Of a DNA stretch of 64,000 nt, positions 1 to 64,000 are shown in pieces. Both the position numbers and the translations under genes were made by a program. This DNA comes from Flavonifractor sp. An92 (GTDB taxonomy: Bacteria > Bacillota > Clostridia > Oscillospirales > Oscillospiraceae): assembly GCF_002159175.1 (NCBI RefSeq), contig NZ_NFGZ01000002.1, forward strand, positions 124,001 to 188,000, read 5' to 3'. The notes beneath the pieces were generated by a model that was not told the origin of the DNA, did not search any database, and worked only from the letters and a program-made list of their open reading frames with translations. Position 1 is the stretch's first letter. Every line of letters begins with the position of its first letter.

Positions 1-86
1 CGCAGATTGAGCAGCGCGCTGGCGACGAACACCAGCATCGCCAGCACCACGAGCTTGGTCAGAAGCCCGGCGCGTTTCAGTTTCAT
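1..86 (-). CDS. DivIC/FtsB-like septum formation initiator, 5' part only
   Basis: The first 28 codons lie in the window and the rest lies beyond its left edge. The product starts MKLKRAGLLTKLV and continues into a hydrophobic stretch, so it looks like the cytoplasmic tip and single membrane segment of a DivIC/FtsB-type division protein. A strong ribosome site (AAAGGAGG) sits about 8 bases before the ATG. Position directly after yabP-yabQ is the usual place of this gene in sporulating Firmicutes. The extracellular coiled coil that would confirm the family is outside the window. Confidence 0.7.
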   Translation of the reverse strand, partial: MKLKRAGLLTKLVVLAMLVFVASALLNL

Positions 87-579
87 GGGAAGCGCCCTCC
101 TTTCGCCGTCTGCCTCTGTGGGGCGGTCTATCATCCGTTTCCCGGATCAGTAGCTTTATTCTATACCATTTCAAGCCGTAATGGAAGTTTTTTTTTGCAG
201 CTGCCCGCAATTTTTTACACCCTGCATACAAAACGGCGGCCGGAAGGGCCAGCAGACGCAGCAGAGTTTCCACCACCGTGGCCAGCCGGTAGCCCAGGGC
301 CAGAAAGAGGGGGCTGAAGATCTGGAAATAGAGGACCGCGCCGGCGAATACCGCGCCCACCATATAGAGCCGCACCACGCCGCCCTCCAGGAACAGGGCG
401 TGGAGGAAGAGTGCGGCGGTGACCAGCACCCAGAACAGCAGGTCCAGCAGCCCCGCCAGCAGCGGGAGGGGCAGGCGGCAGCGCAGGATGCGGAAGCAGT
501 CGTAGAGCACCCCCACCGCCAGCCCCAGCAGCGCCGCTGAGCCCAGCGCCAGGAGCTGCTGTGTGATGGAGACCGCCAT
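1..579 (-). CDS. yabQ: YabQ spore cortex membrane protein (runs off the left edge)
   Basis: The frame starts MAVSITQQLLALGSAALLG one base after the yabP stop. It encodes four hydrophobic segments within the first 115 residues (roughly 5-25, 45-63, 68-90 and 95-118), followed by a basic tail, as expected for YabQ, a mother-cell membrane protein needed for spore cortex formation. It is translationally close to yabP, with a TGA-G-ATG junction. Oddly, no stop is met before the window edge, so the frame stays open for at least 193 codons and overlaps the divIC-like start in another frame. The true C-terminus may be just outside or the overlap may be real. It is missed by ORF callers that need a stop in the window. 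Confidence 0.75.
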   Translation of the reverse strand, partial: MAVSITQQLLALGSAALLGLAVGVLYDCFRILRCRLPLPLLAGLLDLLFWVLVTAALFLHALFLEGGVVRLYMVGAVFAGAVLYFQIFSPLFLALGYRLATVVETLLRLLALPAAVLYAGCKKLRAAAKKNFHYGLKWYRIKLLIRETDDRPPHRGRRRKEGASHETETRRASDQARGAGDAGVRRQRAAQSA

Positions 580-580
580 C

Positions 581-862
581 TCAGCGGAACAGCCGGGCCA
601 GCAGGCCCCCACCCTCCCGGCGGTCGTCCTCATAGGTGAGGGAGTCGATGTTCCCCTCCACCTTCAGGTCGCCGCCGTCCAGGCTCAGCGTCTCGATGTG
701 CAGGTCCTCCCCCCGCACCACCAGCGCACCCCCCACCGTGTCCATGACGATGGAGGTCTCGTCAAAGCGCTCCACCTCCTCCACGCCGGAGATGGTCAGC
801 CGCTCCCGGCCTTCCAGCAGAATGCGGTGCCCTACCGCGGGGCTTGACCGCCGTTCGTCCAT
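581..862 (-). CDS. yabP: Sporulation protein YabP
   Basis: A 93-residue protein with the YabP/YqfC fold pattern: an N-terminal HRILLEGRERLTISGVEEVERFD stretch (cited only as residues 11-33), then a beta-rich core and a short basic tail. YabP acts in the mother cell with YabQ during spore cortex assembly. The gene precedes yabQ with one base between stop and start, indicating co-translation. A candidate SigE-type promoter lies at 893-921 on the same strand, which fits mother-cell expression. Family assignment rests on the sequence pattern plus the yabP-yabQ-divIC order. Confidence 0.88.
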   Translation of the reverse strand: MDERRSSPAVGHRILLEGRERLTISGVEEVERFDETSIVMDTVGGALVVRGEDLHIETLSLDGGDLKVEGNIDSLTYEDDRREGGGLLARLFR

Positions 863-892
863 TGTGATCCCGCCTTTCCCATGGTTTGCCTA

Positions 893-921
893 TCTATATG
901 GGACAAAGGCGGCTGTTATGC
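893..921 (-). promoter_or_regulatory. Candidate SigE-type promoter for yabPQ
   Basis: On the minus strand GCATAAC (915-921) and CATATAGA (893-900) are separated by 14 bases. This resembles the SigE pattern (GHATATT-N14-CATACAHT), though the last two bases of the -35 box differ. The predicted start is about 25 bases before yabP. It is placed in the short gap after bioY. Confidence 0.4.
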
Positions 922-926
922 CAGGC

Positions 927-1466
927 TCAGGCGGGAGCCAGGTGCAGGGCCCGGGACAGGCGCTTGCCCACCGCCATGGCCAGGGCCAGCTTGACGAGAT
1001 CGGGGATGACGAAGGGGAACACGCACCAGCCCAGCACCGTGGCCATGCCGATGGGGCCGGTGGTGCGGGAGTAGAGGAAGAGGAACCACACCGAGCCGAT
1101 GAGGTAGCACACCGCCAGCCCCAGTACGCCCGAGAGGAGGAACGCCGCGGGGCTCCGGCCCAGCAGGCGCTCTCCGGCCCACAGCACCGCCGCCTGGGCC
1201 AGGAAGCCCAGGATATAGCCGCCGGTGGTGCCGAAGAGGGCCCCGGGGCCGCCCACGAATCCGGCGAACACCGGCGCGCCCACCGCGCCCAGCAGGATGT
1301 AGACCAGCACCGCCAGCGTGCCCCGCTTGCCGCCCAGCAGGGCAGAGGCCAGAAAGACGCCGAAGGTCTGGAGGGTGAAGGGGACCACGGTGGGGATGGT
1401 GATCCAGGAGCAGACCGCCATCAGGGCGACCAGGATGGCGATGTAGGTGAGATCGCGTGTTTTCAT
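927..1466 (-). CDS. bioY: BioY biotin ECF transporter substrate-binding subunit
   Basis: A 179-residue membrane protein with about six hydrophobic segments, starting MKTRDLTYIAILVALMAV. It contains the family's Gly-rich central part (residues about 45-90, including GPGALFGTTGGY). BioY is the S component that binds biotin and works with shared ECF energising subunits, none of which is encoded here. The gene is divergent from birA across a 132-base gap holding two BirA-like operators, so biotin-dependent repression is likely. Confidence 0.93.
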   Translation of the reverse strand: MKTRDLTYIAILVALMAVCSWITIPTVVPFTLQTFGVFLASALLGGKRGTLAVLVYILLGAVGAPVFAGFVGGPGALFGTTGGYILGFLAQAAVLWAGERLLGRSPAAFLLSGVLGLAVCYLIGSVWFLFLYSRTTGPIGMATVLGWCVFPFVIPDLVKLALAMAVGKRLSRALHLAPA

Positions 1467-1480
1467 GTCAGGGCCTCCAA

Positions 1481-1511
1481 TCGTAAACTTTGGAAAGAGT
1501 ATAGTTTACAA
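1481..1511. promoter_or_regulatory. BirA-type operator 1 (bioY side)
   Basis: The inverted repeat TCGTAAAC-N15-GTTTACAA matches the BirA operator form (TTGTNAAC-N14-16-GTTNACAA). It covers the bioY -10 box TATACT (minus strand, 1498-1503), so bound BirA would block the bioY promoter. Confidence 0.8.
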
Positions 1512-1516
1512 TTGGG

Positions 1517-1554
1517 GAATTGTCAACTACTACCTCGCCTCTCGTTGACAATTC
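1517..1554. promoter_or_regulatory. BirA-type operator 2 and back-to-back -35 boxes of bioY and birA
   Basis: A perfect 11-base inverted repeat, GAATTGTCAAC-N16-GTTGACAATTC. Its left arm holds the bioY -35 (TTGACA on the minus strand, 1521-1526), 17 bases from TATACT at 1498-1503. Its right arm holds the birA -35 (TTGACA, 1545-1550), 18 bases from TACAAT at 1569-1574. One operator therefore covers both divergent promoters. Confidence 0.8.
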
Positions 1555-1598
1555 CGGGGGACATGGGCTACAATGGGGAAAAACAGGGAGGTGGGACC

Positions 1599-2588
1599 AT
1601 GCTGTCCGATGAGGTGCTGGCCCTGCTCAAGGAGCAGGAGGGCTATTGTTCCGGCGAGGAGATGAGCCGACGGCTGGGGGTCAGCCGGGCGGCGGTGTGG
1701 AAGGCCATCGCGGCCCTGCGTCAGGCGGGGTACGACATTTCCTCCGCCCCCAACCGGGGGTATCAGCTCCAAAAATCCCCCGACCGGGTGTCGGAGGGGG
1801 AGCTGAAGGGAGCGCTGACCGGTCGGGTGCTGGGGAAGGAGCTCCTGTGCCTGGACACGGTGGACTCCACCAACAATGAGGTCAAGCGCCGGGTGGTCCA
1901 GGGCGCGCCGGAGGGGCTCACCGTCATCGCCGACCAGCAGACCGGCGGCCGGGGCCGGAGGGGACGGGTGTTCGTCTCCCCGCCGGGCGGGCTCTATGTG
2001 TCGGTGCTGCTGCGGCCCGACGCCGGACTGCGGGAGCTGATGTGGCTCACCGCCTGGAGCGGCGTGGCCCTGTGCGACGGCATCGAGCGGTGCTGTGGGG
2101 TGCGCCCCGGCATCAAGTGGACCAACGACATCATCCTGAATGGCCGGAAGGTGTGCGGCATCCTCACCGAGCTGGGCATGGAGGGGGAGAGCGCCCGGTC
2201 ACAGTATGTGGTGGTAGGGGCCGGGATCAACGTCAGCCAGACTGAGGCGGACTTCGGGCCCGAGGTGGCGCCGGTGGCCATCTCCCTGGCCCAGGCCCTG
2301 GGGACGGCTCCCCGCCGGGCCGAGCTGGCCGCCTCCATCCTCACCGCCCTGGACGACATGCGCGCCGCCTTCCCCCACGAAAAGGAGCGCTACCTGGAGC
2401 AGTACCGCAAGGACTGCCTCACGGTGGGCCGGGAGGTGCGCATCCTGCGGGGGGACGGCCGCACCGAGGAGGCGGTGGCCGAGGCCATCGACGAGGATTT
2501 CCAGCTGGTGGTCCGCTTCCCCGACGGTCGGCGGGAGACGGTGAATGCCGGCGAGGTGTCGGTGCGGGGCCTGCTGGGCTATGTGTAA
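1599..2588 (+). CDS. birA: Bifunctional biotin protein ligase / biotin repressor BirA
   Basis: A 329-residue BirA. The N-terminal winged helix-turn-helix (residues about 1-60, GEEMSRRLGVSRAAVWKAI) binds operators. The ligase domain follows, with the GRGRRGR biotin/ATP loop near residue 115 and KWTNDI near 175, and a C-terminal cap. It makes biotinyl-AMP and transfers biotin to carboxylases. The frame is open far upstream, but the ATG at 1599 is preceded by AGGGAGGTG and begins the helix-turn-helix, so the longer 650-codon reading is rejected. It lies downstream of a TTGACA-18-TACAAT promoter that overlaps operator 2, implying autoregulation. Confidence 0.95.
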   Translation: MLSDEVLALLKEQEGYCSGEEMSRRLGVSRAAVWKAIAALRQAGYDISSAPNRGYQLQKSPDRVSEGELKGALTGRVLGKELLCLDTVDSTNNEVKRRVVQGAPEGLTVIADQQTGGRGRRGRVFVSPPGGLYVSVLLRPDAGLRELMWLTAWSGVALCDGIERCCGVRPGIKWTNDIILNGRKVCGILTELGMEGESARSQYVVVGAGINVSQTEADFGPEVAPVAISLAQALGTAPRRAELAASILTALDDMRAAFPHEKERYLEQYRKDCLTVGREVRILRGDGRTEEAVAEAIDEDFQLVVRFPDGRRETVNAGEVSVRGLLGYV

Positions 2589-2590
2589 AA

Positions 2591-2626
2591 AATGCTCCGG
2601 AGCGAACAAGCTCCGGAGCATTTTTG
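2591..2626. terminator. Bidirectional terminator between birA and mtaB
   Basis: A 13-base stem (AATGCTCCGGAGC, 2591-2603, with its complement at 2610-2622) and a 6-base loop. A T-run follows on the plus strand and an A-run precedes it, so it can serve both convergent genes. Confidence 0.9.
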
Positions 2627-2627
2627 T

Positions 2628-3923
2628 TCAGCGAATGGTTCCCAGGAGGGAATTTTCTTGACGGGCAGTAATATAGACCTCTTTTTCTACGTTATGCAAT
2701 TGCTTGCCGTCGGCCAGAACCTCCACATAGTTGGGGGCGTGGCCCTTCCAGAGGCCGCTCTTTTCCTCCTCGAAGAGGACGGGGAGGGTGGTCCCCACCC
2801 AGCGGTCCAGGTAGGCCTCCTCCAGCCGCCGGGCCAGAGCGGCGGCCCGGTGGGCCCGGTCCTCCTTTACGGCGTTGGGGATCTGGTCGGGCATCTTGGC
2901 GGCGGGGGTGCCGGTGCGGCGGGAGTAGGGAAAGATATGCATGGCGGCGAAGGCGCATTTTTCCACAAAGGCCAGGGTGGCGGTGAACTCATCCTCCGTC
3001 TCACCGGGGAAGCCCACAATGAGGTCGGTGGTGATGGCAGGGTCGTGGAAGTATTCCCGGAGTAATGTGACGCTCTCATAATACCGAGCGGTATCATATT
3101 TCCGGTTCATGCGCCGCAGGACCGTGTCGCAGCCGCTCTGCATGGACAGGTGGAAATGGGGACAGAGGTTGGGAAGGGCGGTGGCCCGGCGGCAGAAGTC
3201 GTGGGTGATGGTGCGGGGCTCCAGGCTGCCCAGGCGCAGCCGGATGTGGGCGGGCAGATCCTGACACAGCCCATCCAGCAGGTCGATGAGGCTCTCGCCG
3301 GTCTTGAGGTCGTGGCCCCAGGAGGAGATCTCGATGCCGGTGAGCACGATCTCCTGATACCCCTCGGCCAGCAGCCGCTCCAGCTCCCGCCGGGCGTCGG
3401 CGATGGACAGGGAGCGCACCGGCCCGCGGGCGTAGGGGATGATGCAGTAGGTGCAGAAGTTGACGCACCCGTCCTCCACCTTCAGCATGGCCCGGGTGCG
3501 GCCCTCCAGGCCGCCGCCGGACAGAGGCTCAAAGGTGCGGTGGGTCATGATGTCGTCCACCGTCACCATGGCCGCCTCCTGCCGCTGGGCCAGCAGGTGC
3601 TCCAGGTCGTCCAGGAAGGCCATACGTCCGGCAGTGCCTGCCACCAGGTCCACCCCCAGGGCGGCCACCGCCTCCGGCGCGGTCTGGGCGTAGCAGCCGC
3701 ACACCGCCACCACCGCGCCGGGGCTGCGCTTGCGGGCCTGGCGGATGATCTGGCGGGATTTCTTGTCGCTCACCGCCGTGACGGTGCAGGTGTTGACGAT
3801 GTAGGCGTCGGCCTCTCCCTCAAAGGGGACCAGCTCGTGGCCGCGGCGGCGGAGCTCGCCCTCCAGCGCGGCGGTCTCGTATTGATTGACCTTACAGCCC
3901 AGGGTATAAATGGAAATCTTCAT
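2628..3923 (-). CDS. mtaB: tRNA t6A37 methylthiotransferase MtaB
   Basis: A 431-residue radical-SAM methylthiotransferase that adds a 2-methylthio group to t6A37 in tRNA. The N-terminal domain has the three conserved cysteines at C10, C46 and about C77, which hold an auxiliary 4Fe-4S cluster. The radical-SAM motif CxxxCxxC is at C153/C157/C160 and a TRAM domain ends the protein. The cysteine spacing and the GCKVNQYE start favour MtaB over MiaB or RimO. A GGAGC ribosome site precedes the ATG. Confidence 0.93.
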   Translation of the reverse strand: MKISIYTLGCKVNQYETAALEGELRRRGHELVPFEGEADAYIVNTCTVTAVSDKKSRQIIRQARKRSPGAVVAVCGCYAQTAPEAVAALGVDLVAGTAGRMAFLDDLEHLLAQRQEAAMVTVDDIMTHRTFEPLSGGGLEGRTRAMLKVEDGCVNFCTYCIIPYARGPVRSLSIADARRELERLLAEGYQEIVLTGIEISSWGHDLKTGESLIDLLDGLCQDLPAHIRLRLGSLEPRTITHDFCRRATALPNLCPHFHLSMQSGCDTVLRRMNRKYDTARYYESVTLLREYFHDPAITTDLIVGFPGETEDEFTATLAFVEKCAFAAMHIFPYSRRTGTPAAKMPDQIPNAVKEDRAHRAAALARRLEEAYLDRWVGTTLPVLFEEEKSGLWKGHAPNYVEVLADGKQLHNVEKEVYITARQENSLLGTIR

Positions 3924-3955
3924 ATTGGCTCCTTGTCTCTGCGGTGCAAAATGAC

Positions 3956-3984
3956 TTGTAATTTGGGGAAGAATTTCTTATAAT
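3956..3984 (+). promoter_or_regulatory. Promoter driving the hairpin cluster
   Basis: TTGTAA (3956-3961), a 17-base spacer and TATAAT (3979-3984). Predicted initiation near 3991 is exactly where the series of hairpins begins, so the cluster is probably transcribed on the plus strand. Confidence 0.6.
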
Positions 3985-4292
3985 AATGTCTGCTGAATAA
4001 ACCGACAAGCGGTTTATTCGCGCGGCAAAGGCCGCGCAATTTCATAAAAACAACTGAATTCAGTTGTTTTTTGAAATTCAGACATTGTTACAATGTGTAT
4101 TTCCGCTGGAACGCTGTGGCGTTACAGCGGAATGTGCAAGGATTTCAGGCAGTATTGCCTGAAACCTTGCATCAGAACAAGGCCGATCAGCCTTGTTCTA
4201 TACGCATTATAATAGGTCCGTTAACCGCTCCGCAAGGCGGAGCGAAGGGAAAACAGAACACAACAGCCTTATTATACCGGGTCCGAGCGGTT
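3985..4292 (+). ncRNA. Hairpin-rich candidate structured RNA or long leader
   Basis: About 300 bases without a convincing gene, visibly richer in A+T than its neighbours, made almost entirely of consecutive inverted repeats. The stems are 3995-4004/4010-4019; 4020-4026/4031-4037; a 26-base perfect palindrome 4046-4071 flanked by 4038-4044/4072-4078; 4082-4087/4091-4096; 4101-4114/4119-4132; 4135-4150/4157-4171; 4174-4183/4190-4199; and 4226-4233/4237-4244. AACCGCTC (4223-4230) can instead pair with GAGCGGTT (4285-4292), which is followed by more T's, giving a terminator-like alternative. It could be a standalone RNA, a regulatory leader of the HPr-like operon, or a cluster of REP-like palindromes. 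I do not recognise a known RNA family. Confidence 0.5.
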
Positions 4293-4349
4293 TTTGGAAG
4301 AGAAAAGCGCGGCGGCCGGGTCTGAATGTGATCCAGGAGGTCAACTATC

Positions 4350-4592
4350 ATGAGCAGCTTTTATGTAACGCTTCCCACGCTGGAAGATGTGAAGTCCTTC
4401 TCCCGCCTGGCCAACCAGCATGACTGTGAGATCGATGTGTGCACCGGCCGCTATGTGGTCAACGCCAAGTCCATCATGGGGCTCTTCTCCATCGACCGGG
4501 AGGGACCCATCAAGGTGGAGTTCCACGGCAGCGACAGCCAGTGCGACGCCTTCCGGCAGGGCCTGGGCGCGCTGGTGGTGCAGCCGTCCTGA
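4350..4592 (+). CDS. HPr-like protein without the phospho-accepting histidine
   Basis: An 80-residue HPr-fold protein. The C-terminal half matches HPr (GRYVVNAKSIMGLFSID, then a beta strand and helix). The segment that should carry the catalytic HARP histidine near residue 15 reads VKSFSRLANQHD and has no equivalent His. The Ser46 region is KSIMG as in HPr. It therefore probably cannot act as a phosphotransferase carrier and may be a Crh-like regulatory protein or a diverged homologue. The ribosome site is CAGGAGG. It is followed after two bases by the YfbR-like gene. No PTS genes are nearby. Confidence 0.75.
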   Translation: MSSFYVTLPTLEDVKSFSRLANQHDCEIDVCTGRYVVNAKSIMGLFSIDREGPIKVEFHGSDSQCDAFRQGLGALVVQPS

Positions 4593-4594
4593 CC

Positions 4595-5173
4595 ATGGGG
4601 GCCCATTTCTTCGCCTATCTGGCCCGGATGCGCTACATCACCCGCTGGGGCCTGATGCGCAGCACGGTGCCGGAGAACGTACAGGAGCACTCCCACATGA
4701 CGGCGGTGCTGGCCCACGCCCTGGCGGTGATCCGCCGGGACGTGCTGGGGGGAGAGGCGGACCCGGAGCGTGCGGCCACTGCCGCCCTTTTCCACGACGC
4801 CACCGAGATCCTCACCGGCGATCTGCCCACCCCCGTCAAGTATTTCAACCCGGAGATCCGGGCATCCTACCGGGAAGTGGAGGACCTGGCGGCGGACAAG
4901 CTCCTCTCCACCCTGCCGGAGGCCATGCGCCCGGCCTATGAGGACTGGCTGCGGGAGGACTATGACAGGGAGACCCTGGCCCTCGTGAAGGCGGCGGACA
5001 AGCTCTCCGCCCTCATCCAGTGCCTGGAGGAGCAGAAGGCCGGAAACCCCGAGTTCCGCAAGGCCGAGGAGCAGACCCGCAAGACCCTGGAGGACATGGA
5101 CCTGCCCGAGGTGGACTATTTTCTGGAGCATTTTCTTCCCGCCTTCCGGCTGACGCTGGACGAGCTGGAATAG
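4595..5173 (+). CDS. YfbR-like HD-domain 5'-deoxynucleotidase
   Basis: A 192-residue HD phosphohydrolase. Residues equivalent to E. coli YfbR active-site residues are present: R17/W18 (RYITRWGLM), H32, H67-D68, D76 (TGDLPTP) and D135. YfbR dephosphorylates deoxyribonucleoside 5'-monophosphates in nucleotide salvage. The open frame starts 52 codons earlier inside the HPr-like gene. The ATG at 4595 is chosen because it starts the family's MGAHFFAYLARM block. The start nearly abuts the previous stop, suggesting coupled translation. Confidence 0.88.
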   Translation: MGAHFFAYLARMRYITRWGLMRSTVPENVQEHSHMTAVLAHALAVIRRDVLGGEADPERAATAALFHDATEILTGDLPTPVKYFNPEIRASYREVEDLAADKLLSTLPEAMRPAYEDWLREDYDRETLALVKAADKLSALIQCLEEQKAGNPEFRKAEEQTRKTLEDMDLPEVDYFLEHFLPAFRLTLDELE

Positions 5174-5212
5174 ACGGAGCGGAAGCTCCGCAGGGAAAGC
5201 GAGCGTATTTGT

Positions 5213-6136
5213 ATGATCCCATTTCGTGCTCCGGTCCTGGAGGACCGGACCTGGGTGGAGGAGCGGTTCTGCGCCACGGGCAACCGGGGGTGTGAGTACA
5301 GCTTTGCCACCATGTTCCTGTGGGCGCGGCGCTACTGTCAGCATGTGGCCCGCTGGGAGGACTTCGTCCTGGAGCGGCTGTGCGGCGGCCAGGGCGTGGG
5401 CTACCTCTTTCCGGTGGGCGGCACGGACCTGGCCGGAGTGGTGGACGCCCTGGAACAGGACGCGGCCGAGCGGGGGCACCCCTTCCGCTTCTTCTGCGTC
5501 ACCGAGGAGCAGACCCGCCAGCTGGAGGCGGCCTGCCCCGGGCGCTTCCGGTATGAGCTGGACCGGGACGGCTTCGACTACCTCTACGAGGTGGACAAGT
5601 TGGCCGATCTGGAGGGCAAAAAGCTCCACGCCAAGCGCAACCACATCAACCGTTTCGTCCAGGACCACCCGGACTGGACGGTGGAGCCCATCACGCCGGA
5701 CAACCTGGTGGAGTGCATGACCATGGACGTGGAGTGGAACCGCCGCTACCGCGCCCGGGAAGAAGTGGAGCAGCCCGCCGAGGACACCCTGAAGGATGAG
5801 AGCCAGGCCCTGGCCCGGGCCTTTGCCAACTACGGCCCCCTCCACCTGCGGGGCCTGCTGCTGCGGGCGGAGGGCCAGGTGGTGGCCTTCACCATGGGCA
5901 GCCCCATCTGTAAGGATACCTTTGACGTCCACTTCGAAAAGGCCTTTGGGAAAATGCGGGGGGCCTACCCCCTCATCAACCGGGAGTTCGCCCGCTGGGT
6001 GCGGGAGCACGAGCCGGGGGTGCGTTACCTCAACCGGGAGGACGACATGGGCCTGCCCGGGCTGCGGAAGGCCAAGGAGTCCTACGATCCCGATTTGATG
6101 GTGGAAAAATATACGGTCCTGCCCCGGGAGGCGTAG
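5213..6136 (+). CDS. DUF2156 (GNAT-fold, LPG synthase C-terminal-like) protein
   Basis: A 307-residue soluble protein of the DUF2156 family, related to the catalytic domain of phosphatidylglycerol lysyltransferase (MprF) but without its membrane part. Two GNAT-like halves are visible. The second contains GLLLRAEGQVVAFTMG and YLNREDDMGLPGLRKAKESY, with the conserved N-R-E-D and K-x-S-Y elements. Its substrate is unknown; transfer of an aminoacyl group from tRNA is a family-based guess. It follows the YfbR-like gene by 39 bases with no terminator between, so the three genes may form one operon. Confidence 0.85.
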   Translation: MIPFRAPVLEDRTWVEERFCATGNRGCEYSFATMFLWARRYCQHVARWEDFVLERLCGGQGVGYLFPVGGTDLAGVVDALEQDAAERGHPFRFFCVTEEQTRQLEAACPGRFRYELDRDGFDYLYEVDKLADLEGKKLHAKRNHINRFVQDHPDWTVEPITPDNLVECMTMDVEWNRRYRAREEVEQPAEDTLKDESQALARAFANYGPLHLRGLLLRAEGQVVAFTMGSPICKDTFDVHFEKAFGKMRGAYPLINREFARWVREHEPGVRYLNREDDMGLPGLRKAKESYDPDLMVEKYTVLPREA

Positions 6137-6154
6137 TTCTCGCCGGGCAGAGAA

Positions 6155-6190
6155 AGCGGCCGGACCCGTGGGGTCCGGCCGCTGTTGTTT
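6155..6190. terminator. Terminator between the DUF2156 gene and the AI-2E-family gene
   Basis: A 13-base GC-rich stem (6155-6167/6171-6183) with a 3-base loop, followed by GTTGTTT. It sits between convergent genes. Confidence 0.85.
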
Positions 6191-7352
6191 ACTCGGGGTC
6201 GGTGGGGGGCTGGAGATCGGCGGGAAGCTCCCGGTCCCGCAGGCGGCGGCGCACATCCTGCTTCAGCAGGGCGTAGAGCACCGAGCACACCGGCACGCTA
6301 AGGAGCACGCCGGGCAGATCGAAGAGCCCGCCGCCCACCGTCACAGCGGTGAGGACCCAGATGCCGGGCAGGCCGATGGAGGTGCCCACCACCCGGGGAT
6401 AGATGACGTTGCCCTCGATCTGCTGGAGGATGGCCAGGAAGATGAGGAAGATGAGGGCCTTCACCGGGCTCACCATCAGCAGCAGGAAGGCGGCCAGAAT
6501 GGCACCGATGTAGGCGCCGGCCACCGGGATGAGGGCGGATACGCCGATAATGACGCCCACCAGGGGGGCGTAGTCGGCCTGGATGAAGAGCATACCGGCG
6601 GCGCACAGCCCGCCCAGGATGCAGGCCTCGATGAGCTGGCCGCTCACAAAGCGGGTAAAGGTGTCGGCGGTCAGGTGGACCACATCCAGAATGATCCCCG
6701 CGGGCTTGGCGGGCACATAGGCGAAGAGGAGACGGCGGCACTGGGGCAGCAGAGTCTCCCGACCGCCCAGCATGTAGATAGAGAAGATGACCGACAGCAG
6801 CCCGGTGACGAACATGGAGATGATGGCTCCGGTGAAGTTCATCACATTGGCCACGGTGGTGCTCAGACCCTGGACCAGCCCCTCCAGGAAGGTCTGGAGG
6901 TAGGCGGTGAGCTTGGAGAGGTTCAGATTGCTGAGGAAGTCGGCGTCGATGTGCAGGTAGTTGAACAGCTCCGTGAGGGAGGTCTGCAGGTTGAGCAGAT
7001 ACCCACTCAGACTGCCGGCGAAGATCTGGATGCTCTCCACCAGTTTGGGCACCACGAAGGAGAACAGGATGGCCAGCACCACGATGAGGGACAGGTACGA
7101 GGAGAACACCGCCAGAGGACGGCTCAGCCCCGCGGCCCGGGTGCGGCCCAGCGCCCGGTCATAGGCGTGGTAAAAGGCCTGGCAGGGGCGGTTGAGGATG
7201 AAGGCCACGGCGAAGCCCACGTACAGCGGCTTGAGCAGACCCAGCAGGCTGCCCGCCAGGCCCAGCAGCGCGTCGATCTTCACCAGCGCCAGCACCAGCA
7301 AGACGGTGTAGGTGATGATGAGCAGGATGCTCCGAAACAGTTTTCGATCCAT
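6189..7352 (-). CDS. AI-2E family transporter (PF01594 permease)
   Basis: A 387-residue polytopic protein with about eight membrane segments. Two N-terminal segments precede a soluble stretch (residues about 85-150, amphipathic and Leu-rich), and a C-terminal helical bundle contains the family's typical GVIIGVSALIPVAGAYIG block. Members include AI-2 exporter TqsA and Na+/H+ antiporters, so the substrate cannot be named. Its own promoter (TTGACG-17-TATAGT on the minus strand, 7394-7422) lies in the gap to metN. Confidence 0.9.
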   Translation of the reverse strand: MDRKLFRSILLIITYTVLLVLALVKIDALLGLAGSLLGLLKPLYVGFAVAFILNRPCQAFYHAYDRALGRTRAAGLSRPLAVFSSYLSLIVVLAILFSFVVPKLVESIQIFAGSLSGYLLNLQTSLTELFNYLHIDADFLSNLNLSKLTAYLQTFLEGLVQGLSTTVANVMNFTGAIISMFVTGLLSVIFSIYMLGGRETLLPQCRRLLFAYVPAKPAGIILDVVHLTADTFTRFVSGQLIEACILGGLCAAGMLFIQADYAPLVGVIIGVSALIPVAGAYIGAILAAFLLLMVSPVKALIFLIFLAILQQIEGNVIYPRVVGTSIGLPGIWVLTAVTVGGGLFDLPGVLLSVPVCSVLYALLKQDVRRRLRDRELPADLQPPTDPE

Positions 7353-7393
7353 AAAATACTCCTGAGTGTTCGATTTCAGCTTCTGTATGGTCC

Positions 7394-7422
7394 ACTATAT
7401 CACCCCTGCCGGGTGCCGTCAA
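7394..7422 (-). promoter_or_regulatory. Promoter of the AI-2E-family gene
   Basis: On the minus strand TTGACG (7417-7422) and TATAGT (7394-7399) are separated by 17 bases. The box sits about 40 bases before the start codon. Confidence 0.7.
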
Positions 7423-7471
7423 TGGACAAACGGACCGACCCGTTCCTTTTGCCGAAACAGGGGGCGCAACC

Positions 7472-7500
7472 TTGACAAAGGGCGCTTTTTGACCTAAAAT
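7472..7500 (+). promoter_or_regulatory. Promoter of metNI
   Basis: TTGACA (7472-7477), 17 bases, TAAAAT (7495-7500). No T-box or SAM-box motif is visible between it and metN, so metNI appears to lack the RNA control seen for metQ. Confidence 0.7.
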
Positions 7501-7579
7501 AAACTCCATATGTTGTCTTACAAACAGCTTGTCCGGAACCAGAGCGTTCCATTCCGTCAGGCAAAGAGGAGGGACCGGC

Positions 7580-8584
7580 GTGATCGAATTAAAAGAGCTG
7601 TGCAAGGTGTTCCCCGGTGACCAGGGGCCCTTTACGGCGCTGGACCATGTGAACATCACCGTCCACGACGGGGAGATCTACGGCGTCATCGGCATGAGCG
7701 GCGCGGGCAAATCCACCCTGGTGCGGTGCATCAACCTGCTGGAGCGCCCCACTGAGGGCGCGGTGCTCATCGACGGGGAGGATATGACCACCCTCTCCCC
7801 CAAGGCGCTGCGGGAGAAGCGGCGGAGCATCAGCATGATCTTCCAGCAGTTCAACCTGCTCATGCAGCGCACCTGTCTGAAAAATATCTGCTTCCCCATG
7901 GAGATCGCGGGGGGCCCCGCCGCCCAGGCCAAAAAGCGGGCCATGGAGCTGCTGGAGATCGTGGGTCTGCCCGACAAGGCCGACTCCTACCCCTCCCAAC
8001 TCTCCGGCGGCCAGAAGCAGCGCATCGCCATCGCCCGGGCCCTGGCCAGCGATCCCCAGGTGCTGCTGTGTGACGAGGCCACCTCGGCCCTGGACCCCAC
8101 CACCACCCGGAGCATCCTGAAGCTCATTCAGGACATCAACAAGCGCCTGGGCATCACCGTGATCGTCATCACCCACGAGATGGCGGTGGTGGAGGAGATC
8201 TGCACCCACGTGGCCATCCTGGACCACGGCAAGGTGATGGAGACCGGCACGGTGGAGGAGATCTTCTCCAACCCCAAGACCGAGGCGGGCCGCAAGCTGG
8301 TCTACCCCGACGGGGTCATCCTGGACCCGGTCAAGACCAGCCGGGTGGTGCGCATCGCCTTCAACGGCGGCTCCTCCTATGAGCCCCTCATCGCCTCTCT
8401 GGCCATCGACTGCGGCGTGAAGGTGAACATCCTGGGCGCCGACACCAAGAACATCAACGGCAAAGCCTTCGGCACCATGCTCATCGGCCTGCCGGAGGAC
8501 AACGCGGAGGCCGCCAAGGCCATCGCCTACATCAAGGGCCAGCCCAATGTGACCATGGAGGAGGTGCACGATTACCATGGCTGA
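7580..8584 (+). CDS. metN: Methionine ABC transporter ATP-binding protein MetN
   Basis: A 334-residue ATPase. Walker [10 protein letters not shown] is at residues 38-46, followed by the LSGGQKQR signature, Walker [12 protein letters not shown] and the switch histidine in VITHE. A C-terminal NIL/ACT-like domain (about residues 255-334) is the methionine-sensing domain of MetN. The GTG at 7580 is preferred over an upstream ATG at 7529 because GAGGAGGG lies six bases before it and the domain begins there. It overlaps metI by 8 bases. Confidence 0.94.
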
Positions 8585-9332
8585 TCTGCTGCAAAACGCC
8601 GAGGTGATCCGTCTGCTGGACATGGGTAAAGACGGACTGCTCTTCGCCATCTGGGAGACGCTGTATGTAACGGTGATCTCCACCTTCTTCGCCTATGTGA
8701 TCGGTCTGCCACTGGGCGTCATCACCGTGGTGGGCGAGCGGGACGGCGTGCTGCCCCTGCCCAAGCCCGTGATGACCGTGCTCAACTTCATCATCAACAT
8801 CCTGCGCTCGGTGCCCTTCCTCATCCTGATGGTGGTGGTCATTCCCCTGTCCCGGCTGATCCTGGGCACCTCCATCGGCACCGTGGCCACCATCGTGCCC
8901 CTGATCGTGGCCGCCTTCCCCTTTGTGGCCCGTCTGGTGGAGGCCTCCCTGCGTGAGGTGGACAGCGGCGTGGTGGAGGCCGCCCAGTCCATGGGCTGCT
9001 CCCCCTTCCAGATCATCACCAAGGTGATCCTGCCCGAGAGCCGCCCCTCCCTCATCTCCGGCTTCACCACCGCCTTCATCACCATCCTCAGCTATGGCGC
9101 CATGGCCGGCGCCATCGGCGGCGGCGGACTGGGCGCTATGGCCCTGAACCTGGGCTATCAGCGCCGGATGACCATCATCCTGTGGGTCTCTGTGGTGGTG
9201 CTGGTCATCCTGGTGCAGATCTTCCAGTCCATCGGCACCCGGGCGGCGGTGCGCCTGGACAAGCGGGTGCGCAGCACCGACCGCAAAAAGCAGGCCAAAG
9301 CCAAGAAGAAGGACAAGGCCGGAATCCAGTAA
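8577..9332 (+). CDS. metI: Methionine ABC transporter permease MetI
   Basis: A 251-residue permease of the MetI family with five or more membrane segments and the EAA-type loop EASLREVDSGVVEAAQSMGCSP. The subfamily's conserved tail GAMAGAIGGGGLGAMALNLGYQR is present (residues 182-204). It ends in a highly basic tail rich in KK. With MetN and MetQ it imports methionine. The start overlaps metN, consistent with translational coupling. Confidence 0.93.
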   Translation: MADLLQNAEVIRLLDMGKDGLLFAIWETLYVTVISTFFAYVIGLPLGVITVVGERDGVLPLPKPVMTVLNFIINILRSVPFLILMVVVIPLSRLILGTSIGTVATIVPLIVAAFPFVARLVEASLREVDSGVVEAAQSMGCSPFQIITKVILPESRPSLISGFTTAFITILSYGAMAGAIGGGGLGAMALNLGYQRRMTIILWVSVVVLVILVQIFQSIGTRAAVRLDKRVRSTDRKKQAKAKKKDKAGIQ

Positions 9333-9346
9333 ACCAGCGGCGATTT

Positions 9347-9390
9347 GGCCGGGGTGCGCAAACCAAATGGGATGCGCGCCCCGGCCTTTT
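9347..9390 (+). terminator. Terminator after metI
   Basis: GGCCGGGGTGCGC (9347-9359) pairs with GCGCGCCCCGGCC (9374-9386), followed by TTTT. It separates metNI from the T-box-controlled metQ. Confidence 0.85.
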
Positions 9391-9405
9391 GTGAAAAGTG
9401 TCCAC

Positions 9406-9434
9406 TTGACGGAAGGGGGGATGTGGCATATACT
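9406..9434 (+). promoter_or_regulatory. Promoter of the T-box/metQ transcript
   Basis: TTGACG (9406-9411), 17 bases, TATACT (9429-9434). The T-box leader begins a few bases downstream. Confidence 0.75.
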
Positions 9435-9440
9435 AAATGC

Positions 9441-9735
9441 AACCCAAGCGGAACTGAATAACGCCCCTCAAACGCAAGGAAGAGAAGAGTAGCCATTGAG
9501 ATACGGCACAGAGAGCCCGGATTGGTGGGAACGGGTACGGAAGGCTTTGGCGAACATGGTCTCGGAGCGGCGCACCGACTACCGAAAGGTATAGGCTGCG
9601 ACGGGAGCGCCCGTCAGCGCGCAGGAGTATGTTTGTACTCCATAAGGCCTTCGCCGTGAGGCGGAGGTGAAGCAAGGTGGTACCACGAAGCGAATGCTCT
9701 CGTCCTTGAAAATCGTTTCAAGGGCGTTTTTTTGT
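9441..9735 (+). ncRNA. T-box leader with methionine (AUG) specifier, upstream of metQ
   Basis: Stem I with the AGAGAG...GGTGG...AACGGG features is followed by GAAC-ATG in the specifier position (ATG at 9556-9558). The T-box element AAGGTGGTACCACG is at 9674-9687. The terminator stem 9701-9711/9716-9726 is followed by seven T's (9727-9733). Uncharged tRNA-Met should stabilise the antiterminator and switch on metQ. The amino acid assignment follows from the specifier and from the downstream methionine-binding lipoprotein. Confidence 0.92.
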
Positions 9736-9779
9736 ACCTGAATTGGGTACCAGAACATCGGAAAAAGGAGAAATGAATC

Positions 9780-10640
9780 ATGAAGAAGCTTACCTCTCTG
9801 CTCCTGGCCGGCGCCCTGTCCGTGGGCCTGCTCACCGGCTGCGGCGGCGGCACCGCCAGCCAGCCTTCCACCGCCCCCCAGGACTCCGCCGCTCCCTCCA
9901 GCTCCACCGAGAACGTCACCCTGAAGGTGGGCGCCACCCCCGCCCCCCACGCTGAGATCCTGGAGGTGGTGAAGGACCTCCTGGCCGAGCAGGGCATCAC
10001 CCTGGAGATCGTGGAGTTCAACGACTACATCATCCCCAACACCGCCGTGGAGAGCGGTGAGCTGGACGCCAACTACTTCCAGCACATCACCTACATGAAC
10101 GAGTTCAACGAGAGCGACGGCACCCACCTGGTCAGCGCCGCTGAGGTCCACTACGAGCCCTTCGGCCTCTACGCCGGCAAGACCGACTCCATCGACGCTC
10201 TGGCCGACGGCGCCCAGATCGCCGTGCCCAACGACACCACCAACGAGGCCCGCGCCCTGCTGCTGCTGGAGCAGGAGGGGCTCATCAAGCTGAAGGAGGG
10301 CGCCGGTATCACCGCCACCAAGGCTGACATCGCCGAGAACCCCAAGAACCTGGACATCGTGGAGCTGGAGGCCGCTCAGATCACCTCCCGCCTGGCCGAT
10401 GTGGACCTGGCGGTCATCAACGGCAACTACGCCATTGATGCCGGCCTGAAGGTGGCCGACGCCCTGGCCGTGGAGTCCGCCGACGGCGAGGCCGCCACCG
10501 CCTATGTGAACGTGCTGGCTGTCAAGGAGGGCCGGGAGAACGATCCCGCCATCCAGGCTCTGGCCGAGGCCCTGTGCAGCGACGAGGTCAAGGCCTTCAT
10601 GGAGGAGACCTACGAGGGCGCTGTGGTCCCCGTGTTCTAA
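9780..10640 (+). CDS. metQ: Methionine-binding lipoprotein MetQ (NlpA family)
   Basis: A 286-residue lipoprotein. The signal peptide MKKLTSLLLAGALSVGLLTGC ends at lipobox LLTGC (Cys21). After a Ser/Thr/Pro-rich linker comes the NlpA substrate-binding domain (from about residue 48: VTLKVGATPAPHAEIL). It captures methionine for MetNI outside the membrane. Ribosome site AAAAAGGAG lies nine bases before the ATG. It is expressed from its own promoter through the T-box, separately from metNI. Confidence 0.95.
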   Translation: MKKLTSLLLAGALSVGLLTGCGGGTASQPSTAPQDSAAPSSSTENVTLKVGATPAPHAEILEVVKDLLAEQGITLEIVEFNDYIIPNTAVESGELDANYFQHITYMNEFNESDGTHLVSAAEVHYEPFGLYAGKTDSIDALADGAQIAVPNDTTNEARALLLLEQEGLIKLKEGAGITATKADIAENPKNLDIVELEAAQITSRLADVDLAVINGNYAIDAGLKVADALAVESADGEAATAYVNVLAVKEGRENDPAIQALAEALCSDEVKAFMEETYEGAVVPVF

Positions 10641-10646
10641 TCATCC

Positions 10647-10691
10647 AAAAAGCCCCCGGTACGGTGTAAAAGCCGCACCGGGGGCTTTTTT
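10647..10691. terminator. Terminator between metQ and the dipeptidase gene
   Basis: A long GC-rich stem starts AAAAAGCCCCCGGT and closes with ACCGGGGGCTTTTTT. It works on both strands between convergent genes. Confidence 0.92.
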
Positions 10692-10695
10692 GCGT

Positions 10696-11838
10696 TCAGC
10701 GCTCGTAGGGGCCTTTTACCAGAGGCACGCCGCTGCGCACCATGACCTGACCCATGGCCATGACCAGCTCCAGGTCCAGTTGTTCATCCAGCAGCAGGAG
10801 ATCAGCGTCGCCGCCTACACGGACCCGCCCCTTTTGGGGCAGCTCCAGGCCGTCGGCCACCTGGGAGGTGAGGAAGGGAAGGGCCTCCTCCAGGGGGAAG
10901 GAATACTCCTTGACCAGGGCCCTCAGCTCCCGGTGGAGAGCCGCCACGGTGGAGACGCCCATCTCCACCAGATGTCCCTGCGCATCATAGCGGGACCAGC
11001 TGCCATAGCCATCGGAGCTGATGGTCATGTGCTCGGTGGGGATTCCCTGGTCCTTGGCCCGGCGGAGAACGGCGGCGGGGCGGTTTTCCCGGCTCATGCC
11101 GCAGGTCCAGTCGGTATAACCCCCTAAAGAGGTCCAGCGCAGCCCCTCCTCCAACAGCCGGGGATTCCGGTTCAGATGGGTGGGGCGCATGGTCTTGATG
11201 GGAATGTCGGTCTGCTCCAGAGCCCGGAAGAGCTTCCCCAGACCGTCCCGGCCGTCGCCCACGTGAATGACGGCGATACCGGGCTTTCCGCCGATCATGC
11301 CCGCGGTGCGGGTCTGGGCCATGAGGTGGAAGAAGGCCTCATCCGAGGGGGCCGAGTCCCGGTGGTCGGAGATGGCCGATTTGCTGCCCAGGATCTCCTC
11401 CACAAAGATGATGTCTTTTTCGACACTTCCGGTCAGGGTGGTGGACGGGATGGCATAGGAGCCGGTGCAGCAGTAGGCGGTGATGCCCTCCCGCCGCAGG
11501 GCCTTGGTCTTGGCCACCAGATTTTCCACCGAGCGGGTGCAGCCGTCGGTGCCCAGCAGGCCCACCACGGTGGTGATGCCCTGGGTGGTGAGGGCCGTGA
11601 GGGTGGCCTCGGGGGCGCGGGTGTGGAAGCCACCCTCGCCGCCGCCGCCGGTGATGTGGACGTGCTGGTCCAGGAAACCGGGGACCAGGCGCAGCCCCCC
11701 GCAGTCGATCACCTCCACACCCTCCAGAGAGACCTCCAGCTGGGGGGCCATGGCCTGGATCTGACCCGAGCAGAGGAACAGGTCCCGCAGACCCAGGTGC
11801 TCCGGGGCGTAGACGTCCGCGTGTTTCAGTAAAATCAT
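10696..11838 (-). CDS. iadA: Beta-aspartyl (isoaspartyl) dipeptidase, amidohydrolase M38
   Basis: A 380-residue amidohydrolase. The metal motif DQHVHITGG is near residue 58. The bridging lysine segment GSKSAISDHR is near 150-160 and the catalytic Asp lies in SSDGYGS near 281. The HVH, K and SSDG contexts match IadA, which cleaves isoaspartyl dipeptides from damaged proteins, rather than dihydroorotase or imidazolonepropionase. No signal peptide, so cytosolic. It has its own promoter (TTGCTG-17-TATGAT, 11871-11899, minus) and no obvious operon partner. Confidence 0.9.
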   Translation of the reverse strand: MILLKHADVYAPEHLGLRDLFLCSGQIQAMAPQLEVSLEGVEVIDCGGLRLVPGFLDQHVHITGGGGEGGFHTRAPEATLTALTTQGITTVVGLLGTDGCTRSVENLVAKTKALRREGITAYCCTGSYAIPSTTLTGSVEKDIIFVEEILGSKSAISDHRDSAPSDEAFFHLMAQTRTAGMIGGKPGIAVIHVGDGRDGLGKLFRALEQTDIPIKTMRPTHLNRNPRLLEEGLRWTSLGGYTDWTCGMSRENRPAAVLRRAKDQGIPTEHMTISSDGYGSWSRYDAQGHLVEMGVSTVAALHRELRALVKEYSFPLEEALPFLTSQVADGLELPQKGRVRVGGDADLLLLDEQLDLELVMAMGQVMVRSGVPLVKGPYER

Positions 11839-11870
11839 GGGGAATGGCTCCTTTCAATTTGTCCGCTTTC

Positions 11871-11899
11871 ATCATAGACCTCTGCGGCGGTTTCAGCAA
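11871..11899 (-). promoter_or_regulatory. Promoter of the dipeptidase gene
   Basis: On the minus strand TTGCTG (11894-11899), 17 bases, TATGAT (11871-11876), about 33 bases before the start codon. Confidence 0.55.
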
Positions 11900-11900
11900 G

Positions 11901-11935
11901 AAAAACGTCCGACTCATGTAGAGCCGGACGTTTTT
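11901..11935. terminator. Terminator closing the kinase/FHA operon
   Basis: AAAAACGTCCG (11901-11911) pairs with CGGACGTTTTT (11925-11935). It lies just downstream of the last gene of the minus-strand operon. Confidence 0.88.
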
Positions 11936-11946
11936 GGATGGGCGGA

Positions 11947-13095
11947 TCAGTTGGTGGTGATGATGACCCGCATGTTGGCCTGGTCCCAGTCCACGGTGCA
12001 GTTGAGCACCTCAGCCACCACACGGACCGGCACCAGCGTGCGGTTGTTGACCGCGGTGGGAGAGACATCCAGCTCCATGCTGGCCACTTCGCTGTTTGCG
12101 TCGGTCTTATAGCCAATGACGGGCACATTCAGATACATCAGGACGGCTGCACCGTCGCTGGCGCGGTAGGCGAACACCGACTGGTCGGAGGGGTCCCATT
12201 CCACCTCGGCACCCAGGGCCTCGAAGATGGTGCGGAAGGGGACCAGAGTGCGGCCATTGATGGCCATGGGCGGCTGATCGAAGGTGAGGAGCTGGCCGTC
12301 CAGGGTCACGGTGATGACGTCGGGGGTGGAGGTGCTGCCGGTGGTCTGACCGTTGACCGAGACCAGATCCGTGCAGCCGGTAACGCCGCCGCTGCTGAAG
12401 TCATTGGCCACCACGCCGGCGGTATAGCCCACCGGGCCGTTGATGGAGCCCTTGGCGGTGCAGTTGGTGATGGTGCCGCCTTCATAGCACGAGCCGGCGA
12501 TGAGGGCGAAGCCGACGGTGGAGAGATCCTCCATATTCGCCAGAGTCTCAGAGCCGATGGTCACGTGGGCGGTCACCGAGCAATTGCTTACCGAGCCGGA
12601 GTTATAGTCCACCAGACCGCCCCACATGGGGTCGATGCCATTATAGACATAGTTTCCGGCATAGACCAGATTCAAATTCCGGATGGTGCCGGAATTGTAC
12701 TCAAAGAAGGAGAAGCCGCCTCCCTCGTTGGAGGTGCTGTTGATGACCAGATTGGAGATGGTGTGACCGCCGCCGTCAAAGACGCCGCCGGGGGCCACCA
12801 TGGCCTGGGAGGCGCCGAAGATCTGTACGCCGGAGGAGGGCAGGAAGCTGTTGTCCAGAGGCTTGGTGAGGGTGATGTCCTTGGTGACCAGGAAATGGTC
12901 GGCGCTGTGCTCCTCCAGCATCATCTGATAGGCCATGGTCAGGGCAAATTCGCTGTCGATGATCCAGGGATCGCTGGCGGTGCCGGAGCCGGCCAGACCA
13001 GAGGTGGAGGCCAGAGCGGCGGGGAGAGCCGTCAGCAGCAGGCAGGCTGTGACAGCCAGGGCGGCGAGACGCCGCAGGGCAAGGGACCGTTTCAT
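11947..13095 (-). CDS. Secreted protein with GLUG-like repeats and copper-amine-oxidase-N-like domain
   Basis: A 382-residue exported protein. A basic, hydrophobic signal peptide ends near ALAST. The middle (about 80-260) has repeats such as NYSGSVSNCSV and GGTITNCTAKG, resembling GLUG/right-handed helix repeats with regularly placed Cys. The C-terminus (about 265-382) matches the copper amine oxidase N-terminal-like domain (INGRTLVPFRTIFEALGAEV and NNRTLVPVRVVAEVL), usually a cell-surface module. ATG 13095 is chosen because AAAGGAG lies eight bases upstream; the earlier GTG overlaps that site. Last gene of the kinase operon, 47 bases after it, so possibly an envelope output or ligand. Confidence 0.8.
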   Translation of the reverse strand: MKRSLALRRLAALAVTACLLLTALPAALASTSGLAGSGTASDPWIIDSEFALTMAYQMMLEEHSADHFLVTKDITLTKPLDNSFLPSSGVQIFGASQAMVAPGGVFDGGGHTISNLVINSTSNEGGGFSFFEYNSGTIRNLNLVYAGNYVYNGIDPMWGGLVDYNSGSVSNCSVTAHVTIGSETLANMEDLSTVGFALIAGSCYEGGTITNCTAKGSINGPVGYTAGVVANDFSSGGVTGCTDLVSVNGQTTGSTSTPDVITVTLDGQLLTFDQPPMAINGRTLVPFRTIFEALGAEVEWDPSDQSVFAYRASDGAAVLMYLNVPVIGYKTDANSEVASMELDVSPTAVNNRTLVPVRVVAEVLNCTVDWDQANMRVIITTN

Positions 13096-13142
13096 ACAGA
13101 ACACTCCTTTTTCCGTTTATGAGTTCGGGCAGAGGCGGCGGG

Positions 13143-15479
13143 TCATCCCACAAAGTCACCGCCGCTCCATTGACCGTCGTAGACGGTGCCGTCGCTGAAC
13201 CACATCTTGCCGTAGCCGCTCTTGAGCCCGGCGGAGAAGTTGCCGTTATAGGCGCCGTCCACCGCGCTGCGCCACTGGCCGTAGCCTTCGATGAGGCCGT
13301 TGGACCAGCTGGCCGACCAGAGGGTGTCGCCGTAGTCCCAGCGGCTGTCGGTCTGGGTGATGGTGAGGGTGCCGGTGCCGTGGGGCTTGCCGTTCTTCCA
13401 CTCACCGGTATAGGTTCCGGAGACCGAGAACTTACTGGTGACCATCGTGTAGGACTGGCCGCTGACCTGGGTGACCGACGGCGTGGGCGTCGGTGTGGGA
13501 GTGGGCTTCGGCGTGGGTTTTGGTGTAGGTTTGGGCGTGGGCTTGGGAGTCGGTTTTGGGGTCGGCTTCGGTGTGGCAGCGGCTGCCGGCTTGGGGGTAG
13601 CGGTGGGCACGGCGGAAACGACGGGCTGAGCTGCGGAGGGTACGGCAGAGGGAGAGGGCGAGGGGCTCGCAGTCGGTGTGGGTGAAGGGCTGGGCTCGGT
13701 CAGGTCCGGCTCCAACACACGGCTCAGCTGGATCTGGTCCAGACAGGGCTGGAACTCCGCCGGATCATATCCGTCGTCGGTGGAGCTGTACATGACAGTG
13801 GCCCACATCCCGTCGTCGGTAAAGAACACCATGGAGAGACGGAGCTGGAGGTCATCTGCCTGGAAAAAGGCACTGGTGTAGATGGCCTCATAGTCGCCCA
13901 CGCCCACGGTACCGGGCTGGAGTGCGGTCTGGGTGCCGGGGACCATGTCGTAGGGGATGGAGGACAGGACCTGCGTGGCATAGGCCTCCAGATCTTCCGA
14001 GGGGGTCTCGGAGAGATCGGCCAGCTGGACCAGAAGCAGTTCGTCCTCGGAGCTCCGCTGAGCGCCGTCCACCGAGCCGTCTGCTGTATCCGTATTCACC
14101 TCCCAGCCGTCGGGCAGCTGGCGGAATCCGAACTGCGGGATCCCCTCGGGCACAGGCGAAGGGGTGGCCGGGGCAAAGCTGTCGGAGGGCAGAGCCATCT
14201 GGCTGCCGCTGTCGGCGGTGCGGTCCTCGGAATTTTCGCGGTTCAGTAGGCCGTAACTTACGACGACCAGGAGCAAGACGCCGAGGACACCCAGCAGCGC
14301 CGGCACCAGATAGGGAGAGCGCCCGGTTGGGGAACGGTCGCTTTTCTTGTCCCGGTTCCAGGGCCAGAAGCCGGCATGGAGCAGAGAATGCTTTTGGGGC
14401 TCCGGTTCTGGCCGGGGCTCCGGTTCTGGCTGGGGCTCCGGTTCTGGCTGGGGCTCCGGTTCTGGCTGGGGCTCCGGCTCCGGCTGGGGTTCCGGTTCTG
14501 GTTCGGGCTCGGTGGGGATGGCCTGCTGCACGGCGCTCAGGAATTGCCCCATGGTCGGATAGCGGTCGGCGGGCTGGACCTCCAGACCCTTGAGGATGGC
14601 ATCCTCCAGAGCGGGCGGCAGGTCGATCCCGCGGGTGGAGGGGGCGATGAGGTCATCCTCCTCCATGCGCTCCAGAGACTCAGGGGGCAGATAGCCGGTG
14701 ATAGCGGCGTAAAAACAGGCAGCCACAGAATAGACATCGGTATAAGGGCCCTGACGGCCCTTGCGGGTGTACTGCTCCTTGGGGGCATAGCCCGCCTTGA
14801 GGACCACATCCAGGCTGCGGCTCTTGTCGCCCAGGCTGTACCGGGCGGAGCCGAAGTCCAGGAGCCTGACCTGCCCGTCGCCGGTGATATAGATGTTGTC
14901 GGGGGTCACATCCCGGTGGATGATGCCCTCCTTGTGGACGGCCTCCAGAGCCTCCATGACGGGGGTGAGAACGCGCACGGCCTCCCGCCAGTGGATACGG
15001 CCGCCCTGGTTTTTAATGTAAGTCTTGAAACTGATGCCTTCCACGTAGTCCATGACGAAGTAGGCGGTGCCGTTCTCTTCAAAATAGCTGCGCACCCCGA
15101 CGATGTTGGGATTGCCCAGGAATTTGGCCAGCACCCGCGCCTCATCCAGAAAACGCTCCAGGCCGTAGCGGAAATTCTCCTGCCGCTCCCCGGTATAGAC
15201 CGTCACCAGGGGAGAACCGGCGGCCCGGACGGCCATGGTCTCCGGCAAAAATTCCTTTACCGCCACTTTGATGTCCAGCATCTTGTCCAGAGCCAGGTAG
15301 GTGATGCCGAAGCCGCCCTGACCCAGGACCCGGCCGATGATGTATTGGCCGGCCAGAATGCTGCCATGGGGCAGGGCAAAGGGGTATTTTTCCCGGTCCA
15401 TGGCCGGGTCATAGCCGCAGTACGGACAGCAGCCAGCCCCCTCCTCCCGCTCCCGGAAGCAGTTACAGCAGTATGTCAT
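13143..15479 (-). CDS. Membrane Ser/Thr protein kinase with Zn ribbon and C-terminal MORN repeats
   Basis: A 778-residue protein. Order: zinc ribbon (C4/C7 and C18/C21), kinase domain (about 45-315; GQGGFG 53-58, K75, HRD 188-190, DFG 208-210), a PEPEPQ-repeat linker (about 323-362), a single membrane helix (about 391-412), an extracellular domain of unknown type (about 440-600), a TPKP-repeat stalk and three or so MORN repeats at the end ([37 protein letters not shown]). All catalytic motifs are intact. The kinase should be cytoplasmic and the MORN part outside. It is the only kinase of an operon holding two PP2C phosphatases and three FHA proteins. MORN repeats outside the membrane are unusual. 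Confidence 0.92.
13492..13572 (-). repeat. Coding minisatellite for the TPKP stalk
   Basis: About seven imperfect 12-base units encode Thr-Pro-Lys-Pro in the kinase. This is a wall-spanning type linker and is prone to length variation. Confidence 0.8.
14397..14512 (-). repeat. Coding minisatellite for the PEPEPQ linker
   Basis: Tandem units of about 18 bases encode Pro-Glu-Pro-Glu-Pro-Gln between the kinase domain and the membrane helix. Not CRISPR: no unique spacers and the frame is kept. Confidence 0.85.
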
Positions 15480-15530
15480 GTCAATCTCCTCTCATGCCGC
15501 CCGGCAGACCTGCGCGCCGGGCGCTGCCCC

Positions 15531-17012
15531 CTAAAACCGGAGGCGGAATCGGACGGGCCCCATGGTGATCTCGTCGCCGCTGCGCAGGCGGCTGGGGCCG
15601 TATAGGCGCATCCCCTCCAACCGGACCTGGCAGCGGGGGTCCAGCCCTTCCAGAAAGACCAGACCGTCTTTTCGAAAGACCCGCCCGGCCAGCGGAGGGA
15701 GACTGCGGGCTCTCCACACCAGATCACAGCGCCGGTCCCGGCCAATGGTCAGCTCCTGGAACAGGTAGAGCTCCTCACCCTCCTGGACACAGTGCCCTTC
15801 CGCCACCTCCAGATGGAGGCGGATGGCCCCGGAAGGAACCGTGTCGGAAGAGGCACGCTGCTGCCGGCGCAGGACTAGATAGAGAACCGCAGCCGCCAGA
15901 GCGGACACCAGCCCCAGTCCGCCCAGAAGCCATACCGGGTCCAGACAGAGCGTACCGCTGCCGGGCTCCGCCGTGCTGAAGTCTCCCGCCGCATCCGGGA
16001 CAAGGGCGGCGGTCATAGTCGGAGCGGGCGGAGAAACGGTGGGGACGGGAGTGGGTTGAGGCTGCACTGAGGGAACAGCAGTGGGGACCGCGGGCGCTTC
16101 ACCGGCGGCCAGAAGGGGGACCGCGGGGATGGATAGGCGGAGATAGGGCTCATTCTCCCCCGCGCGAAAGAGGCAGAGGGCGGCGTCATCCAAGCGGAGA
16201 TCCTCCGGAAGGGAAACGGAAAAGGACGTCGTCCAGAGAAGGTCCACCGTCTGAGCCACGGTGCGGGCGGCGGAATCGGCGCTGACTCCGCCGGAGCCCA
16301 CCGTCAGATGGGCGCCGGAGCCGAGGGCGGAAAGGGCCTCCAGCGCCTCTGGGGAGACCTGCCGTCCGGTGGCCAGGCCCACCGTATGCACCAGGACCGA
16401 GGGATCCTCCTCCACCTGATACCGGGCCATCTCCAGCGCCTCCCCGTCCTCCACGGCCTCGGTGACACCGTCGGTGATGACCACCAGATTCACCAGCTCC
16501 CCCGGCTCACGGGGGCGGGACACCAGGTAATCCATGGCGGCTACCACGGCGCTGGGCAGGTCGGTGCCCTCCTCCTCATAGGAGAGAGCCTTCAGCGCCT
16601 GCAAAAGTCCGTCCCCGTCACAGTCCTCCGCCTCCAGCCGGAAATCCACACCGAAGGAGGCCAGGGAAAAGCGGGCCTCCTGCCGGGCCAGCCGCCGGGC
16701 GAAGGCGGTCACATTCCAATCCAGCCCGCCCATGGAATTGGAGCGGTCCACCAGCAGGAGATAGGACACCGGGGTATCGGCGTCGGACATCCGGGTCAGC
16801 GGGCCTTCCGCCGCCAGGGTAAGGGCGGTGGGCCCCAGTTGGAGCCGGGGCTCGACGCCGCTGCCGGGGGAGTCGGACAGGTGGACAAAGATGTGGAGCC
16901 GCCCGTCCTGCCAGAATCCGGCGGGGACAGTATCCGCGTCCGATGCGGCGGCGGAGCAGAGAAGGGCCGCCAGCGCGGCGATCAGGCAGAGGGCGCGCCG
17001 CAGTATGGCCAT
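15531..17012 (-). CDS. Exported VWA-domain protein with membrane helix and cytoplasmic FHA-like domain
   Basis: A 493-residue protein. Signal peptide (1-24), VWA domain (about 80-270) with a MIDAS motif D89-x-S91-x-S93, a Thr/Pro-rich stalk, a membrane helix (about 360-382) and a C-terminal FHA-like domain. The FHA keeps the IGRDRRCD strand, but the usual S-x-x-H of the phosphothreonine pocket reads LAGRVF and the Asn-Gly loop is absent, so phosphopeptide binding is doubtful. VWA is predicted outside and FHA inside. The ATG at 17012 has GGAGGG upstream. The start overlaps the preceding PP2C gene by 31 bases. Confidence 0.88.
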   Translation of the reverse strand: MAILRRALCLIAALAALLCSAAASDADTVPAGFWQDGRLHIFVHLSDSPGSGVEPRLQLGPTALTLAAEGPLTRMSDADTPVSYLLLVDRSNSMGGLDWNVTAFARRLARQEARFSLASFGVDFRLEAEDCDGDGLLQALKALSYEEEGTDLPSAVVAAMDYLVSRPREPGELVNLVVITDGVTEAVEDGEALEMARYQVEEDPSVLVHTVGLATGRQVSPEALEALSALGSGAHLTVGSGGVSADSAARTVAQTVDLLWTTSFSVSLPEDLRLDDAALCLFRAGENEPYLRLSIPAVPLLAAGEAPAVPTAVPSVQPQPTPVPTVSPPAPTMTAALVPDAAGDFSTAEPGSGTLCLDPVWLLGGLGLVSALAAAVLYLVLRRQQRASSDTVPSGAIRLHLEVAEGHCVQEGEELYLFQELTIGRDRRCDLVWRARSLPPLAGRVFRKDGLVFLEGLDPRCQVRLEGMRLYGPSRLRSGDEITMGPVRFRLRF

Positions 17013-17770
17013 AGCGGTCCCTCCTTGTGCCCGGTCTCAGTGAGAAAGACCGTCAGCAGCGTCAGATTATCGGCGTCCGCTCCCAGCCGGGGCAGGGCGC
17101 GCAGCAGCAGCAGCTCGGCCCAGGCCCGGGGGCTGTCCGCCTTGAGACAGTCGATGAGGATCTCCTCATCGTAGAGCACGCTCCACAGTCCGTCGGAGCA
17201 CAGGAGAAAGGCGTCCCCGGGGCGGACCTCTCCGCCGCCGGTCTGGGGGATGCAGCGGGTCTTGTCCCCCACTACCCGCAGCAGACTGGAGCGGTCCTCG
17301 TCCACATTCAGCTCATTCCGGCCAATCTCGCCGGCCAGGTACTTTTTGTAAGTCACAGAGTGGTCCCGGGTGGCGTGGCAGATCTGCCCCTGAGAGATGC
17401 GGTAGAGGCGTGAGTCTCCCACATGGACCCACGCGGCCCGGTTCCCCGCGACCGCCAGGGCGAGAGCTGTGCTCCGCCCGGAGCTGCCGCGCTCCCTTGC
17501 CTCCAGCAGCAGGTCGTTTGCCTCCAGAGTCCGCTCCAACAGGAGAGCGGCCAGAGGGCCCTCCGGCCCGGAGTCTCCGGACCAGTCCTCCTCCCAGGCG
17601 GTGAGGAGGGCCTGCACCACCAGAGCGGATGCCCGGGCTCCATCCCGATGCCCGCCCAGCCCGTCGGCCAGGAGAAAGAGACCACGGTCCGCCTCCATAC
17701 GGAAATCAGAGCTGTCCTGGTTTTCCGAGCACCCGCCGGGGTTGGTATAGCGGTATGCCTCCAGCTTCAT
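16982..17770 (-). CDS. PP2C-family protein phosphatase (first copy)
   Basis: A 262-residue cytosolic PP2C. Metal-binding and fold motifs are intact: ENQDS near residue 15, ADGLGGHRDG, VGDSRLY, CSDGLW and DNLT near the end. It should remove phosphate from Ser/Thr and is the natural antagonist of the operon's kinase. The ATG at 17770 is chosen over one 14 codons upstream because the family begins here. It starts 5 bases before the upstream stop region ends and overlaps the VWA gene at its 3' end, indicating tight coupling. Confidence 0.92.
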   Translation of the reverse strand: MKLEAYRYTNPGGCSENQDSSDFRMEADRGLFLLADGLGGHRDGARASALVVQALLTAWEEDWSGDSGPEGPLAALLLERTLEANDLLLEARERGSSGRSTALALAVAGNRAAWVHVGDSRLYRISQGQICHATRDHSVTYKKYLAGEIGRNELNVDEDRSSLLRVVGDKTRCIPQTGGGEVRPGDAFLLCSDGLWSVLYDEEILIDCLKADSPRAWAELLLLRALPRLGADADNLTLLTVFLTETGHKEGPLWPYCGAPSA

Positions 17771-17774
17771 TCCA

Positions 17775-19067
17775 TCACCCCAGCTCCACCCGCAGGGCAT
17801 TCTCCGGGTCACCCAGATAGAACACGTCGCCGGGCCGCAGGCGGCAGGGCACGCCGGGCGTCAGCTTCTGGCCGCCGGAGAGGAAGGTGCCGTAGGTGGA
17901 TTTCAGGTCCGTGAGAAGGAACTCACCCGTTGGCTCAGACCAGCTCACCGAGCAGTGACGGGCGCTGACGCCGGGGGTGCCCTCCGGGAAGAGCACCTGA
18001 CAGGCGGCGCTGTCCCGGCCCACCAGAATTCCCGGCTGTCCCGGCACCGGAGCCGCGGCGCCGCCGTGCTGGGGGGAGAGGGAGCGCAGGAGCGGGGTGG
18101 AGCGGGACACATTGGGCGTGGACGTGGGCTGGGGCGTGGGCGCCGGACTGGGCTCGGGCTTGTGCGGCGATTTCTTCACGCGGACAGCCGCCGGCTTTGC
18201 CCGACGGCGCCGGAGCACCAGCACCGCCGCCAAGGCCAGAAGGACCACCGTAGCCGCGCCGGCCACCACCAGCAGATAGGGGAAACCGTCCCGACCGATC
18301 TGATAGGGGACATTGTTCTTGTCCAGCAGTGGGATGAGCTCCTCCACGTTGAGGGCGTAGTCCACGCTGGCCTCCGAGGTGACTGCGCCGGAGGTGTCAT
18401 AGTTGGTCACCGTTACGCCAAAGGTATTGATCCCCACCACGGTGCCGTCCTCGGTGACCAGGGGACCGCCGGAGTTGCCGCCCTGGATGGATACATCCAA
18501 CTGGAGGACCCGACGGCCGGTGCCCGACTCGGTGAGCAGGCGGCTGATGCTGCCAGTGGTCACCGTGGCGTCCTCAGTCCGGTAGGAGGCCAGCGCGTCC
18601 ACCGCCACATCGGCCACGCTGGGGTAGCCCACGGCGTAGACAGTGGAACCCACCAGCTCCTGGGTGGGCAGCTCCAGACACAGGGGGACCCGCTTGTCGG
18701 TGGGCTGGTCCAGCTTGAGGACGGCCAGGTCCATATCCTTGCTGTAATCCACCAAAAAGGCCTCTTCCGAGTCATTTTCGTCATAAACCACATACAGACG
18801 GCTCTCCCCCTGGCCGCCGCCGGTGGCCAGGAAATGTTCGATGACATGGAGGTTGGTCACCAGATACTGGGGGTCTTTTCCCTCCTCGCCGATGAAAAAG
18901 GCGGTGCCCCGCCAGGAGCCCTGGAATTCGCCGTCCAGCACCACATATTCCCGGAGGTAGACCACGCCGTCCAATACCTCCCGGTCAAAGCCCGCCGCAC
19001 AGGCCGGAGCGGCAGAGGCAAGCAGGAGAAAGACACAGAGCAACAGAGCAGATACGCGTGTTTTCAT
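17775..19067 (-). CDS. Trypsin-like serine protease with membrane helix and cytoplasmic FHA domain
   Basis: A 430-residue protein. A signal peptide (1-24) leads into a chymotrypsin-fold protease (about 30-250) with His in TNLHVIEHF, Asp in DMDLAVLKLD and Ser in GGNSGGPLV, like HtrA without PDZ. A membrane helix (about 263-287) and basic stop-transfer RRRRAK follow, then a Pro-rich linker and a canonical FHA domain (about 345-430; VGRDSAAC, VSARHCSV, LKSTYGTF). The protease is thus outside and FHA inside, where kinase-made phosphothreonine could be read. The intact triad suggests regulated proteolysis at the envelope. Confidence 0.9.
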   Translation of the reverse strand: MKTRVSALLLCVFLLLASAAPACAAGFDREVLDGVVYLREYVVLDGEFQGSWRGTAFFIGEEGKDPQYLVTNLHVIEHFLATGGGQGESRLYVVYDENDSEEAFLVDYSKDMDLAVLKLDQPTDKRVPLCLELPTQELVGSTVYAVGYPSVADVAVDALASYRTEDATVTTGSISRLLTESGTGRRVLQLDVSIQGGNSGGPLVTEDGTVVGINTFGVTVTNYDTSGAVTSEASVDYALNVEELIPLLDKNNVPYQIGRDGFPYLLVVAGAATVVLLALAAVLVLRRRRAKPAAVRVKKSPHKPEPSPAPTPQPTSTPNVSRSTPLLRSLSPQHGGAAAPVPGQPGILVGRDSAACQVLFPEGTPGVSARHCSVSWSEPTGEFLLTDLKSTYGTFLSGGQKLTPGVPCRLRPGDVFYLGDPENALRVELG

Positions 19068-19096
19068 TCAAATCCCTCTTTTCCCTAGGTTCCAGT

Positions 19097-19900
19097 TCAG
19101 TAGCCGCACTTGATGACCAGTGCGGTGTAATTATCCTGATAGACCCGGGCCTGCCCGCGGATGGCCGCCTCCAGCCGTCCGCAGGCCCCTTCCGCCGAGT
19201 CCTGTTCCAGACAGTCCCGCAGTTCCGCCTCATCCAGCACGCCGCTGATGCCGTCGGAGCAGAGGAGAAGGGTGTCTCCATCCTGCAGCGGGAGGGGGTG
19301 CAGCGAGCGGTCCGGTGCGTCCACCTGCTCCATCCCCAGAAAAGCCGACAGCCGCGGGCCGTCCGGGTCGTCCAGGCCCACCGTCGGGTCCAGCCGTCCC
19401 GCCCGGATGGCCTCCAGGCGCAGCTGGGTGAGGTAATTCTGCTCCACATTGAGGCGGAAGAGCCCGCCGTTCCGCAGCAGGTAGAGCCCGCTGTCCCCCA
19501 CGCTGATCCACCAAAGGGCCTCCTGGAAACAGAGACAGGCCGCCAATGTGGTACCGCCCTCCCCCTGAAACTGCCGGAACAGGGTTTGATTGGTCTCTTC
19601 TACCCAGCGCCGGAGCTGGTCCGGCAGGTCTGCCTTCGGTTCCAGCGTGGAGAAGGCGGACAGGAGCCCGGCCACACAGGTCTGGCTCACAAGCCGCCCG
19701 TCCCGCAGGCCGCCCATGCCGTCGGCCACGATGGCCAGCAGGCCATGCCGCCGGATCTCCGTGACGTCCAGGGCGTTGGCAAAGGCAAAGGAATCCTCCT
19801 GGTAGTCCCGGGTCCCCCGGCCCTGGAGGTTGGCCACCTGATAGGAGAGCAGACGTCTGGGCGGCGGCGAGGGCTTCCGCCAGCGGTCAAACAGTCCCAT
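19097..19900 (-). CDS. PP2C-family protein phosphatase (second copy)
   Basis: A 267-residue PP2C distinct from the copy at 16982-17770. Motifs: YQEDSF, VADGMGGLRDG, VGDSGLYLL, CSDGISG and DNYTALV. Gln-Glu-Asp replaces the usual Asn-Gln-Asp at the first motif, but the metal aspartates are kept. The start MGLFDRWRKP at 19900 is chosen; it overlaps the FHA gene end by 14 bases. A longer reading adds 30 residues without family resemblance. Two different phosphatases in one operon may give different substrate sets. Confidence 0.88.
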   Translation of the reverse strand: MGLFDRWRKPSPPPRRLLSYQVANLQGRGTRDYQEDSFAFANALDVTEIRRHGLLAIVADGMGGLRDGRLVSQTCVAGLLSAFSTLEPKADLPDQLRRWVEETNQTLFRQFQGEGGTTLAACLCFQEALWWISVGDSGLYLLRNGGLFRLNVEQNYLTQLRLEAIRAGRLDPTVGLDDPDGPRLSAFLGMEQVDAPDRSLHPLPLQDGDTLLLCSDGISGVLDEAELRDCLEQDSAEGACGRLEAAIRGQARVYQDNYTALVIKCGY

Positions 19901-20594
19901 GGCCGCCCTCCGGCCCCGGGCCTCCATCGGTCCAACGGAACTGCGGTGAGCACAGCGGGAGGAAAAGCAGTTTGGTGGCGCCGAAGTCAATCACGTCGTA
20001 GGGCTCCAGGACGACCGGGGTATAGACCTCCTCGCCGTTGAGGTAAATGACATTGGCGCCGTCTGCCGGGATGAGGGTAAAACGGTTGTTCTTCTCGCCA
20101 TAGCCCAGCCGGGCGTGGTTGGCATGGGAGATGGAAGGGTCGCCCTGGATGCGCACATCCATTTGCTCCCCCCGGCCAATGGTGTTGATCCGGCCCAGCA
20201 GGCGGTAATCCTTGCCACGCTCGGCCCCCTCGATGCAGACCAGCCAGCCCACCACCGGGTCGATGCCCAGCTTACGGTTTAGCATCCCCTGAGTCCGCGT
20301 GTCCGCGTCGGCCCGCTGTTCTTTGCGGGGGGCATAGCCCCGGGGCGGCTGGGTGGGACCGCCCTGGGTCACCGGCACCTCACCTTCCGCCGGGGAAAAG
20401 CCTCCGCCGCGGAGGGGGGCGGTCCGGCCTCCGTCCAGCACGGTGGGACCGCCGGAACCTCTGACGGACGAGCTCTGACCGGGAACGGGGCCCGCGTCAA
20501 AGCGAATGATGGGCTGGGTACTGTTGCAGTAGGGACAGGCGGCGTAGAGATCCGAGTCGTAGATGTGGCCGTGTCCGCATTCTGTGGCAGCCAT
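19887..20594 (-). CDS. Soluble FHA-domain protein with N-terminal Cys motif
   Basis: A 235-residue protein and the first gene of the operon. The N-terminus carries a possible zinc motif, C6-x-H-x-H followed by CPYC near residue 20, echoing the kinase's ribbon. A disordered Gly/Pro-rich linker leads to a C-terminal FHA domain (about 130-225) with TIGRGEQMD and SISHANHARL, matching the phosphothreonine-binding residues, and an NG loop (YLNGEEV). No membrane helix, so it could be a cytosolic adaptor for the kinase. RBS AGGAGG precedes the ATG. Confidence 0.88.
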   Translation of the reverse strand: MAATECGHGHIYDSDLYAACPYCNSTQPIIRFDAGPVPGQSSSVRGSGGPTVLDGGRTAPLRGGGFSPAEGEVPVTQGGPTQPPRGYAPRKEQRADADTRTQGMLNRKLGIDPVVGWLVCIEGAERGKDYRLLGRINTIGRGEQMDVRIQGDPSISHANHARLGYGEKNNRFTLIPADGANVIYLNGEEVYTPVVLEPYDVIDFGATKLLFLPLCSPQFRWTDGGPGPEGGHGTV

Positions 20595-20684
20595 TTCGAT
20601 TCCTCCTATCGTGTATCCCGTGTCTCCGGGGCCTTCCGCGCGGCTGGTATCCGGTCGGGGGGCAGGGCTCCACGGATGCCGGTG

Positions 20685-20839
20685 AAAAAAGCGGACCGCC
20701 TTGGACGGGGTCCTGTCCTGTCCGGCGATCCGCTCCCAAGCCCATCCGGAGAGAGCGGTTGCTGCGTTCCTCCCTGCTGGAAACCTCCCCGCGGACCGCT
20801 GAGTATGTCCGCAGATGCTGTATGATGCTTCATTGTAAC
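20685..20839 (-). promoter_or_regulatory. Leader of the kinase/FHA operon with terminator and competing antiterminator
   Basis: On the minus strand an intrinsic terminator (stem 20690-20700 plus 20703-20706 against 20720-20727 plus 20729-20734) ends in six U's (20685-20690), 91 bases before the first start codon. An alternative 8-base stem, 20751-20758 with 20730-20737, uses the terminator's 5' arm, so the two folds exclude each other. A possible -10 (TACAAT, minus, 20834-20839) lies upstream, with no good -35. No known riboswitch motif was recognised. Confidence 0.5.
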
Positions 20840-20942
20840 ATAGGGAATTGCGGCCATGTTCCTAAAAAGAATGGGAGTTTTGCGCGAAGACCACACGGTA
20901 CGGTCGAAGGACAGGGGCGGGGCAGAATGTGTGCCCATGCCA

Positions 20943-20971
20943 TTGACAGAAGAGGTTTGTCGTGATAAACT
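20943..20971 (+). promoter_or_regulatory. Promoter of the BlaI/M56 operon
   Basis: TTGACA (20943-20948), 17 bases, TAAACT (20966-20971). Confidence 0.8.
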
Positions 20972-21006
20972 CCACTTGAACGGAAGGTTTATCAGAACAA
21001 ACCTCT
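20951..21006. promoter_or_regulatory. Large inverted repeat over the blaI promoter (probable operator)
   Basis: Arms of 20 bases, AGAGGTTTGTCGTGATAAAC (20951-20970) and its near complement at 20987-21006, differ at only two positions and are separated by 16 bases. The left arm spans the spacer and -10 of the promoter. A BlaI-type dimer site here would give autorepression. The core GTTTATCA is unlike the TACA/TGTA core of staphylococcal BlaI. Confidence 0.65.
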
Positions 21007-21032
21007 TTGCGCTTGGAAAGGAGAACGCCCCT

Positions 21033-21401
21033 ATGGAGGACTGCAAGCTCTTTGACGCCGAATACCGCCTGATGGACCTGGTGTGGAAACACCAGCCCAT
21101 CAACTCCACCGCCCTGTGGAAGCTCTGCCAGGCGGAGCTGGGGTGGAAGAAGCCCACTACCTTCAACCTCATCCGCAAGCTGGGGGAGCGGGGCATTCTG
21201 AAAAACGAGAATGCTACCGTTACCGCCCTGGTGGAGCGGGAGCAGGTCCTGCGCCGGGAGAGCGAGGAGGTGGTGGAGCGTTCCTTCGGCGGGTCCCTGC
21301 CCAGCTTCGTGGCCGCCTTTCTGAGCGGCAAGCGGCTCTCCCACCAGGAGGCGGAGGACCTGCGCCGCCTCATCGACGAAAGCGAGGGGCACGATGTATG
21401 A
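21033..21401 (+). CDS. BlaI/MecI/CopY-family transcriptional regulator
   Basis: A 122-residue winged-helix repressor. The helix-turn-helix is WKHQPINSTALWKLCQAELG (residues about 16-35) followed by a wing and a C-terminal dimerisation helix. The frame is open 59 codons upstream, but the ATG at 21033 has GGAAAGGAG before it and starts the family domain. It overlaps the M56 gene by 8 bases. The pair is the classic repressor/membrane-protease arrangement in which the protease inactivates the repressor on signal. Confidence 0.9.
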   Translation: MEDCKLFDAEYRLMDLVWKHQPINSTALWKLCQAELGWKKPTTFNLIRKLGERGILKNENATVTALVEREQVLRRESEEVVERSFGGSLPSFVAAFLSGKRLSHQEAEDLRRLIDESEGHDV

Positions 21402-24189
21402 CCTATTCTTAAAACTGTGCCAGATGAGCCTCACTGCCGCCCTCACCGCTCTGGTGGTGCTGGTGTTGCGGGCGGTCTTGGTGAAGGGGAAGGCCCCGGC
21501 GGTCCTCCGGTTGTTGCTGTGGGCGGTGGTATTTTTCCGGATGGTGTGCCCGGTGAGCTTTTCCAGCGTGTGGAGCCCCGCGTCCCTCCTGGAGGCGGCG
21601 GCTCCGGAGCCGGTGGAGCAGACCGAGCAGGCCACCGAGAGCCGACCCGTAACCGAGACCGCCCAGCCGGTGGAAAACCAGCCGGTCCCGGCCCTCCCCA
21701 CGGGGGAGCTCCTGCCGGAGGACGCGACGGTGGAGTTTTCCACCGTGGAGCCCACCGTGGCCGTCCAGAAGAGCGCCCGCATTCTTGAAGTGCTGTGGCT
21801 GGCGGGCCTGCTGGGGCTGTGGGGCTGGTTTATGGTGCAGCAGCGGAAGCTCCAGAAAGCTATGGCCACCGCCGTGCGGGTGGACCCCGGCGTGTGGGAG
21901 AGCGATCAGCCCGGCCCGCCCTTCGTGCTGGGGCTGATGTCCCCCCGTATCTATCTGCCCGCGGGGCTGGCCGAGCCCGACCGGAGCTATGTGCTGGCCC
22001 ATGAGCGCCTCCATCTGCGCCGTGGGGACTTTTTATGGAAACCCCTCTTCTTCCTGGCGGTCTCTCTCCACTGGTTTAACCCAGTTCTGTGGATCTCCTG
22101 GAAACTCTTCTGCCGGGATCTGGAGGTCTCCTGCGACGAGGGGGTGCTCCGCACCCTGCCGGAGGGGGAGAAAAGCGGCTACGCCCGGGCACTCCTCCAT
22201 CTGGCGGCCCCGGAGACCGCCCGTATCCCCGCCGCCTTCGGGGAGCACGACGTGTCCCGGCGGGTGAAGGGGGCCCTCGCCTACCGGAAGCCCGCCCTGG
22301 CGGCTGCGGTGGTCCTGGCCGTTCTGGCGGTGGGCGTGGGGCTCTGGCTGTGCGCCGACCCGGCCCAGGGAGGGCTCCCGGAACAGCCTCCCACCATTAC
22401 CCTCTCCACCGACCGGAATTCGCTGGAGCTCAGTGCGGCGGAGTGGGACGGGGAGACGCCCCCCGACCCGGCCAAGCTCCTGGAAAACGCTCCCCGCTTG
22501 GTGGAGGACAACGCCTGGAGCCACGGGGCCAGTGTGACCTTTGGCGGGGAGCCATACCCCGACGAGGGAGTCTTTATCGATTATCTTCTCCAGGGGGAGG
22601 ACTGGGTGGCCGGACACAGCGCCTCCATGACTTTCAGCCTCGTCTTGCAGCCCCGGGCCGACTCGGACGGCAGCGGTGAGCCCGAGGAGCGGGGCGTGGT
22701 CTTTACCTACACCTGGAAGGAGGGCTTTACCAGCCGCTCGGCCACTTACGCCTTCCGCCTGGCGGTGCCCTCGGTGCAGCCCGACCAGGAATGGACCGAG
22801 CCGCTGGTCTACGCCGGTGGGAAGCGGCTGGAGGTGTTCGATGAGGATGACGCCGCGGATTTCCTGGACCTCCAGATGCAAACCGAGGTGCTGGGCGTCC
22901 CTATGGACGGCATCATCACCATCAATGACCCCACCGAGCCCTTTGAGCGCACCGAGGCCCGGCTCTACCGCCTGGATAACGGCGGGCTCAGCCTGGGCCA
23001 TGAGGTGGTGGGCGGCAGCAGCGGAGGGGGAGGGGAGCATAACCGCTCCTCCTTCGGATTCCCGGTCAATGCCGCCGAGCGGGGCTGGCCCGCCTCGGAG
23101 CCCCTCATGGTGGGCCTGGAGGTGGTGTACACCTGGGCCGACGGCAGCACTTCCACCTTCCGCTCGATTTTCCGGGCGCTGCCGGAGGGGATCGGCGTGG
23201 TGGACACCCTGCCGGAGTTCTTCCGCCAGAACGGAGAGGCCACCCTCCTGTGGCAGGACGGGGCCCTGGCGCTGGCGGCGGTGGCCCGTCCGGCGGAGGC
23301 CTATGTATGCCGCACGGACAACGGCGGGTTGGACTGGACTACCCTCTACGGCCTTCCCCAGCCGCCCTATCATGATACCACCTGGGACGCCCTCTCCATT
23401 ACCGAACAAGGGGAGCAGCTGGTGATGGAGCGGCGCAACCGGGAGACCGGAGAAATCCAGCAGCTCTACGCCGACCGGACCTATGCCCTCAACTGGGTGG
23501 CCCAAAAGCCCATTGCGGACCTGGGGGCGGTCACGCCGGAGGATGTCCCGGCATACAGCGCCACTGAGTGGATGGACACCTGGGGTCTGGACCCGGTGGT
23601 GCGGCTGTACCCCGACACGATGACATATGGGGAGGATACCACCGGCGTGACGGTCTGCGTGTGCAATTACGGTGTGAGCGGGCGGAATGAGCTGGGGGTG
23701 CTGGTGGACGGGGTGTTCTCCTGGTTCGACCACGGCCTGGGGGAGTACGGCCTGTCCGGGCAGCACGCCTGGGCCCAGCCCCAGTGGGCCGATCTGGACG
23801 GGGACGGCACGGATGAACTCGTCATCACCCACTACGCCGCCCACGGCACCGGGGTCAGCCTCTCCAATCTCCACATCCTGGAACCGACGGGGGACGGACA
23901 TTACGCCGAGACCGCCTCTTTTTCTCTCTACGACGACGGGAGCGCGGCGGTGGTGGACGGCCTGCTGGCGGAGCTGGGCCTGGAGGGGGTATATTGCGGC
24001 GACATATGCAGCTTCCCCGACCCCTTCACGGTGTCCCTGGAGCTGTGTGACAGCGGTTCCCCCTACCTGCTGGACTACTGCGGTGACCTCACCTGTACTC
24101 TGGTCTACGACGGGCACTCCATCACCCTGACCGACCCGCGTTATGAGCCCTATCCCTCCTACGACGATCTTCAGGAATCCCAGGAGTGA
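21394..24189 (+). CDS. BlaR1-like M56 membrane metallopeptidase with long extracellular domain
   Basis: A 931-residue protein. Membrane segments near 10-30, 37-58, 130-148, 210-230 and 305-325 surround a zinc protease motif HERLH (203-207) with downstream CDE. The extracellular part (about 330-931) lacks the penicillin-binding SxxK domain of BlaR1. It instead contains tandem Ig-like segments and, near 795-805, a DLDGDGTDE motif like a calcium-binding FG-GAP/VCBS repeat. It is therefore a sensor of something other than beta-lactam, signalling through the overlapping BlaI gene. Confidence 0.87.
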   Translation: MYDLFLKLCQMSLTAALTALVVLVLRAVLVKGKAPAVLRLLLWAVVFFRMVCPVSFSSVWSPASLLEAAAPEPVEQTEQATESRPVTETAQPVENQPVPALPTGELLPEDATVEFSTVEPTVAVQKSARILEVLWLAGLLGLWGWFMVQQRKLQKAMATAVRVDPGVWESDQPGPPFVLGLMSPRIYLPAGLAEPDRSYVLAHERLHLRRGDFLWKPLFFLAVSLHWFNPVLWISWKLFCRDLEVSCDEGVLRTLPEGEKSGYARALLHLAAPETARIPAAFGEHDVSRRVKGALAYRKPALAAAVVLAVLAVGVGLWLCADPAQGGLPEQPPTITLSTDRNSLELSAAEWDGETPPDPAKLLENAPRLVEDNAWSHGASVTFGGEPYPDEGVFIDYLLQGEDWVAGHSASMTFSLVLQPRADSDGSGEPEERGVVFTYTWKEGFTSRSATYAFRLAVPSVQPDQEWTEPLVYAGGKRLEVFDEDDAADFLDLQMQTEVLGVPMDGIITINDPTEPFERTEARLYRLDNGGLSLGHEVVGGSSGGGGEHNRSSFGFPVNAAERGWPASEPLMVGLEVVYTWADGSTSTFRSIFRALPEGIGVVDTLPEFFRQNGEATLLWQDGALALAAVARPAEAYVCRTDNGGLDWTTLYGLPQPPYHDTTWDALSITEQGEQLVMERRNRETGEIQQLYADRTYALNWVAQKPIADLGAVTPEDVPAYSATEWMDTWGLDPVVRLYPDTMTYGEDTTGVTVCVCNYGVSGRNELGVLVDGVFSWFDHGLGEYGLSGQHAWAQPQWADLDGDGTDELVITHYAAHGTGVSLSNLHILEPTGDGHYAETASFSLYDDGSAAVVDGLLAELGLEGVYCGDICSFPDPFTVSLELCDSGSPYLLDYCGDLTCTLVYDGHSITLTDPRYEPYPSYDDLQESQE

Positions 24190-24242
24190 CCCTTGTTCCT
24201 CGTCCCGTCCGGTGGTACACTGGAGCAAAGGAGGGGAGGACG

Positions 24243-25067
24243 ATGAACCTGACATACGGAGGCGGCCGGGTCCTGGCCTGTTGGTTCAGCGCCACCGGCA
24301 CCACAAAAGCGGTGGTGCAGCAGAGCGCGGCGGCGCTGGCGGAAGTACTGGGCGCGCCGCTGGAACACTTCGACTTTACCTTGCCCCAGGCCCGCACCGC
24401 GCCGCCGGAGCTGAGGCCGGGGGATGTGGCCGTGGTGGGCCTGCCGGTGTACGCCGGACGGCTGCCCAATGTGCTGCTGCCCTATCTGAACACCTGGGAG
24501 GGGGGCGGCGCGGCGGTCCTTCCGGTGGTGGTATACGGCAACCGGAATTTCGACGACGCCCTCATGGAGCTGCGGGAGCTGTTGGAGAGCCACCACTTCC
24601 ACACCTTTGCCGCCGCCGCCTTCGTGGGGGAGCACGCCTTCTCCACCACTCTGGCCGCCGGGCGGCCCGATGAGACCGATTTGCAGGAAGCGGCGGACTT
24701 TGGCAGACAGGCGGGTCTGGCCCTTTTGAGGGGAGCGGCGTCCCCGGTAGACGTGCCAGGCAATTGTCCCGTAGGGCCTTACTACCAGCCCCGGGACCGG
24801 GCGGGTAACCCCATCGACATCCGCAAGGTGAAGTCCAAGGTCAACGCCGACTGCGACCGCTGCGGGCTGTGCGCCGCCCTGTGCCCCATGGGCTCCATCG
24901 ACCCGGCGGATGTGAGCCGGTACACCGGCATCTGCATCAAGTGCGGGGCCTGTATCAAGGGCTGTCCCAAACACGCCCGGTACTACGACGACCCGGGCTA
25001 CCTCTATCATAAGGAGGAGCTGGAGCTGGGCTATCCCGGCCGGGCTCCCATCTGGCGCAGCTTATAA
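24243..25067 (+). CDS. EFR1-family flavodoxin-ferredoxin fusion protein
   Basis: A 274-residue protein. A flavodoxin-like domain (about 8-165; FSATGTTK for the FMN phosphate) is followed by two 4Fe-4S motifs, CDRCGLCAALCP and CIKCGACIKGCP (about 205-250). This layout is the EFR1 family of Clostridia, which carries electrons to unknown partners. The ATG at 24243 follows AAAGGAGGGGAGG; a start 19 codons upstream has no ribosome site. A possible promoter TTGTTC-17-TACACT lies at about 24193-24221. Confidence 0.9.
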   Translation: MNLTYGGGRVLACWFSATGTTKAVVQQSAAALAEVLGAPLEHFDFTLPQARTAPPELRPGDVAVVGLPVYAGRLPNVLLPYLNTWEGGGAAVLPVVVYGNRNFDDALMELRELLESHHFHTFAAAAFVGEHAFSTTLAAGRPDETDLQEAADFGRQAGLALLRGAASPVDVPGNCPVGPYYQPRDRAGNPIDIRKVKSKVNADCDRCGLCAALCPMGSIDPADVSRYTGICIKCGACIKGCPKHARYYDDPGYLYHKEELELGYPGRAPIWRSL

Positions 25068-25106
25068 AAACAGGACCGGCTCCGAATCGGAGCCGGTCCT
25101 GTTTTT
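25066..25106. terminator. Bidirectional terminator between the EFR1 and LRR/SLH genes
   Basis: A 20-base perfect inverted repeat, AAAAACAGGACCGGCTCCGA (25066-25085) with its complement at 25087-25106, ending in a T-run on either strand. Confidence 0.95.
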
Positions 25107-25119
25107 TATACAATTGGGG

Positions 25120-28050
25120 TCAGCGCTGGGAGACCACCAGGTCAGCGAAGCGCATCAGGATGGAGGCCACCTCGGCCCGGGTCGCGGTGGCGCCGGGGCG
25201 GAGCTGGTTGTCGCTGCCCTGGAGGATGCCGGCCTCACAGGCCCAGTTCACCGCCTCCTCCGCCCAGGAGGAGACGCTGTCCGCGTCGGTGAAGTTCAGG
25301 GCGCTGCGGTGGTCCGTGGTCAGACCGGCCTGGTTGGCATAGCGGTAGAGCATGGTCACCAGGGCCTCGCGGGTCATGGGGGCCTCGGGGGAGAACTTGC
25401 CCTCTCCGGTGCCGCTGACGATGCCGGACTGGGCGGCCCACTGCACCGCCGCGCTGTCCCAGCGTCCGGCGGGCACGTCGGAGAACGCGCCGTCCGCGCT
25501 CACCGCGGGCGCGCCGTCCATCCGGTAGAGCACCGAGGCCAGCATGGAGCGGGTCATGGTCTGCTCGGGGGCAAAGCGGCCGCCGCCCACGCCGGAGAAG
25601 AGGCCGCGGGCCGAGGTGAAGGCCACGGCGTCCTCGTACCAGCTCTGCACGGCCACGTCGGAGTAGGAGGCTTCGCGCTCCTCCAGCTCCACCCGGCAGG
25701 ACTGGGATACCATCAGCTCAAGGCCATCTACCGTGGGGACCGCCCAGGGCAGGACCGTCCGGGTGCCGTCCTCGGCCACCAGCACCGCCACCGTGGACGG
25801 AGTGGCCTTGCCGGGGATGGTGAGCACGGCGGGCTTGCCAGGAGTGGGATGGGTGATCTGAGTGGAGACTTTGTTGCTGTCCGTGGTCACCACTGCGCTG
25901 GCGCCGGTGACGGGATCGGTGACGGTAGTCTCCGTGGGAGTCTGAGTGGGGGGAACGGTCTCGGTGGGAGGCGTGGAGGGCTCCGGCGCAATGTCGCCGC
26001 CTCCACCGGCACCACCACCGCCGCCGGAGCTTCCGCCGCCACCGATGCTTCCGCCACCGCCGGTGCCGCCGCCGGTGCTTCCACCACCACCGATACTACC
26101 GCCGCCGGGCTGCTGGGGCTCATCCTTGGTGGGGACGGCCTTCAGCTGATTCTGAGCGCTGGAGAGCGCGGAGGTCACCTCGCTGGTGTTCCGGGTGGAC
26201 AGCCCGCCCAGACCGTCGGCCCAGGCGGCGGCCTGTCCCAGCGCGGTCAGACGCTGGAAGTCCGAGGCGGCCTGCTCCAGGGCCAGGACCTGCTCCTGGT
26301 CGGCGGGCTCGTTGAGCCCGGTGGCACTCTGTACCAGCTTCGTGGTGAGGCCCACCAGAGCCGCCTGGACATCCTGCCGGGTCGCGGCGGCGTTCTCCTC
26401 GGTGACCACGCCGCGGTCGGCCTGATTCACCGTGGAATGGGCGCTCTTCCAGGCGCCCACGGCCTGATCGGCCCGCTCCGCCAGGGTGGCCACGTCGGAC
26501 ATATCGGAGACAGCCTGGTCATACAGGCCCTTCATGGCGTTCTCATCGCCTGCGACGGGGATAGCCTCAGCAGCGGTGGTGTAGATCCGGACAAGCGCGT
26601 TCCAGTCCTGGGTGGTGTAGTCTGCGGACTGGTAAAGGGCAAAAGCCTCCTCCAGATCTTGGACATACTTCTGGGACACCGGCTCACGCCACACCGCGTA
26701 GAGGGTCACGTCGCCGCTGGCGGCCAGGTTGCGGACGGTGGCGCCGTCCCGGTAGCGGACCGCGCCACCCGCCTCGGTGGCCCAGCCGGAAAATTCTTTG
26801 CCCCCGGGGGCGGTGAGATGGCCCTGGACAGACGGGAGGACAGCGTCCTGGTTATAGGTGCAGGAGAGGTTCTCCACCGAACCTTCGCCGCCATTGGGGT
26901 CGAACTTCACGGTGTAGGTGTTGGGAGTCCACTGGGCGTACAGGGTCACCCGCTGGCCCTGGTAGACGCCGCCCAGGTTGGTGACGGTCTGGCCGTCGGT
27001 GTAGGTCTGACCGTCACCGTAGGTGTTTATCCAATTCTGGAAGGTGTAGCCCACCCGCTTGAACTGGTTGGTGTTCAGGGGCACTTCCTGCCCCCACACG
27101 CCGTTCTGCGCGGTCATGGAGCCGCTGCCGCCGTTGGCGGAGAAGTAGATGGTGTAGTCATTGGGGAGCCACTTGGCATAGAGGGTCTGGCCCTGGGCCT
27201 GGACTGCGCCTGTGATCTTGTCGCTGTGGTCGGGGTCGGAGTACCACTCCACCCGATTATAGCCCTTCTTGGGGTCCTGCTCGAAGTACACGTCGGGGTC
27301 CACCATCAGATCGGCCTTGCTGGGCAGCTTCAGGGTATCCAGGAAATTGTTCCGGGCCACAAAGCCGCTTCCGATGGGGCTCAGGTTGGTGTTATAGCTC
27401 AGGTCCAGGTCGGTCAGCTTGTTGTGGTCCAGGTGGACGAACTCCAGATTCTTCAGCTTGGAGAGATCCACACTGGTGAGCCTGTTGTCAAAGGTCTCGA
27501 TGAACTTCAGGCTGGTGTTGGTGGAGAAATCCACGCTGGGCAGGTCGTTGCTCCGGCAGTAGATGATCTCCAGCGCGGTAGCCCCGGTGAGGGTCAGGGA
27601 GGTCATGTGGTTGTTCTCACAGTAGAGGGCCACCAGCTTGTCCAGACCGGACACGTCCAGAGAGGAGATCTGGTTGAAGCTGCACTGGAGATAGGTCAGG
27701 TTTTTGTTCTGGCTCACATCCAGCGCGGAGAGGCGGTTGTTCATGCAGGAGAGCTTCTCCAGGGCGGGGAAGAGCTCGATGCCTTCCAGAGAGGAGATGC
27801 CCAGGTCGGACACATTGATCTGCCGGATGGAGGCCAGCTCTTCGGCGCTCAGGAAGGAGTCGGCTCCCGCACCGCTCAGATTGGCGGAGTTGGTCAGCCA
27901 GCTCCGGAAAGTCGAGTCGGGGAAGTTTTCGACGTTGATGGTCACGCCGCCCTCCCGGGCGTCCGCCGCCAGGGCGGATAAGGGGACCAGCTGTCCGGCC
28001 AGCAGCACAGACAGCAGCGCGGCAGCGCCGCGGAGATAAATTCGTTTCAT
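25120..28050 (-). CDS. Surface protein: leucine-rich repeats, InlB-type repeats, Gly-rich linker, three SLH domains
   Basis: A 976-residue exported protein. Signal peptide (1-29), internalin-type leucine-rich repeats (about 55-235), InlB B-type repeats (YTIYFSANGGSGSM, YTVKFDPNGGEGS; about 270-430), a helical FIVAR-like region (about 440-610), a GGGG-rich linker, a beta domain and three SLH domains at the C-terminus (about 795-976) that anchor to the cell-wall polymer. LRR/InlB modules suggest adhesion or matrix contact. ATG 28050 starts the signal peptide; the earlier ATG at 28134 lacks one. A TTGTAA-17-TATAAT promoter lies upstream. Confidence 0.92.
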   Translation of the reverse strand: MKRIYLRGAAALLSVLLAGQLVPLSALAADAREGGVTINVENFPDSTFRSWLTNSANLSGAGADSFLSAEELASIRQINVSDLGISSLEGIELFPALEKLSCMNNRLSALDVSQNKNLTYLQCSFNQISSLDVSGLDKLVALYCENNHMTSLTLTGATALEIIYCRSNDLPSVDFSTNTSLKFIETFDNRLTSVDLSKLKNLEFVHLDHNKLTDLDLSYNTNLSPIGSGFVARNNFLDTLKLPSKADLMVDPDVYFEQDPKKGYNRVEWYSDPDHSDKITGAVQAQGQTLYAKWLPNDYTIYFSANGGSGSMTAQNGVWGQEVPLNTNQFKRVGYTFQNWINTYGDGQTYTDGQTVTNLGGVYQGQRVTLYAQWTPNTYTVKFDPNGGEGSVENLSCTYNQDAVLPSVQGHLTAPGGKEFSGWATEAGGAVRYRDGATVRNLAASGDVTLYAVWREPVSQKYVQDLEEAFALYQSADYTTQDWNALVRIYTTAAEAIPVAGDENAMKGLYDQAVSDMSDVATLAERADQAVGAWKSAHSTVNQADRGVVTEENAAATRQDVQAALVGLTTKLVQSATGLNEPADQEQVLALEQAASDFQRLTALGQAAAWADGLGGLSTRNTSEVTSALSSAQNQLKAVPTKDEPQQPGGGSIGGGGSTGGGTGGGGSIGGGGSSGGGGGAGGGGDIAPEPSTPPTETVPPTQTPTETTVTDPVTGASAVVTTDSNKVSTQITHPTPGKPAVLTIPGKATPSTVAVLVAEDGTRTVLPWAVPTVDGLELMVSQSCRVELEEREASYSDVAVQSWYEDAVAFTSARGLFSGVGGGRFAPEQTMTRSMLASVLYRMDGAPAVSADGAFSDVPAGRWDSAAVQWAAQSGIVSGTGEGKFSPEAPMTREALVTMLYRYANQAGLTTDHRSALNFTDADSVSSWAEEAVNWACEAGILQGSDNQLRPGATATRAEVASILMRFADLVVSQR

Positions 28051-28098
28051 AATAGCTCCAATCACGATCTGAAAAGTAGGAAATTTGTAGTTGCCTGT

Positions 28099-28127
28099 AT
28101 TATAGTAGGGTATCCAAGTGGTTACAA
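28099..28127 (-). promoter_or_regulatory. Promoter of the LRR/SLH gene
   Basis: On the minus strand TTGTAA (28122-28127), 17 bases, TATAAT (28099-28104). Confidence 0.75.
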
Positions 28128-28237
28128 TGGACAAAGGCTATATTTAAATGTAAGAAATGGAACTTAAATTGATATATGTAACCAAATGAGCGGACAGACA
28201 GAGGTGGATTCTTTCACGGGAAAGCGCCGAAGAATGC

Positions 28238-28266
28238 TTGTCATCCGGGAAAAAAAGCGATATAAT
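28238..28266 (+). promoter_or_regulatory. Promoter of purA
   Basis: TTGTCA (28238-28243), 17 bases, TATAAT (28261-28266). The transcript should begin near 28273, leaving a leader of about 77 bases. Confidence 0.75.
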
Positions 28267-28270
28267 AACT

Positions 28271-28345
28271 CCGTTGTGGGACAAAGTTCCACGGCAGTCA
28301 TGCGCGGGAAAAGGCCAGCGTGCGAATCCCCGCGGCAGGAGGAAC
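28271..28345 (+). promoter_or_regulatory. purA leader with hairpins
   Basis: A bulged stem CCG...TGG/CCACGG (28271-28294) and a CGCGGG/CCCGCG stem (28303-28308/28329-28334) precede the ribosome site. GTTCC (28286-28290) could also pair with GGAAC (28341-28345) next to the Shine-Dalgarno sequence. No riboswitch class was recognised; it could be a translational control structure or simply GC-rich leader. Confidence 0.3.
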
Positions 28346-28349
28346 CAGT

Positions 28350-29636
28350 ATGGTCAAAGCAATCGTAGGAGCCAATTGGGGCGACGAGGGAAAGGGCAAG
28401 ATCACCGACCTGATGGCCGAGCAGTCCGACGTCGTCATCCGCTTCCAGGGCGGTGCCAACGCCGGCCACACCATCATCTGTGACTACGGCAAATTTGCCC
28501 TGCACCAGCTCCCCTCCGGCGTATTCTATTCCCATACCACCAACATCATCGGAAACGGTGTGGCGCTCAACGTCCCCTCCTTCCTCAAGGAGCTCAAGAC
28601 TCTGGAGGACGGCGGCGTGCCCGCCCCCAAGATCATCGTGGACCAGCGCACCCAGCTGCTCATGTCCTACCATGTGCTGCTGGATACCTACGAGGAGGAG
28701 CGTCTGGCCGGTAAGGCCTTCGGCTCCACCCGTTCGGGCATTGCGCCCTTCTACTCCGACAAGTACGCCAAGATCGGCATCCAGGTGGCCGACCTGTACA
28801 ACGAGGAGCGCCTGAAGGAGCAGCTGGACCACATCTGCACCCTGAAAAATGTGCTCCTGGAGCACCTCTATCACAAGCCCCTCCTGGACCCCAACGCCCT
28901 TTTTGAGGAGTTGATGGGCTACCGGGATGCCCTCAAGCCCTACGTGGGCGACGCCGTGACCTTTGTCCACAAGGCGCTGGCCGAGGGCAAGCAGGTCCTG
29001 CTGGAGGGCCAGCTGGGCTCCATGAAGGACCCCAACCTGGGCATCTGCCCCATGACCACTTCTTCCCACACCCTGGCCGGCTTCGGCACCGTGGGCGGCG
29101 CGGTGCCCCCCACCTCCATCCGGGACGTGGTGGTGGTCACCAAGGCCTACTCCTCCTCCGTGGGCGCGGGCGCTTTCGTCAGCGAGCTCTTCGGTGACGA
29201 GGCTGAGGAGATGCGCCGCCGGGGCGGCGACGCCGGCGAGTACGGCGCCACCACCGGACGGCCCCGCCGCGTGGGCTGGTTCGACGCTGTGGCCACCCGT
29301 TACGGCTGCATGGTCCAGGGCGCCACGCAGGTGGTGCTCACCGCCATCGACTGCCTGGGCTACCTGGACGAGATCAAGGTCTGCACCGGTTACGAGATCG
29401 ACGGCAAGGTCACCAAGGACTTCCCCGTCCCCGCCGAGCTGGACAAGGCCAAGCCGATGTATGTGACCCTCCCCGGCTGGAAGTGCGACATGCGGGGCGT
29501 TACCGACTATGAGCAGTTCCCCCAGGCCGCCAAGGACTATGTGGACTTCCTGGAGAAGGAGATCGGCTACCCCATCACCATCGTCTCCACCGGCCCCAAG
29601 CGCCACGAGATCGCCAACCGCACCCCCAAGATCTGA
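28350..29636 (+). CDS. purA: Adenylosuccinate synthetase PurA
   Basis: A 428-residue enzyme making adenylosuccinate from IMP, aspartate and GTP, the first step towards AMP. The P-loop GDEGKGK is at residues 11-17, with NAGHTI near 38 and the GTP-recognition region KVCTGYEIDGK near 350. Length and motifs are standard. The ATG at 28350 has GCAGGAGGAA upstream; a start ten codons earlier adds a non-family segment. Single-gene transcript with its own promoter and terminator. Confidence 0.97.
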   Translation: MVKAIVGANWGDEGKGKITDLMAEQSDVVIRFQGGANAGHTIICDYGKFALHQLPSGVFYSHTTNIIGNGVALNVPSFLKELKTLEDGGVPAPKIIVDQRTQLLMSYHVLLDTYEEERLAGKAFGSTRSGIAPFYSDKYAKIGIQVADLYNEERLKEQLDHICTLKNVLLEHLYHKPLLDPNALFEELMGYRDALKPYVGDAVTFVHKALAEGKQVLLEGQLGSMKDPNLGICPMTTSSHTLAGFGTVGGAVPPTSIRDVVVVTKAYSSSVGAGAFVSELFGDEAEEMRRRGGDAGEYGATTGRPRRVGWFDAVATRYGCMVQGATQVVLTAIDCLGYLDEIKVCTGYEIDGKVTKDFPVPAELDKAKPMYVTLPGWKCDMRGVTDYEQFPQAAKDYVDFLEKEIGYPITIVSTGPKRHEIANRTPKI

Positions 29637-29641
29637 GCATG

Positions 29642-29679
29642 AAAAATCCCCATCCGCTTGTGCGGATGGGGATTTTTTT
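29642..29679. terminator. Terminator after purA
   Basis: A 16-base perfect stem (29642-29657/29662-29677) with a TTGT loop and T-run. Usable on both strands between purA and the YczE-like gene. Confidence 0.95.
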
Positions 29680-30337
29680 ATACGGCCTGGGGCTCCAGAT
29701 GCCGGGCGATACCGGGGAAGAGGCGGCGGTACAGCTGGACGATGAGGCCCACCAGCACCGCGGAGATAAGGGTGCCCAGGCCCACGCCCTGGAGACCGTG
29801 GAAGAAGAGGAGGGAACAGACGGCGGCCAGGCTCATGAGGGTGACGTCAAAGGCCACCTTCACCGAGCCGAACTCGATGCCGGACACCCGGGCCAGGGCG
29901 CTGACCAGGCCCTCGCCGGGGACCATCAGCACCTTGGGGGAGACCTCCACATAGATGCCGAAGGCCAGCACCGCGCATCCGGCCAGCAGCCACAGCAGTT
30001 CCTGTCCGAAGCCCTGGGGGGCGAAGGGGGAGAGAAGGTTCATGCTCACGTCAATGATGGAGCTGAAGAGCACGTTGACGCCGATCTGGAGCAGCTGGAT
30101 CTTTTGGAACTCCCGCCGGAGCAGTACGATCTGCCCCACGATGAACAGAAAATTCACAAAGAAGGTGAACTGTCCCAGGGTGGGCGTAAAGCGCAGGCTG
30201 AACACATAGGGGACGCTGGAGATGGGGGAGGTGCCCAGCGCGGCCTTGGTGATGAGAGCGATGCCGAAGGAGTTGATGATGACCCCCAGCAGGAAGAAGG
30301 AATAGCGACGGACAAGATGCTGTTGCAAGAAAATCAC
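29678..30337 (-). CDS. YczE/YitT-family integral membrane protein
   Basis: About 219 residues with five or six membrane segments. The N-terminal block RRYSFFLLGVIINSFGIALITKAALGTSPISSVPY is typical of the YczE/YyaS family (quoted as residues about 9-43). Function is unknown; YczE affects lipopeptide synthase maturation in Bacillus. The frame is open to 30436, but that region contains the gpsA terminator, so the GTG at 30337 or TTG at 30328 is more likely. Ribosome site is weak (AAAGAG), so the start is uncertain. Confidence 0.8.
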   Translation of the reverse strand: MIFLQQHLVRRYSFFLLGVIINSFGIALITKAALGTSPISSVPYVFSLRFTPTLGQFTFFVNFLFIVGQIVLLRREFQKIQLLQIGVNVLFSSIIDVSMNLLSPFAPQGFGQELLWLLAGCAVLAFGIYVEVSPKVLMVPGEGLVSALARVSGIEFGSVKVAFDVTLMSLAAVCSLLFFHGLQGVGLGTLISAVLVGLIVQLYRRLFPGIARHLEPQAV

Positions 30338-30357
30338 ACTCTTTTTCTGGATTTTTA

Positions 30358-30390
30358 TGAAAAGCCGGCAGCCCATGACGGGCTGCCGGC
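30358..30390 (-). terminator. Terminator after gpsA
   Basis: GCCGGCAGCCC (30364-30374) pairs with GGGCTGCCGGC (30380-30390); on the minus strand it is followed by TTTT. It closes the DUF512-der-plsY-gpsA operon. Confidence 0.85.
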
Positions 30391-30410
30391 GGCTCAGTCG
30401 GGTATTAAAA

Positions 30411-31412
30411 TTAAACCCAGCTGTCCTCAATCTCATGTTTTTTGGCCCGGGTCATCAGCTCGGTGAGCACGTCCCGGGGATCCTTGCCCTCATAGAGGAC
30501 GGAGTAGGCGGCCTCGGTGATGGGCATTTCCACGCCCAGCTTCTCGGCCAGCTCCTTGCCGGTGGCGGTGGCGTAGTAGCCCTCCACCACCGCGCCGATC
30601 TGCTTCAGGGCCTCGTCCACCGGCACGCCCTGGCCGATGAGGATGCCGCAGCGGCGGTTGCGGGAGTGCATGGAGGTACAGGTGACGATCAGGTCGCCCA
30701 CGCCGGTGAGGCCGGCGAAGGTCTCCTTCTTACCGCCCATGGCCATGCCCAGACGGGCGATCTCGGTGAGGCCCCGGGTCATCAGCGCGGCCTTGGTGTT
30801 GTCGCCAAAGCCCATGCCGTCACATACGCCGGCACACAGGGCGATGATGTTCTTGAGGGCCGCGCCCAGCTCCACGCCCACGATGTCGGGGGAGGTGTAC
30901 ACCCGGAAACGGCTGTTCATGAAGCGGTCCTGGACCAGCTCGGCGGCTTTCTGGTCCTTGGAGGCCGAGACCACCGCGGTGGGGACCTTCCGGCCCACCT
31001 CCTCGGCGTGGGAGGGGCCGCACAGGGCCACCACCGGGAAGTCGGGGCCCAGTTCCTGCTCAATGACGTCGGTGAGAGTCATGGAGGTGTCCTTCTCGAT
31101 GCCCTTGGACACCGACACCACCACGGTGCCCTTGTCCAGCACACCGGCCAGATTGCGGGCGGTGGAGCGCACGGCGAAGGAGGGGGTGGCCAGCACCACC
31201 AGCGAGCAGCCCTTCACACAGGAGAGGTCGCTGGTCAGGTGGAGTTCCTTGGGGAGGGGCACGCCCTTGAGCATGGGGTTTTCGCCGGTCTCCTGAAGGA
31301 CCTTGGACTCCTCCTCAAAGTAGGACCAAAGGGTGACGTCGTTTCCGTTTTCCAGCAGCACCAGGGCCAGAGCCGTGCCCCAGCCGCCGCTGCCCAGAAC
31401 TGCCGTTTTCAT
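30411..31412 (-). CDS. gpsA: Glycerol-3-phosphate dehydrogenase [NAD(P)+] GpsA
   Basis: A 333-residue enzyme reducing dihydroxyacetone phosphate to sn-glycerol 3-phosphate for phospholipids. NAD-binding GSGGWGTA is at residues 7-14, substrate/catalytic region ALKNIIALCAG (about 185-195) and GLTGVGDLIVTC (about 230-241). It overlaps plsY by four bases (ATGA), so the product of GpsA feeds directly into PlsY's reaction. Confidence 0.96.
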   Translation of the reverse strand: MKTAVLGSGGWGTALALVLLENGNDVTLWSYFEEESKVLQETGENPMLKGVPLPKELHLTSDLSCVKGCSLVVLATPSFAVRSTARNLAGVLDKGTVVVSVSKGIEKDTSMTLTDVIEQELGPDFPVVALCGPSHAEEVGRKVPTAVVSASKDQKAAELVQDRFMNSRFRVYTSPDIVGVELGAALKNIIALCAGVCDGMGFGDNTKAALMTRGLTEIARLGMAMGGKKETFAGLTGVGDLIVTCTSMHSRNRRCGILIGQGVPVDEALKQIGAVVEGYYATATGKELAEKLGVEMPITEAAYSVLYEGKDPRDVLTELMTRAKKHEIEDSWV

Positions 31413-32086
31413 TGGGAACCCTCCTTCTTTTTATGCAGGCTGAACTTGGACTCGTTGCCCTGGATGAGGCGCTGGATGTTGCCCCGGTGCTTCCAGAGGA
31501 TGAGTCCGCCGATGAGGACGGCCAGGATGGTGATGAACCCATCCTGATAGACAAACCAGGTGGCGAAGGGGAAGGAGGCCCCCGCCCAGCAGGAGCCCAG
31601 GGAGACATACTTGGTCAGGATGGCCAGGATGAGGAAGCCGCCCCACACCACCAGCGCGATGCGCCAGTCCATCATGATGGCGATGGCGCCGCCGGAGAGG
31701 ATGCCCTTGCCGCCCTTGAAGCCGAACATGCAGGGGAACATGTGGCCCAGCAGGCAGAAGAGGCCCGCCCAGTACTTGCCCAGGGTGACGATGATGGCGT
31801 CGTCCACCACCATGTTCCGGAAGAGCGCCATGCCCACCAGAATGGCCACGATGGCCTTGAACACGTCGGTGAGGATGACCACCAGGGTGAGGGGGCCGCC
31901 GAAGGTGCGGTAGAAATTGGTCAGGCCCGCGTTGCCGCTGCCGTGCTTGCGCACGTCATCCCGCAGGATATACTTGGACACGATGACCGCGCCGTTGAAG
32001 CAGCCGCAGAAGTAGGCGATGACCGCCGTCAGTAAGGCGGGGAGGACGAGAACAGAACCCAGCGCGGTAAGCCACGTCAAATCCAT
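31409..32086 (-). CDS. plsY: Glycerol-3-phosphate acyltransferase PlsY
   Basis: A 225-residue membrane acyltransferase that uses acyl-phosphate to acylate glycerol 3-phosphate. Family motifs: SGNAGLTNFYRTFGG near residue 50, GFKGGKGILSGGA near 110 and a third motif near 185. About five membrane segments. The ATG at 32086 lies eight bases after AAGGAG; the earlier GTG is inside that site. The start is six bases after the der stop, and the end overlaps gpsA. Confidence 0.95.
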   Translation of the reverse strand: MDLTWLTALGSVLVLPALLTAVIAYFCGCFNGAVIVSKYILRDDVRKHGSGNAGLTNFYRTFGGPLTLVVILTDVFKAIVAILVGMALFRNMVVDDAIIVTLGKYWAGLFCLLGHMFPCMFGFKGGKGILSGGAIAIMMDWRIALVVWGGFLILAILTKYVSLGSCWAGASFPFATWFVYQDGFITILAVLIGGLILWKHRGNIQRLIQGNESKFSLHKKKEGSQ

Positions 32087-32091
32087 TTCAA

Positions 32092-33429
32092 TCACTCCTT
32101 GTCACTCTTTTGCCGGATGGTCAGCTTGACAGGGGTACCCTCCAGACCGAAGGTCTCGCGGATCTGGTTTTCCAGGTAGCGCTGATAGGAGAAGTGGAAG
32201 AGCTTGGCGTCGTTGCAGAAGCAGACGAAGTGGGGGGGACGGACACCCACCTGGGTCATGTAAAAGACCTTCAGGCGGCGGCCCTTGTCGCTGGGGGGCT
32301 GGACCCGCTGGGTGGCGTCGGCCAGGAGGGTGTTGAGCATGCCGGTGGTGATGCGCATGGCCGCCTGGTCGTTGACGTAGTTGATGAGCTCGAAGAGCCG
32401 GTCCACCCGCTGTCCGGTGAGGGCGGAGATGAAGATGATGGGGGCGTAGGGCATGTAGGACAGATCCCGGCGGACCTCCTCCCGCATGCGGTCCATGGTC
32501 TTGTCGTCCTTCTCGATGGCGTCCCACTTGTTGACCACGATGATGCAGGCCTTGCCCGCCTCGTGGGCCAGACCGGCCACCTTGGTGTCCTGCTCGGTGA
32601 CGCCCTCGTTGGCGTCGATGAGGATGAGACACACATCGCTGCGCTCGATGGCCATGGTGGCCCGCAGGACGGAGAACTTCTCGATGGGGTCGTCCACCTT
32701 GGACTTCTTCCGCATGCCGGCGGTGTCGATAAAGAGGTACTTGCCCTTCTTGTTCTCAAAGTAGCTGTCCACCGCGTCCCGGGTGGTGCCGGCCACGTTG
32801 GAGACGATCACCCGCTGCTGGCCCAGGATGCGGTTGACCAGGGAGGACTTGCCCACGTTGGGCTTGCCGATGATGGCCACCTTGATGACGTCGTCCTCGG
32901 GCTCCTCCTCCTCTTCGGGGGGGAAGTACTCGAAGCAGGCGTCCAGCAGGTCGCCGGTGCCGTGGCCGTGGACGGCGGAGACGGCGATGGGATCGCCCAG
33001 ACCCAGATTGTAGAACTCGTAGATGTCCGGGTTGGTGTGGCCCACCTGGTCCATCTTGTTGACCGCCAGCACCACGGGCTTGCCCGACTTCAGGAGCATC
33101 TTGGCCACCTCGTGGTCGGAGGCGGTGAGGCCGGTCTTGATGTCACACAGGAAGATGATCACCGTGGCGTTCTGAATGGCGATCTCGGCCTGCTGGCGCA
33201 TGAAGGTCAGAATTTCGCTGTCGGTGCCCGGCTCGATGCCGCCGGTGTCCACCAGGTCAAAGGTCCGGTTGCGCCACTCGGCCTCGGCGTACAGCCGGTC
33301 CCGGGTGACGCCGGGGGTATCCTCCACGATGGACAGCCGCTGACCCACCAGCTTGTTGAACAGCATGGACTTGCCCACATTGGGCCGGCCCACGATGGCG
33401 ACTAATGGCTTCATTGGTATCACACTCAT
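32092..33429 (-). CDS. der: Ribosome biogenesis GTPase Der (EngA)
   Basis: A 445-residue protein with two tandem G domains. The first P-loop is GRPNVGKS near residues 14-21 and the second GKPNVGKS near 190, each with DTxG, NKxD and SA motifs. A C-terminal KH-like domain (about 360-440) completes it. It acts in 50S subunit assembly. An internal ATG at 33414 (MKPLVAIVG) is an alternative start closer to the usual N-terminus; neither has a strong ribosome site. Confidence 0.96.
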   Translation of the reverse strand: MSVIPMKPLVAIVGRPNVGKSMLFNKLVGQRLSIVEDTPGVTRDRLYAEAEWRNRTFDLVDTGGIEPGTDSEILTFMRQQAEIAIQNATVIIFLCDIKTGLTASDHEVAKMLLKSGKPVVLAVNKMDQVGHTNPDIYEFYNLGLGDPIAVSAVHGHGTGDLLDACFEYFPPEEEEEPEDDVIKVAIIGKPNVGKSSLVNRILGQQRVIVSNVAGTTRDAVDSYFENKKGKYLFIDTAGMRKKSKVDDPIEKFSVLRATMAIERSDVCLILIDANEGVTEQDTKVAGLAHEAGKACIIVVNKWDAIEKDDKTMDRMREEVRRDLSYMPYAPIIFISALTGQRVDRLFELINYVNDQAAMRITTGMLNTLLADATQRVQPPSDKGRRLKVFYMTQVGVRPPHFVCFCNDAKLFHFSYQRYLENQIRETFGLEGTPVKLTIRQKSDKE

Positions 33430-33447
33430 TCCATAGCAGATTGGTAC

Positions 33448-34830
33448 TCAACCCCGCGCGCCGGGATTGTAACGGTAGAATTCATCCTCCTGCATGGGCG
33501 CGGCGGCGGGACAGGGCGCCACGTCCCGGCCCAGGATGGCGTCCACCAGGTCGAAACCGCTCTCGGCCTCCACCGCCACCACGGGCACGCCCAAGGCCTC
33601 CTCCACCTGCTGCACGGTCACGTCGTCCAGAAAGACCTGTTCGCCGGAGCGGAGCATGTTGGAGGGGATGATGAGCCGCTCCCCCAGGGGCTTGTCCCGC
33701 AGCTGATCGATGAGGTCCCGGCCGGTGATGAGGCCGGAGACGGTGATGGTCTCGCCGAAGAAGCGGTTGAGGATGGGATAGACCGCTCCCTCTAGTTTAC
33801 CACAACAGCGCCGGACCATGTCAACGATTTCCCCGATAAAGGGGGCGGCGGACACGCCGGTGGCGATGGAGAAGGGGGGAGGAGGGGCGGCCTCCTCGCC
33901 GTCCAGGGCCAGCTCCGCCTGGCTCAGGAGGAGCCGGAGCATGCCGACGCCGTTTTCCAGCTGGTTCATGTCCTCATAATAGGCCTTTTCCGGCAGGGGC
34001 CGGCCGGCCAGGAGGTAGAACTCATCGGAGCACCAGGCCAGGCTGGTGCCGTGTTTCGCGGAGAAATCGGCGGCAAAGGCCTCCACCTGGTCGATGAGGG
34101 CGGCGGCCTGCTCCCGGGTGTAGGGGGCGATGTGGTGCAGCCCCTCCCGGAAGCGGGTGACTCCCACGGGTACGATGGCCACACTCTCCACCGCCGGGTG
34201 GAGGGCGGAGAGATCCTGTAACGTCCGCGCCAGGGCGGGCCCGTCGTTGATGCCGGGGCAGGCCACCACCTGGCAGTTCATGGTGATATGGGCCGCGGCC
34301 AGCCGCTCCATGATGGAGAGGCACTCCCCGGCCCGGCGGTTTTTCAGCATCTCCTCCCGCAGCACCGGGTCGGTGGCGTGGACCGAGATGTTGATGGGGC
34401 TGATACGCAGGTCGATGATGCGCTGGATCTCCCGCTGGGAGAGATTCGTCAGGGTGATATAGTTCCCCAACAGGAAGGAGAGACGGGCGTCGTCATCCTT
34501 GAAATAGAGGGTCTTGCGCATACCGGGGGGCATCTGGTCCACAAAGCAGAAGATGCACTTGTTGGCGCAGGAGCGGGCCGAGTCCATGAGGTAGGTCTCG
34601 AAGTTGAGGCCCAGGTCCTCGCCCTCCTCCTTGCGGATGCGCACGGTACGGGTGCGGCCCTCGCCGTCCTGGAGCTTGAGCACCAGACGGGAATCGTAGG
34701 TGTGGAACTTGTAGTCCAGCACATCCACGATGGGGTGGTCGCCCACGTGGGTGAGCACTTCGCCTGCCCGCACACCGGCCCGCTGGGCGGGGCTGTGGGG
34801 GTCCACCGATGCGATTTTGGTCCGACTCAT
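33448..34830 (-). CDS. DUF512 protein with PDZ and radical-SAM-like Fe-S domains
   Basis: A 460-residue protein of the DUF512/TIGR03279 family. An N-terminal PDZ-like segment (about 1-65, DPHSPAQRAGVRAGEV) precedes a partial radical-SAM region with cysteines in SCANKCIFCFVDQMP (about 83-97), then the DUF512 domain to the end. Found next to der in many Clostridia; the function is unknown. The ATG at 34830 follows AAAGGAGG; a start 14 codons upstream is less likely. First gene of an operon with der, plsY and gpsA. Confidence 0.87.
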   Translation of the reverse strand: MSRTKIASVDPHSPAQRAGVRAGEVLTHVGDHPIVDVLDYKFHTYDSRLVLKLQDGEGRTRTVRIRKEEGEDLGLNFETYLMDSARSCANKCIFCFVDQMPPGMRKTLYFKDDDARLSFLLGNYITLTNLSQREIQRIIDLRISPINISVHATDPVLREEMLKNRRAGECLSIMERLAAAHITMNCQVVACPGINDGPALARTLQDLSALHPAVESVAIVPVGVTRFREGLHHIAPYTREQAAALIDQVEAFAADFSAKHGTSLAWCSDEFYLLAGRPLPEKAYYEDMNQLENGVGMLRLLLSQAELALDGEEAAPPPPFSIATGVSAAPFIGEIVDMVRRCCGKLEGAVYPILNRFFGETITVSGLITGRDLIDQLRDKPLGERLIIPSNMLRSGEQVFLDDVTVQQVEEALGVPVVAVEAESGFDLVDAILGRDVAPCPAAAPMQEDEFYRYNPGARG

Positions 34831-34884
34831 GGCCGTGCCTCCTTTTTGGCTGCTGCTTTTATGATAACCCACTTACGCGCAAAA

Positions 34885-34908
34885 AGAAAGAGGGGACTTG
34901 CTCCCCTC
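34885..34908 (-). terminator. Terminator after rpmF
   Basis: GAGGGGA (34890-34896) pairs with TCCCCTC (34902-34908), followed on the minus strand by TTTCTTTTT. Confidence 0.85.
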
Positions 34909-34926
34909 TCCTCTTTTCCAGGCTAT

Positions 34927-35118
34927 TTACTTCGCCTCAGCCTCGACCTTACCGAAGTCATGGCCGTTGTAGCTCATGCAGGACTTGCACATCCGGTGCG
35001 GGAGGCGGAACGCGCCGCACTTGGGGCAGGTGGTAACGCCGGGAGTCTCCAGCTTCCAGACGGAGCTGCGGCGCTTGTTGCGGCGCTGCTTGGACACTTT
35101 ACTCTTAGGGACTGCCAT
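34927..35118 (-). CDS. rpmF: 50S ribosomal protein L32
   Basis: A 63-residue L32. It starts MAVPKSKVSKQRRNKRRS and has the zinc-binding CPKC and CKSC pairs (residues about 31-34 and 44-47). Follows yceD by 45 bases, the usual Firmicute order, with AGGAGG upstream. Confidence 0.97.
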   Translation of the reverse strand: MAVPKSKVSKQRRNKRRSSVWKLETPGVTTCPKCGAFRLPHRMCKSCMSYNGHDFGKVEAEAK

Positions 35119-35163
35119 TTATGACACCTCCTTAGGTCAATGCCCTGGCTGGGCAAGGTTTCT

Positions 35164-35673
35164 TCAGTCATCCGACTCTTTTTTATCCAACAGCTGCGCG
35201 AGAGCAGCGAAACGTGGATCGATTTCAGGTCTGCACTTGCAGGGTCCGTCGTTCAGGTTGGCGCCGCAGGTGGGACACAGCCCCTTGCAGTCCTCCGAAC
35301 AGACGTGTTTGACATCCATGGCCAGCACCACGGCGGTGGTAAAGACCTCATCCAGGTCCACCTCGCCGTCCTCCAGCAGGACGATCTCGTCGTTTTCCTC
35401 GTCCTCCAGCTCTTCGGCCAGAAGGGTGTCCACCGGCACCCGCATTTCGCGGGAAAAAGCCCGGAGACAGCGGTCACAGTTCAGCTCCAGCGTGGTTACC
35501 GCCTCGCCCTGGAGGACCAGCGCGCCGGCCCGGTTGCTCACCGTGCCGGTGACTTCCACCGGATGGGCGATGGGGCGGGCGCCGAAAAAGTCCAGGTCGG
35601 ACAGATCCAGCGAAAACGAAAAGGGAACACTGCCGCCGTCCTGGCGGATCAGGTCACGGAGATTCAGTCGCAT
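35164..35673 (-). CDS. YceD family (DUF177) protein
   Basis: A 169-residue protein with the DUF177 core. The CDRC pair (about residues 66-69) and the C-terminal CxxDCKGLCPTCG motif (about 124-136) suggest metal binding. YceD is regularly transcribed ahead of rpmF and linked to rRNA/ribosome maturation, though its role is unclear. A full-consensus promoter (TTGACA-17-TATAAT) stands 30 bases upstream. Confidence 0.9.
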   Translation of the reverse strand: MRLNLRDLIRQDGGSVPFSFSLDLSDLDFFGARPIAHPVEVTGTVSNRAGALVLQGEAVTTLELNCDRCLRAFSREMRVPVDTLLAEELEDEENDEIVLLEDGEVDLDEVFTTAVVLAMDVKHVCSEDCKGLCPTCGANLNDGPCKCRPEIDPRFAALAQLLDKKESDD

Positions 35674-35702
35674 GGCACACCTCTCACAATGTCACAGCAG
35701 AC

Positions 35703-35731
35703 ATTATAGCGAAAACGATTGAAGATGTCAA
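35703..35731 (-). promoter_or_regulatory. Consensus SigA promoter of yceD-rpmF
   Basis: On the minus strand TTGACA (35726-35731), 17 bases, TATAAT (35703-35708): a perfect match. Confidence 0.92.
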
Positions 35732-35843
35732 TGGTTTTTTCTTTACAGCGGCGGGATTTTTCCCATTCGTGGGCTTCCTGGCCTTTTCTGACGGGGGCTT
35801 TTGTGCTATACTGCCTTTACCCAACAGACCGGGAGGAAAAATC

Positions 35844-36806
35844 ATGAAGGAATTCACCATCGGCCGCAACGACGCCGGGCAGCGGCTGGACCGCTGGCTG
35901 GGGAAGACCCTGCCCCTGCTCCCCGCGCCCCTGGCTCAGAAGTACATCCGACTCAAGCGGGTGAAGGTCAACGGCAAGGGCTCCAAGCGGGATGTGCGCC
36001 TCAAAGAGGGGGACCTCTTACAATTATACATCAACGACGAGTTTTTTGATACCCCCACACCGGAAAATGCCTTCCTCTCGGTGTTCAAGCCCCAGCTGGA
36101 CCTGGTGTACGAGGATGAGAACCTGCTTCTGGTGAACAAGCGCCCGGGGCTGGTGGTCCACCCCGACGAAAACGAGCGGGTGAACACCCTCATCACCCAC
36201 ATCCAGGCCTACCTCTATCAGAAGAAGGAGTGGAGCCCCTATTGGGAGAACTCCTTCGCGCCGGCCCTGTGCAACCGCATCGACCGCAACACCGGCGGCA
36301 TCGTCATCGCCGCCAAGAACGCCGAGACCCTGCGCATCCTCAACCAGAAAATCAAGGACCGGGAGCTGTCCAAGTACTACCTCGCCATCATCCACGGAAA
36401 GATGAATCCGCCCCAGGGCCGTCTGGAGGGGTTCATCCTGAAGGATGAAGCGAAAAAGCAGGTCAAGGTCTTTGACCACCCGGTGCCGGGGGGCAAGACG
36501 GCAGCCACCGATTACCGCACCTTGAAAACCAAGGGCGGGCTCTCCCTGGTGGAGTGCGACCTGCTCACCGGCCGGACCCACCAGATCCGGGCCCAGTTCG
36601 CCGCCGCCGGGCACCCTCTGCTGGGGGACGGCAAGTACGGCCGGGAGAGGGACAACAAGCAGTACGGCCGCTCCTTCCAGGCCCTTTACTCCTATAAGCT
36701 GGTTTTTGAGTTCACCACCGACGGGGGGATTCTGGAATACCTGAACGGGAAGAGCTTCCAGGTGGAGCATGTGGACTTTGTGGACGAATACTTTGGGGAA
36801 AACTGA
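35844..36806 (+). CDS. RluA-family 23S rRNA/tRNA pseudouridine synthase
   Basis: A 320-residue synthase. An S4-like RNA-binding segment (about 12-75, RLDRWLGKTLPLLP...YIRLKRVKVNG) precedes the catalytic domain with Asp in RIDRNTGG (about 150) and the LLTGRTHQIR motif (about 240). The exact uridine target cannot be told from sequence. The ATG at 35844 follows GGGAGG; an upstream start adds 25 unrelated residues. A possible promoter TTTTCT-17-TATACT lies just upstream. Confidence 0.92.
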   Translation: MKEFTIGRNDAGQRLDRWLGKTLPLLPAPLAQKYIRLKRVKVNGKGSKRDVRLKEGDLLQLYINDEFFDTPTPENAFLSVFKPQLDLVYEDENLLLVNKRPGLVVHPDENERVNTLITHIQAYLYQKKEWSPYWENSFAPALCNRIDRNTGGIVIAAKNAETLRILNQKIKDRELSKYYLAIIHGKMNPPQGRLEGFILKDEAKKQVKVFDHPVPGGKTAATDYRTLKTKGGLSLVECDLLTGRTHQIRAQFAAAGHPLLGDGKYGRERDNKQYGRSFQALYSYKLVFEFTTDGGILEYLNGKSFQVEHVDFVDEYFGEN

Positions 36807-36810
36807 TTTA

Positions 36811-36846
36811 AAAAAATCCGCTGGGTTTTGACCTGGCGGATTTTTT
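36811..36846 (+). terminator. Terminator after the RluA-family gene
   Basis: AAAAAATCCGC (36811-36821) pairs with GCGGATTTTTT (36836-36846). Confidence 0.88.
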
Positions 36847-36853
36847 ATGCTCT

Positions 36854-36920
36854 ATGGAAAGTAAGCTTGACATCAGCGGGCCAATCTGGTATGGTGTAGA
36901 TGGAAAGGATACTTTCCATC
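36854..36920 (+). promoter_or_regulatory. Promoter and ATGGAAAG operators of the XRE gene
   Basis: TTGACA (36867-36872), 17 bases, TATGGT (36890-36895). ATGGAAAG occurs directly at 36854-36861 and as a 9-base inverted repeat, GATGGAAAG-gata-CTTTCCATC (36899-36920), just after the -10 box. Three half-sites bracketing the promoter suggest autoregulation by the XRE protein. Confidence 0.7.
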
Positions 36921-36937
36921 AAAGAGGAGGTGATGCG

Positions 36938-37141
36938 GTGAAGAACCGTCTGGAAGAACTGCGCAAGGCCCGGGGCATCAAGCAGGAGGAACTGGCCGCG
37001 GCGCTGGAGGTCTCCCGGCAGACCATCGGCTCCCTGGAGAACGGGCGCTACAATCCCTCCATCCTGCTGGCGTTCAAGATCGCCCGCTACTTCGGGCTGA
37101 CCATCGAGGACATCTTTATCTATGAGGAGGAATCGAAATGA
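36938..37141 (+). CDS. XRE-family (YozG/Cro-like) small transcriptional regulator
   Basis: A 67-residue helix-turn-helix protein. Recognition segment IKQEELAAALEVSRQTIGSLE, ending EDIFIYEEESK. The GTG at 36938 follows AGAGGAGGTGATG; the frame is open from 36854 but that lies within the promoter. It overlaps the following membrane-protein gene by four bases. Such pairs are common in Firmicutes, and the regulator probably binds the adjacent palindrome. Confidence 0.9.
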   Translation: MKNRLEELRKARGIKQEELAAALEVSRQTIGSLENGRYNPSILLAFKIARYFGLTIEDIFIYEEESK

Positions 37142-37563
37142 AACGAAAGCACGACGTTCTCCCGGTGCTGCTCACGACGCTGGGGATCATCCTGGGGGCC
37201 GGTGGACTGTGGCTGATCCGCTCCATGGGGCCCGACTTCAAATGGGGCTATATCCTCATCGGCGTGGGCTGCGGTCTGTTCGGCCACTTTATGGGGGACT
37301 TTCTGGCCCGGCGGGCGGTGCAGAGCGACCCGGAGGCCGCCCGGGCCCTGGAGATCGAGCAGAAGGACGAGCGGAATGTGGCCATTGGCAATGCAGCCAA
37401 GGCCCGGGCCTTTGACGTGATGCTCACTACTTTTTCGCCTTTACTGCTGATTTTCGCGCTCATGGAGGTGGATCTGCTGCCGCTCCTGCTCCTGGTGGCG
37501 GCCTATCTCTTTGTTGTGTTCGACAGCATTTACTGGCTCAATCTCTTTCAGAAGGAGATGTGA
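37138..37563 (+). CDS. Membrane protein of unknown function paired with the XRE regulator
   Basis: A 141-residue protein with four predicted membrane segments (about 8-26, 36-54, 96-113 and 118-136) and a cytosolic loop containing EIEQKDERNVAIGNAAKARAFD, a motif recurring in small XRE-linked membrane proteins. No enzyme signature. The four-base overlap with the regulator indicates one transcript. No terminator is seen before the palindromic element that follows. Confidence 0.75.
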   Translation: MKRKHDVLPVLLTTLGIILGAGGLWLIRSMGPDFKWGYILIGVGCGLFGHFMGDFLARRAVQSDPEAARALEIEQKDERNVAIGNAAKARAFDVMLTTFSPLLLIFALMEVDLLPLLLLVAAYLFVVFDSIYWLNLFQKEM

Positions 37564-37584
37564 ACGTTTTCGTTCCGGAGAGCG

Positions 37585-37905
37585 CGCCTACTCGGCGGGA
37601 GCCCCATTTCTTTTTGCAAAAAGAAATGGGGGAAAGAAAAAGCGGAGAGGGGAACTTCTCGTTCCCCTCTCCACTCCCCTCCAAAAGGGCGGCCTTTTAT
37701 GGGGCCGCCCCATATTGGCAGGGTACAACGCTTTCTGGATAGGCGGAAAGCCTGGAATTGGCCACGCCGAGCTGAGGAAATACCGCCGCAGCGGAATGAA
37801 AGCCGGGATGCGTTTTGGGGGAGTCCAGAGGGGGGTATCCCCCCTCTGGGCTTTCTTTCCCACCGCTTTCTTTGCAAAGAAAGCGGTGCTCCCGCCGAGT
37901 AGGCG
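37585..37905. mobile_element. MITE-like palindromic element with 18-base terminal inverted repeats
   Basis: Perfect 18-base ends, CGCCTACTCGGCGGGAGC (37585-37602) and its complement (37888-37905), bracket 321 bases. Each end continues into a perfect hairpin, 37602-37631 (30 bases) and 37861-37888 (28 bases). Internal hairpins lie at 37644-37655/37661-37672, about 37688-37711 and about 37825-37849. There is no transposase gene; long ORFs read through it are chance frames. It looks like a non-autonomous element or a compound intergenic repeat. Confidence 0.8.
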
Positions 37906-37927
37906 GCCCGTGCGGCGAGCACACCCG

Positions 37928-39277
37928 TTAAAGGGGATACCCGAACTCTTTCGCCAGTTCCCGCGCGGCAGGGAGCAACGCCTCCCGGGTGTTGGGGAGT
38001 TCCCCCTCCGCCACGCGGTCCAGCAGGGCTTTGAGGATCTCTCCCACCGCCGGTCCGGGGGACACCCCCAGAGCCAGCACATCTTTGCCCGAAAGGGCCA
38101 GCTCTTTTAAGGAGAGGCAGGGGCGCTGGGCCAGGATATCCCGGGCCAGGGCCTCCGTTCGGTCCAGTTCCGCGAGCCGGGGGGCGGCGATGTCCCCGGC
38201 TTGGCCGTGGAGGTCGGCGCGCTGAAGGGCCAAGAGCGCCGAAAAGCCCTCGGGCCCCAGTTGACGCAGGCGGCGGCGCACCACCGCCTCGGTGGGGGGC
38301 AGATCCCAGTGGTGACGCTCCACCAGGGACACCACCTCTTCCCGCAGGGCGTTGGAGGTGTGGAGACGGCGTAGCATCTCGTCCGCCAGGCGGGCGCTCA
38401 CCGCTGGGTGGCCGTAGAAATGGCCGGTGCCGGACTCGTCCACCGAAAAACAGGCGGGCTTGCCCACGTCGTGCAGAAGGGCGGCCAGGCGCAGAGGGAT
38501 CGTGGGAGGTACGTTCTCCACCGCCCGGACGGTGTGCTCCCACAGGTCGTAGCAGTGCCAGGGGCTGCGCTGGTCAAAGCCGGGGAGGGGAGCGAGTTCC
38601 GGCCAGAACACCGCCAGCACGTCGGGAAAGGCCCGCAGTACCGCCCCCGCGCCGGGGCCGGGGAGGAGTCGGAAGAGCTCAGCCTGGATGCGCTCCCCCG
38701 CCACATGGGTGAGCATGTCCCGGCAGGTGTGGAGGGCCCGGGCGGTATCGGGGTGGATGGAAAATTTCAGCGTGGCGGCAAAGCGCAGGGCCCGCATGAG
38801 CCGCAGCCCGTCCTCTCGGAAGCGGCGCTCTGGCTCCCCCACGCAGCGGAGGACTTTATGTTGCAGGTCCGCCTGCCCGCCGAAGGGGTCGTGGAGCACT
38901 CCGTGCCGGTCCAGGGCCATGGCGTTGACGGTGAAGTCCCGCCGGGCCAGGTCCTCCTCCAGGGCGGAGACAAAGACCACCGCGTCGGGCCGCCGCCCAT
39001 CGGTGTAGGTCCCGTCGGCCCGGTAGGTGGTCACCTCGTAGGGATTGCCATCCAGGAGCACCGCCGCCGTGCCGTGGCGCAGTCCGGTGGTGAGGACCTG
39101 TTCCCCGGCAAAGACCTTTAAAACCTCTTCCGGACGGGCGGAGGTGGTGATGTCCCAGTCGTGGGGGTCCTCTCCCCGCAGCAGGTCCCGCACGCAGCCC
39201 CCCACCGCGCTGGCCTCGTAGCCCTGTTGTTCCAGCTGCTCCAGAATGAACCGCGCACCCCGGTCTGTGACTTCCAT
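37928..39277 (-). CDS. cca: CCA tRNA nucleotidyltransferase (with HD domain)
   Basis: A 449-residue enzyme that adds or repairs the 3' CCA of tRNA. Nucleotidyltransferase motifs GGCVRDLL and DWDITTSARPEEV (residues about 27-55, with the D-x-D pair), the RRDFTVNAMA motif near 115, and an HD domain near 260-290 (LAALLHDVGKP) giving phosphohydrolase potential. Length and layout match class II CCA-adding enzymes with HD. Confidence 0.94.
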   Translation of the reverse strand: MEVTDRGARFILEQLEQQGYEASAVGGCVRDLLRGEDPHDWDITTSARPEEVLKVFAGEQVLTTGLRHGTAAVLLDGNPYEVTTYRADGTYTDGRRPDAVVFVSALEEDLARRDFTVNAMALDRHGVLHDPFGGQADLQHKVLRCVGEPERRFREDGLRLMRALRFAATLKFSIHPDTARALHTCRDMLTHVAGERIQAELFRLLPGPGAGAVLRAFPDVLAVFWPELAPLPGFDQRSPWHCYDLWEHTVRAVENVPPTIPLRLAALLHDVGKPACFSVDESGTGHFYGHPAVSARLADEMLRRLHTSNALREEVVSLVERHHWDLPPTEAVVRRRLRQLGPEGFSALLALQRADLHGQAGDIAAPRLAELDRTEALARDILAQRPCLSLKELALSGKDVLALGVSPGPAVGEILKALLDRVAEGELPNTREALLPAARELAKEFGYPL

Positions 39278-39406
39278 GGCGCTCCCTCCTCTCGTTCCTC
39301 TCAGGATACGGCCCGGGGCGGGGGCTTGTCAAGCCCGGGGGCTTTGGCTTGCAACCGGGAGCAGATGTGGTATCATGAGGGGAGGACCCGAAAAGGAGGG
39401 AGCGTT

Positions 39407-39967
39407 GTGCCCAACACCACCAAACAGGCGCTGGAGGCGTCCCTGAAACGGATGATGCTGAAAAAGCCCCTGGACAAGATCACCATTCGAGACATTACCG
39501 AGGACTGCGGCATCAGCCGCATGGCCTTTTACTACCACTTCAAGGATATTTACGACCTGATCGAGTGGGCCTGCATTGAGGACGCCACGGCGGCCCTCCA
39601 GGGCAAAAAGACCTGCGACACCTGGCAGGAGGGACTTTTGCAGATTTTCGAGGCCGTTCTGGAGAACAAGCCCTTTGTCCTCAACGCCTACCGCTGCATC
39701 CACCGGGACCAGATGGAGCGCTTCCTGTTCCAGCTGACCTACGGCCTCATCCGGGGCGTGGTGGACGAGAAGAGCGAGGGGGTGGCCATTTCTGAGGAGG
39801 ACAAGGCCTTCATCGCGGAATTTTACAAGTACAGCTTCGTGGGCGTCCTGCTGGACTGGATCCGCCAGGGCATGACCGCCGACCACACCGTCATCGTGCG
39901 CAAGATCTGCGCCACCATGCAGGGGACGGTATCCAATTCCATCCGAAACTTTGCCGCTCTGTCCTGA
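39407..39967 (+). CDS. TetR-family regulator (DhaS-like)
   Basis: A 186-residue TetR regulator. Helix-turn-helix KITIRDITEDCGISRMAFYYHF (about residues 20-41) and an all-helical C-terminal domain of the TetR_C type found in dihydroxyacetone-kinase regulators. GTG 39407 follows AAAGGAGGG by seven bases; upstream codons lie in the region before the ribosome site. It is followed by the oleate hydratase gene in the same orientation after a terminator, so control of that gene is plausible but not shown. Confidence 0.88.
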   Translation: MPNTTKQALEASLKRMMLKKPLDKITIRDITEDCGISRMAFYYHFKDIYDLIEWACIEDATAALQGKKTCDTWQEGLLQIFEAVLENKPFVLNAYRCIHRDQMERFLFQLTYGLIRGVVDEKSEGVAISEEDKAFIAEFYKYSFVGVLLDWIRQGMTADHTVIVRKICATMQGTVSNSIRNFAALS

Positions 39968-39982
39968 GTGCTTTACAAAACC

Positions 39983-40018
39983 GGCCCGGTGATTAGTTTC
40001 TAATCACCGGGCCCTGTT
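39983..40018 (+). terminator. Terminator after the TetR gene
   Basis: A 13-base stem, GGCCCGGTGATTA (39983-39995) and its complement (40001-40013), then CTGTTT. Confidence 0.8.
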
Positions 40019-40116
40019 TGTAAATGGCGCGGCGGGGAAAACTGGGGTAGGATAGGGTCACAACAAAGAGACAACAGCCGCAGCTGCGGCTCTGCTTGGA
40101 AAGGCGGTTTTCAGTT

Positions 40117-42087
40117 ATGGCAAAGAACCTGGGAAAATGGACGGCGGCGGCAGCCGGTCTGGCCGGCGCGGGCGCGGCGGTAGTGCTGGCCAAGCGCGCG
40201 GCGGAGAAAAAGGCCCCCGAGGCCCCGGTGGCTTGTGAGGAGACCAGCTACCGCAACACGGAGCTGGGGCGGCACGCCAAGAACAGCAAGGGCATCTACT
40301 ACACCAGCGGCAACTATGAGGCCTTTGCCCGACCGGAGAAGCCGGAAGGCGTGGACGAAAAGCACGCCTACCTGGTGGGCAGCGGCCTGGCCTCCCTGGC
40401 AGCGGCCTGCTTCCTGGTGCGGGACGGCCAGATGCCCGGCTCCCACATCCACATCCTGGAGGCCATGGACGTGGCCGGCGGCGCCTGCGACGGCATCTTT
40501 GACCCCAGCCGGGGCTATATCATGCGGGGCGGTCGGGAGATGGAGGACCATTTCGAGTGCCTGTGGGACCTGTTCCGGTCCATCCCCTCTTTGGAGCAGC
40601 CCGGACTGTCGGTGCTGGATGAGTTCTACCGGCTCAACAAGCACGACCCCAACTACTCCCTCTGCCGGGCCACCGTGGACCGGGGCCAGGACGCCCACAC
40701 CGACGGGAAATTTGACCTGAGCCAGAAGGGGTGCATGGAGATCGTCAAGCTCTTCCTCACTCCCGACGAGGACCTCTACGACAAGACCATCGAGGACGTC
40801 TTTGACGAGGAGGTGTTCGACTCCACCTTCTGGCTCTACTGGCGGACCATGTTCGCCTTTGAGAACTGGCATTCCGCGTTGGAGATGAAGCTCTATTTCC
40901 AGCGCTTCATTCACCACATTGCGGGCCTCCCTGACTTCAGCGCCCTGAAGTTCACCCGCTACAACCAGTACGAGTCCCTCATCCTGCCCATGCAGAAGTA
41001 CCTGGAGGACGCCGGGGTGGATTTCTGCTTCGGCACTGAGGTGACCAACGTCCTCTTCGACATCCGGGGCGATAAAAAGGTGGCCACCGCCATCGAGTGC
41101 AAGGTGAAAGGTGTGGAGCAGGGCATCCTCCTCACCGAGAACGACCTGGTGTTCGTCACCAACGGCTCCTGCACCGAGGGTACCATCTACGGCGACCAGG
41201 ACCACGCCCCCAACGGCGACGCCGAGGTGCGCACCAGCGGCTGCTGGAACCTGTGGAAGAACATCGCCAAGCAGGACCCCGCCTTCGGTCGGCCGGAGAA
41301 ATTCTGCTCCGACGTGTCCAAGACCAACTGGGAGTCGGCCACCGTCACCACTCTGGACGACAAGATCCTGCCCTATATCAAAAACATCTGCCAGCGGGAC
41401 CCCCGCACCGGCAAGGTGGTCACCGGCGGCATCGTCAGCTGCAAGGACTCCAGCTGGCTCCTGAGCTGGACCATCAATCGCCAGGGCCAGTTCAAGGAGC
41501 AGGACCCCGAGCAGGTGTGCGTGTGGGTGTACGGCCTCTTCACCGACGTGCCCGGCGACTTCATCCGCAAGCCCATGAAGGAGTGCACCGGCAAGGAGAT
41601 CACCCAGGAGTGGCTCTACCACATCGGCGTGCCGGTGGAGCTCATCCCCCAGCTGGCCGAGGAGAGCGCGGTGTGCGTGCCCACCATGATGCCCTATATC
41701 ACCGCCTTCTTCATGCCCCGGGCCAAGGGGGACCGCCCCGACGTGATCCCCGACGGCTGCGTCAACTTCGCCTTCCTGGGCCAGTTCGCCGATACCCCCC
41801 GGGACACTGTGTTCACCACCGAGTACTCGGTGCGCACCGCCATGGAGGCGGTCTACGGCCTGCTGGGCGTGGACCGGGGCGTGCCCGAGGTGTGGGGCAG
41901 CGTCTACGACATCCGCGCCCTGCTGGATAGCTCCGTGTGCCTCATGGATGGCAAGTCCCCCCTGGACATGGAACTGCCCGGGCCCCTGAATCTTTTGAAA
42001 AAGCCCCTGGTGAAGGCCATCCGGGGCACCGTGGTGGAAAAGGTCCTGCGGGACCACCACATCCTCCCGGACGGGATGCACCTGTAA
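40117..42087 (+). CDS. ohyA: Oleate hydratase
   Basis: A 656-residue FAD enzyme that hydrates the cis-9 double bond of oleate or linoleate to 10-hydroxy fatty acids, a detoxification step in gut Firmicutes. After a short hydrophobic N-terminus (about 10-27) the FAD-binding fold begins, GSGLASLAAACFLV (about 89-102). The conserved block RGGREMEDHFECLWDLF is near 140, and the remainder matches the family's length. Start ATG 40117 follows GGAAAGG. The N-terminal hydrophobic helix is unlike cytosolic homologues and may tether it to the membrane. Confidence 0.93.
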   Translation: MAKNLGKWTAAAAGLAGAGAAVVLAKRAAEKKAPEAPVACEETSYRNTELGRHAKNSKGIYYTSGNYEAFARPEKPEGVDEKHAYLVGSGLASLAAACFLVRDGQMPGSHIHILEAMDVAGGACDGIFDPSRGYIMRGGREMEDHFECLWDLFRSIPSLEQPGLSVLDEFYRLNKHDPNYSLCRATVDRGQDAHTDGKFDLSQKGCMEIVKLFLTPDEDLYDKTIEDVFDEEVFDSTFWLYWRTMFAFENWHSALEMKLYFQRFIHHIAGLPDFSALKFTRYNQYESLILPMQKYLEDAGVDFCFGTEVTNVLFDIRGDKKVATAIECKVKGVEQGILLTENDLVFVTNGSCTEGTIYGDQDHAPNGDAEVRTSGCWNLWKNIAKQDPAFGRPEKFCSDVSKTNWESATVTTLDDKILPYIKNICQRDPRTGKVVTGGIVSCKDSSWLLSWTINRQGQFKEQDPEQVCVWVYGLFTDVPGDFIRKPMKECTGKEITQEWLYHIGVPVELIPQLAEESAVCVPTMMPYITAFFMPRAKGDRPDVIPDGCVNFAFLGQFADTPRDTVFTTEYSVRTAMEAVYGLLGVDRGVPEVWGSVYDIRALLDSSVCLMDGKSPLDMELPGPLNLLKKPLVKAIRGTVVEKVLRDHHILPDGMHL

Positions 42088-42102
42088 CCCCGAAAGAAAA
42101 CG

Positions 42103-42133
42103 AAAAGCGTGCCGGCTCTGCCGGCACGCTTTT
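42103..42133. terminator. Bidirectional terminator between ohyA and the SLH gene
   Basis: AAAAGCGTGCCGGC (42103-42116) and its complement (42120-42133) with a TCT loop. Confidence 0.93.
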
Positions 42134-42149
42134 GCGCGTCATGGGGAAC

Positions 42150-44216
42150 TTATTCGGTGAAGATGACCCGCACCTTGGCGTCGGAGCCGATGGTGCCGCT
42201 GTAATAGACGGTGAAGGTGTCGGTGTAGGCCTTGGCCTCGCCGAGGGTGATCCACTGGCCGCTGTCGGCGTTGTAGACCTGCACGTCGTCGCTGACGGGG
42301 ACCCGCACCCCGTCCAGTACCACCGCATCCTCCCCGTCAAAGGCGGAGCGGGCCACGCCGGTGACCTTGTCCAGGGTGACCACTCCGGCGGTCTTGCCGT
42401 CGCTGGTGGCGGCCACGCCGCCCACGCTCTGGGAGCGCACCGAGGAGCCGGTGAGGTAGTCCTGGGTGGTGCCGGCGCTGTTTTCCACCGCCACGGTGTC
42501 GTTGGTGACCTGCATGTCGCCGCTGCCCTCGGTCTTGGTGCCGGTGTGGAGGATGCCGTAGGTGTAGGCGTCGCCGGTGACGTTGTTCAGCACCACCACG
42601 TCCACCTCGCCGTCGGCGTTGGTGCCGGCGTAGGTGATCTTGGAGGCGGAGACGGTATCGGTGAGGATGTCGTCCAGCTCTACCCGGACGGCGGAGCTTT
42701 TCCCAACCCGGTCATAGAGCACCACGTTGTCGGCCAGCGGGACGCTGCCCAGGGTGCCCTTGGCCACGTTGAGGGAGCCGCTCACCCCGCCGGTGGCGGT
42801 GGAGAGGGAGAGGTTGCCGATGCCGGAGGAGGTGACCCTCACCAGGTCGCCCACCGACACGGAGGAGCCGGAGCGCTCGCCCGACACGGTCAGGCCGTTG
42901 AAGAGCTCCACCGAGCAGGTGTCCCCGGCGGCGGTGACCAGGCCTACCATCTGGGCGGTCCGCTCGCTGGTGGAGCAGGCGTAGGCCACCTCGCCCGCGC
43001 CGTTGAGGACCACCGTCAGCTTATCCCCAACCTTAAAAGCGGAGAGGGAGGAGATGGCCTCGTCGGACACCTCCAGGGTGAGGCCCAGGAGGGTGATGGT
43101 ATCGGGATTGGTGGTGTTGGGGGAGACCGCCTCGTAGTAGCCGGTGAGGGCCACGCCGTCGTATTTCACCGCCTCGGAGGCCACCACCAGGTCGATGGAG
43201 CCGGACGCGGTGTAGTAGAGGGTGACGGTGCTCCGCCCTTCCAGCTCATACCAGGCGCTGCCGTAGGTGGTCAGCTCGTCGTCCATCAGCAGGGCAGTGG
43301 AGTTGGAGATGGTGTAACTGGCGCCGTCCTGGGCCACCAGCTTTCCGGCATCGGCGCTGTCCAGCTGGAGAGTGCGCACGGTGGTGTCGTCCGGGAGGAA
43401 GCCGCAGACCTTGCCGCTCTTGTCCAGCAGGAGGGTGCCCCGGCGGCCCACCAGGGTGTCGGGGAGGTCGGTGGACTGCTCATACCAGGTGAGGCCCCCC
43501 TGGGCGGCGTAGACCTGGGCGGTGTGGAGGGTGCCGTCCGCGGCCTCGTCGTCGTTGGAGAGGAGCACGGCGGAGGAAATCGTGGAGGAGGCAAGTTTGG
43601 CCACATAGTCGCTTCCATCCTTGGTGTCGCTCTTCAGCATGGCGTAGAGGAGGAGAGCCGCCTCGCCCCGGGTCATGGCGGCAGAGGAGTTGGTGGAGAT
43701 GCCGTCCAGAAGGCCCAGGTCAGTGGCCTTCTGCATATAGTCTTGGGGCCAGAGGGCGCCCACGTCCTCCTCAGTGTAGCCCATCAGGCGCAGGACGATG
43801 GTGACCGCCTGGCCCACGGTGACGGCGTCGTCGGGGCCGAAGCGGCCGTTGCCGTAGCCGCTGATCAGCCCCTCGCTCTGGGCCAGGTTCACATAGGGCG
43901 CGGCCCAGTGGGTGGCGGGCAGGTCGGAGAAGAGGGTGCGGTAGGCGCTGCCCTGGACCTGGTCGCCGTGGCCCTCGGCCAGCACAGCCAGGGTGCAGAA
44001 CTGGGCCCGGGTCAGGGTGGCGGAGGGGTGATAGGTGCCGTCGGAGTAGCCGGAGACGATGCCCAGGCTGGACAGGACCGACACCGCCTCGGCGGTGTCG
44101 GCGTCGGTCACGTCGGAGAAGGACGCGGCGTCAGCCTGGAAGGAGAAACCCGCCACGCCGATGATGCCCAGACACAGGGCGGCGGCCAGCAGGGCGGAGA
44201 GGGTACGCTGTTTCAT
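42150..44216 (-). CDS. SLH-domain envelope protein
   Basis: A 688-residue exported protein. The signal peptide ends near ADA (about 29), then three SLH domains (about 30-205; FSDVTDADTAEAVSVLSSLGIVSGYSDG, LFSDLPATHWAAPYV) and a long Thr/Ser/Val-rich beta region without recognised domains (about 210-688). The SLH modules bind secondary wall polymer. ATG 44216 lies six bases after AGAGGTG. It follows the MacB-like permease by 17 bases, so it is transcribed with the exporter and could be its envelope partner or cargo. Confidence 0.87.
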   Translation of the reverse strand: MKQRTLSALLAAALCLGIIGVAGFSFQADAASFSDVTDADTAEAVSVLSSLGIVSGYSDGTYHPSATLTRAQFCTLAVLAEGHGDQVQGSAYRTLFSDLPATHWAAPYVNLAQSEGLISGYGNGRFGPDDAVTVGQAVTIVLRLMGYTEEDVGALWPQDYMQKATDLGLLDGISTNSSAAMTRGEAALLLYAMLKSDTKDGSDYVAKLASSTISSAVLLSNDDEAADGTLHTAQVYAAQGGLTWYEQSTDLPDTLVGRRGTLLLDKSGKVCGFLPDDTTVRTLQLDSADAGKLVAQDGASYTISNSTALLMDDELTTYGSAWYELEGRSTVTLYYTASGSIDLVVASEAVKYDGVALTGYYEAVSPNTTNPDTITLLGLTLEVSDEAISSLSAFKVGDKLTVVLNGAGEVAYACSTSERTAQMVGLVTAAGDTCSVELFNGLTVSGERSGSSVSVGDLVRVTSSGIGNLSLSTATGGVSGSLNVAKGTLGSVPLADNVVLYDRVGKSSAVRVELDDILTDTVSASKITYAGTNADGEVDVVVLNNVTGDAYTYGILHTGTKTEGSGDMQVTNDTVAVENSAGTTQDYLTGSSVRSQSVGGVAATSDGKTAGVVTLDKVTGVARSAFDGEDAVVLDGVRVPVSDDVQVYNADSGQWITLGEAKAYTDTFTVYYSGTIGSDAKVRVIFTE

Positions 44217-44233
44217 GGGAGACACCTCTTTCT

Positions 44234-45415
44234 TTAATCGGCCCGCAGGGCGTCCACGGGCTGGAGGTTGGAGGCCTTGACGGCCGGATAGATGCCGAAC
44301 ACGATGCCGATCACCACCGAGAAGGTGAAGGCCCCCAGGGTGATGAGCCGGTCGGGCAACAGGATGAGGTCATACATGGCCTTGCCCAGGATGAGGGAGA
44401 GGGCGAAGCCCAGGGCGATGCCGATGAGCCCGCCCATGCCGCTGAGGATGCCGGCCTCCACCAGGAACTGGCCGATGATCTCACTGCGGGGCGCGCCGAT
44501 GGACTTCTTGATGCCGATCTCCCGGGTGCGCTCGGTGACGGTGACCAGCATGATGTTCATGATGCCGATGCCGCCCACCAGCAGCGCGATGGAGGCGATG
44601 CCTCCCAGCACCACGCTCATGGAGGTCATCTCCTCGGTGCTCTCGGTCATGGCGGAGTTGCCGTTTTCCAGGCTGTACTCCCCCACGCTGTCGGACACCA
44701 GGTCGGCCAGATAGAGATTCAGGCTGTTCAGGACGGTCTCCACATGGTCGGAGGTGTCCACTTTTACCGTAATAGAGGTGATGTCGGCGGTCTGAAGGAG
44801 CTCCCGGTTCAGGCTGTACGGGATGGAGAGCATGTCGTCCATGGAGTCCTCGGTGCCGCCGTCTTTCTGGTAGTAGGTACCCACCACCGTGAAGGGGATG
44901 CCGCTGAGGTAGATGGTCTCCCCCACGGGGTCGGAGTAGGGGAAGAGGGCATCGGCCACATAGGAGCCCAGGACACAGACCTTGCTGCGCTGGTCGATGT
45001 CGAACTGGCTCAGATCCCGGCCGCTCTCCAGGGTGTAGTTGTTGCACACGGAGAACTGGTCGCTGCCCAGGTAGATGGTGCTCTCCTCCAGGGTGGTGGT
45101 GCGGTATTTCACCGGCAGGTCGGTGCTGGTGGAGGGGGAGACCCCCTCCACCATGTCGCTGAGGGTGGTGTTGCCGTACTCGTAGACCTCGCTGTACACG
45201 TCGGGGGCCCGGGTGCGGTCGTACCAGGTGAGGGTGAGGTTCACCTTGTTCACGCCCAGCTTTTCGTAGTAGGCGGTGATGTCGGCGTTGTAGCCCGACA
45301 CCAGGGCCACCAGCACCAGCACGGCGGTGACGCCGATGATGATGCCCAGCATGGTGAGGAAGGAGCGGCCCTTTTTCTCCCGGATGGAGTCCAGCGCCAT
45401 GAGGATGGCGTTCAT
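44234..45415 (-). CDS. MacB-like ABC transporter permease (FtsX family)
   Basis: A 393-residue permease. One N-terminal membrane segment (about 20-42), a large extracytoplasmic MacB_PCD domain (about 43-260) and three C-terminal segments (about 270-390) with the GGIGIMNIMLVTVTERTREIGIKKSIGA block. ATG 45415 (MNAILMALDS) overlaps the ATPase stop by four bases; the longer open frame upstream is the ATPase read out of frame. Confidence 0.92.
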   Translation of the reverse strand: MNAILMALDSIREKKGRSFLTMLGIIIGVTAVLVLVALVSGYNADITAYYEKLGVNKVNLTLTWYDRTRAPDVYSEVYEYGNTTLSDMVEGVSPSTSTDLPVKYRTTTLEESTIYLGSDQFSVCNNYTLESGRDLSQFDIDQRSKVCVLGSYVADALFPYSDPVGETIYLSGIPFTVVGTYYQKDGGTEDSMDDMLSIPYSLNRELLQTADITSITVKVDTSDHVETVLNSLNLYLADLVSDSVGEYSLENGNSAMTESTEEMTSMSVVLGGIASIALLVGGIGIMNIMLVTVTERTREIGIKKSIGAPRSEIIGQFLVEAGILSGMGGLIGIALGFALSLILGKAMYDLILLPDRLITLGAFTFSVVIGIVFGIYPAVKASNLQPVDALRAD

Positions 45416-46128
45416 TGGGCCACCTCCTCCGGCAGGAGCACCCCGTCCCAGGCGCTGTCGTGGAGGATGTGGCCGTCCTTCACCCGGACGGTGCGCCGGG
45501 CCTGGGCGGCAATGGAGTTGTCGTGGGTGATGAGAATGACGGTGGTGCCCCCGGCGTTGAGCTCCTTCATGAGGGCGAGGACCTGGGCGCCGGTCTTGGA
45601 GTCCAGGGCGCCGGTGGGCTCGTCGGCCATGAGGACGGGGGAGCCGGTGGCGATGGCCCGGGCGATGGCCACCCGCTGCTGCTGGCCGCCGGAGAGCTGG
45701 GTGGGGCGGCTCTCCGCCTTGGAGCCGATCTCTACCCGTTCCAGGGCCTCCATGGCCCGCTTTTTCCGTTGGGCCAGGGGCACCTTCTGGTAGAGCATGG
45801 GCAGCGCCACGTTCTGCCACACGTTGAGGGAGGGGATCAGGTTGTAGCCCTGGAAGATGAAGCTGATCTGCCGGGAGCGGATGAGCTCCAGCTCCCGCCG
45901 GGATTTCTCCCGCACGGGGACCCCGTCCAGGTAGTAGTCGCCGTAGGTGGGCACGTCCAGACAGCCCAGAATGTTCATCATGGTGGACTTGCCCGAGCCG
46001 GAGGCGCCGATGATGGCCACGAACTCCCCCCGGTCGATCTCCAGAGAGACCCCGTCCAGGGCGTTGACCTGGTTTTCCCGGCCCTCTCCGTAGATTTTAT
46101 AGACATTGTGCAGCTCGATGAGTTTCAC
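45412..46128 (-). CDS. MacB-like ABC transporter ATPase
   Basis: A 238-residue ATPase of the LolD/MacB class. Walker A GASGSGKST (about 41-49), LSGGQQQR signature, Walker B LMADEPTGALDSKTG and THD switch. It should power the permease encoded next and the HlyD-like adaptor encoded just before it (three bases apart). Confidence 0.95.
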   Translation of the reverse strand: MKLIELHNVYKIYGEGRENQVNALDGVSLEIDRGEFVAIIGASGSGKSTMMNILGCLDVPTYGDYYLDGVPVREKSRRELELIRSRQISFIFQGYNLIPSLNVWQNVALPMLYQKVPLAQRKKRAMEALERVEIGSKAESRPTQLSGGQQQRVAIARAIATGSPVLMADEPTGALDSKTGAQVLALMKELNAGGTTVILITHDNSIAAQARRTVRVKDGHILHDSAWDGVLLPEEVAQ

Positions 46129-46131
46129 AGG

Positions 46132-47943
46132 TTATCCCCCCATCCGGCCGCCGCCCGGCATGCCGCCGCCGCTCATACCGCCGCCGGAGAAGTCGCCGCC
46201 CATGCCGCCGGGCATCATCTGCATGTCGCCGGCGGGGAAGCCCTGCTCCATCTCGCCCTCCTCGCCCTGGCTGGTGGAGTCGCCATTGGCGGGGGCGGTG
46301 GACTCATAGCGGGTAAAGACGGTGTCCCCCTCCTCCGCGCCGGAGAGAATCACCACATACTGGCTGTTGGAGGCGCCGATCTCCACCGGCACGGCATAGA
46401 AGCCCTCCGGCACACCCTCGGCCTCCACGGCGTTTTCCGGGGCGGTGTCGGACTGGATGTACAGGCAGGTCTGCCCGTCGGTGGACTGCTTCAGGGCGGA
46501 GATGGGGGCCAGCACCCCCTCGGCGTCCTCGCCCACCTGAATGGAGTAGGACACGTTGACGCCGGCGGAGAGCGCCCCGGCGCTGGGGATGGAGATGGTG
46601 ACGGGGAAGTAGGCCACGCCGTTGGAGTTGGTGGCCTCGTAGCTCACGGCGGTGACGGTGCCGGTGAAGGCCTGGTCGGCGTCGCTGCTGCTGCCCGAGC
46701 GGGTGATGGCGACTTCCGTGCCCACGGTGACATTCTCAATGTCCAGCTCGTCGATGTTCACCGAGATCTCCATGTTGTCCAGGTTGTAGAGAAGCACGGC
46801 GGTCTCACCGGCCATGCGGGGGGTCTCCCCCTCGGTGACGTTGACCTGGATCACCTTCCCCGAAATCTCAGCGGTGACCGCGTAGTCGGCGCGCTTTTCC
46901 TCGGTCTCGGCGATCTGCTCCTCGTAATCGGCGATGCGCTCCTGGGTCTGGGTGATCTTGTTTTGGGTGGAGGTGATCTGGCTCTCATAGTCGCTGCCGT
47001 CCACCACAAAGAGGGTCTGCCCCTTGGTGACGGTGCTGTAAGCCACCGGGGAAACGGTGGTCAGCTCCCCGGAGACCTGGGCGGTGAGGGTCTCACTGTC
47101 GTTGTACTCCAGGGTACCGGAGATGGCCGAGTAGAGAGGCTCGCCGGAGGAGGACACCACATAGGACACGCAGCTCATCCCCTCGGTGAGGGCGCCGGGA
47201 TTGTCCACGGTGATGGTGACGGCGAAGCACTGGGTGCCCTCGGTGGTGTAGCGGCTCACCTTCTGCACGTCGGTGACGGTGCCGTCCAGGTTGAGCATGA
47301 GGCTGGCGATGGACACCTTGGCCTTGGAGCCCACCTGGATCTGGTCCTCATAGGCGTAGCTGTAATACTCGGTGAGCTTCATCTTGCTGTCGTCCACCAG
47401 CACGGCCAGCTTGCTCCCGGCCTGGACGTTGTCGCCCGCCTCCACCTCGATCTCAGTGATGGTGCCGGAGAAGGGGGCGGTGACGGTGAGGTTGGAGAGG
47501 GTCTCCTGGGTGTCGGAGAGCTGCTCCTGATAGGTCTCCAGCTCATTCTGGAGATCGGTGATCTGGTCCTTGTACTCGCTGATCTGGTCGTCCAGCTCGG
47601 AGTCGTCCTGTTCATACAGGAGATCCCCCGCCTCCACCGTGTCACCGGCGGCCACATAGACCTTGGTGATCTTGGCCGTGGAGGCGGTGGTGACGGTCTG
47701 ACTGTCGGCGGGCAGGGTGACGCCGGTGCCGGTGATGGTGGTGGCCAGGCTCCCCCGGGTCAGCTCCTCGGTGAGCGGGGTCTGTTCCTCCGACTGGAAG
47801 AAGAGCCGGTAGAGGGCAAAGCCGCCGGCGGCCAGCACGGCGGCGAGGAGCAGGAGCACGACCAGCCGCTTGACGGGAAAACGGCGGCGCTTCCTGGTTT
47901 CCGGAAGGGGGACAGATGCCGGGGTGGTGAGGGTTTCGTCCAT
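46132..47943 (-). CDS. HlyD/RND-type efflux adaptor (MacA-like)
   Basis: A 603-residue adaptor. One membrane helix (about 26-48), barrel-sandwich/lipoyl halves around long coiled-coil hairpins (about 110-155 and 310-345), beta-barrel and membrane-proximal domains, and a Gly/Met-rich tail (repeats of GGGM). With the following ATPase, permease and SLH protein it forms an exporter operon. In Gram-positives such adaptors serve peptide or antimicrobial efflux; the substrate is unknown. It is longer than E. coli MacA because of a duplicated coiled-coil region. Confidence 0.9.
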   Translation of the reverse strand: MDETLTTPASVPLPETRKRRRFPVKRLVVLLLLAAVLAAGGFALYRLFFQSEEQTPLTEELTRGSLATTITGTGVTLPADSQTVTTASTAKITKVYVAAGDTVEAGDLLYEQDDSELDDQISEYKDQITDLQNELETYQEQLSDTQETLSNLTVTAPFSGTITEIEVEAGDNVQAGSKLAVLVDDSKMKLTEYYSYAYEDQIQVGSKAKVSIASLMLNLDGTVTDVQKVSRYTTEGTQCFAVTITVDNPGALTEGMSCVSYVVSSSGEPLYSAISGTLEYNDSETLTAQVSGELTTVSPVAYSTVTKGQTLFVVDGSDYESQITSTQNKITQTQERIADYEEQIAETEEKRADYAVTAEISGKVIQVNVTEGETPRMAGETAVLLYNLDNMEISVNIDELDIENVTVGTEVAITRSGSSSDADQAFTGTVTAVSYEATNSNGVAYFPVTISIPSAGALSAGVNVSYSIQVGEDAEGVLAPISALKQSTDGQTCLYIQSDTAPENAVEAEGVPEGFYAVPVEIGASNSQYVVILSGAEEGDTVFTRYESTAPANGDSTSQGEEGEMEQGFPAGDMQMMPGGMGGDFSGGGMSGGGMPGGGRMGG

Positions 47944-47978
47944 GTGGGATCAGCCTCCTGTTGATGAGTTCAGGAGCA

Positions 47979-48011
47979 AGTATACGGGAGGAAGCTGAAA
48001 TTTCCCTGAAA
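47979..48011 (-). promoter_or_regulatory. Exporter promoter with 11-base-spaced direct repeat
   Basis: On the minus strand -10 TATACT (47979-47984) has no good -35. Instead TTTCAG occurs twice, 11 bases apart (48006-48011 and 47995-48000), bracketing the -35 position. This geometry is typical of OmpR/PhoB-type response-regulator sites. No two-component genes are in the window. Confidence 0.35.
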
Positions 48012-48065
48012 AGGGAGCGGCGGGGAAGGAGAAGTTTTCCGCCCGAACGGTCCCCGCTTTTGGGC

Positions 48066-48098
48066 AAAAAAACAGGCGCGCCGCATGCGCGGCGCGCC
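48066..48098 (-). terminator. Terminator after ridA
   Basis: GGCGCGCCGC (48075-48084) and its complement (48089-48098). On the minus strand it is followed by TG and seven T's. Confidence 0.9.
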
Positions 48099-48120
48099 CG
48101 TATGGGATGCTGGGGAAACC

Positions 48121-48489
48121 TTACTTCTCGGCAATGGCCTCGATCTCGCACAGAGCGCCCTTGGGGATCTGCTTGACAGCGACGCAGCTGCGGGCGGGCT
48201 TGGAGGTGAAGTACTTGGCATAGACCTCGTTGAAAGCGGCGAAGTCGGCAATGTCAGCCAGGAAGCAGGTGGTCTTGACGACCTTGTCCATGCTGGTGCC
48301 GGCGGCCTCCAGGATGGCGGCCACGTTCTTGCAGCTCCACTCAGCCTGCTCGGCGATGGTGGCGGGCATCTCGCCGGTGGCGGGGTTCACAGGCAGCTGG
48401 CCGGAAGTGATGACCAGGCCGCCCACCTCGTAGCCCTGAGAGTAGGGGCCGATGGCGGCGGGAGCATTATCGGTAGCAACGATCTTCAT
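48121..48489 (-). CDS. ridA: RidA family enamine/imine deaminase
   Basis: A 122-residue RidA (YjgF) protein, which hydrolyses reactive 2-aminoacrylate. Family features: APAAIGPYSQG near residue 10, the conserved Arg in ARSCVAVKQIPKGA (about 101-114) and the terminal EIEAIA. AAGGAGG precedes the ATG. Promoter TTGCTC-17-TATAAT at 48559-48587 (minus). Confidence 0.95.
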   Translation of the reverse strand: MKIVATDNAPAAIGPYSQGYEVGGLVITSGQLPVNPATGEMPATIAEQAEWSCKNVAAILEAAGTSMDKVVKTTCFLADIADFAAFNEVYAKYFTSKPARSCVAVKQIPKGALCEIEAIAEK

Positions 48490-48558
48490 GGTGGTTTCCT
48501 CCTTAAATATTTAGTGGAGAAGGATGCGGGCGGCAACACCGCAGGCATCTTTGCCTCT

Positions 48559-48587
48559 ATTATAAACGAACTGTCTGGTATGAGCAA
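48559..48587 (-). promoter_or_regulatory. Promoter of ridA
   Basis: On the minus strand TTGCTC (48582-48587), 17 bases, TATAAT (48559-48564). Confidence 0.75.
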
Positions 48588-48634
48588 GGGAAAATGAAAA
48601 ATTTACTGGTAAGCTGTCAGAAATTTAGGAGGGG

Positions 48635-48663
48635 TTGACAAGTTTTCACAGCTCCGGTAGAAT
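48635..48663 (+). promoter_or_regulatory. Promoter of queT
   Basis: TTGACA (48635-48640), 17 bases, TAGAAT (48658-48663). Initiation near 48670 coincides with the first leader hairpin. Confidence 0.8.
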
Positions 48664-48668
48664 ACCTC

Positions 48669-48763
48669 CGACTGGTTCTCCACATCCAGTCCAAGCACGG
48701 CCCAGCCGTGTTCGTTCGGCGGAGCGGCGCTCCGACCGTTCTCTAAACAAAAAATGGGAGGAA
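48669..48763 (+). promoter_or_regulatory. Candidate preQ1 riboswitch leader of queT
   Basis: A leader of about 100 bases with three hairpins: 48670-48675/48686-48691 with a 10-base loop, 48696-48701/48705-48710, and 48720-48725/48729-48734. Loop bases TCTCC (48677-48681) can pair with GGAGG of the ribosome site (48757-48761), an H-type pseudoknot that would hide it. preQ1-III riboswitches are known upstream of queT in Faecalibacterium-like bacteria; the size, gene and pseudoknot fit, but I could not check the consensus. Confidence 0.5.
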
Positions 48764-48771
48764 ATCCAACA

Positions 48772-49305
48772 ATGAAACGCTTTGACACCCGACAGATCAC
48801 CCTGGCCGCCATGGTGGCCGCCCTCTACGCCGTGCTGAGCTACTTCGGCAGCATCTTCGGCCTCACCTACGGGGCCGTGCAGTGCCGCTTCGCCGAGGCC
48901 CTGTGCGTGCTGCCCTTCCTGTTCCCGGCCACCGCGCCGGGCCTTTTTGTGGGCTGCCTCATCACCAATCTGATGAGCACCGTGGGCCCCCTGGTGGACA
49001 TCGTGCTGGGCTCTCTGGCCACCCTGCTGGCCGCCCTGTGGACGGCGAAAATGCCCAACCGCTGGCTGGCCCCCCTGCCGCCGGTCCTGTGCAACGGCGT
49101 CATCGTGGGCGGCATGATCGCCTGGTATGAGGTGGGCTTCGGCCCCGGCTTCTGGGCCGCCTACGCCTTCAACAGCGTGAGCGTGGCCGTGGGGGAGCTG
49201 CTGGCCTGCTATGTGCTGGGCTCCATCCTGCTTTCGGTGCTGCCCCGGGTGCCTTATCTGAATCAGATGATCCCCGCCGGACGGATGCCCGCCGCCCGGA
49301 CCTGA
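48772..49305 (+). CDS. queT: QueT family queuosine-precursor transporter
   Basis: A 177-residue membrane protein with five or six segments, similar to QueT, an ECF S component for preQ1/queuosine precursors. The block GAVQCRFAEALCVLPFLFPATAPGLFVGC (residues about 31-59) is the family's signature. ATG 48772 follows GGGAGG; an ATG six codons earlier lies inside that site. The structured leader and its own promoter support queuosine-linked control. Confidence 0.9.
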   Translation: MKRFDTRQITLAAMVAALYAVLSYFGSIFGLTYGAVQCRFAEALCVLPFLFPATAPGLFVGCLITNLMSTVGPLVDIVLGSLATLLAALWTAKMPNRWLAPLPPVLCNGVIVGGMIAWYEVGFGPGFWAAYAFNSVSVAVGELLACYVLGSILLSVLPRVPYLNQMIPAGRMPAART

Positions 49306-49315
49306 GGAGAAATAT

Positions 49316-49353
49316 ACCGCCGTTTCCGCGTGGAGAGGAGACGGCGGTTTTTT
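49316..49353 (+). terminator. Terminator after queT
   Basis: ACCGCCGT (49316-49323) pairs with ACGGCGGT (49341-49348), with a partly paired inner stem, followed by TTTTT. Confidence 0.82.
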
Positions 49354-49428
49354 GCTGGTATTTTGTCAGCAGTCGTGGTACACTAGAGAAAATCAAACCA
49401 CAGATTTCAACGCCAAGGAGGTTTATCT

Positions 49429-50298
49429 ATGAAAGTGCGCAAGGCCGTCATCCCTGCCGCGGGGCTGGGGACCCGGATGCTGCCCGCCACCAAGACGGTG
49501 CCCAAAGAGATGCTCCCCATGGTGGATAAGCCGGTGATCCAGTATATCATCGAGGAGGCAGTGGCCGCCGGGATCGAGGACATCCTCATCGTCACCAACC
49601 GGGCCAAGTCGGCTATGGACGACTACTTCGACTACTACCCCGAGCTGGAGACCCGCCTGCTCCAGGCAGGAAAGGAGCGGGAGCTGGTGGAGGTCCGCCG
49701 GGCGGCGGATCTGGCCAACATCTTCTACGTCCGCCAGAAGGAGACCAAGGGCCTGGGCCACGCCATCTACCGGGCCAAGCGCTTCGTGGGGGACGAGCCC
49801 TTCGCGGTGCTGCTGGGCGACGACATCATGCGGGCCAAGAAGCCAGTGACCCGGCAGCTCATCGACGCGGCGGAGAAGTATCAGGCCTGCGCCGTGGGTG
49901 TGCAGAAGGTGTCCACCGAGGCCATCTCCCGCTACTCCTCCGTGAAGGTGGAGCCCCTGGAGGAGCGCATCTTCAGCGTGTCCGACATGAATGAGAAGCC
50001 CACCCCCCAGCAGATGCTCTCCAACTACGCCATCCTGGGCCGCTACGTGCTGACCCCCGGCATCTTTGAGGTGCTGGAGAACGTGAAGCCCGGCTACGGC
50101 GGCGAGATCCAGCTCACCGACGGCCTGCGGGAGCTGTGCCAGCGGGAGCGGATGGTGGCCGTGGACTTTGAGGGCCGCCGCTACGACACCGGCAACCTCA
50201 CCGGCTTCCTGGAGGCCACCCTGGACTTCGCCCTGGAGAACAAGGCCACCGCCAAGTGGCTGCGCCAGTTCATCAAGGACAAGGCCAAGCAGCTGTAA
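49429..50298 (+). CDS. galU: UTP-glucose-1-phosphate uridylyltransferase
   Basis: A 289-residue GalU/GtaB enzyme making UDP-glucose for glycolipids and wall polymers. N-terminal nucleotide-binding GLGTRMLPATK (about 11-21), LGDDI near 125 and GGEIQLTDGLREL near 225. CAAGGAGG precedes the ATG. Single gene closed by a strong terminator. Confidence 0.96.
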   Translation: MKVRKAVIPAAGLGTRMLPATKTVPKEMLPMVDKPVIQYIIEEAVAAGIEDILIVTNRAKSAMDDYFDYYPELETRLLQAGKERELVEVRRAADLANIFYVRQKETKGLGHAIYRAKRFVGDEPFAVLLGDDIMRAKKPVTRQLIDAAEKYQACAVGVQKVSTEAISRYSSVKVEPLEERIFSVSDMNEKPTPQQMLSNYAILGRYVLTPGIFEVLENVKPGYGGEIQLTDGLRELCQRERMVAVDFEGRRYDTGNLTGFLEATLDFALENKATAKWLRQFIKDKAKQL

Positions 50299-50304
50299 GA
50301 GGAT

Positions 50305-50345
50305 AAAAAACCCCGCCCCGGAGCAACGCTCCGGGGCGGGGTTTT
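50305..50345. terminator. Terminator between galU and the ABC exporter genes
   Basis: A 14-base GC stem (50311-50324/50328-50341) with A6 and T4 flanks, bidirectional. Confidence 0.93.
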
Positions 50346-50349
50346 CTGT

Positions 50350-52158
50350 TTAACTCAATTCGAACATGCCGTGGTAGAGCTGATAGTACTCTCCCTTCTG
50401 TTCCAGGAGGGAGGCGTGATTTCCCCGCTCCACCACCTGGCCGTGCTCCAGCACCAGAATGGCATCGGCGTTGCGCACGGTGGAGAGGCGGTGGGCGATG
50501 ACGAACACGGTGCGCCCCTCCATGAGCTGGTCCATGCCCTGCTCCACCAGCGCCTCGGTGCGGGTGTCGATGGAGGAGGTGGCCTCGTCCAGAATCAGCA
50601 CCGGCGGGTCGGCCACCGCCGCCCGGGCGATGGCGATGAGCTGCCGCTGGCCCTGGGAGAGGTTGGCGCCGTCGGCGGTGACCAGGGTGTCGTACCCCTG
50701 GGGGAGACGGCGGATGAAGGAGTCGGCGTTGGCGATCTTCGCCGCCTTCTCCACCTCCTCCTGGGTGGCGTCCAGCTTGCCGAAGCGGATGTTGTCCGCG
50801 ATGGTGCCGGTGAAGAGGTGGGTGTCCTGGAGCACGATGCCCAGCGAGCGGCGGAGATCGTCTTTTTTGATGTCCCGCACGTCGATGCCGTCGTAGGTCA
50901 CCCGACCGCCCTGTACGTCGTAAAAGCGGTTGATGAGGTTGGTGATGGTGGTCTTGCCCGCGCCGGTGGAGCCCACGAAGGCGATCTTCTGCCCCGGCTC
51001 GGCGTAGAGGCTGATGCCCTTCAGGATGGGGTGGTCCGCCTCGTATCCAAAGACCACGTCCTCAAAGCGCACCGCGCCCCGGAGGGGCGTGCTGTTCCCG
51101 TCGGGTTTGCGCCATTTCCAGCTGCCTTTCTTCTGCGCGGGGACCAGCTCCACCGTTCCCTCGTCCACCTCGGGGGGCAGGTCCATCACCTCAAAGACCC
51201 GCTCGGCGCCGGCCAGAGCGGCCAGAAGGAAATTGCTCTGCTGGGTGAACTGGTTGATGGGCATGGCGGACTGCCGCACAAAGACCAGGTAGCTGGCCAG
51301 GCTTCCCACGTCAGTGAGACCCTTCATGGCCATGAAGCCGCCCAGCACCGCCACAATGGCGTAGTTGATATAGGAGATACTCACCACCGCCGGGATCATG
51401 GTGGCGGCGTAGGCCTGGGCCCCGGTGCCCGAGCGGCGGAGGGCCTCGTTCTTCTCCGCAAAGGTCGTCCGGCTGGCCCCCTCGTGGTTAAAGACCTTCA
51501 CCACCTTCTGTCCGGCGGTCATCTCCTCAATAAAGCCGTCCAGATCGCCCAGACTGCGCTGCTGGCGGTGGTAGTAGGCCTTGCTCCGCCGGGCACTGAA
51601 GCGGATATACAGGAACATGACCACATAGCACACCGCCACTACCCCGGTGAGGGGGGCGTTGAGGATGAAGAGGAGGGTCAGGGTGCCCACCACCTGGATG
51701 AAGCTCTGGATGACCATGGCGAAGCTGTTGTTGAGGGCGTCGGCGATGGTGTCCACGTCGTTGGTGAAGTAGCTCATCACATCGCCGTGGCGGCTCTGGT
51801 CAAAAAAACGCAGGGGCAGCTTCTGGAGGTGGGAAAAGAGGTCCCGCCAGATGTCGAAGAGGATCTGCTGGGCGGCCTTCACCATGGTCTGGGTGTAACC
51901 CAGGGAGCACAGCGCGCCGGTGAGGTAGATGCCCGCCGTGAGGGCGGTGGCCCGGATGAGGTGGGAGAGTCCGCCCTCGGCGAGGCCGTTCACCAGGGGA
52001 CGGATCATGTAGGTACCCAGGAGGTTGCAAAGGGCGCTCACCGTCACCAGCACCGCCACGATGAGCAGCAGGAACTTGTGCCGCCCCATGTAGGACAGCA
52101 GGGTGCGCAGGGTATAGCGGAGGTTTTTCGGCTTCTTACCGCTGATCTGCCGCGCCAT
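50350..52158 (-). CDS. ABC exporter half-transporter B (membrane + ATPase)
   Basis: A 602-residue fused exporter. Six membrane segments (about 25-310), then ATPase with Walker A GSTGAGKTT (about 400), signature LSQGQRQ, Walker B LILDEATSS and switch AHRLST. It overlaps the upstream half-transporter gene by 23 bases, so the two likely form a heterodimer. MarR-linked pairs of this type usually export drugs or lipids. Confidence 0.94.
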   Translation of the reverse strand: MARQISGKKPKNLRYTLRTLLSYMGRHKFLLLIVAVLVTVSALCNLLGTYMIRPLVNGLAEGGLSHLIRATALTAGIYLTGALCSLGYTQTMVKAAQQILFDIWRDLFSHLQKLPLRFFDQSRHGDVMSYFTNDVDTIADALNNSFAMVIQSFIQVVGTLTLLFILNAPLTGVVAVCYVVMFLYIRFSARRSKAYYHRQQRSLGDLDGFIEEMTAGQKVVKVFNHEGASRTTFAEKNEALRRSGTGAQAYAATMIPAVVSISYINYAIVAVLGGFMAMKGLTDVGSLASYLVFVRQSAMPINQFTQQSNFLLAALAGAERVFEVMDLPPEVDEGTVELVPAQKKGSWKWRKPDGNSTPLRGAVRFEDVVFGYEADHPILKGISLYAEPGQKIAFVGSTGAGKTTITNLINRFYDVQGGRVTYDGIDVRDIKKDDLRRSLGIVLQDTHLFTGTIADNIRFGKLDATQEEVEKAAKIANADSFIRRLPQGYDTLVTADGANLSQGQRQLIAIARAAVADPPVLILDEATSSIDTRTEALVEQGMDQLMEGRTVFVIAHRLSTVRNADAILVLEHGQVVERGNHASLLEQKGEYYQLYHGMFELS

Positions 52159-53887
52159 GCGCCTCGCCTCCTTTCATCTGGGCCGCATAGATCTCCTGAT
52201 AGATGGGGTCGTGCGCCAGCAGCTCCCGGTGGGTGCCCACGGCGTGGATGGCGCCGTCGTCCAGAATGACGATCTGGTCGGCGTGCATCACCGAGGTGAG
52301 GCGCTGGGCGATGATGATCTTGGTCACCTGGGGGAGGGCGGAGAGGGCCGCGCGGATCTTCCCCTCGGTGGCGGTGTCCACCGCGCTGGTAGAGTCGTCG
52401 AAGATGAGGATTTTCGGGCGCTTGAGCAGCGTGCGGGCGATGCACAGCCGCTGCTTCTGGCCGCCGGAGACGTTCACGCCCCCCTGGCCCAGGTCGGCGT
52501 CCAGTCCGCCGGGCATCCGCTCCAGAAACTCGTCGGCGCAGGCGGTGCGGCAGGCGGCCCAGAGGGTTTCGTCATCGGCGTCCGGGTCGCCCCACTGGAG
52601 ATTTTCCCGCACGGTGCCGGAGAAGAGGACGTTTTTCTGGAGCACGATGCCCACCGCGTCCCGCAGGGCGGTGAGGTCGTACTCCCGCACGTCCCGGCCG
52701 CTCACCTTCACCACGCCTTCGGTGGTGTCGTAGAGCCGGGGAATGAGCTGCACCAGGGTGGTCTTGGCCGAGCCGGTGCCGCCCAGGATGCCCACCGTCT
52801 GGCCGGAGGTGATGTGGAGGTCCACTCCGGACAGGGCGTATTCCGCCGCGTCGGCGTGGTATTTGAAGGAGACTCCCTCAAAGTCCACGCTGCCGTCAGG
52901 CACCTCGGTGGCCGCATGGGGCGGGGAGGTGAGGTCCACCTCCTCCTGGAGCACCTCGCTGATGCGCCGGGCGCTGGCCAGGGAGCGGGTGAGGAGAAGA
53001 AAGACGTTGGAGATCATCATGAGGGAGTTCATCACCTGGAGCACATAGCTGAGAAAGCCGGTGAGCTCGCCCACCTGGAGCTTTCCCTCCAGGATCATGG
53101 TTCCGCCGAACCACAGGATGAGCACGATGGAGCTGTACATCACCAGCTGGAAGGCGGGCAGGTTCAGCACCGCGTAGTGGAAGGTCTTTTGGCTGGTGTC
53201 CATGAGCTCGGCGTTGACGGCCTGGAATTTTTCCTCCTCATACTCGCCGCGGACGAAGGCTTTTACCGCCCGGATGGCGGTGAGCCCCTCCTGGACCACG
53301 TGGTTGAGCTGGTCCACCGCCCGCTGGAGGCGGCTGTACATGGGGGCCACCCGGCGCACGATGAGAAAGAGGGTGATCCCCAGCAGGGGAGCGCACACCA
53401 GAAAGACCAGGGCCAGCTCCGCGTTCATCCAGAAGGAGAGGCCCACTCCCATCAGCAGCATCACGGGGCTGCGCAGCAGGGGCCGGAAGCCGCCGTTGAT
53501 GGCGTTCTGGAGCACGGTGACGTCTGTGGTCATGCGGGTGACCAGGGAGGAGGTGTCGAACCGGTCCAGATTGGAGAAGGCGTAGCGCTGGACCTGTTCA
53601 AACTGGGCCGCGCGCACCTGGGCGCCCCAGCCGTAGGCCGCCTGGGCGGCGTAGCGGGCATAGAGAAGCCCGGTGATGAGGGAGAGGACGGCGCAAATGC
53701 CCATCTGGACCCCCTTCACCACCAGGTAGTGCAGGTCCCCGTTCATGACGCCCACATCGATGAGGTCGGCCATGAGCACCGGGATGAGGAGCTCAAAAAA
53801 GGTCTCCACCAGCACCAGCGCGCCCCCGATGACCATGTCCCGCCGGTAGGGCCCCAGGTAGCGCAGCAGTCGGCGCAGATCGCTCAT
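52136..53887 (-). CDS. ABC exporter half-transporter A (membrane + ATPase)
   Basis: A 583-residue fused exporter with six membrane segments (about 15-290) and an ATPase. The Walker A reads GGTGSAKTT, with Ala in place of the usual Gly before the Lys, while signature VSGGQKQR and Walker B LIFDDSTSAVD are normal; D-D instead of D-E after Walker B suggests the degenerate site of a heterodimer. ATG 53887 overlaps the MarR stop by four bases; the longer frame upstream is MarR read out of frame. Confidence 0.94.
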   Translation of the reverse strand: MSDLRRLLRYLGPYRRDMVIGGALVLVETFFELLIPVLMADLIDVGVMNGDLHYLVVKGVQMGICAVLSLITGLLYARYAAQAAYGWGAQVRAAQFEQVQRYAFSNLDRFDTSSLVTRMTTDVTVLQNAINGGFRPLLRSPVMLLMGVGLSFWMNAELALVFLVCAPLLGITLFLIVRRVAPMYSRLQRAVDQLNHVVQEGLTAIRAVKAFVRGEYEEEKFQAVNAELMDTSQKTFHYAVLNLPAFQLVMYSSIVLILWFGGTMILEGKLQVGELTGFLSYVLQVMNSLMMISNVFLLLTRSLASARRISEVLQEEVDLTSPPHAATEVPDGSVDFEGVSFKYHADAAEYALSGVDLHITSGQTVGILGGTGSAKTTLVQLIPRLYDTTEGVVKVSGRDVREYDLTALRDAVGIVLQKNVLFSGTVRENLQWGDPDADDETLWAACRTACADEFLERMPGGLDADLGQGGVNVSGGQKQRLCIARTLLKRPKILIFDDSTSAVDTATEGKIRAALSALPQVTKIIIAQRLTSVMHADQIVILDDGAIHAVGTHRELLAHDPIYQEIYAAQMKGGEAHGAADQR

Positions 53888-54318
53888 GACGGCGCCTCCT
53901 CTCCAATCTGGAGGTTCTGATAGGCACGCCGGAGAAACTCGGAGAACTGGGCCCGTTCCTCCGGCGTGAAGCCCCGGAGGGCCTCCTCCTCCAACGCCTT
54001 GCCCTCCTTCTTCCAGGCGGCGGTAGCCGCCTGCCCGGCCTCCGTGAGGGAAAAGCGGTCGCAGCGGCGGCTGCCCTCGTCGGGTTCGCGGGCGACGAAG
54101 CCGCCCTTCTCCAGCACGTCCAGCATCCGGCACACCGCCGCCGGGTCGATCTCGAAATAGTCGGCCAGCTCCCGCTGCCGGCAGGGCCCGTGGGCGCTGA
54201 GGTAGGAGAGCAGCTTGGGCTGACCGGGGCCTAAGCCCAGCTCCCGCAGGCAGGGCTGGAGCCGGTTCCGGTGGGCGTGAAACGCCCGGTAGAGCAGCAT
54301 CTGAAAGGTCCGCTCCAT
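53884..54318 (-). CDS. MarR-family transcriptional regulator
   Basis: A 144-residue winged-helix protein. Recognition region LADYFEIDPAAVCRMLDVLEKGGFVAREPD (about 54-83) with the wing and paired terminal helices. ATG 54318 follows AAAGGAGG; an upstream ATG at 54390 lies within the promoter. It begins the transcript of two ABC exporters, and two matching palindromes overlap its start site, so it is likely their autoregulated repressor. Confidence 0.92.
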   Translation of the reverse strand: MERTFQMLLYRAFHAHRNRLQPCLRELGLGPGQPKLLSYLSAHGPCRQRELADYFEIDPAAVCRMLDVLEKGGFVAREPDEGSRRCDRFSLTEAGQAATAAWKKEGKALEEEALRGFTPEERAQFSEFLRRAYQNLQIGEEAPS

Positions 54319-54334
54319 CTTCCAACCTCCTTTG

Positions 54335-54390
54335 ATTGACATGTCAATTATTGATATATCAATTATAAAGACATCCAAAAGAAAAGTCAA
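54335..54390 (-). promoter_or_regulatory. MarR promoter with two tandem palindromic operators
   Basis: On the minus strand TTGACT (54385-54390), 17 bases, TATAAT (54362-54367). Two perfect 14-base palindromes of form ATTGAyATrTCAAT lie at 54335-54348 and 54350-54363, 15 bases centre to centre, covering the start site and touching the -10. Confidence 0.85.
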
Positions 54391-54401
54391 TCAAATGAAG
54401 G

Positions 54402-54430
54402 TTGACTTCCGTTCCCGCCTTTGCTATTCT
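54402..54430 (+). promoter_or_regulatory. Promoter of the TlpA-like gene cluster
   Basis: TTGACT (54402-54407), 17 bases, TATTCT (54425-54430), divergent from the MarR promoter. Confidence 0.7.
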
Positions 54431-54462
54431 CTAACCATTCTTGAAATAAGGAGGGGATTTTC

Positions 54463-55083
54463 ATGACCCTGTTTCGTAAAGCCATTCCCGCCGCCGCTCT
54501 GGCGCTGGCAGTGACTCTCTCTGCCTGTTCCGGCGGCACGGGCTCTGAGCCCACCGCGGTGCCTTCTGCGGCGCCTACTGCGGAGCCTACCGCCACACCG
54601 GCCGCCCAGGAGAGCGCCGGGCAGACCACCGGCGTGCTCAGCACCTTCACCGCCACCGACCTGGACGGCAACGAGGTGGACCAGTCCATCCTGGAGGGCC
54701 ACAAGCTGACCATGGTCAATGTGTGGGGCACCTTCTGCGGGCCCTGCAAGCAGGAGATGCCGGACCTCGCCCAGCTCCATGAGGAGTACGCCGACCAGGG
54801 TGTGCAGATCGTGGGCCTGGTCAGCGACGTGCTCACCCAGGACGGCTCCCTGGACGAGAGCCTGGTGGAGGATGCCCGCACCATCGCCTCCGAGAGCGGC
54901 GTCACCTACACCAATCTCCTGCCCTCCCAGGATCTCTACGGCATTTTGAGCCAGATCTACGCCCTGCCCTCTACCTTCTTCGTGGACGAGCACGGGGTCC
55001 AGGTGGGCACCCTCTACATGGGCGCCAAGGACAAGGACGGCTGGGCCGCCGTCATCGACGAGATGCTGGAGGAAGTGGGATGA
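54463..55083 (+). CDS. TlpA-like thiol-disulfide lipoprotein
   Basis: A 206-residue lipoprotein. Lipobox LSAC (Cys near 22), a Thr/Ala/Pro linker with repeats TAVPSAAPTAEPT, then a thioredoxin fold (about 60-206) with active site CGPC in WGTFCGPCKQEMP. It should act as an extracytoplasmic thiol reductase. The stop overlaps the start of the 48-residue CXXC peptide gene (ATGA), and the next gene is a ferredoxin-like membrane protein, a recurrent Clostridial redox set. Confidence 0.93.
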   Translation: MTLFRKAIPAAALALAVTLSACSGGTGSEPTAVPSAAPTAEPTATPAAQESAGQTTGVLSTFTATDLDGNEVDQSILEGHKLTMVNVWGTFCGPCKQEMPDLAQLHEEYADQGVQIVGLVSDVLTQDGSLDESLVEDARTIASESGVTYTNLLPSQDLYGILSQIYALPSTFFVDEHGVQVGTLYMGAKDKDGWAAVIDEMLEEVG

Positions 55084-55226
55084 GCGCCGCCAAGCGCTGG
55101 GTCCCGGGGGCCGTCCTGGCGGCTGTGGGGCTGGTGCTGATGCTGGCGGGCTATGGCGCGGGGGGCGCCGACGTGGTGTTCAGCAAGGCGGTCAACATCT
55201 GTCTGGAGTGCATCGGCATTGGGTAA
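55080..55226 (+). CDS. CD1871A-family CXXC-motif small membrane protein
   Basis: A 48-residue protein starting MSAAKRWVPGAVLAAVG, with one membrane helix (about 9-27) and the C-terminal motif CLECIGIG (a CxxC pair). It starts in the four-base overlap with the TlpA-like gene and ends inside the likely start of the next gene. The motif and position match the small CD1871A-type proteins of Clostridia. It is probably a redox-active partner of the TlpA-like protein and the ferredoxin. Confidence 0.85.
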   Translation: MSAAKRWVPGAVLAAVGLVLMLAGYGAGGADVVFSKAVNICLECIGIG

Positions 55227-56088
55227 GATACCGCGCGCGCTAAAGCGCCGGGCCCGGCTCCTGGTGCAGCTGGGCTGGGCCGCCCTCTCCAACGGCTATG
55301 TCCAGGGGTTCCTGGGCGGCAAGATCTGGCGGGGCGGGACGAAAGCCTTCTGTGTGCCCGGCCTCAACTGCTACTCCTGCCCCGGCGCGCTGGGAGCCTG
55401 CCCCCTGGGCTCCCTCCAGGTCTCCCTTGCCACCCACAGCGGCCGGGGCACCGCCTATGTGCTGGGCTTCCTCATTCTGGTGGGGGCCCTTATCGGCCGG
55501 GGCGTGTGCGGCTGGCTGTGCCCCTTCGGACTGGTGCAGGACCTTTTGCATAAAATCCCCTTCCCCCAAAAGCTGCGCAAGCTCCCCGGAGATCGGGTGC
55601 TGAAGTGGCTGAAATACCTGCTGCTGGCCGGGTTCGTGGTGATTCTCCCTCTCTTCGCGTTGGACGCCTTCGGACAGGGAACCACCTGGTTCTGCAAGTA
55701 CGTCTGTCCCTCCGGCACCCTCCTGGCCGGGTGGCCCCTGGCCGCCGCCAATGAGGGCTTAAGAGGGGCGCTGGGGTGGCTCTTTACCTGGAAGAGCGCC
55801 ATCCTGATCGTGCTGATCCTGCTGTCGGTGGTGGTCTACCGGCCCTTCTGCCGGTATCTGTGCCCCCTGGGGGCGCTGTACGGCCTCTTTAACCCGGTGT
55901 CCCTGGTGCGCATCCGGGTGTCGGAGGCCAAGTGCATCTCCTGCGGGGCCTGCCAGAAGGCCTGCGGGCTGGACATCCCGGTGTGGAAAACCCCCAACAG
56001 CCCCGAGTGCATCCGCTGCGGCAAGTGCTTTGCCGCCTGCCCCCACGCGGCCCTCTCGGTGTCGCCGGGGAAAAAGGAGATTTCCTAA
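55219..56088 (+). CDS. NapH-like membrane 4Fe-4S protein
   Basis: A protein of about 289 residues. Four or five membrane segments, cytosolic CGWLCPFG and CRYLCPLG motifs typical of NapH/CcoG-type quinol-linked proteins, an unusual N-terminal [14 protein letters not shown] and two C-terminal 4Fe-4S sets ([22 protein letters not shown]). It likely passes electrons across the membrane to the TlpA-like thiol protein via the CXXC peptide. The start is uncertain: TTG 55219 overlaps the preceding stop and has GGAG upstream; the frame is open from 55153. Confidence 0.9.
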
Positions 56089-56091
56089 ATC

Positions 56092-56123
56092 ATACGCCGC
56101 CCCTGGACAAGGGGCGGCGTATG
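56092..56123. terminator. Hairpin between the redox cluster and glpK
   Basis: CATACGCCGCCCC pairs with GGGGCGGCGTATG around a short loop. There is no T-run, so termination is likely but weaker. Confidence 0.55.
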
Positions 56124-56162
56124 CCGTATCATGGTACTAAAAACAGACGAGGAGGTTTCCCT

Positions 56163-57650
56163 ATGGCCACCTATCTTCTGGCTCTGGACCAGGGTACCAC
56201 CAGCTCCCGGGCCATCCTCTTTGACTCGCACCAGAACATCGTGGGCGTGGCCCAAAAGGAGTTCAACCAGTTCTACCCCCGGGAGGGCTGGGTGGAGCAC
56301 GACGCCATGGAGATCTGGTCCTCCCAGTACGGCGTGATGATGGAGGTGATCGCCAAGACCGGCGTCTCTCCCAAGGAGATCGCCGCCATCGGCATCACCA
56401 ACCAGCGTGAGACCACGGTCCTGTGGGACAAGGAGACCGGCAAGCCCATCCACAACGCCATCGTCTGGCAGTGCCGCCGCACCGCGCCCATGGTGGACGA
56501 GCTGCTGGAGCGGGGGCTGGGGGACCACATCCGCGCCGTCACCGGTTTGGTGCCCGACGCCTATTTCTCCGCCACCAAGATCGCCTGGCTCCTGGACCAC
56601 GTGGAGGGGGCCCGGGACCTGGCGAAGCGGGGGAGGCTCCTCTTCGGTACGGTGGACACCTGGCTTCTGTGGAAGCTCACCGGCGGGGCAGTCCACGCCA
56701 CCGACTACACCAACGCCTCCCGCACCATGCTCTTTGACATCCACCGCCTGTGCTGGGATGAGACGCTGCTGGAGGCGCTGAACATCCCCGAAAACATCCT
56801 CCCCGCCGTTGCCCCCTCGGGCACGGTCTATGGCCGCACCGACATCCAGGGCGTCAAGGTCCCCATCGCCGGTATGGCGGGCGACCAGCAGGCCGCCCTC
56901 TTCGGCCAGACCTGCTTCGCCCCCGGTGACGCCAAGAACACCTACGGCACCGGTTGCTTCCTGTTGATGAACACGGGCAAATCCCCCTGCGTCAGCCAGA
57001 ACGGGCTTATCACCACCCTGGCCGCCACCGCCGCCGGCGGGGCGGTGGAGTACGCCCTGGAGGGCTCCGTCTTTGTGGGCGGGGCGGTGATCCAGTGGCT
57101 GCGGGACGAGCTCCACTTCTTCACCGACAGCCGGGACGCGGAGTACTATGCCCAGAAGGTGGAGGACACGGGCGGCGTGTACCTGGTGCCCGCCTTCACC
57201 GGCCTGGGGGCCCCCTACTGGGACATGTACGCCCGGGGGACCATGGTGGGCCTCACCCGGGGCACCAAGCGGGAGCACATCATCCGGGCGGCTCAGGAGT
57301 CCATCGCCTACCAGGTGGCTGACCTGGTGGGGGCCATGGAGAAGGACACCGGGCTCCCCCTGTCCTGCCTGCGGGCCGACGGCGGCGCCAGCCGGGACGG
57401 CTTCCTCATGCAATTCCAGGCTGATGTGCTGGGCCGGGACGTGGTGCGCCCGGTGGTGCGGGAGACCACCGCCCTGGGCGCGGCCTTCCTGGCGGGGCTC
57501 ACCGTGGGAGTGTGGAAGGACCGGGAGGAGCTGCGCGCCCTCTGGTGCCGGGATACCACCTTCGCCCCCTCCATGGAGGAAAACCGCCGTGCCGCCCTTC
57601 TGGACGGCTGGCACAAGGCGGTGGAGCGCAGCCGGGGCTGGGCACGCTGA
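56163..57650 (+). CDS. glpK: Glycerol kinase GlpK
   Basis: A 495-residue FGGY kinase phosphorylating glycerol. N-terminal LDQGTTSSR (7-15), [10 protein letters not shown] near 80, [13 protein letters not shown] near 240 and the FGGY signature near 370. The ATG at 56163 follows GAGGAGG; the frame is open upstream through the ferredoxin gene and that part is rejected. No glpF or glpO is adjacent; gpsA elsewhere in the window provides the anabolic route to the same product. Confidence 0.96.
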
Positions 57651-57695
57651 TGGAAAATTGTTTCACAGGGCCTCTCCTTTTCAGTCCTTTTTCCC

Positions 57696-57724
57696 TTGCG
57701 GCCTCTGGGAGAAAGTTGTAAAAT
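57696..57724 (+). promoter_or_regulatory. Promoter of the unknown gene at 57752
   Basis: TTGCGG (57696-57701), 17 bases, TAAAAT (57719-57724). Confidence 0.6.
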
Positions 57725-57751
57725 AGAACTGATGTTAGACAGGAGGCCCGA

Positions 57752-58198
57752 ATGATGCAGATTGACTCTTATTCCTTTGACTGCGGCCAGATCGACGGCT
57801 TCAACCGTCTGGTGGCGCTGGGCGTCAAGTCCCTGGCCATGCTTCGCCCCCAGCCCAGCCGGGAGGCGCGGGAGGCCCTGATCGAATACGCCCACGAGAA
57901 TTGCCGCCGGTACGGGACCAAGCTCTACCCGGAGGACGATCCCCTCGTCACCGACCTGCTCCCCCTCTCGGAGAGCAAGGGAACGTATAACATCCTGCTC
58001 TACCGGGATGACCATGTGATCGAGGACTACATCCGCCTCAAGGAGCGCAAGGAGTCCATGGTGGCCAACCGGGTCTACTTTGGCGGCAACCGCAGCCGGG
58101 TGGCCTGGGACCTGGGACGGCTCCTCTCCTATCCGGAGGAGGCCATCCGCCGGCTCATCGCCGACAACACCGACAAAGAGAGCATTTCCACGACTTAA
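57752..58198 (+). CDS. Uncharacterised 148-residue protein
   Basis: I do not recognise the family. A soluble, mixed alpha/beta protein without signal peptide or membrane segment. Charged, with motifs YDLL-like LVTDLLPLSE, YNILLYRDDHVIEDY and NRVYFGGNRSRVAWDLGRLLSYPEEAIRRL. Codon use and base composition match its neighbours and it has its own promoter, AGGAGG site and terminator, so it is a real gene. ATG 57752 or the next codon (57755) may be the start. Possibly a small regulatory or nucleotide-binding protein, but that is a guess. Confidence 0.75.
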   Translation: MMQIDSYSFDCGQIDGFNRLVALGVKSLAMLRPQPSREAREALIEYAHENCRRYGTKLYPEDDPLVTDLLPLSESKGTYNILLYRDDHVIEDYIRLKERKESMVANRVYFGGNRSRVAWDLGRLLSYPEEAIRRLIADNTDKESISTT

Positions 58199-58205
58199 AC
58201 GAGCC

Positions 58206-58234
58206 AAACAGGGACCGCCTGGCGGTCCCTGTTT
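58206..58234 (+). terminator. Terminator after the unknown gene
   Basis: AAACAGGGACCGCC (58206-58219) pairs with GGCGGTCCCTGTTT (58221-58234). Confidence 0.85.
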
Positions 58235-58258
58235 CTGTGCGTATCGGGAGGAATTTTG

Positions 58259-59128
58259 TTGAAGCAACATTATAAAGGTATCCTGTGTATTCTGTCCGCC
58301 GCCTTTTTCTTCGCCCTCATGGCCCTGTTCGTGCGGGAGGCGGGGGACCTGCCCTCCATCCAGAAGAGCTTTTTCCGCAATCTGGTGGCCATGTTCGCCG
58401 CCGTGGTCCTGCTGGTCCGAAATCCGCAGAAGGTGACCATGACCGGGAAGAGCTGGTGGTACCTCTTCCTGCGGGCCCTCTTCGGTACCCTGGGGGTGCT
58501 GGGCAATTTCTACGCCGTGGACCACCTGCTCCTGGCCGACGCCTCCATGCTGAATAAAATGTCCCCCTTTTTTGCCATTCTGTTCAGCTTCTTCCTGCTG
58601 CGGGAGAAGATCACGCCGGTCCAGGGCGCCCTGGTGCTGATGGCCTTCGGCGGGGCCGTCCTCATCCTGCGGCCCAGCGGGGAAAACCTGGACCTGTTCC
58701 CCGCCCTCATCGGGCTGGCGGGGGGCGCCTGCGCGGGGCTTGCGTATACCATGGTGCGCTGCCTCAGCCAGCAGGGGGTGAAGGGGCCCTTCATCGTGTT
58801 CGCCTTCTCCGCCTTCTCCTGTGTGGTGACCCTGCCGGTGCTGTTGCTGGACTTCCACCCCATGACCGGGGAGCAGCTGGGCTTCCTCCTGCTGGCCGGT
58901 GTGGCCGCCGCGGGGGGCCAGTTCTCCATCACCGCAGCCTACTCCTTCGCCCCGGCCCGGGAGCTGTCGGTGTACGACTACACCCAGGTGCTCTTCTCCG
59001 CTCTGTTGGGGTTCCTCTTCTTCCGGCAGACGCCGGACCTCATCAGCTGGCTGGGCTACGCCGTCATCTGCGGTGCGGGAGTGCTGATGTTCCTCTACAC
59101 CAAGCGGCAGGACGCCAGACAAGCTTAA
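58259..59128 (+). CDS. EamA/DMT-family transporter
   Basis: A 289-residue protein with ten membrane segments in two EamA repeats (about 1-140 and 150-289), starting KQHYKGILCILSAAFFFALMALFVRE. Substrate unknown; relatives export amino acids or metabolites. TTG 58259 is preferred (seven bases after GGGAGG); the adjacent TTG at 58256 is possible. Confidence 0.9.
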   Translation: MKQHYKGILCILSAAFFFALMALFVREAGDLPSIQKSFFRNLVAMFAAVVLLVRNPQKVTMTGKSWWYLFLRALFGTLGVLGNFYAVDHLLLADASMLNKMSPFFAILFSFFLLREKITPVQGALVLMAFGGAVLILRPSGENLDLFPALIGLAGGACAGLAYTMVRCLSQQGVKGPFIVFAFSAFSCVVTLPVLLLDFHPMTGEQLGFLLLAGVAAAGGQFSITAAYSFAPARELSVYDYTQVLFSALLGFLFFRQTPDLISWLGYAVICGAGVLMFLYTKRQDARQA

Positions 59129-59165
59129 AAAATGGTCACGCTCTTGAGAGCGTGACCATTTTTTT
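59127..59165. terminator. Bidirectional terminator after the DMT gene
   Basis: AAAAAATGGTCACGCTC (59127-59143) and its complement (59148-59164) with a short loop. Confidence 0.93.
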
Positions 59166-60663
59166 ACTTCGCTGCCCGCCAGGCGGAGAGGGACCAGGTC
59201 TGCCAGCTGGAGGCCTCGTCGACGGCCTGCTGCCGCTGCTGGGTCACCAGGTAGTTACATTCTGGGATGTTCTCCAGGAGGTCCAGGGTGTCATAAGAGA
59301 GGGTGCCCAGATAGCTGGTGTCGATCCAACGGATCTGTCCGGACTGGTAGGCGTTCACATTGTGCCGGGCTACGATGGCATCGGGCCCCACATAGTTGAA
59401 GAGGAGCCACACGGCGATGCCCGAAGCGAAGCAAATGCGGAAAAAGCCGAAGGAGGGGACGAACACCTTCCGCAGGGCGCAGACCAGGCAGACGGCCAGG
59501 AAGGCCATGGCCCAGTAGGTGAAGAGCCGCTTCAGCGAGAGGCCGTACACCGTCACATAGAGGGTCATCCGGGCGCAGGCGGAGACCAGGAGCACCGCTG
59601 TGAGGGCGATCAGCACCACGGACAGGGCGCGTACGCCCTTCCAGAGGGCCCCCTCCCGGCGGCTGAACTGCACGCAGGAGAGGACGGCGGTCAGGTTCAG
59701 CAGGGCCACCCACACCAGCTGGAAGAAGCCGCTGCGGGCATATTCGGCATAGCTCACGCCCACCTCGGCCACATAGGCCTCGCCGCCGAAGAGGGCGGCC
59801 AGCTGGGTGCCCAGGAAAAACACATAGGTCACGTCCAACAGCAGGAGGAGCACCAGGGGCATGGCGGGGTCCAGCCCGGCGTGCTCCGTGGCTTTCGCGT
59901 TAGAGGGGGCAGTCTCCTTGGGATAGCGGAGCTGGTAGAGGAGGGAGAAGAGGAAGGGGGTCAGAATCAGCGCCAGCACCACCCGGAAAAAGGCGCTGCC
60001 CAGGTTTTCCTGAAGCCACTGGACCGCTTGACTGGTGACCGAGGCGAACACCGCGTCGGCCGAGCGGAGGAGGGGGAGCACGATGCACAGCAGGGCGATG
60101 CCCACCGCTCCGCCGCCCAGGGCGGCCAGCAGGCGCTTCTGCTTGGCCCCCTTGCCCAGGGAGGCGAGCACCGCCCCCACCGAGGCCACCCGGCCAAAGA
60201 GCCCCTCCAGGAAGAGCCCGGCGCGCCGGAGGAGCATGGAGGGCTCCCACCACGCCCCGGCGCCGGGGGCCCCCTCAAAGAGCTGCACCGCGATGAGGCA
60301 GAAGAGGAGGAAATGGTTCAAAAGCCGCAGGGAGAAGTTGGAGAAAAAAGCGAAGGTGAGGGTCAGCAGGGCGGTGGCCAGCAACAGCAGGCGGCTCGCC
60401 CGGGTAGCGAAGGCCGCCTTTCCGCTGTGCCACCACCGCAGGGCGTAGAAGGCCACCACCAGCACCACCATGCCAAAGCCTGGCATGGGACGGCTGTACA
60501 ACAGGACCTGCACCGTCAGCAGGGCGATGAGCAGGGTCAGGGGGAGAGCCACTTTGTCCCGGGTGTCCACGTGCCATACCGGCTTGGGCCGGACCACCAC
60601 GGCGGGGCGCTCCACTTTGGGCTGAGCATCGGGGGCGGGGACTGGGTTGGAAACTTCAGACAT
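59164..60663 (-). CDS. DUF4173-family membrane protein
   Basis: A 499-residue protein with about eleven to thirteen membrane segments and a Pro-rich cytosolic N-terminus (about 1-35). The C-terminal third holds the family's conserved LKRLFTYWAM and DAIVARHNVNAYQSG segments (quoted as residues about 380-440). Function unknown. It is 12 bases after the small XRE gene and probably cotranscribed with that and the DUF2975 gene. Confidence 0.85.
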   Translation of the reverse strand: MSEVSNPVPAPDAQPKVERPAVVVRPKPVWHVDTRDKVALPLTLLIALLTVQVLLYSRPMPGFGMVVLVVAFYALRWWHSGKAAFATRASRLLLLATALLTLTFAFFSNFSLRLLNHFLLFCLIAVQLFEGAPGAGAWWEPSMLLRRAGLFLEGLFGRVASVGAVLASLGKGAKQKRLLAALGGGAVGIALLCIVLPLLRSADAVFASVTSQAVQWLQENLGSAFFRVVLALILTPFLFSLLYQLRYPKETAPSNAKATEHAGLDPAMPLVLLLLLDVTYVFFLGTQLAALFGGEAYVAEVGVSYAEYARSGFFQLVWVALLNLTAVLSCVQFSRREGALWKGVRALSVVLIALTAVLLVSACARMTLYVTVYGLSLKRLFTYWAMAFLAVCLVCALRKVFVPSFGFFRICFASGIAVWLLFNYVGPDAIVARHNVNAYQSGQIRWIDTSYLGTLSYDTLDLLENIPECNYLVTQQRQQAVDEASSWQTWSLSAWRAAK

Positions 60664-60675
60664 GGGAAACTCCTT

Positions 60676-60903
60676 TCAGGACTGGGGCGGGTCGGTCTCG
60701 TCGGGGACGTATTCCAGAATGTCCCCCGGCTGACAGTCCAGCGCCCGGCAGATGGCCTCCAGGGTGGTGAAACGCACCGCCTTGGCGTGGTTGTTTTTCA
60801 GGATGGACAGATTGGCCAGCGTCAGGTCCACTTTCTGGGCCAGCTCGTTTAAACTCATTTTCCGCTTGGCCATCATCACGTCCAGATTGACGACGATGGG
60901 CAT
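60676..60903 (-). CDS. Small XRE/YozG-type transcriptional regulator
   Basis: A 75-residue helix-turn-helix protein starting MPIVVNLDVMMAKRKMSLNE. Recognition region NELAQKVDLTLANLSILKNN. ATG 60903 follows GGGGGTG; an in-frame GTG two codons earlier is inside that site. It lies 13 bases after the DUF2975 gene, the standard DUF2975-YozG pairing of Firmicutes. Confidence 0.9.
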   Translation of the reverse strand: MPIVVNLDVMMAKRKMSLNELAQKVDLTLANLSILKNNHAKAVRFTTLEAICRALDCQPGDILEYVPDETDPPQS

Positions 60904-60916
60904 TTTCACACACCCC

Positions 60917-61513
60917 CTAAATGGTCAGGTCGTTCTCTTCCTTCAGCTCTGCCGCCTGACGGAAGAGGGCCGACATGACGAGGCACAGCAGGCCTCCCAT
61001 GAAAAAGACCGGTACAAAGAGGGCGTTGTAGGTGAGAAGCGGCGCTAAACTCCCGTAGTAGAAGAACCCCCACAGCAGGCGGATGAGGGCGAAGAGGGAG
61101 ATCAGGAAGCAGCACACCGCCGCCCGGCGGAGATTTTGGCCATTTTCCTGGCAGAAGGGGGTGCCCCGCAGGATGGTATTTAACACCCGGCGGGCCTGCC
61201 AGAGCATCACCGCCGTACACACCCCGCAGAAGAGGAGGAAGCAGGTGAGGACCAGAGTATAAGAGAAGTTGTCCCGCCACGCGCCCAGCAGCAGCAGAAC
61301 AAGCTGGAGCGGGGGAGAGAGGTAGAAAAAGTCGTCGCCCGGCGCGGGGGGCGGCGCGGTCAGATTGGAGAGCAGCTCGGGGACGGGAATCCCGCTGCTG
61401 AGGAAGGACACCAGCACCGGCACCAGGGGCAGCACCAGCAAATTACAGAGAAATGTGACGGTCACCAGGATCTTCAGCACCCAGGCCAGCTTTTGTACTC
61501 CGGTTCGTTCCAT
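60917..61513 (-). CDS. DUF2975-family membrane protein
   Basis: A 198-residue protein with four membrane segments (about 10-32, 75-100, 125-150 and 165-185) and the loop ARRVLNTILRGTPFCQENGQNLRRAA typical of DUF2975 (residues about 106-131). Function unknown. ATG 61513 follows AAAGGAGG; an upstream ATG lacks a site. Heads a likely three-gene operon with the XRE and DUF4173 genes. Confidence 0.87.
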   Translation of the reverse strand: MERTGVQKLAWVLKILVTVTFLCNLLVLPLVPVLVSFLSSGIPVPELLSNLTAPPPAPGDDFFYLSPPLQLVLLLLGAWRDNFSYTLVLTCFLLFCGVCTAVMLWQARRVLNTILRGTPFCQENGQNLRRAAVCCFLISLFALIRLLWGFFYYGSLAPLLTYNALFVPVFFMGGLLCLVMSALFRQAAELKEENDLTI

Positions 61514-61606
61514 GGGGACGACCTCCTTTCGGGGATAGCATAGCACCGGGCATATCGAAAGTCAATCGAAATTTATTGAAAAACGATAAATTAAGAAAAG
61601 CGTAAG

Positions 61607-61635
61607 AAAAACCGCCCCTCCCGAAGGAGGGGCGG
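61607..61635 (-). terminator. Terminator after the small membrane protein gene
   Basis: CCGCCCCTCC (61612-61621) pairs with GGAGGGGCGG (61626-61635) around a UUCG-type tetraloop, then TTTTT on the minus strand. Confidence 0.9.
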
Positions 61636-61645
61636 CACAGGCGGT

Positions 61646-61912
61646 TTAACCTTGGAGAAGGGAGCGGACGATGAGCACGCCCAGGAAGAGGATCAGCGCG
61701 AGGATCACAATGGCGTAGACCCGCCGCAGCAGCTTTTTTCCCTCCTGGTCCTGTTTGGCGGCATAGTTCTGTACCCCGCCCAGAGCGGCAAAGAGGATGA
61801 CGGCAAAGATATTGAAGGCGATCAGGGTCCCCTCACGCCCTTGGACCAGATTGAGAATGGCAATCACAATCCAGACGCCGGAGAGGAGAAACCAAACGTT
61901 GAACCATTTCAT
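61646..61912 (-). CDS. Small two- or three-helix membrane protein
   Basis: An 88-residue protein with hydrophobic segments at about 5-22, 30-46 and 66-84, separated by a charged loop AAKQDQEGKKLLRR. No family recognised. Own terminator downstream; AGGAGGC lies upstream of the ATG. It is separated from the sirtuin gene by 36 bases and may share its transcript. Confidence 0.7.
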   Translation of the reverse strand: MKWFNVWFLLSGVWIVIAILNLVQGREGTLIAFNIFAVILFAALGGVQNYAAKQDQEGKKLLRRVYAIVILALILFLGVLIVRSLLQG

Positions 61913-61948
61913 AATCTTATGCCTCCTTTTGGAAAAAATAGAAGTGCG

Positions 61949-62680
61949 TCAGCGCACCTGGACCCGGCTGAAAAATTCCCCGATGGGGGCGGCAATGAGC
62001 AGATCGGCCTGGCTGTCGTAGGGGGTGGGGCTCTTGTTGATGAGGACCAGGCGCCTGCCCTCATAGTACTGGATGAGGCCCGCCGCCGGGTACACCGCCA
62101 GGGAGGTGCCGCCGATGATGAGCAGGTCGGCCTGCTGGATGGCCCGCAGGGCTCCCATCATGGTGTTCTGGTCCAGGGCCTCCTCGTAGAGCACCACGTC
62201 CGGCTTGACGATGCCGCCGCACACCGGGCAGCGGGGGACACCCTCCTGCCCCATGACGAAGTCCAGGTCGTAGAACTGGTGGCACTTCATGCAGTGGTTG
62301 CGGTGGACCGAGCCGTGGAGCTCGTACACGTTCACGCTGCCGGCGGCCTGGTGGAGGCCGTCGATGTTCTGGGTGACCACCGCCGTCAGCTTGCCCGCCT
62401 GTTCCAGCTCGGCCAGCTTCCGGTGGGCGGCGTTGGGTTTTGCAGCCGGGAAGAGCATCTTGTTGTGATAGAAGCGATAAAACTCCTCCGGGTCGCGCTC
62501 AAAAAAGGTGTGGCTCAGGATGGTCTCCGGGGGATAGGCGTACTGCTGATTGTAAAGCCCATCCACACTGCGGAAGTCCGGGATGCCGGATTCGGTACTC
62601 ACTCCCGCGCCGCCGAAAAAGACGATGCGGCGGCTCTCGTCCACCCACTGCTGGAACTGCTCCAATTTTGCTTCTTCCAT
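61949..62680 (-). CDS. Sir2-family NAD-dependent protein deacylase
   Basis: A 243-residue sirtuin. NAD motif GAGVSTESGIPDFRS (about 24-38), TQNIDGLH (about 103-110), catalytic His in HGSVHR, and a zinc site C-x2-C and C-x2-C (CMKC, CPVC). It removes acyl groups from protein lysines. ATG 62680 follows GGAGGGAAG; upstream frame belongs to antisense of the dus gene. It is divergent from the dus gene. Confidence 0.95.
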   Translation of the reverse strand: MEEAKLEQFQQWVDESRRIVFFGGAGVSTESGIPDFRSVDGLYNQQYAYPPETILSHTFFERDPEEFYRFYHNKMLFPAAKPNAAHRKLAELEQAGKLTAVVTQNIDGLHQAAGSVNVYELHGSVHRNHCMKCHQFYDLDFVMGQEGVPRCPVCGGIVKPDVVLYEEALDQNTMMGALRAIQQADLLIIGGTSLAVYPAAGLIQYYEGRRLVLINKSPTPYDSQADLLIAAPIGEFFSRVQVR

Positions 62681-62704
62681 ACTTCCCTCCAATTCTCCGG
62701 CCTC

Positions 62705-62733
62705 TTTCCGGCGTGTTTTTCCTGTGGTATAAT
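62705..62733 (+). promoter_or_regulatory. Promoter of the dihydrouridine synthase gene
   Basis: TATAAT (62728-62733) with TTTCCG 17 bases upstream; the -35 is weak. Confidence 0.5.
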
Positions 62734-62767
62734 CGTCCCGACTATCGATGGAACAGGACGGATGACC

Positions 62768-63748
62768 ATGCGTTACTACTTTGCCCCCATGGAGGGGATC
62801 ACCAGCTATCTCCATCGCGCCATCCACCGGCGCTTTTTCCCCGGTGTGGACCGGTATTACATGCCCTTCGTCTCCCCCAGCCAGGGCCACGCCTTCACCA
62901 AGCGGGAGAAGGCCGACCTGAGCCCCGAGCGCAACGCCGGGGTGCCCGCCGTGCCCCAGCTCCTCACCCGCCGGGCGGAGGACTTTATCTGGGCGGCGGG
63001 GGAGCTGGCCCACATGGGCTACCGGGAGGTGAACCTGAACCTGGGCTGCCCCTCCGGCACCGTCACCGCCAAGGGGAAGGGCTCCGGCTTTCTGGCCTTT
63101 CCGGAGGAGCTGGAGCGCTTTCTGGACGAGATCTACGGGGTGAATCTGCCCATCGACATCTCCATCAAGACCCGGCTGGGGGTGCGGGATGAGGGGGAGT
63201 TCCCCGCCCTGCTGGAGCTCTACAACCGCTATCCGGTGAAGGAGCTGACCATCCACCCCCGGGTGCAGAAGGATCTGTACCGCCTGCCGGTGCGCCCGGC
63301 GGCCTTTGCCCAGGCGGCGGAGGGGTGTAAACTCCCGCTGTGCTACAACGGGGACCTGTGTACCGTGGCTGACTGCCGAAACATCGAGGGGCAGTATCCC
63401 GGGGTGGAGGCCATTATGCTGGGCCGGGCCCTGGTGGCCGACCCCGCCCTGGTGCGCAAGATCCAGGGCGGCCCACCCGCCACGGCGGGAGAGCTGGAGA
63501 CCTTCCACAACGCCCTCTATGATGCCTACACCGAGGCCTTCGGCAGCCGGAGAAATGCCATGCTGCGGATGAAGGAGATCTGGTACTACCACATCCACCT
63601 CTTCCGGGATCACGAAAAGCACGCCAAGCACATCCGCAAGGCCCGGGAGACCGGGGATTTTGAGGCGTGGACCGCCTCGGCCTACCGGGAGCTGGAGCTG
63701 TTGCCCGAGCTCCCCCGGGGGTTGGACGACGGTACGCCCTGGAACTGA
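62768..63748 (+). CDS. tRNA-dihydrouridine synthase
   Basis: A 326-residue FMN enzyme reducing uridines in the tRNA D-loop. FMN-binding barrel starts YYFAPMEGITS; catalytic Cys in NLGCPSGTVTAKGKGS (about 90-105), then TIHPR and the YNGDL and GRALVADP phosphate-binding segments. ATG 62768 is preferred over one two codons upstream because it has better spacing to CAGGA. Which D positions it modifies is unknown. Confidence 0.93.
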   Translation: MRYYFAPMEGITSYLHRAIHRRFFPGVDRYYMPFVSPSQGHAFTKREKADLSPERNAGVPAVPQLLTRRAEDFIWAAGELAHMGYREVNLNLGCPSGTVTAKGKGSGFLAFPEELERFLDEIYGVNLPIDISIKTRLGVRDEGEFPALLELYNRYPVKELTIHPRVQKDLYRLPVRPAAFAQAAEGCKLPLCYNGDLCTVADCRNIEGQYPGVEAIMLGRALVADPALVRKIQGGPPATAGELETFHNALYDAYTEAFGSRRNAMLRMKEIWYYHIHLFRDHEKHAKHIRKARETGDFEAWTASAYRELELLPELPRGLDDGTPWN

Positions 63749-63749
63749 G

Positions 63750-64000
63750 TTACTCCGCGGGCTGGTAGAAGTCGCACCAGGGCCGCAGGGTGCAGCTCTG
63801 GCAGTCCGGCTTGCGGGCTATGCACACCGCCCGGCCGTGGAGGACCATCCGGTGGCAGAAGTCGTTGGACTCCTCCGGCGGGAGGACCGCCCGGAGCTGC
63901 TGCTCCACCTTCACCGGGTCCTTGGTGCCGTCGGTGAGGCCCAGCCGCCCGGTGATGCGGATGCAGTGGGTGTCGGCCACCACCACGCCGGGCACATGGT
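63750..64000 (-). CDS. nth: Endonuclease III, C-terminal part only
   Basis: The last 83 or so codons of a DNA glycosylase/AP lyase; the start is beyond the right edge. The visible part includes the catalytic Asp in HVPGVVVADTH and the 4Fe-4S motif C-x6-C-x2-C-x5-C (CIARKPDCQSCTLRPWC), ending QPAE. These are diagnostic for Nth-type base-excision repair glycosylases. Convergent with the dus gene with one base between stops. Confidence 0.94.
   Translation of the reverse strand, partial: HVPGVVVADTHCIRITGRLGLTDGTKDPVKVEQQLRAVLPPEESNDFCHRMVLHGRAVCIARKPDCQSCTLRPWCDFYQPAE

Follow-up and report, generated by a model that had tools for sequence, protein, structure and literature searches.

Do the seven genes at positions 11947-20594 of the window, the whole 64,000-nucleotide stretch of Flavonifractor sp. 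An92 DNA that was analysed, make up one signalling system, and what would such a system control? An ORF check of the window places all seven on the minus strand, and their Pfam domains confirm the operon described in the initial annotation. In the order of transcription they encode a zinc-ribbon/FHA adaptor, a PP2C phosphatase (PP2Ca), a trypsin-TM-FHA protein, a second PP2C phosphatase (PP2Cb), a VWA-TM-FHA protein, a zinc-ribbon kinase-TM-MORN protein and a secreted Cu-amine-oxidase-N protein. The GC content of the operon (0.63-0.68) is not distinct from its surroundings, and the 64-kb window contains no tRNA genes. A promoter/terminator scan gave counts close to those of shuffles (3 versus 1.1 and 6 versus 4.6), and marked no clear boundary of the unit. 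Because an adjacent kinase/PP2C pair is encoded separately on contig 23 of the genome, the operon is an additional set.

Gene order and distribution in relatives

Gene order was compared in 80 loci found by adaptor similarity in genome contigs, with genes called by a home-made homology-guided script, and adjacency is conditional on the adaptor. The adaptor, PP2Ca, trypsin and PP2Cb genes form an uninterrupted row in 75 of the 80 loci, across many genera, and the VWA gene is next after this four-gene core in 56 (it is not directly next in 19 of the 75 core loci). Four of the five loci without a complete row stop at a contig edge. These totals (previously 69 and 50) include core genes recovered in six loci that were re-examined, where the adaptor (L029, L063, L072, L088) or PP2Cb (L055, L068) is an intact ORF; the recovery also raised the count for the family loci from 16 to 17 of 19. 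The pairwise counts predate it: PP2Ca follows the adaptor in 76 of 77 cases, the trypsin gene follows PP2Ca in 77 of 79, PP2Cb follows the trypsin gene in 73 of 79 and the VWA gene follows PP2Cb in 54 of 73. The genes of L096 are parted by just one short ORF on the opposite strand, and L122 has neither trypsin nor VWA. No kinase is present in the available stretch of 15 of the 80 loci; in 13 of these the core begins no more than two called genes from the end of the stretch, and the other two are L049 and L056. The synteny expected among relatives is thus borne out, and maintenance of the order across many genera argues that the operon is not a product of chance. Judged from sequence, the gene set is a dedicated system that recurs in Clostridia of the gut and rumen. 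A search of the open-access literature found no published description of this operon, in agreement with the earlier remark that no named system has this set of genes.

Distribution within the genus and family is sparse. The VWA protein is present in one of ten genomes of the genus and in at least 19 of 400 genomes sampled from the family, a lower bound given that few candidates were scored per genome. The adaptor profile matches two of the ten genus genomes, the second (G002) having a divergent form accompanied by two PP2Cs, two kinases and another FHA protein, with the trypsin and VWA partners not recognised. The protease profile was rejected as a presence test in the genus, since ordinary trypsins also score and all ten genomes match. 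In divergent relatives the adaptor lies beside PP2Cs without trypsin or VWA, and therefore does not always serve a protease; no function emerged for the operon (L139) that joins adaptor and PP2C in other families when it was compared with Pfam and PHROGs and one of its proteins with PDB sequences.

The genes flanking the core gave no clue to function, the largest cluster of non-core neighbours comprising three of 20 loci. SLH proteins are found at the edges of two relative operons, an M15_4 carboxypeptidase-like protein in one, and a kinase-NACHT-like protein in three of 103 loci. A plasmid origin was rejected, the VWA protein being without relatives in plasmids, as was a phage origin: seven phage records match the protease, none covering more than 80% of it. 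The seventh gene (11947..13104, minus strand) encodes a secreted protein with a Cu_amine_oxidN1 domain (Pfam, whole-protein E-value 5.5e-27). Among the relative loci that were fetched, just L128 and L131 encode similar proteins, and the gene, which the initial annotation had counted as a member of the system, is a lineage-specific accessory outside the core.

The adaptor and the phosphatases

The adaptor (19887..20594, minus strand) is predicted to be soluble, with an N-terminal zinc ribbon (approximately 20520-20594), a disordered linker and a C-terminal FHA domain (approximately 19950-20258; Pfam, whole-protein E-value 8.5e-10) that is modelled with pLDDT mostly above 90. Alignment of 69 adaptors (A5; this and the two alignments below exclude near-identical or cut-off copies) shows that the linker is weakly conserved (mean 0.39), although Thr81 and Thr101 (codon at 20292-20294) are invariant (69/69) and Thr58 is nearly so (66/69). 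The FHA residues are R141 (68/69), S156 (66/69, with threonine in the other three), H160 (69/69) and N181 (67/69). The nearest solved sequences are GarA and OdhI (best E-value 1.9e-9), and GarA is at the top of the fold comparison (Z 16.3, rmsd 1.8, 99 residues aligned), where other FHA domains tie with it. The domain has the FHA fold with the residues of the phosphothreonine pocket, as in GarA and OdhI. A profile alignment does not place Thr101 on the GarA phosphothreonine, and neither Thr81 nor Thr101 is aligned with the GarA site.

Both phosphatases are predicted to be soluble. PP2Ca (19097..19990, minus strand; Pfam PP2C_2, 8.1e-9) has the motifs DG[ML]GG and GDS in all 63 relatives examined. 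Its start is more likely the ATG at 19900 than the TTG at 19990, because the ATG gives the same 14-nt overlap of adaptor and PP2Ca that is found in relative loci L026 and L027. PP2Cb (16982..17812, minus strand; Pfam PP2C_2, 2.8e-13), for which the ATG at 17770 is a more likely start than the GTG at 17812, has DG[ML]GG in 59 of 59 relatives and a GDS-like motif in 56 of 59.

Membrane proteins with FHA domains

Hydropathy with the positive-inside rule, together with the model of the VWA protein, upholds the topology originally proposed, in which the protease and VWA domains are predicted to be outside and the FHA domains, kinase and phosphatases inside. Relatives were surveyed in 65 of 81 loci, the other 16 being set aside as duplicates of fetched loci. 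The trypsin protein (17775..19067, minus strand; Pfam Trypsin_2 9.2e-24 and FHA 1.2e-13, whole-protein) has a signal peptide, an outer trypsin domain (approximately 18429-18908), a TM segment (approximately 18216-18272) and an inner FHA domain (approximately 17811-18026). The catalytic triad (H74, D113, S199) is intact in all 64 rows of alignment A7, as are S368 and H371 of the FHA domain, with R351 in 63. The TM segment and charge rule hold in 60 of 60 relatives, and 54 of the 60 have an N-terminal hydrophobic stretch.

The VWA protein (15531..17012, minus strand; Pfam VWA, 2.1e-7) has a signal peptide, an outer VWA domain (approximately 16326-16757) with an intact MIDAS, a TM helix (approximately 15849-15938) and a degenerate inner FHA domain (approximately 15534-15824). 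Its AlphaFold model (mean pLDDT 85) includes the signal helix and a TM helix at residues 359-388. In relatives, the TM segment and charge rule hold in 40 of 41 and an N-terminal hydrophobic stretch is present in 38 of 41. Among the 47 rows of alignment A6, the MIDAS residues D89 and S91 are invariant, and S93 and D181 are present in 46. The first 50 Foldseek rows for the model include integrins, TRAP and MIC2, with low whole-chain TM-scores (0.19-0.32 by query length). The FHA domain scores just 0.015 in Pfam, below the gathering score; residues 397-493 are confidently modelled and FHA chains are among the Foldseek matches. It is without the serine/histidine pair in this genome, and its arginine is present in 24 of 47 rows of A6 and missing in 23. 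Of the three FHA readers originally proposed, the adaptor and trypsin domains thus retain the canonical residues, and that of the VWA protein is often, by its residues, probably not a competent phosphothreonine site.

Other membrane proteins are similarly tagged. PrsW-FHA is found in four of 103 loci (two confirmed by Pfam) and occupies the trypsin slot in one distant relative; RDD-FHA, DUF4234-FHA, ABC transporter-FHA and Big_2-FHA proteins are also encoded in such operons. Fusions of PrsW with FHA were noted earlier (PMC3482391, Biol Direct 2012), in a passage that does not mention the operon context described here.

A kinase with a variable ectodomain

The kinase (13143..15479, minus strand; Pfam Pkinase 1.6e-30 and MORN 7.1e-12, whole-protein) consists of a zinc ribbon, a Ser/Thr kinase domain (approximately 14673-15341) with HRDVTPDN and DFG motifs, predicted to be inside, a TM segment (approximately 14244-14300) and an ectodomain ending in MORN repeats (approximately 13146-13412), predicted to be outside. 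The charge rule is satisfied in 60 of 64 kinases of relatives; no TM segment is seen in 17 of the 108 kinases that lie close to a core, and some of these 17 are truncated or of another type. Among 90 ectodomains (excluding kinases with no detected TM segment or with fewer than 40 residues beyond it; 25 of 35 families are listed), LRR_4 is found in 32, BspA-type LRR_5 in 12, MORN in nine, DUF5050 in four and PASTA in two, with F5/8C among the others. The MORN module of the initial annotation is present on this kinase, but is one among many ectodomains. The four-gene core is combined with a TM kinase adjoining the adaptor in 46 of 103 loci. Of the parts compared in these 46, the catalytic domain of the kinase is conserved best and its ectodomain least: where PP2Ca identity is 0.6-0.7, their values are 0.87 and 0.41.

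A proposed phosphothreonine relay and its alternatives

The gene set and its order, the predicted topology, the intact catalytic and reader residues, the invariant threonines and the constant kinase domain with its variable ectodomains are best read as a dedicated trans-membrane phosphothreonine relay from receptor kinase via adaptor to surface protease, a reading that we consider somewhat more probable than not. The receptor kinase, with a swappable outer part (MORN here; LRR, BspA-LRR or DUF5050 elsewhere), would sense a cue at the cell surface and phosphorylate the adaptor on threonines of its disordered linker, the best candidates being Thr81 and Thr101, followed by Thr58. Through its canonical FHA domain, the trypsin protein would bind the phosphorylated adaptor, the kinase or both, and its extracellular protease would in this way be gathered or aligned with the receptor and the VWA protein. 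A mark made inside the cell would then control proteolysis at its surface. The adaptor may read the same mark with an FHA domain of its own, possibly switching itself in the manner of GarA and OdhI, and both PP2C phosphatases would reset it. In this scheme we infer the pairing of kinase and substrate, the way in which the protease is recruited, the signal that is sensed and the target that the protease cleaves.

If the system instead served envelope quality control, an HtrA/MarP-type trypsin would act on proteins of the wall or membrane that are damaged, and would be gated by the kinase under envelope stress, with no specific ligand. The Trypsin_2 domain is weakly similar to DegP and MarP, PrsW takes the trypsin slot in one distant relative, and the M15_4 carboxypeptidase-like protein and the SLH proteins bordering two operons would suit such a role; the scores, however, are far under the cut-offs for assignment to these families (Do-family DegP, 61.6 of 416.2 bits; MarP, 56.5 of 250 bits), and diverse ectodomains together with tandem kinases suit ligand recognition better than a single stress cue. 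Quality control is judged unlikely.

A role in conflict or defence, with variable kinases recognising competitors or phages and the protease as effector, is less probable still. It draws on the patchy distribution of the VWA protein, the recognition-like ectodomains, the kinase-NACHT-like protein of three loci and PADLOC matches of the kinase (PD-T4-6 and MADS kinase models), the protease (RT-Protease_XI, 5.5e-17, and LmuA) and one PP2C (PDC-M21C). These matches look like common catalytic domains, the kinase matching 33 models simultaneously, whereas the adaptor, the VWA protein and the secreted protein match no PADLOC family; the protease faces outward, and the phage and plasmid comparisons above yielded neither a record covering 80% of the protease nor a match to the VWA protein. 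Equally improbable is adhesion or surface assembly, in which the VWA protein would be the output, an integrin-like adhesin with affinity set from inside, and the protease a processing enzyme. The VWA protein does have a modelled signal helix and TM helix, a MIDAS intact in 46-47 of 47 rows and the integrin, TRAP and MIC2 matches, but in 19 of 75 loci its gene is not the next one after the core, its FHA domain is often degenerate, and with such low TM-scores the VWA fold says little about function.

Within the relay from receptor kinase to surface protease, a wider interpretation can be offered tentatively: a transferable bacterial equivalent of plant receptor kinases, in which the kinase catalytic domain, the multi-threonine FHA adaptor and the two PP2Cs would form a constant core in the cytoplasm and connect exchangeable recognition inputs (LRR, MORN, DUF5050) to membrane effectors (trypsin, PrsW, VWA, ABC transporter, RDD, Ig-like) that bear FHA as an address label. 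Research on bacterial Ser/Thr kinases has centred on PASTA kinases and mycobacteria; here, a cassette recurring in Clostridia has receptor-like kinases, many of them bearing an LRR ectodomain, that are apparently linked through FHA domains to surface proteases. If correct, the relay would define a path from an external cue to surface proteolysis, give a role to many genes otherwise labelled just FHA, PP2C or kinase by domain searches, and make clear, cheap predictions from two invariant threonines and one competent FHA domain on the protease.

Comparison with known systems

The PASTA kinase/PP2C pairs (PrkC-PrpC, PknB-PstP) likewise combine a TM kinase bearing an outer sensor with a PP2C partner, and in actinobacteria FHA clients are nearby. 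The kinase of the window, in contrast, bears MORN and has no PASTA repeats according to Pfam, its score with the PASTA-kinase model is under the cut-off (168 of 450 bits), and the separate kinase/PP2C pair is encoded elsewhere in the genome. In the TerY-type triad, the genes for VWA, PP2C and kinase are adjacent and the VWA protein is cytoplasmic and not known to have a signal peptide. The resemblance to this triad noted at the outset holds for the three domain types and their adjacency, but is weak because the VWA protein of this operon is exported and membrane-anchored; an FHA adaptor and a protease are also added.

The threonine phosphorylation pathway of type VI secretion (T6SS; PpkA, PppA, Fha1, TagQRS) brings together a Ser/Thr kinase, a PP2C and an FHA protein, as does the operon. 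PpkA is described, in the relevant passage of PMC1262709, as a kinase with a C-terminal VWA domain, whereas here kinase and VWA are separate genes and the VWA protein has an FHA domain of its own; the operon further includes two PP2Cs and a protease at the surface. No adjoining gene family is found in more than three of 20 loci. ArnA-ArnB of Sulfolobus pairs a protein with zinc finger and FHA domain with a VWA protein, and the pair is controlled by kinase activity, as outlined in PMC6509490; its phosphatase is given as PP2A in PMC7472852. The zinc-finger/FHA and VWA proteins are shared with the operon, and ArnAB chains top the Foldseek list of the VWA model with a low whole-chain TM-score (0.30). 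Unlike the VWA protein here, ArnB is not known to be an exported TM protein, and to our knowledge ArnA-ArnB includes no surface protease or receptor-kinase cassette.

GarA and OdhI, the nearest solved homologues of the adaptor by sequence, are also soluble FHA proteins with a threonine segment preceding the FHA domain. The phosphothreonine of GarA is bound by GarA itself, as stated in the part of PMC5448819 that deals with it. The adaptor differs in its zinc ribbon, its longer linker with multiple threonines and its threonine motif, and its partners would be membrane proteins, whereas those of GarA and OdhI are enzymes of central metabolism.

Operon structure and host genome

Seven overlapping or closely spaced genes on the minus strand (11947-20594) encode, in order and by Pfam, a zinc-ribbon/FHA adaptor, a PP2C (PP2Ca), a trypsin-TM-FHA protease, a second PP2C (PP2Cb), a VWA-TM-FHA protein, a zinc-ribbon kinase-TM-MORN protein and a secreted Cu_amine_oxidN1 protein, largely as the initial annotation had stated. 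Read in the sequence, the kinase motifs (HRDVTPDN and DFG), the trypsin H/D/S residues, the PP2C metal motifs and the VWA DxSxS motif are all intact. Divergent from the operon on the plus strand (20856-24189) are a BlaI-like repressor and a BlaR1/M56-like protein, the latter with a long C-terminal region of weak FG-GAP similarity by Pfam. Elsewhere in the host genome (3.49 Mb, 60 contigs), kinase and PP2C genes occur as one adjacent pair on contig 23 and one kinase on contig 12. The strongest FHA domain of the genome (L001:112-3000, contig 58) is fused to a membrane protein that reads as FtsW/RodA-like, a hint that phosphothreonine reading may touch wall synthesis as well.

Conservation and distribution

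The synteny in relatives on which the earlier reading depended is borne out. The adaptor, PP2Ca, protease, PP2Cb and VWA genes follow in order in 17 of 19 family neighbourhoods, in one of which, the distant relative L043, PrsW-FHA occupies the protease slot; of the other two, one is a contig end (L012) and one has the VWA and kinase genes alone (L040). A genome_contigs scan found 145 relatives, most of them titled Oscillospiraceae, Lachnospiraceae, Ruminococcus, Pseudoflavonifractor, Oscillibacter or other Clostridia and one Bacillales, and 80 loci were kept, all found via the adaptor, with gene calls by script and many on MAG contigs. With six loci rechecked, the first four genes are consecutive in 75 of the 80 and all five in 56; the loci without four in a row are four at contig edges (L048, L069, L082, L084) and one with no trypsin or VWA gene (L122). 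Counted by pair before that recheck, adaptor is followed by PP2Ca in 76/77, PP2Ca by trypsin in 77/79, trypsin by PP2Cb in 73/79 and PP2Cb by VWA in 54/73. The kinase lies either upstream of the adaptor or downstream of the VWA gene; two kinases are adjacent in 20 of 103 non-redundant loci, and L094 has five. The tandem kinases at L030:199-5415 both read as LRR-bearing. Deeper relatives keep the gene order and gene content less strictly. Because no gene family in the flanks is common to more than 3 of the 20 loci compared, the operon behaves as a portable module.

The VWA protein as query matches 1 of 10 genus genomes and, with few candidates scored per genome, 19 of the 400 family genomes sampled. 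The adaptor profile (E 1e-25) matches 31 of 391 genomes in a class sample and 17 of 398 in a phylum sample, counts that include some genomes with another operon, and adds one genus genome with a divergent form (G002). That other operon (L139:8472-15073; also L132, L136, L137, L141-L143, L150-L158) contains the same kind of adaptor, usually beside two PP2Cs and another FHA protein, and in L139 additionally a DnaJ protein, large proteins in which Pfam finds no domain, and paired 141-aa proteins; a small kinase lies near some examples. No trypsin-FHA was recognised in operons of this type, and VWA matches are weak and confined to L143 and L155. The G002 locus (L161:5245-14875), which L144 and L159 resemble, encodes an FHA protein, a kinase, the adaptor, two PP2Cs and a 1318-aa kinase, with no trypsin or VWA partner recognised.

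Topology and phosphothreonine readers

Prediction from hydropathy and flanking charge agrees with the topology first proposed, with FHA domains inside (protease 60/60, VWA protein 40/41) and the protease, VWA and kinase ectodomains outside (kinase 60/64). The model of the window VWA protein (mean pLDDT 85) likewise has a signal helix, an ectodomain, a helix at 359-388 and a C-terminal domain at the FHA position. The adaptor and PP2Cs lack a strong hydrophobic segment, except 2/65 and 2/59 PP2Cs. Counting against this prediction, no TM segment is seen in 17 of 108 kinases near a core.

The identity of the FHA phosphothreonine-pocket residues is well established. In alignments of relatives, the pocket is kept in the adaptor (R141 68/69, S156 66/69) and in the protease (R351 63/64, S368 64/64), but the arginine of the VWA-protein FHA is kept in only 24/47, and in the window protein the arginine is present and the serine/histidine pair is gone. 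Thus, of the three FHA readers claimed initially, the adaptor and protease are competent by pocket residues and the third is degenerate. Pocket residues are also given in PMC1262709 and PMC6509490.

Inputs, outputs and proposed mechanism

Conservation of the parts compared across 46 loci is highest in the kinase catalytic domain and lowest in the kinase ectodomain, a ranking that holds in all six PP2Ca-identity bins. Among the 25 of 35 Pfam families listed for 90 kinase ectodomains are LRR_4 (32), BspA-type LRR_5 (12), MORN (9), DUF5050 (4), F5/8 type C (3), PASTA (2) and YARHG (2), with single occurrences of others, including Big_2 and a solute-binding protein; the families overlap. Kinase-like TM proteins that resemble each other lie near two operons (L026:7792-10605, with AAA/NACHT by Pfam, and L033:9370-12189).

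Outputs vary as well. Besides L043, PrsW-FHA is found with no trypsin-FHA recognised in L138 (by Pfam) and L140 (by a purpose-built model), and together with trypsin-FHA in L085; RDD-FHA is present in 5 of 103 loci, and some operons also include DUF4234-FHA, ABC transporter-FHA, Big_2-FHA or kinase-FHA proteins, which suggests that membrane outputs share FHA as a tag. Fusions of PrsW to FHA have already been noted in PMC3482391. S-layer homology proteins border two of the relative operons (L027:4925-6064, L028:14226-15419), and Cu-amine-oxidase-N-like proteins are encoded close to the L128 and L131 cores.

In the proposed mechanism, the kinase would mark threonines on the adaptor, the competent protease FHA would read the marked adaptor or kinase and so let an intracellular mark control the extracellular protease, and the two PP2Cs would reset that mark; tethering of the VWA protein may need no phosphate. 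What is observed is the set of parts and their conservation, and the transfer steps are all inferred.

Comparison with known systems

As the initial annotation had supposed, no description of this gene set or named system was found in searches of an open-access library. The individual components are of familiar types, and sets combining kinase, PP2C and FHA are already known. The adaptor linker is poorly conserved (mean 0.39, low model confidence), and within it T81 and T101 are invariant (69/69) and T58 is kept in 66/69. The commonest threonine contexts are KTMPPR and GKTVG, and those of the window adaptor are GPTQPPR and TRTQGML. Counted by eye, [KR]T[VILM] stands just before the FHA domain in 23 of 35 deeper relatives, many of the rest being from the L139-type operon. 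The nearest solved sequences to the adaptor are GarA and OdhI, which also top the fold search (Z 16.3 and 16.2); MDC1 (15.9) and DgcB (15.6) score on a par with them, so that fold comparison by itself does not point to GarA in particular. Profile alignment does not place T101 on the GarA site.
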